A stretch of DNA of 11,836 nt from Paenibacillus sp. UBA6285 (GTDB taxonomy: Bacteria; Bacillota; Bacilli; Paenibacillales; Paenibacillaceae), in the NCBI GenBank assembly GCA_002438345.1, contig DJUJ01000218.1:5678-17513 (forward strand), given 5' to 3'. The notes below the pieces were generated by a model. It did not search any database, was not told where the DNA came from, and saw only the letters and a list, made by a program, of their open reading frames with translations. The translations under genes were made by a program, and so were the position numbers. Below, piece after piece: positions 1-11,836 of this stretch. The number at the start of each line of letters is the position of its first letter. Position 1 is the first letter of the stretch.

Positions 1-1
1 A

Positions 2-187
2 CGCATTGAGCTTATTCGCTCAGCTGGTCTGGATGAGCAGGTGCTCGCTTATCGCTCCTTCGAGGCTCTGGCTGAAATAGCCAAAGGTCCTGCGAATAAA
101 GTGTTCTTGCCAACAAGCGCAGTAGAAACGTTGGGAAGTCTTGGAGCGATTGCTGAAGTATTCAAAGCGAGCAAGGATAGTAAATAG
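2..187 (+). CDS. SPFH/band-7 (stomatin/prohibitin-like) domain protein, C-terminal fragment
   Basis: Only the last 61 residues and the TAG stop are in the window; the frame is open from base 2. The visible protein runs from RIELIRSAGLDEQVLAYRSF through EALAEIAKGPANKVFLP to a terminal AIAEVFKASKDSK. The pattern of an alpha-helical stretch, then EALAEIAKGPANKVFLP, is the usual end of an SPFH domain, where a helix is followed by the last beta strand. SPFH proteins form oligomers at membranes and scaffold microdomains or partner proteases. The N-terminal membrane anchor expected for this family lies outside the window, so neither localisation nor subfamily (slipin, flotillin-like, HflK/C-like) can be read. 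I see no clear terminator between this gene and the cupin gene 102 bp downstream. There is no evident functional tie to the sugar locus. Confidence 0.7.
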   Translation, partial: RIELIRSAGLDEQVLAYRSFEALAEIAKGPANKVFLPTSAVETLGSLGAIAEVFKASKDSK

Positions 188-189
188 AT

Positions 190-218
190 TTTACAATTTC
201 AGCTTATTCCGTTAAAGT
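190..218 (+). promoter_or_regulatory. Candidate sigma-A promoter of the cupin gene
   Basis: TTTACA at 190-195 (5 of 6 matches to TTGACA) is followed after exactly 17 bp by TAAAGT at 213-218 (4 of 6 matches to TATAAT). It lies just after the SPFH stop codon and about 70 bp before the cupin start. The surrounding DNA is A/T-rich, so a chance match is possible. Confidence 0.45.
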
Positions 219-289
219 AAAAAGCAAAAACAACCTTACGCATACGAAGCTATTGTTGTTCATGCAAACTTTGAAGGAGAGAAGCTACC

Positions 290-745
290 GTGACACAAAA
301 AGAAATTTCACCGCTAGTTGAACTGCTCGGACTACAGCCCCACGTTGAGGGTGGTTGGTACAAAAGACTTTGGAACTCCGGGTTTGAAATTCCGCAGGAA
401 GTGCTTGGCGATAGCTATTCCGGATCGCGGCAATCAGCATCTTCGATTTATTTTCTGCTTCATGAGGGTGAACAATCCGAATGGCATACGGTATTGTCCG
501 ATGAAATATGGTTCTGGCATTCCGGCAGTCCAATAGTGCTGAGTCTCGGAGGCAGTGGAGATAAGCCTGAGGATGTGAAGGAAGTTATCTTAGGTCTCGA
601 TATTGCTGCGGGTCAGCAGCCGCAGGTAGTAGTTCCAGCAGGCGTATGGCAGGCCGCTCGTCCGTTAGGAAAAGAACCGGTACTGGTATCCTGTATTGTT
701 TCTCCTGAATTCCATTTTGATGATTTCAAACTGATTGAGAAATAA
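290..745 (+). CDS. Cupin superfamily protein, DUF985 / Cupin_5 type
   Basis: A 151-residue protein, the usual size for a stand-alone DUF985 (Cupin_5) protein. Family marks in order: LGLQPHVEGGWYKRLW near residues 13-28 (the L-x-PH-x-EGG-W/Y-Y signature); SSIYFLLHEGEQSEWHTV at 51-68, with H66 a likely pocket residue; DEIWFWHSG at 71-79; a late VPAGVWQAARPLG strand; and the closing VSPEFHFDDFKL, also typical of the family. The fold is a small double-stranded beta-barrel. No reaction is firmly established for most members, so I assign none. The start is GTG at 290, chosen because GAAGGAGAG at 272-280 is a good ribosome binding site at proper spacing and because the family signature begins soon after. 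It appears to be a single-gene unit with a candidate promoter upstream and a terminator 40 bp downstream. Confidence 0.88.
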   Translation: MTQKEISPLVELLGLQPHVEGGWYKRLWNSGFEIPQEVLGDSYSGSRQSASSIYFLLHEGEQSEWHTVLSDEIWFWHSGSPIVLSLGGSGDKPEDVKEVILGLDIAAGQQPQVVVPAGVWQAARPLGKEPVLVSCIVSPEFHFDDFKLIEK

Positions 746-784
746 AGCGTTGCTCCTGTCAAAATAGTAAAGAACCAATAAAGT

Positions 785-818
785 AGCGAGTCTCCGTTCA
801 TGGGGGCTCGCTTTTTTT
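785..818 (+). terminator. Rho-independent terminator after the cupin gene
   Basis: AGCGAGTCTCC (785-795) can pair with GGGGGCTCGCT (802-812) to form an 11-bp stem with two G-U pairs and a 6-nt loop, followed directly by a run of seven T (812-818). It cleanly separates the cupin gene from the sugar operon. Confidence 0.9.
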
Positions 819-861
819 GCGTCCGGTCGTTGGCAGCCTGCCTTATGTCATAAATGCACAA

Positions 862-894
862 TGTAAAAATCCTCGGAGTCTTGTAAATATCCTC
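862..894 (+). promoter_or_regulatory. Tandem activator-site candidate upstream of the permease operon
   Basis: Two nearly identical 13-mers, TGTAAAAATCCTC (862-874) and TGTAAATATCCTC (882-894), lie in the same orientation exactly 20 bp apart, i.e. about two helical turns. The proximal copy ends 2 bp before the expected -35 position. A matching element sits at the same distance from the -10 of the binding-protein gene (9379-9391). Direct repeats next to a weak -35 are typical of AraC-family activators, and an AraC-type response regulator is encoded at 7759-9363. That this regulator binds here is inference. Confidence 0.7.
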
Positions 895-896
895 TA

Positions 897-925
897 TTCC
901 AGTGGAACCGACCAATTCTTATGAT
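897..925 (+). promoter_or_regulatory. Candidate promoter of the permease-phosphorylase operon (weak -35)
   Basis: TATGAT at 920-925 is a good -10 (5 of 6). The hexamer 17 bp upstream, TTCCAG (897-902), barely resembles TTGACA, which fits a promoter that needs an activator bound at the adjacent repeats. Initiation would fall near 932, giving a leader of about 47 nt. Confidence 0.55.
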
Positions 926-941
926 GGAGTTACAACAAATA

Positions 942-960
942 TACGAACAAGGGGTTCGTA
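942..960 (+). repeat. Perfect 7-bp inverted repeat in the operon leader
   Basis: TACGAAC (942-948) and GTTCGTA (954-960) are perfect inverted arms around the 5-nt spacer AAGGG. The element lies downstream of the predicted start of transcription and ends 3 nt before the ribosome binding site GGAAGGAG (964-971). It could be an operator for a dimeric repressor or a small leader hairpin. There is no T run, so it is not a terminator. Confidence 0.6.
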
Positions 961-978
961 AGTGGAAGGAGTAACACC

Positions 979-1929
979 ATGAAGCCAAATTTAGAAACTA
1001 ATCTCTCTCAGCACAAGTCAAAGCGCGGGTTCGGGACAAGATTGTCCGAATTAGGGAGTTCATCAACGTTCGTAGGCTACTTGTTTGTCGCCCCCATCCT
1101 GATTTTGATGGGAATCTGGTTTTATTACCCGCTGGTACAATCGTTTATCTACAGCTTTAAGGATATCAGCTTCCTAAATCCGGATGCAGCCAAATTTATC
1201 GGATTCGGAAACTATGTGGAGATTGTCCAGGATAAGGACTTCTGGACGGCTTTGAGCCATTCCTTATTGCTGACCGTAGTAGCGGTACCGCTGCAGGCGA
1301 TCATCGCCTTGGTGATTGCAGTGAACCTGAACAAGGTGATGCACCTTAAGGGTGTGTTCCGCACACTGTATTACATGCCATATATTACCTCAACCATTGC
1401 GGTGACGACTGTATTTATGTATTTGTTCATGCAAAATGACGGAATTGCAACCCAGTTACTGACCTGGTTTGGTTTCCCCGACGTTTCATGGTACGCCAAC
1501 GTCAAGTATGCACTTCCATTTTTAATGATCCTTACCGTTTGGACGTATGTAGGATTCTACATGGTAGTGTACTTGGGTGGATTGCAAACCATTCCAAACG
1601 ATATTTATGAAGCGGGTCGTGTGGACGGAGCAAATGGATGGCAGCAGTTCTGGAAGCTTACGGTTCCTATGTTGAAACCAGTGACCTTCCTTGTCATAAT
1701 GTCCGGGATTATTAACGTCATGCAACTGTTTGACCAGCCTTATGCCTTGGCGAGAAACGGCTCGCTCGGAAGTCCGGCCGGTGCAACGAGCACGATCGTA
1801 ACTTATTTCTACAGCCAGGCATTCAGCTTCAACCGTTCCGGTTACGGTAGTGCTGCAGCATTTATTATTTTCGCCCTTATTATTGCGCTGTCTATGCTTC
1901 AAAAACGCTTTCTTAAGGAGGAGATTTAG
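979..1929 (+). CDS. Carbohydrate ABC transporter permease, MalF/UgpA type
   Basis: An integral membrane protein of 316 residues, one of the two permease subunits of a CUT1-family sugar importer. Six likely membrane segments can be read at roughly 31-53, 91-115, 128-151, 177-199, 233-252 and 291-307. The cytoplasmic EAA loop, EAGRVDGANGWQQFWKLTVP, lies at 211-230 and is where the ATPase docks. The N-terminus carries a short hydrophilic cytoplasmic extension. Length and layout are normal for the family. ATG at 979 is preceded by GGAAGGAG at 964-971. It is the first gene of an operon with a second permease (directly abutting), a GH65 phosphorylase and beta-phosphoglucomutase, so the transported solute is probably an alpha-glucosidic oligosaccharide. 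No ATP-binding subunit is encoded in the window; use of a shared MsmX-like ATPase is inferred from what is known of such transporters in Bacilli. Confidence 0.92.
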   Translation: MKPNLETNLSQHKSKRGFGTRLSELGSSSTFVGYLFVAPILILMGIWFYYPLVQSFIYSFKDISFLNPDAAKFIGFGNYVEIVQDKDFWTALSHSLLLTVVAVPLQAIIALVIAVNLNKVMHLKGVFRTLYYMPYITSTIAVTTVFMYLFMQNDGIATQLLTWFGFPDVSWYANVKYALPFLMILTVWTYVGFYMVVYLGGLQTIPNDIYEAGRVDGANGWQQFWKLTVPMLKPVTFLVIMSGIINVMQLFDQPYALARNGSLGSPAGATSTIVTYFYSQAFSFNRSGYGSAAAFIIFALIIALSMLQKRFLKEEI

Positions 1930-2745
1930 ATGATGCTTAACCGGAAAACTCAAATTTTACGCTATGTACTACTGTTCGCATTCTCCATATTCTTCGTAGT
2001 GCCGTTTGGTTATGCCATCTATACTTCGCTTTTGTCCAAAGCAGACATCGGGCATCTTGTGCTGCCAAGCCAGTGGACATTTGAAAACTACAGGGACATC
2101 TTCGAAACCTCCGATATATTGATCTGGTATAAGAACTCGATCATCGTAACGTTCGGTATTTTGATTGGTAACTTGTTTGTTAATACGACGGCTGCCTACT
2201 CCTTGGCTCGTATTAATTTTCGGGGCAGAGGCGTAGTGTTTTTCCTAGTTATCGGGATGATGATGGTGCCTTACCAAGTAATGATTATTCCGATTTTCTC
2301 CATGATCGTTGATTTGAAATGGCTTAACAGCTATCAAGGTCTCATTATTCCATTTCTGTTCCAGGGCTTCCTTGTCTTTCTGATGCGTCAATTCTTCTTG
2401 ACCGTGCCGAAGGAGCTTGAAGAGGCAGCGGAGGTTGACGGATTAAGCAAGATCGGTATTTTCTACCGGATTATGCTTCCGCTATCCAAAGGTGCGATCG
2501 GCACACAGATTATATTCAGCTTTACCGGTACATGGAACTCTTTCGTTTGGCCGGTGACCTTGGTGAATGACAGTCGTTGGTATGTAATGACTGTTGGTCT
2601 GAACACACTTAAGAATCGTTATTTTGAATGGCCAAACCTCACGATGACCGGTGTTGTACTCTTGACCCTGCCAATCATTATCGTCTTCTTGATGTTCCAG
2701 CGCCATATGGTGCAAGGAATTGCCACTACAGGACTGAAAGGTTAA
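1930..2745 (+). CDS. Carbohydrate ABC transporter permease, MalG type
   Basis: The second permease subunit, 271 residues. Six likely membrane segments lie at about 11-32, 69-92, 101-123, 135-155, 189-206 and 240-258. The EAA loop is EAAEVDGLSKIGIFYRIMLP at 165-184, a better match to the consensus than that of its partner. The ending VQGIATTGLKG is the usual MalG-type C-terminus. The ATG directly follows the TAG of the first permease with no gap, and its ribosome binding site AAGGAGGAG (1915-1923) lies inside the upstream gene, so the two are translationally coupled. A second in-frame ATG follows immediately at 1933 and could be used equally well. It acts as a heterodimer with the preceding product to form the membrane channel that receives sugar from the lipoprotein encoded at 9475. 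Confidence 0.93.
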   Translation: MMLNRKTQILRYVLLFAFSIFFVVPFGYAIYTSLLSKADIGHLVLPSQWTFENYRDIFETSDILIWYKNSIIVTFGILIGNLFVNTTAAYSLARINFRGRGVVFFLVIGMMMVPYQVMIIPIFSMIVDLKWLNSYQGLIIPFLFQGFLVFLMRQFFLTVPKELEEAAEVDGLSKIGIFYRIMLPLSKGAIGTQIIFSFTGTWNSFVWPVTLVNDSRWYVMTVGLNTLKNRYFEWPNLTMTGVVLLTLPIIIVFLMFQRHMVQGIATTGLKG

Positions 2746-2776
2746 TACAGAATATGTTCAGACAGGGGGATGTAAA

Positions 2777-5137
2777 GTGATTGAATATAAAGGGTTGAAT
2801 GCGCTCGATGACGGATGGGTGATTGCGGAAACAGAGTTTGACGCTAGATTTTTAGGGAAGTTCGAAACCATTTTTTGTCAGGGGAACGGATATCTTGGGC
2901 TAAGAGCTGCTACAGAGGAGTCCTATCCGGGTGAACGCCGCAACTTGTTTGTTGCAGGAGCGTTTAACCGCTTTGCCAATCAGGAGGTTACAGAGCTTCC
3001 GAATGCCGCAGATATGGTGCAGCTCGAAATCCGTCTGAACGGTAAACCATTTCATTTAGAAAAAGGAAAAATTCACAGCTACCGTCGGGAGCTGGATTTA
3101 CGGCAAGGAGAGCTCCGGCGTGACATCCTCTGGGAGGATGAGCACGGCGATCAGTTTAAGATGACTTTCCTGCGGTTCGTATCGCTAAAGGACCGGCATC
3201 TAATGGGTATGCGGGTGGAAATTACCCCGCTGACGAAATCCGCGGAAATTTTTATTTCTTCCGGTATCAACGGGCAGATGACAAATTCGGGCGCACAGCA
3301 TTTTATAGAAGGTGAGCGGCGGGTGTTTGATAAAGAGCTGCTCCAGCTTACCGCAACGACATCGGAGTCGAATATTGAATTTGTACATACCTGTGTCCAT
3401 CAGATGTATGAGGGGGGTGTACGTCTTACAACTGCGCCAGCTCCGAGCATGGATCGCAGAAGAGTTTCACTAACTTACAAGCTTAAAGCGGAAGTCGGCA
3501 AGTGCATTACGCTGGATAAGGTGGCTTCGGTGCATACGAGTCATGATAAGGAGTGGAGAGATCGGGGGGCCGCGCATCAAGCTTTGCAGGATACCGCCCG
3601 GGAATATCTCAGCAAGAAGGCAGAGAAAGGCTTTGATGTACTTGTTAATGAAAACGAGCAGGCCTGGAAAAGCGTATGGGCCAAAGCCAACATTGAGATC
3701 AAGAGCAACGACGTCTTTGATCAGTTGGCCATCCGTTTTTCACAGTATCATCTGCTTCTGATGACACCTGCTCATGACAGTCGTTTCTCTGTAGGAGCCA
3801 AGGGACTGACAGGAGAGGGATACAAGGGACACGTATTCTGGGACACAGAAATTTTTATTCTGCCATACTTTTTGTATATGGACCCGCAGACAGCCCGTAA
3901 GCTGGTGGAATATCGTTATCACACCTTGAACGGTGCGAGAACAAAAGCGCGTGACAATGGTTATCGCGGCGCGATGTACCCTTGGGAATCCGCAGCAACC
4001 GGCGAGGAAGAGACTCCTGAGTGGGGCCCTGTAGATATCGTTACCGGAAAGCCAACCTTTATTTGGACAGGCAAAATCGAACAGCATATTACAGCGGACG
4101 TGGCATATGGCGTGTGGCATTATTATCAGGCTACCGGTGATCAGGAATATATGGACCGGTACGGATATGAGATTATATTCGAAACAGCGACTTTCTGGGC
4201 AAGCCGGCTGGAGTGGAGCGATAAGGAACAGAAGTATCATATCTGTGATGTGATTGGTCCGGACGAATATAAGGAACATGTCTCTAACAATGCATTCACC
4301 AACTATATGGCCTACTGGAATATGACAAAAGCAATCGAATGCACCCGCAAGCTTATGCAAGCGCAAAGCGATGTTTATTTGACTTTGGAAAGTAAGTTGG
4401 CTCTAACCGAGCGATTGAAGGAATGGGAGGATAAATCCAAGAAGATCTATCTGCCGCAGCCGGATATGCATTCGTTCATCATTCCGCAGGACGATACTTA
4501 TTTGAACAAGCAAATTATTGATCTGGAGAAGTACCGTGATCAGGATCAGGTGGCTTCCATTCTTGCCGACTACAGCATGACCCAGCTCAGTGAAATACAG
4601 GTTTCGAAGCAGGCGGATATTCTCGTTTTGTTTTACTTACTGGAGGACTGGTTCTCTAAAGAGACTAAAGCGGCGAATTGGCATTATTACGAGCCGAAAA
4701 CGTTGCATGACTCTTCGCTCAGCTTATCCACACACAGTATGCTGGCTAGCGATGTCAATGAACTGGAATTGGCTTATGATATGTTTGCCAAGGCAGCCCG
4801 TATTGATTTGGGTACAAACATGCATAGCTGCGATGAAGGTATTCATTCAGCTTCGATTGGCGGCATTTGGAAGGCAGCGATCATGGGTTTTGGCGGGGTT
4901 CGTTCCTGGGAGGGCTCTCTTCGCCTGAACCCGAAACTTCCACAGGCCTGGGAGCGCTTGTCTTTCCCGCTTGCCTGGCAGGGTGAGCGTCTGCAGGTGA
5001 CGGTTACCCGTGGCAAGCTGGAGGTGGAGCGCCTAACTTCAGGATTGGGTGAGCTTACCTTGCTCATTCATGGCCGGGAATACGTGTTGAAGGATCGTAT
5101 CGTTACAGACTTGAAGGAGGCTGAGCGAAGTGAATAA
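2777..5137 (+). CDS. GH65 family inverting alpha-glucoside phosphorylase
   Basis: A 786-residue cytoplasmic enzyme with the full GH65 layout: N-terminal beta-sandwich (about 10-270), linker helices, (alpha/alpha)6 catalytic barrel (about 320-690) and a small C-terminal beta domain. The general acid is predicted as E497 in VIGPDEYKEHVSNNAFTN. The substrate-site motif GHVFWDTEIF has W355 and D356, and EGIHSASIGG near 687-696 forms the phosphate-binding region. These enzymes cleave a glucose disaccharide with phosphate, giving beta-glucose 1-phosphate. Maltose, kojibiose, nigerose, trehalose and related phosphorylases share this fold, and motifs alone do not separate them. The following beta-phosphoglucomutase supports phosphorolysis rather than hydrolysis. 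The start is GTG at 2777 with AGGGGGA (2764-2770) upstream; conserved sequence begins within the first 20 residues. The motif has S in HVSNN, where I would often expect D. Co-expression with the permeases implies imported substrate. Confidence 0.93.
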   Translation: MIEYKGLNALDDGWVIAETEFDARFLGKFETIFCQGNGYLGLRAATEESYPGERRNLFVAGAFNRFANQEVTELPNAADMVQLEIRLNGKPFHLEKGKIHSYRRELDLRQGELRRDILWEDEHGDQFKMTFLRFVSLKDRHLMGMRVEITPLTKSAEIFISSGINGQMTNSGAQHFIEGERRVFDKELLQLTATTSESNIEFVHTCVHQMYEGGVRLTTAPAPSMDRRRVSLTYKLKAEVGKCITLDKVASVHTSHDKEWRDRGAAHQALQDTAREYLSKKAEKGFDVLVNENEQAWKSVWAKANIEIKSNDVFDQLAIRFSQYHLLLMTPAHDSRFSVGAKGLTGEGYKGHVFWDTEIFILPYFLYMDPQTARKLVEYRYHTLNGARTKARDNGYRGAMYPWESAATGEEETPEWGPVDIVTGKPTFIWTGKIEQHITADVAYGVWHYYQATGDQEYMDRYGYEIIFETATFWASRLEWSDKEQKYHICDVIGPDEYKEHVSNNAFTNYMAYWNMTKAIECTRKLMQAQSDVYLTLESKLALTERLKEWEDKSKKIYLPQPDMHSFIIPQDDTYLNKQIIDLEKYRDQDQVASILADYSMTQLSEIQVSKQADILVLFYLLEDWFSKETKAANWHYYEPKTLHDSSLSLSTHSMLASDVNELELAYDMFAKAARIDLGTNMHSCDEGIHSASIGGIWKAAIMGFGGVRSWEGSLRLNPKLPQAWERLSFPLAWQGERLQVTVTRGKLEVERLTSGLGELTLLIHGREYVLKDRIVTDLKEAERSE

Positions 5138-5813
5138 AGAACATCAGGAGATTCAAGCCTTAATTTTTGATCTGGACGGAGTGATTACCGATACGGCGAA
5201 ATATCATTATGAAGCCTGGAAGCAGTTGGCGGAGGAACTGGGTATTCACTTTGACCTAGAATTTAATGAGCAGCTCAAGGGTATCGACCGCATGGCTTCT
5301 CTGGAAAAAATACTGAGTCAACTACCGGACGGCGGTTCATCCTTCACTTTGGAACAAAAACAGGAATGGGCTGAACGGAAGAACAACAACTATCAAGGCC
5401 TGATTCAGAGCGTGGATGAATCGGAAATTTTGCCAGGCATTCTGGAATTGTTTCATGATCTCAAGCAGGCTGGAATACCGATCGGGCTGGCTTCGGCCAG
5501 CCGCAATGCCGGAACACTGCTGCGGCAGTTGAAGGTAGAGTCTTATATTCATGTGATCGCCGATCCGGAAAGCGTGGCTCATGGAAAACCTGCACCGGAT
5601 ATTTTTCTGAAGGCGGCGGAGGCGCTAGGTGTTGACCCCCGTTATTGTGTTGGAGTAGAGGATGCAGAGGCTGGAGTTCAGGCGATAAAAAGTGCGGGGA
5701 TGTTTGCTGTAGGGGTTGGTGATGCAGAGATCCTATCGAAAGCGGATTACATTGTTCCAGAAACATCGAAGCTCTCTCTTTCCGACATCTGGCAGCATAT
5801 GGCCGGTCGCTGA
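5130..5813 (+). CDS. pgmB: Beta-phosphoglucomutase
   Basis: A 227-residue HAD-superfamily mutase that converts beta-glucose 1-phosphate, the product of the GH65 enzyme, to glucose 6-phosphate for glycolysis. Catalytic marks: FDLDGVITDT with nucleophile D14 and general acid/base D16; H26 on the cap hinge; the cap-domain LKGIDR with R54; LASASRNAG (S122-R125) binding phosphate; HGKPAPDIF with K153; and GVEDAEAG with Mg-binding E177 and D178. The helical cap (about 24-95) is of normal size for subfamily beta-PGM. The GTG start at 5130 overlaps the end of the phosphorylase gene by 8 bp, and AAGGAGG (5114-5120) gives the right spacing, so translation is coupled. The pairing with GH65 is a well-known catabolic module. 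This is the last gene of the operon and is followed by a long hairpin. Confidence 0.95.
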   Translation: MNKEHQEIQALIFDLDGVITDTAKYHYEAWKQLAEELGIHFDLEFNEQLKGIDRMASLEKILSQLPDGGSSFTLEQKQEWAERKNNNYQGLIQSVDESEILPGILELFHDLKQAGIPIGLASASRNAGTLLRQLKVESYIHVIADPESVAHGKPAPDIFLKAAEALGVDPRYCVGVEDAEAGVQAIKSAGMFAVGVGDAEILSKADYIVPETSKLSLSDIWQHMAGR

Positions 5814-5835
5814 TTTTAAATCTAAATCTCAAAAT

Positions 5836-5882
5836 ACTATGTAAGTTGAACGAATTCGTCTTATCCGTTCAGCTTACATAGT
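5836..5882 (+). terminator. Long hairpin after the beta-phosphoglucomutase gene, weak as a terminator
   Basis: ACTATGTAAGTTGAACG (5836-5852) pairs with CGTTCAGCTTACATAGT (5866-5882): 17 bp with a single G-U pair and a 13-nt loop. Only TTT follows, at 5882-5884, so it is not a canonical intrinsic terminator. It may protect the 3' end of the operon mRNA or stop transcription inefficiently before the regulator genes. Confidence 0.65.
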
Positions 5883-5888
5883 TTGCTA

Positions 5889-5917
5889 TTGAAGAAAAAG
5901 AGGATATAGCATAAGAT
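5889..5917 (+). promoter_or_regulatory. Sigma-A promoter candidate for the two-component genes
   Basis: TTGAAG (5889-5894; 4 of 6) and TAAGAT (5912-5917; 4 of 6) are separated by exactly 17 bp. Initiation near 5924 would give a leader of about 42 nt with ribosome binding site AAAGGAGAGG before the ATG at 5966. Unlike the promoters of the permease and binding-protein genes, it has no copy of the TGTAAANATCCTC element beside it, which fits constitutive low-level expression of the regulators. Confidence 0.6.
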
Positions 5918-5965
5918 TAATTCGTCAAAATACAACAAATTGTTACAAAAGGAGAGGATCTCATC

Positions 5966-7762
5966 ATGCGGAAATGGAGTAGGTTTCGGGATCGCAACAT
6001 ACGGCAAAAGCTGTTTTTGACCTACACGCTGTTGATGATTGTTCCTCTCGTGGTGATTAGTATTTACTTCTACATATACGCCATGTCCGTTTTTGAATCC
6101 CGCATTGTGAAATCGTTTCAGGAGACGAATCAGCAGATGGTATCCACTGCGGACTCGTTTGTTAGCAGTATGTTCAAATCTTCGGAGCAGCCTTTTTATG
6201 ACGAAAGACTGATGCAAATTTTGTCGAAGGATTATTCTGCTGAAACCTATGAGACGTTTGAAAAAAGTATGGATTTTCGCTACATAAGTGATAACGTTTT
6301 CAAAGAGTTGATGTCATTTAATCCGGATATTGATTCCATTCTGATCTACCCTGTAAATAGTTCATTAATCTACCGTAGGGGTTATGATACGACTTTCAAT
6401 TATAGATATAGTCCGGTACATGAACCATGGTACCGGACCATTGTGAATAATGCGGAGAGGCCAATTCTGGTCGGCATGCACGAGGAGAAACAGATGTACG
6501 CCAAGCCCCGCCCTGTACTATCTGTAGGCCGTGTACTGGTGGATGTGGGTACCTATCAGAAGCTTGGTGTGCTGCTCGTTAATTTCCGGATGGATAAGCT
6601 TGAGAAGCTATTCAGCGGACTGGGTGACAAACAGGACGTAAACCAGTTCATCGTGGATGATAATGGGATGGTTGTGTTCAGTTCAGATCCGGCCATGATT
6701 GGGATGAAATATAGTCAGGTCATGGCAAAAATGAAGCCGGACAAAGAAAACTACTATGTTGTTCACGATAAGTCCAATGTGTCAGGATGGCAATTCTACA
6801 GCATCGTTCTTCGTGACAAGCTGCTCGCCGAAATTAACCAGATACGCAATTTTTCTACACTGCTGCTTCTTTTGTTGATTATGTTGGGTTTCGTAACAGC
6901 ATACCTTGTATCCGGCAGTATCACCAATCCGATTCGAAGGCTCAATCGGCTGATGCGCAAAGTAGAGAAGGGGGATTTTGATGTTACGGCTCAGCAGGAC
7001 AGTCTGGATGAAGTGGGACATTTGTCGCGTTCCTTTAACCGGATGACTGCCGAAATCAAAGAATTGATTGAGCAAACCAAAATTGAAGAGAAGAAGAAGC
7101 GGAGTGCGGAACTTAATGCGCTGCAAAATCAAATTAATCCGCATTTCATTTATAATACGCTCTCCGTGATTAAATGGATGGCGCAGGCTCAAATGGCGAA
7201 CAACATTACGGAAACGGTAGATGATATGATCAAAGTTCTGTCCTTTTCCACACGTAATACTCAGGAGTTTGTTTCTATTGAAGAAGAAGTGGCCTTTATA
7301 CACAGCTATCTGGAACTGCTGCAGCTCAGGTACTTTAATGTGTTTGATTTTGAAATCGATGTTGCACCGAATGTTTTGGAATGCAGAACGTTAAAATTCA
7401 TGGTGCAGCCTTTTGTGGAGAATGCGGTGTTTCACGGCTTTGCAGAAGATTCCCGTCAATATAACTTGAGTATACGTGTGCAGAGAAAAGGCAACGATAT
7501 TCAGTTTACGATCTCGGATAACGGGATGGGGATCTCGGAGGAACAGCTAAGTAGGCTCTTGCAACAGGAAATGTCGGACGGGCAAACGATGAACTCCATT
7601 GGTGTGGGCAATGTCTCCAAAAGACTAAAGCTTCATTTTGGAGCGAGGTATGGGGTGACCATACATAGCCAAGAAGGGGAAGGAACTACCGTTCTTATCC
7701 TGATACCTGCCATGGAGCATCCTCAGAACCACGCTGGAACAAGGAAAGAGGGATACGCATGA
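5966..7762 (+). CDS. YesM-type sensor histidine kinase
   Basis: A 598-residue membrane kinase. Layout: first membrane segment about 16-40; an extracellular region of about 250 residues (41-294) of the size and style of a double Cache sensor, including the PVHEPWYR motif common in these; second membrane segment about 296-318; HAMP region about 318-372 (SGSITNPIRRLNRLM onward); His_kinase domain with phospho-acceptor H393 in INPHFIYNTL; and HATPase with N-box E485/N486 (FVENAVFHG), D518 in DNGMGI, and the G2 loop G546-N549 (GVGNVSKRL). All key residues are present. It should phosphorylate the regulator encoded next, whose gene overlaps it by ATGA. Such pairs usually govern adjacent carbohydrate transporters. 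Its signal could be the sugar itself or the sugar-loaded lipoprotein; the sequence does not decide. The ATG at 5966 has a strong ribosome binding site at 5948-5957. Confidence 0.94.
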   Translation: MRKWSRFRDRNIRQKLFLTYTLLMIVPLVVISIYFYIYAMSVFESRIVKSFQETNQQMVSTADSFVSSMFKSSEQPFYDERLMQILSKDYSAETYETFEKSMDFRYISDNVFKELMSFNPDIDSILIYPVNSSLIYRRGYDTTFNYRYSPVHEPWYRTIVNNAERPILVGMHEEKQMYAKPRPVLSVGRVLVDVGTYQKLGVLLVNFRMDKLEKLFSGLGDKQDVNQFIVDDNGMVVFSSDPAMIGMKYSQVMAKMKPDKENYYVVHDKSNVSGWQFYSIVLRDKLLAEINQIRNFSTLLLLLLIMLGFVTAYLVSGSITNPIRRLNRLMRKVEKGDFDVTAQQDSLDEVGHLSRSFNRMTAEIKELIEQTKIEEKKKRSAELNALQNQINPHFIYNTLSVIKWMAQAQMANNITETVDDMIKVLSFSTRNTQEFVSIEEEVAFIHSYLELLQLRYFNVFDFEIDVAPNVLECRTLKFMVQPFVENAVFHGFAEDSRQYNLSIRVQRKGNDIQFTISDNGMGISEEQLSRLLQQEMSDGQTMNSIGVGNVSKRLKLHFGARYGVTIHSQEGEGTTVLILIPAMEHPQNHAGTRKEGYA

Positions 7763-9363
7763 AAATCATGATTGTGGACGACGAGTCCTTTATCCGAATG
7801 AATTTTAAGACATTTGTGGACTGGAAACATCATGGCTATTACCTAGTAGGCGAAGCTACAAACGGCAGAGAGGCTTTGGAGAAAATAGATGAGCTTCATC
7901 CGGATGTGGTTTTTTTAGATATCCGAATGCCACTGATGGATGGGCTTGAGGTTCTAAGGCAGCTCCGGCACGCCAAACATTCCTGTAAAGTTATTATTCT
8001 CAGCAGCCATAATGAGTTTGAGTATGCCCAAGAGGCGCTTAGGCTAGGTGCATGCGATTATATTCATAAACCGAATCTGACCCAGTCCGCTGTATTTGAA
8101 GCGTTGGAGCGTGTCCGGACACAGGTAAATCATCAGCCTGTGGGGGATCATCTTGTTTCCTTACAGCAAAATGTGGAGAAGAACCGGAATGAGTTGAAAA
8201 CGCTTTTTTTTCGGGATTTAGCGGTTGGTGTTGTTCGTCATGAGTGGGAAATTGAGCAAAAGACAAAGCTGTACGATCTGAAGCTGAAACAGCCCAATGT
8301 GCTCTGCATCGTTATGTTGATTGATCAGTATGACAAGGTGAAGGAACGTTACAATAAGGGAATGGAGCATTTACTCGGGTTCTCGATCCTGAATATTTTG
8401 CAAGAAGTGCTTAATCGGTACAGCGAGCTAGAGCTGTTTCTGATGAGTCCGAACGAGCTGGTTATTATAAAAACGTATTCCGGCATCAGAAGTATGAATG
8501 AGATTCTGGAAGAACGCTGGGGACTCATCCGTAAAATTGAAAAGACATTGAAGCAGTTTCTGAACATACAAGTCAGTTTTCTTATCAGCGGGCTGCACGC
8601 CCGTCTGCTTGATATTCCTAAAGCTTATCATGAAGCCCAGGAATCGGCCGAAATGCTATTTTATGAAGATCGAAGCAACGTTGTTGTCTACGAACCAGGC
8701 AGCATCAAGGAATTGAATGATAAGGCATCGTTCACTCTGTTTGAACAGCGCATCCGCAAGGAAATGGACGAAAAGAACGTATCTTCTGCTATCTCCATAG
8801 TTCATGAGATGTTTGCCGCGATCAAGGAGAAGAGATCTTTGGGACGTCATGCCACTTTGGAAATGTGCGTGAATTTGCACTGCCAGATTCAGTCCCACAT
8901 GAAGGAGGACAGCGGCGAGGAAGACTATAACGGGATGCAGGAAATCATGTCAGCCGAGCGTTTGGAGCATCTTCACCTGCTGCTGATCCAGGAGCTGGAG
9001 AGTCTGCAAGAGAGTTATACGGATGCGGCCACATCTACGAACTACAAGATTAAGAGGGTCATTGATTATATTCACCAGAATTACAATCAAGATTTGACAC
9101 TGAATGAGCTAGCCGGTTATGTCGGTCTGAACAACAGCTATCTGAGCCGTATCTTTAAGGAGCAAACCGGTTCTATGCTGATTCCATTTATCAACGGCTA
9201 TCGTGTGAAAAAGTCTCTAGAGCTACTTAAAGAAGGAAAACTGAAAACGTATGAGATCGCGGAAAAGGTAGGGTTTAACAGTATTGACAACTACTATATC
9301 AGCTTTAAGAAGATCTATGGGCTCCCTCCGAACGAATACCGAAAGACTAGCATGGGAAAGTAA
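7759..9363 (+). CDS. YesN-type response regulator with AraC-family DNA-binding domain
   Basis: A 534-residue transcription factor. The receiver domain occupies about 1-120, with acidic pocket D7/D8, phospho-acceptor D54 in VVFLDIRMPLMDG, the switch residue in IILSS, and the conserved lysine in DYIHKP. A long middle region (about 125-425) of unassigned helices and strands is typical of this type. The C-terminal AraC domain starts near 428 (NYKIKRVIDYIHQNY), with first helix-turn-helix TLNELAGYVGLNNSYLSRIF and second YEIAEKVGFNSIDNYYISFK, ending GLPPNEYRK. Both helices are intact. The ATG overlaps the kinase stop (ATGA), so expression is coupled. AraC-family activators bind tandem half sites next to -35 elements, which is the layout at 862-894 and 9359-9391. 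The last codons of this gene form part of the upstream, degenerate copy of that element. Control of the flanking transport genes is inferred. Confidence 0.94.
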   Translation: MKIMIVDDESFIRMNFKTFVDWKHHGYYLVGEATNGREALEKIDELHPDVVFLDIRMPLMDGLEVLRQLRHAKHSCKVIILSSHNEFEYAQEALRLGACDYIHKPNLTQSAVFEALERVRTQVNHQPVGDHLVSLQQNVEKNRNELKTLFFRDLAVGVVRHEWEIEQKTKLYDLKLKQPNVLCIVMLIDQYDKVKERYNKGMEHLLGFSILNILQEVLNRYSELELFLMSPNELVIIKTYSGIRSMNEILEERWGLIRKIEKTLKQFLNIQVSFLISGLHARLLDIPKAYHEAQESAEMLFYEDRSNVVVYEPGSIKELNDKASFTLFEQRIRKEMDEKNVSSAISIVHEMFAAIKEKRSLGRHATLEMCVNLHCQIQSHMKEDSGEEDYNGMQEIMSAERLEHLHLLLIQELESLQESYTDAATSTNYKIKRVIDYIHQNYNQDLTLNELAGYVGLNNSYLSRIFKEQTGSMLIPFINGYRVKKSLELLKEGKLKTYEIAEKVGFNSIDNYYISFKKIYGLPPNEYRKTSMGK

Positions 9364-9391
9364 AAAATCACAAAGATATGTAAAGATCCTC
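9359..9391 (+). promoter_or_regulatory. Tandem activator-site candidate upstream of the binding-protein gene
   Basis: TGTAAAGATCCTC at 9379-9391 differs at one base from each of the two copies before the permease operon (862-874 and 882-894). Exactly 20 bp upstream, AGTAAAAAATCAC (9359-9371) matches 862-874 at 9 of 13 positions and overlaps the stop codon of the response regulator. Spacing to the -10 is the same as at the permease operon. I infer the same activator binds both places. Confidence 0.65.
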
Positions 9392-9393
9392 TG

Positions 9394-9422
9394 TTTGCTC
9401 TCGAATGCTGTATAGCTAAGAT
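9394..9422 (+). promoter_or_regulatory. Candidate promoter of the binding-protein gene (weak -35)
   Basis: TAAGAT (9417-9422) is a fair -10; TTTGCT (9394-9399), 17 bp upstream, matches TTGACA at only 3 positions. The -10 begins 38 bp after the start of the proximal repeat, identical to the permease promoter, and both read TA-GATG-A across the hexamer. The predicted leader is about 45 nt. Confidence 0.55.
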
Positions 9423-9474
9423 GAAGATAACACCACTTACGGTGAATCTTCTTAAATAAAAGGGGTAGTGACAA

Positions 9475-10749
9475 ATGAGAAAGAAGTCAGTCCTGTTATT
9501 GTGCTCTCTGATGTTGATGCTGTCTACGGCAGCGTGTGGGGCCAAATCCAATACCGGTAACTCTGGCAACGGAGCTTCAGACAACGCTGGAGCGGCAAAG
9601 ACGGAGAAGCAAGAAACCGTCGAAGTCACGATGGCATACTGGGCCAATGCGTCCGAACAAAAGAACTTCGAATTTATGGTTGACGGCATTGATAAAGAAT
9701 ATCCGAACATTAAAATTAAGATGCAAATGTATCCAACCAGTGATGAGTTTTGGAAAGCGGTTCCAACGGCGATTGCTGCCGGGGTAGGGCCTGATATCAT
9801 TGCTATGTCGGATGAAGGAAACTATGAGTATATCAAAAAAGGCGTACTCTCTCCACTAGATGAGATGATCGACAAAGTGGGGTTTGATAAAGACCGCATT
9901 ACTGGATCGCTGTACAAAGGCTGGACAGATGATAATAAACTTTATGGAATTCCTTACGATTCTTCTACTTCTATGATGGCGATCAACAAAGAGATGTTTG
10001 AAAAATCAGGAATTACTAAATATCCGGAAACGATGGATGAGGTCGTTGAGCTGGCCAAAGCCATGACTAAGGATGGTGTGAAAGGTATTATCGGCAGTAT
10101 CGATCCATTTCACATCACTCAATATGTGCACGCTTTCGGCGGAGACTGGGGCTTCGGAAAAACGATTAATTCTAAAGAAAACGTAGCTGGCGTGCAGTTC
10201 TTCGTGGACCTTTTCCTCAAAAATAAGGTTGCTATTGCTCCGATCGAAGTAGGGGCTCCATGGGATGGCGAAGTATTCAGTCAAGAAAAAGGGGCTATGT
10301 CCACGGCTGGTCCATGGTATGTAGGTCATTTGAAAGAAGCTAACCCTGACATGGGATTGATTGCTCTGCCGATGCCTAAAGGTACGGTAGAGGCACAAAG
10401 CGCTTACTCACACGGCTTATCGATTCTGGACGGCAGCAAGCATAAGGAAGAAGCTATGCAAGTGATCAAGTATGCGCTGCGTGATGAAGCACAATTGAAT
10501 GCGATTGAGGCGGTTGGATATTCACCGTCAGTATCTTCTCTGCTTCCTAAATATTTGGAGAAGAATCCTGAATTGAAAGCAGTATTCGACAATATGGAAA
10601 AAGTCGGTATGCCGTTTGCTTATCCTGAACAAACCAAAGCGTTTCATGCCGATCTGCTTAAAGGCGTAGAGGAAATCATCTTTAAGCAAGATGGATTGAC
10701 GGTTGAAAAGTTGCTGAATGATCTCCAAAGTAAATACGGAGAAAACTAG
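9475..10749 (+). CDS. Carbohydrate ABC transporter substrate-binding lipoprotein
   Basis: A 424-residue extracytoplasmic sugar-binding protein. The N-terminus is a lipoprotein signal: charged RKK, hydrophobic core VLLLCSLMLMLSTAA, then C21, to be lipidated after cleavage. The lipobox is weak at -3 (T-A-A-C) but ordinary for such proteins. A Gly/Ser/Asn-rich tether (22-43) precedes the mature domain. That domain shows family-1 binding-protein features: VTMAYWAN at the start of the first strand, IAAGVGPDIIAMSDEGNYEYIKKGVLSPLDE, YGIPYDSSTSMMAINKEMFEKSGI, and a late GPWYVGHLK. The gene is apart from its permeases, behind the regulators, with its own promoter and followed by a strong terminator, which would allow the high expression usual for binding proteins. 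No other binding protein is in the window, so partnership with the permeases at 979-2745 is the natural inference. The ATG has AAAGGGG upstream. Confidence 0.93.
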   Translation: MRKKSVLLLCSLMLMLSTAACGAKSNTGNSGNGASDNAGAAKTEKQETVEVTMAYWANASEQKNFEFMVDGIDKEYPNIKIKMQMYPTSDEFWKAVPTAIAAGVGPDIIAMSDEGNYEYIKKGVLSPLDEMIDKVGFDKDRITGSLYKGWTDDNKLYGIPYDSSTSMMAINKEMFEKSGITKYPETMDEVVELAKAMTKDGVKGIIGSIDPFHITQYVHAFGGDWGFGKTINSKENVAGVQFFVDLFLKNKVAIAPIEVGAPWDGEVFSQEKGAMSTAGPWYVGHLKEANPDMGLIALPMPKGTVEAQSAYSHGLSILDGSKHKEEAMQVIKYALRDEAQLNAIEAVGYSPSVSSLLPKYLEKNPELKAVFDNMEKVGMPFAYPEQTKAFHADLLKGVEEIIFKQDGLTVEKLLNDLQSKYGEN

Positions 10750-10758
10750 TTATCGAGC

Positions 10759-10797
10759 GGTTGGACTTTGCCATAACCAAAGTCCAACCATTTTTTT
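10759..10797 (+). terminator. Strong rho-independent terminator after the binding-protein gene
   Basis: GGTTGGACTTTG (10759-10770) and CAAAGTCCAACC (10778-10789) form a perfect 12-bp stem with a 7-nt loop, followed by seven T (10791-10797). Only 30 bp separate its T run from the next start codon, so the downstream gene probably depends on read-through. Confidence 0.95.
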
Positions 10798-10827
10798 CAC
10801 AATCAAATAAGGAGGTCAAAGGGGAAA

Positions 10828-11836
10828 ATGAAAAGGTCGCTTAACAGTGTCATTTCAAAGATTGTACTCATGTGCTTGTTCATAACATCCATCGGTCCCG
10901 TGTACTCTATGCAGGCAGCACCCGCAGCACCCGCTCCTAAGATTAATGAAGGCGTGGTCAATGGCGAGTTTCCACTGAATTTAACACAAACGGGGGATAT
11001 CGACTGGCTGCATTTTAAAGCGGATAACTTGAATCAGCTTCAACGAATTCAGAAGGCAGGCCCAAACTCGGTCACCTTCAGTGTATATGGGGATACGGCA
11101 ACTGAGGGCAAATTGAACAGAGGCACCGATGCCGATTACATGTCCTATACCTGGAGCAACGGTATGCCAGGATTTGAATATGGTTTAAATGACACGGGGA
11201 CAGGTCTATTTTATCCAAAGTCCAGTCGAGATAAAGGGAGCTATAACAATGTTGGCTGGGATATTGAAGTAGCAGCGCAGCCGCAGGATTCCACCCTAGT
11301 ATTTGGTCTTGGGTTGTGGCAAGCGGATGTAGATCTTAACATCTATACTGATGATGTACTTTCGGTAACCCGAAACGTCTACGGCGATTCTGTTTCCAAG
11401 AACTATAAGTATCAAGTCAACGTGCCTGCTAATGTGAAGCTGAAAATTGAAGGGCGTTTGACAAAGGTTGTAGCGAAGAACGGAAATATGTCATTCTCTG
11501 GACTTGCTTTAAGCAGTATGGCACTTGCGGATAAATTGGCGCTGCAAAATGAATACAACAGAGTTAGCAATATGACGCAAGGTCTTTATACAAATGAGAC
11601 GTGGCAGGTTCTGGTGAATACGCTGGCTGCTGCCAAGCTTGTACTTGATCGAACAGAGGCAACCCAGCCAGAAGTTGACAGCGCTATCAATGCTTTGGTA
11701 GCGGCGCAGGTTGGTCTGGTGAAGAGAGAATCGAACATTGTAATCGATTTTACGGATAAAGCGTTCAAGGAGTATACTTTCGGTGCTAAAACCGATCAAC
11801 AGGACAGATATCAAACCTTCACAGTGAAGGAAGGTC
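10828..11836 (+). CDS. Secreted multi-domain protein with FIVAR module, N-terminal part (gene runs off the window)
   Basis: The first 336 codons are open to the window edge; no stop is reached. A signal peptide is evident: basic KR, hydrophobic core IVLMCLFITSIGPV, likely cleavage near the MQAAPA stretch (residues 28-33), then a Pro/Ala linker. Residues about 40-230 look like a beta-sandwich module. TGDIDWLHF (55-63) and LVFGLGLWQADVDLNIYTDD (157-176) resemble a domain I know from secreted Paenibacillus glycan-acting proteins, there reading roughly GDLDWAHWG and YVGVWSA. Residues about 235-298 are a FIVAR repeat (LYTNETWQVLVNTLAAAKLV then ATQPEVDSAINAL). From 302 a further domain begins (IVIDFTDKAFKEYTF) that I cannot assign. 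The ATG at 10828 has a perfect AAGGAGGT at 10809-10816, 11 nt away. A role as the extracellular glycanase or binding protein feeding the importer is plausible, but no catalytic motif is in view. Confidence 0.85.
   Translation, partial: MKRSLNSVISKIVLMCLFITSIGPVYSMQAAPAAPAPKINEGVVNGEFPLNLTQTGDIDWLHFKADNLNQLQRIQKAGPNSVTFSVYGDTATEGKLNRGTDADYMSYTWSNGMPGFEYGLNDTGTGLFYPKSSRDKGSYNNVGWDIEVAAQPQDSTLVFGLGLWQADVDLNIYTDDVLSVTRNVYGDSVSKNYKYQVNVPANVKLKIEGRLTKVVAKNGNMSFSGLALSSMALADKLALQNEYNRVSNMTQGLYTNETWQVLVNTLAAAKLVLDRTEATQPEVDSAINALVAAQVGLVKRESNIVIDFTDKAFKEYTFGAKTDQQDRYQTFTVKEG

Follow-up and report, generated by a model that had tools for sequence, protein, structure and literature searches.

The locus and its genes

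The window, as the whole 11,836-nucleotide stretch of Paenibacillus DNA analysed here is called, holds a sugar-use cluster in which all genes lie on the + strand:

979-1929, +: ABC sugar permease of the MalF/UgpA type (Pfam cut-off reached, NCBIfam names below cut-offs)
1930-2745, +: ABC sugar permease of the MalG/UgpE type (Pfam cut-off reached, NCBIfam names below cut-offs)
2777-5137, +: enzyme of the GH65 alpha-glucoside phosphorylase type (kojibiose phosphorylase 3wiq is the closest solved structure)
5130-5813, +: beta-phosphoglucomutase (TIGR01990, 259.5 bits against a cut-off of 189.4)
5966-7762, +: YesM-type sensor kinase (dCache, HAMP, His_kinase and HATPase domains by Pfam)
7759-9363, +: YesN-type response regulator (receiver plus AraC-type HTH), proposed owner of the sites described below
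9475-10749, +: sugar-binding lipoprotein-like protein of an ABC importer
10828-11836, +: 5' part of the gene for a large secreted SLH-anchored protein (1616 amino acids in G001)

The regulator encoded between the two transport units, recognized as YesN-type in the first-pass annotation, is shown by its Pfam domains to be a response regulator of the AraC type (PF00072 at 103.6 bits, PF12833 at 59.2 and PF00165 at 45.0, all above cut-off), and a sensor kinase gene lies next to it. In the kinase the His_kinase, HAMP and HATPase domains also score above cut-off, and dCache barely so (48.2 against 45). A ranking of PDB entries against the GH65 enzyme places kojibiose phosphorylase 3wiq first at 494.7 bits, the next entry scoring 357.9, and two NCBIfam models matched it, both below cut-off. 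From this kinship to 3wiq it may be guessed that the sugar imported and degraded is perhaps an alpha-glucoside, maybe kojibiose. The gene reaching the right edge of the window continues in a related locus (L050:1458-6308), where it encodes a secreted protein of 1616 amino acids. Pfam recognizes in this protein only SLH, aBig_2 and FIVAR domains and no known catalytic domain, NCBIfam matches are weak, partial and below cut-off, and those in the PDB are confined to S-layer parts and an arabinanase tail region; as a member of a glucoside-use cluster, it is a possible candidate for a novel glycoside hydrolase. Terminator-like hairpins lie before the permease promoter (785-812) and in the gap separating the binding-protein gene from that of the SLH-anchored protein (10759-10789), and a long inverted repeat (about 5836-5882) is found 3' of the mutase gene.

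Tandem half-sites at two promoters

Two promoters of the cluster, preceding the first permease gene and the binding-protein gene, share a tandem element, the parts of which are given here together with their state in 14 orthologous loci outside the window (L050-L057 and L166-L171):

862-874, +: distal half-site TGTAAAAATCCTC of the permease-operon promoter (exact in 12/14 other loci, one mismatch at the first base in 2/14)
882-894, +: proximal half-site TGTAAATATCCTC of the permease-operon promoter (exact in 13/14 other loci, one mismatch in 1/14)
897-902, +: weak -35 TTCCAG adjoining the proximal half-site (2/6 consensus)
920-925, +: -10 TATGAT, 38 bp past the proximal start (TATGAT in 14/14 other loci)
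942-960, +: conserved dyad or hairpin TACGAAC-AAGGG-GTTCGTA in the 5' UTR of the first permease gene, immediately ahead of its ribosome-binding site
9359-9371, +: degenerate distal half-site AGTAAAAAATCAC, overlapping the regulator stop codon at 9361-9363 (3-5 mismatches in 12/14 other loci, two mismatches in L057 and L166)
9379-9391, +: proximal half-site TGTAAAGATCCTC of the binding-protein promoter (14/14 other loci exact to TGTAAANATCCTC)
9394-9399, +: weak -35 TTTGCT (3/6 consensus)
9417-9422, +: -10 TAAGAT, 38 bp past the proximal start (in the 14 other loci TAAGAT 11 times, TATGAT twice, TAATAT once)

The first-pass annotation had described this arrangement as two copies 20 bp apart with a -10-like hexamer starting 38 bp past the start of the proximal copy. 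Its coordinates proved exact at both promoters (862-874, 882-894 and TATGAT at 920-925; 9359-9371, 9379-9391 and TAAGAT at 9417-9422), and the spacing and register are borne out at both. The -35 hexamers, which it had called poor, agree with the consensus at two (TTCCAG) and three (TTTGCT) of six positions, and both are separated from the -10 by a 17-bp spacer. Since the proximal copies adjoin these poor hexamers (the copies reach to 894 and 9391, and the hexamers TTCCAG and TTTGCT begin at 897 and 9394, respectively), the promoters look activator-dependent; neither is among the 27 promoters returned by a consensus scan of the window. The copy at 9359, rightly termed degenerate, differs at 4 of 12 specified bases and carries its ATC block one base late, and in the window its beginning (9359-9363) overlaps the last codon and stop of the regulator (AAG TAA A). 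In the genomes G029 and G336 the corresponding half-site lies past the regulator stop and is a better match.

Exact matches to the motif within the window are limited to the three good copies. When up to three mismatches are allowed, 15 matches appear against a shuffle mean of 11.5, a number reached by 37 of 200 shuffles, and single half-sites are uninformative because such a mismatch-tolerant scan of the window stays near background. The signal thus lies in exactness and in the tandem arrangement, a loosened single half-site being close to background.

Conservation in orthologous loci

In the 14 other loci the kinase, regulator and binding-protein genes are adjacent, with the permeases upstream. 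Conservation of the motif, on which the proposal of an operator hinged, is complete at this level: all 28 promoters of these loci (before the first permease gene and before the binding-protein gene) keep the tandem as two direct repeats, the upstream one 20 bp, or about two helical turns, from the proximal copy, and in 28/28 a TAnnAT hexamer starts exactly 38 bp past the proximal start. The proximal copy, exact in 27/28, is the better kept of the two half-sites. The distal copy depends on the promoter, being exact in 12/14 and one base off in 2/14 loci before the permeases, and off at 3-5 of 12 specified bases in 12/14 before the binding-protein gene (two off in L057 and L166), so that 12/28 orthologous promoters have degenerate distal copies. 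The common spacing and register are seen at 33 sites, comprising the 28 orthologous promoters, the two of the window, one in a relic of the locus in genome G396 and two unlinked to the cluster, the last three being described below.

Information content was counted over 25 non-redundant sites, with the near-identical L050-L053 left out. Mean values per column are 1.83 bits for the proximal block (17 columns), 1.59 for the distal block and 1.80 for the -10, against 0.23 to the left of the sites, 0.43 between the proximal block and the -10, and 0.35 to the right. At the binding-protein promoter taken alone the contrast is weaker, since its left flank is regulator coding sequence, itself conserved at 1.02 bits. 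Judged from these alignments, the tandem pattern is not a product of chance.

The conserved block of the 882-894 half-site extends into the -35 region. This would suit a reading in which no dedicated regulator acts on the repeats, these being an UP-type or basal promoter element or a leftover of duplication. Such a reading is highly improbable: apart from the two unlinked sites, a search of 15 genomes found no clean tandem at other promoters, and the element has been kept in four genera together with the regulator, or in one instance in the relic of the regulator's locus.

A second conserved element of the permease promoter region is the 942-960 dyad, present in the window, in 12/14 other orthologous loci and in the G396 relic, and absent from L057 (G029) and L166 (G336). 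In L055 one C-G pair of the dyad has become A-T. It stays at the ribosome-binding site even though the -10 is sometimes 22-23 and sometimes 57-58 nt away, and it is an element separate from the tandem, putatively a hairpin or a second operator.

Co-occurrence with the regulator

The tandem sites follow the regulator over considerable divergence. In the nearest of the genomes compared, G001, the regulator is 99% identical, and the sites persist where it is only 45% (G029) or 49% (G336) identical. By part, identity in G029 and G336 is 64% and 72% for the HTH, 53% and 68% for the receiver, and 37% and 35% for the middle portion, the G336 receiver thus being almost as conserved as its HTH. Six paralogous regulators from genomes devoid of the tandem (L007-L010, L012 and L014, of which L007 and L008 each carry one in-frame stop) have an HTH identity of 32-38%. 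They come from a set of ten, of which L006, L011, L013 and L015 were left out on account of misframed translations.

In a genus sample of 100 genomes, an orthologue of the regulator (E<=1e-110) was found in eight, and exactly these eight have the tandem (<=2 mismatches), which none of the other 92 shows. An order sample of 392 genomes yielded orthologues (E<=1e-85) in 12 and the tandem in 14, namely all 12 plus G396 and G219; that is, 12/12 genomes with an orthologue against 2/380 without (Fisher 3.9e-21), where an orthologue could be missed since the best 3 candidates per genome were scored in the order-wide search. A reversed-pattern control gave no match in either the genus or the order scan. 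A peptide-pattern scan of named genomes, run with two patterns that were too general, gave among the 80 loci listed a single one that by identity resembles an orthologue (L059, P. mangrovi, 73%), and by its position this is the locus already counted in G082.

The two genomes with a tandem and without a detected orthologue are of different kinds. G396 (L172) retains the tandem and the first permease, while its second permease is broken and the other seven of nine query proteins were not found in 19.5 kb; no regulator orthologue was detected at E<=1e-85 among the best 3 candidates scored. It looks like a decaying relic of the cluster. The G219 match, with two mismatches, beside a palindromic stretch and with 0/9 query proteins within 12 kb, was set aside as chance.

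Co-occurrence alone is no proof of pairing, since regulator gene and cluster sites are in physical linkage, and what the test mainly shows is how seldom the motif is found where the cluster is missing. Stronger support comes from the two unlinked sites and from the lack of other clean targets.

Specificity and unlinked sites

In the 6.1 Mb of G001 the exact 13-mer occurs four times, three times at the locus and once elsewhere. The fourth match was set aside because, judged by its surroundings, it is the antisense strand of an atpE-like start region with its ribosome-binding site. At one mismatch the count rises to 48 against 33 for the reversed control, half-sites alone again being near background. 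A search for the tandem itself at <=3 mismatches in 15 genomes gave 41 matches, of which 28 belong to the cluster or the G396 relic, two are the unlinked sites, and 11 are scattered (one at two and ten at three mismatches, matched on half-sites and spacing) against seven in the reversed control. The motif, which commonness at unrelated promoters would have disqualified, is therefore near-restricted to this regulon in the 15 genomes, where no clean tandem was found beyond the cluster and the two unlinked sites.

Both unlinked sites agree with the cluster sites in spacing (20 bp) and register (38 bp) and occur in genomes bearing the regulator. The site in G015 lies about 28.6 kb from the cluster, before a gene for a GH97 protein with NPCBM modules, which is followed by genes for GH31 and SLH proteins. 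That in G082 is on another contig, before the gene for an Fn3/Big_2 protein, followed by those for a GH31-CBM6 protein and an SLH protein. Judging by gene order, each set would form one operon, and the sites fit a regulon for the extracellular breakdown of an alpha-glucan or alpha-glucoside. The cluster of G082 (L054) gave no match for GH65 or beta-phosphoglucomutase, while the unlinked gene set containing GH31 bears the operator.

These data also bear on the possibility that the repeats are bound by some other, unlinked regulator, which would serve the cluster as well, the local YesN protein working elsewhere. The regulator gene and the cluster sites, being linked, would co-occur regardless of which protein binds, and local binding is something we only infer. 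An unlinked regulator is nonetheless quite improbable, as 378 of the 380 order genomes devoid of an orthologue are also devoid of the tandem, the exceptions being one relic and one chance-like match, and as a broader regulator should have other targets, where the 15 genomes gave only two, both before genes of the alpha-glycosidase type.

As for further layers of control, inspection by eye of 12 loci (the window and 11 others) found no tandem copy before yesM that would indicate autoregulation. A loose scan with a cre consensus detected no catabolite repression site at either of the two promoters of the window. Full cre-like matches lie a few bases inside the kinase gene in two other loci (L167:8198 and L168:8302), with a one-mismatch counterpart at L055:7573, and could be either chance or catabolite control of yesMN. 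In G015 a cre-like site with one mismatch (L174:6439-6454) is directly beside the extra tandem operator, suggesting added catabolite control in that genome.

A proposed model of activation

Both tandem elements are very probably operators of the YesN-type response regulator encoded at 7759-9363, through which it would activate both operons. The first-pass annotation had arrived at the same owner, and its proposal is supported by the conservation of the element, its co-occurrence with the regulator and its near-restriction to this regulon, from which we infer the binding itself. AraC-type activators place two DNA-binding domains on direct repeats, the proximal one contacting polymerase at the -35. 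By analogy, two DNA-binding domains of the regulator would sit head-to-tail on half-sites TGTAAAnATCCTC, 20 bp or about two helical turns apart, so that the proximal domain, beside a weak -35, would probably recruit RNA polymerase to the -10 starting 38 bp from the proximal site. The membrane kinase (5966-7762) may sense an extracellular alpha-glucoside and bring about phosphorylation of the regulator, which in its phosphorylated form would turn on the operon for the permeases, the GH65 enzyme and the phosphoglucomutase together with the binding-protein operon. In two relatives the regulator would additionally turn on secreted GH97/GH31 enzymes.

The AraC family includes activators and repressors. 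It is conceivable on that account that the local regulator binds and represses, or that it activates one promoter and represses the other. This is unlikely, as the sites lie upstream of weak -35 hexamers and do not cover the -10 or the start, and as, for three of the five AraC-type two-component systems described in Caldicellulosiruptor bescii, an upstream position of tandem sites is taken as a sign of activation (PMC8579813). Activation by the local regulator is thus the reading retained here.

A second YesN family and operator geometry

A survey of other YesN-type genes in G001, G015 and G029, covering 38 loci, identified a second YesN family (57-84% mutual identity), in which ATGAGAATTTT-type repeats 21 bp apart precede a gene for a sugar-binding-protein-like product. 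Its tandem sites are:

L189:2641, -: ATGAGAATTTT tandem site
L200:10255, +: ATGAGAATTTT tandem site
L209:2243, -: ATGAGAATTTT tandem site

In 3/3 genomes CATAAT starts 37 bp past the proximal ATGAGAATTTT copy. The -10 of the window starts 37 bp past the G of GTAAA. The letters of the two families differ, and their geometry nearly agrees when the G of GTAAA in the one and the A of ATGAG in the other are taken as starting points of the register. Paenibacillus YesN regulators may conceivably share an operator geometry in which half-sites 20-22 bp apart, with differing letters, have a proximal start 37 bp before the -10, a tentative generalization that draws on the window regulator (33 sites) and one unrelated YesN protein (three genomes). 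Its odds are lowered by the fact that a 20-bp spacing is not enriched at the paralogous loci: a blind count over the 38 loci saw four cases where 4.5 were expected, with 18, 19, 21-23 and 32 bp raised. When a -10 was required, 21 bp was the highest and 17 and 28 bp were raised too, in counts that are not independent. The blind spacing histograms are therefore only suggestive with regard to a shared geometry.

Were the geometry shared, its register could decode the operators of many orphan YesMN pairs and yield an HTH recognition code. Such regulators are numerous in Paenibacillus-type genomes: places related to the window regulator at E<=1e-12 number 63, 114 and 73 in three genomes (other receiver and AraC proteins included, with the best 150 candidates scored in each). 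The one considered here has a plausible sugar, a small regulon and an assigned operator that is conserved and keeps its register exactly, and the prediction is testable with one purified protein and two promoters.

Comparison with known systems

In Escherichia coli, AraC activates from araI1-I2, where a pair of direct half-sites is spaced by about two turns and the -35 is the position of the proximal member. It differs from the window regulator in being a one-component, sugar-binding protein, in the letters it recognizes and in its 21-bp spacing. The first-pass annotation had considered the assignment of a motif to a named regulator a rarity among the YesMN pairs of Paenibacillus, and this fits the literature found: no published operator of a Paenibacillus YesN regulator was encountered in the open-licence literature, a scope outside which most subscription papers fall. 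A review of hemicellulase regulation names neither YesN nor Paenibacillus in its main text (PMC10766802). For the Paenibacillus AraC-family protein MsmR1, the published account gives two motifs that contain neither palindromes nor inverted repeats (PMC9722767).

Among regulators of similar build, XydR of the XydS/XydR pair in Clostridium cellulolyticum, a 532-residue protein with a receiver and an AraC HTH, resembles the window regulator and is described as an activator of glycoside-hydrolase genes, its effector domain binding target upstream regions in EMSA (PMC3572039). The account of its targets lists short sequences shared before two of them with no settled consensus, unlike the clear and conserved one of the window (PMC3572039). 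YesN of Streptococcus pneumoniae shares the name and type of the window regulator, and its motif was likewise sought through the upstream regions of orthologues, where, in contrast to the window, no clear repeat motif was identified (PMC11034029).

Further parallels come from C. bescii, for which the description of the regulatory network predicts tandem sites for AraC-type two-component regulators of sugar transporters, BxgRS among them (PMC8579813). As with BxgRS, CUT1 sugar ABC genes of the window accompany an AraC-type response regulator with predicted tandem-repeat sites, and, as in three of the five C. bescii systems, the sites are upstream of promoter elements, an arrangement for which activation was predicted there (PMC8579813). 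The regulators and sugars are others, however, and the C. bescii tandem repeats have large spacers, a comparison made at the level of published description (PMC8579813). The kojibiose cluster of that organism (pgmB-kojP, kojEFG) is moreover assigned in the same description to the LacI-type KojR, unlike the window (PMC8579813). Tandem sites for AraC-type two-component regulators having thus already been predicted, the operator proposed here is a new example of the kind, and an unusually clean and strict one.
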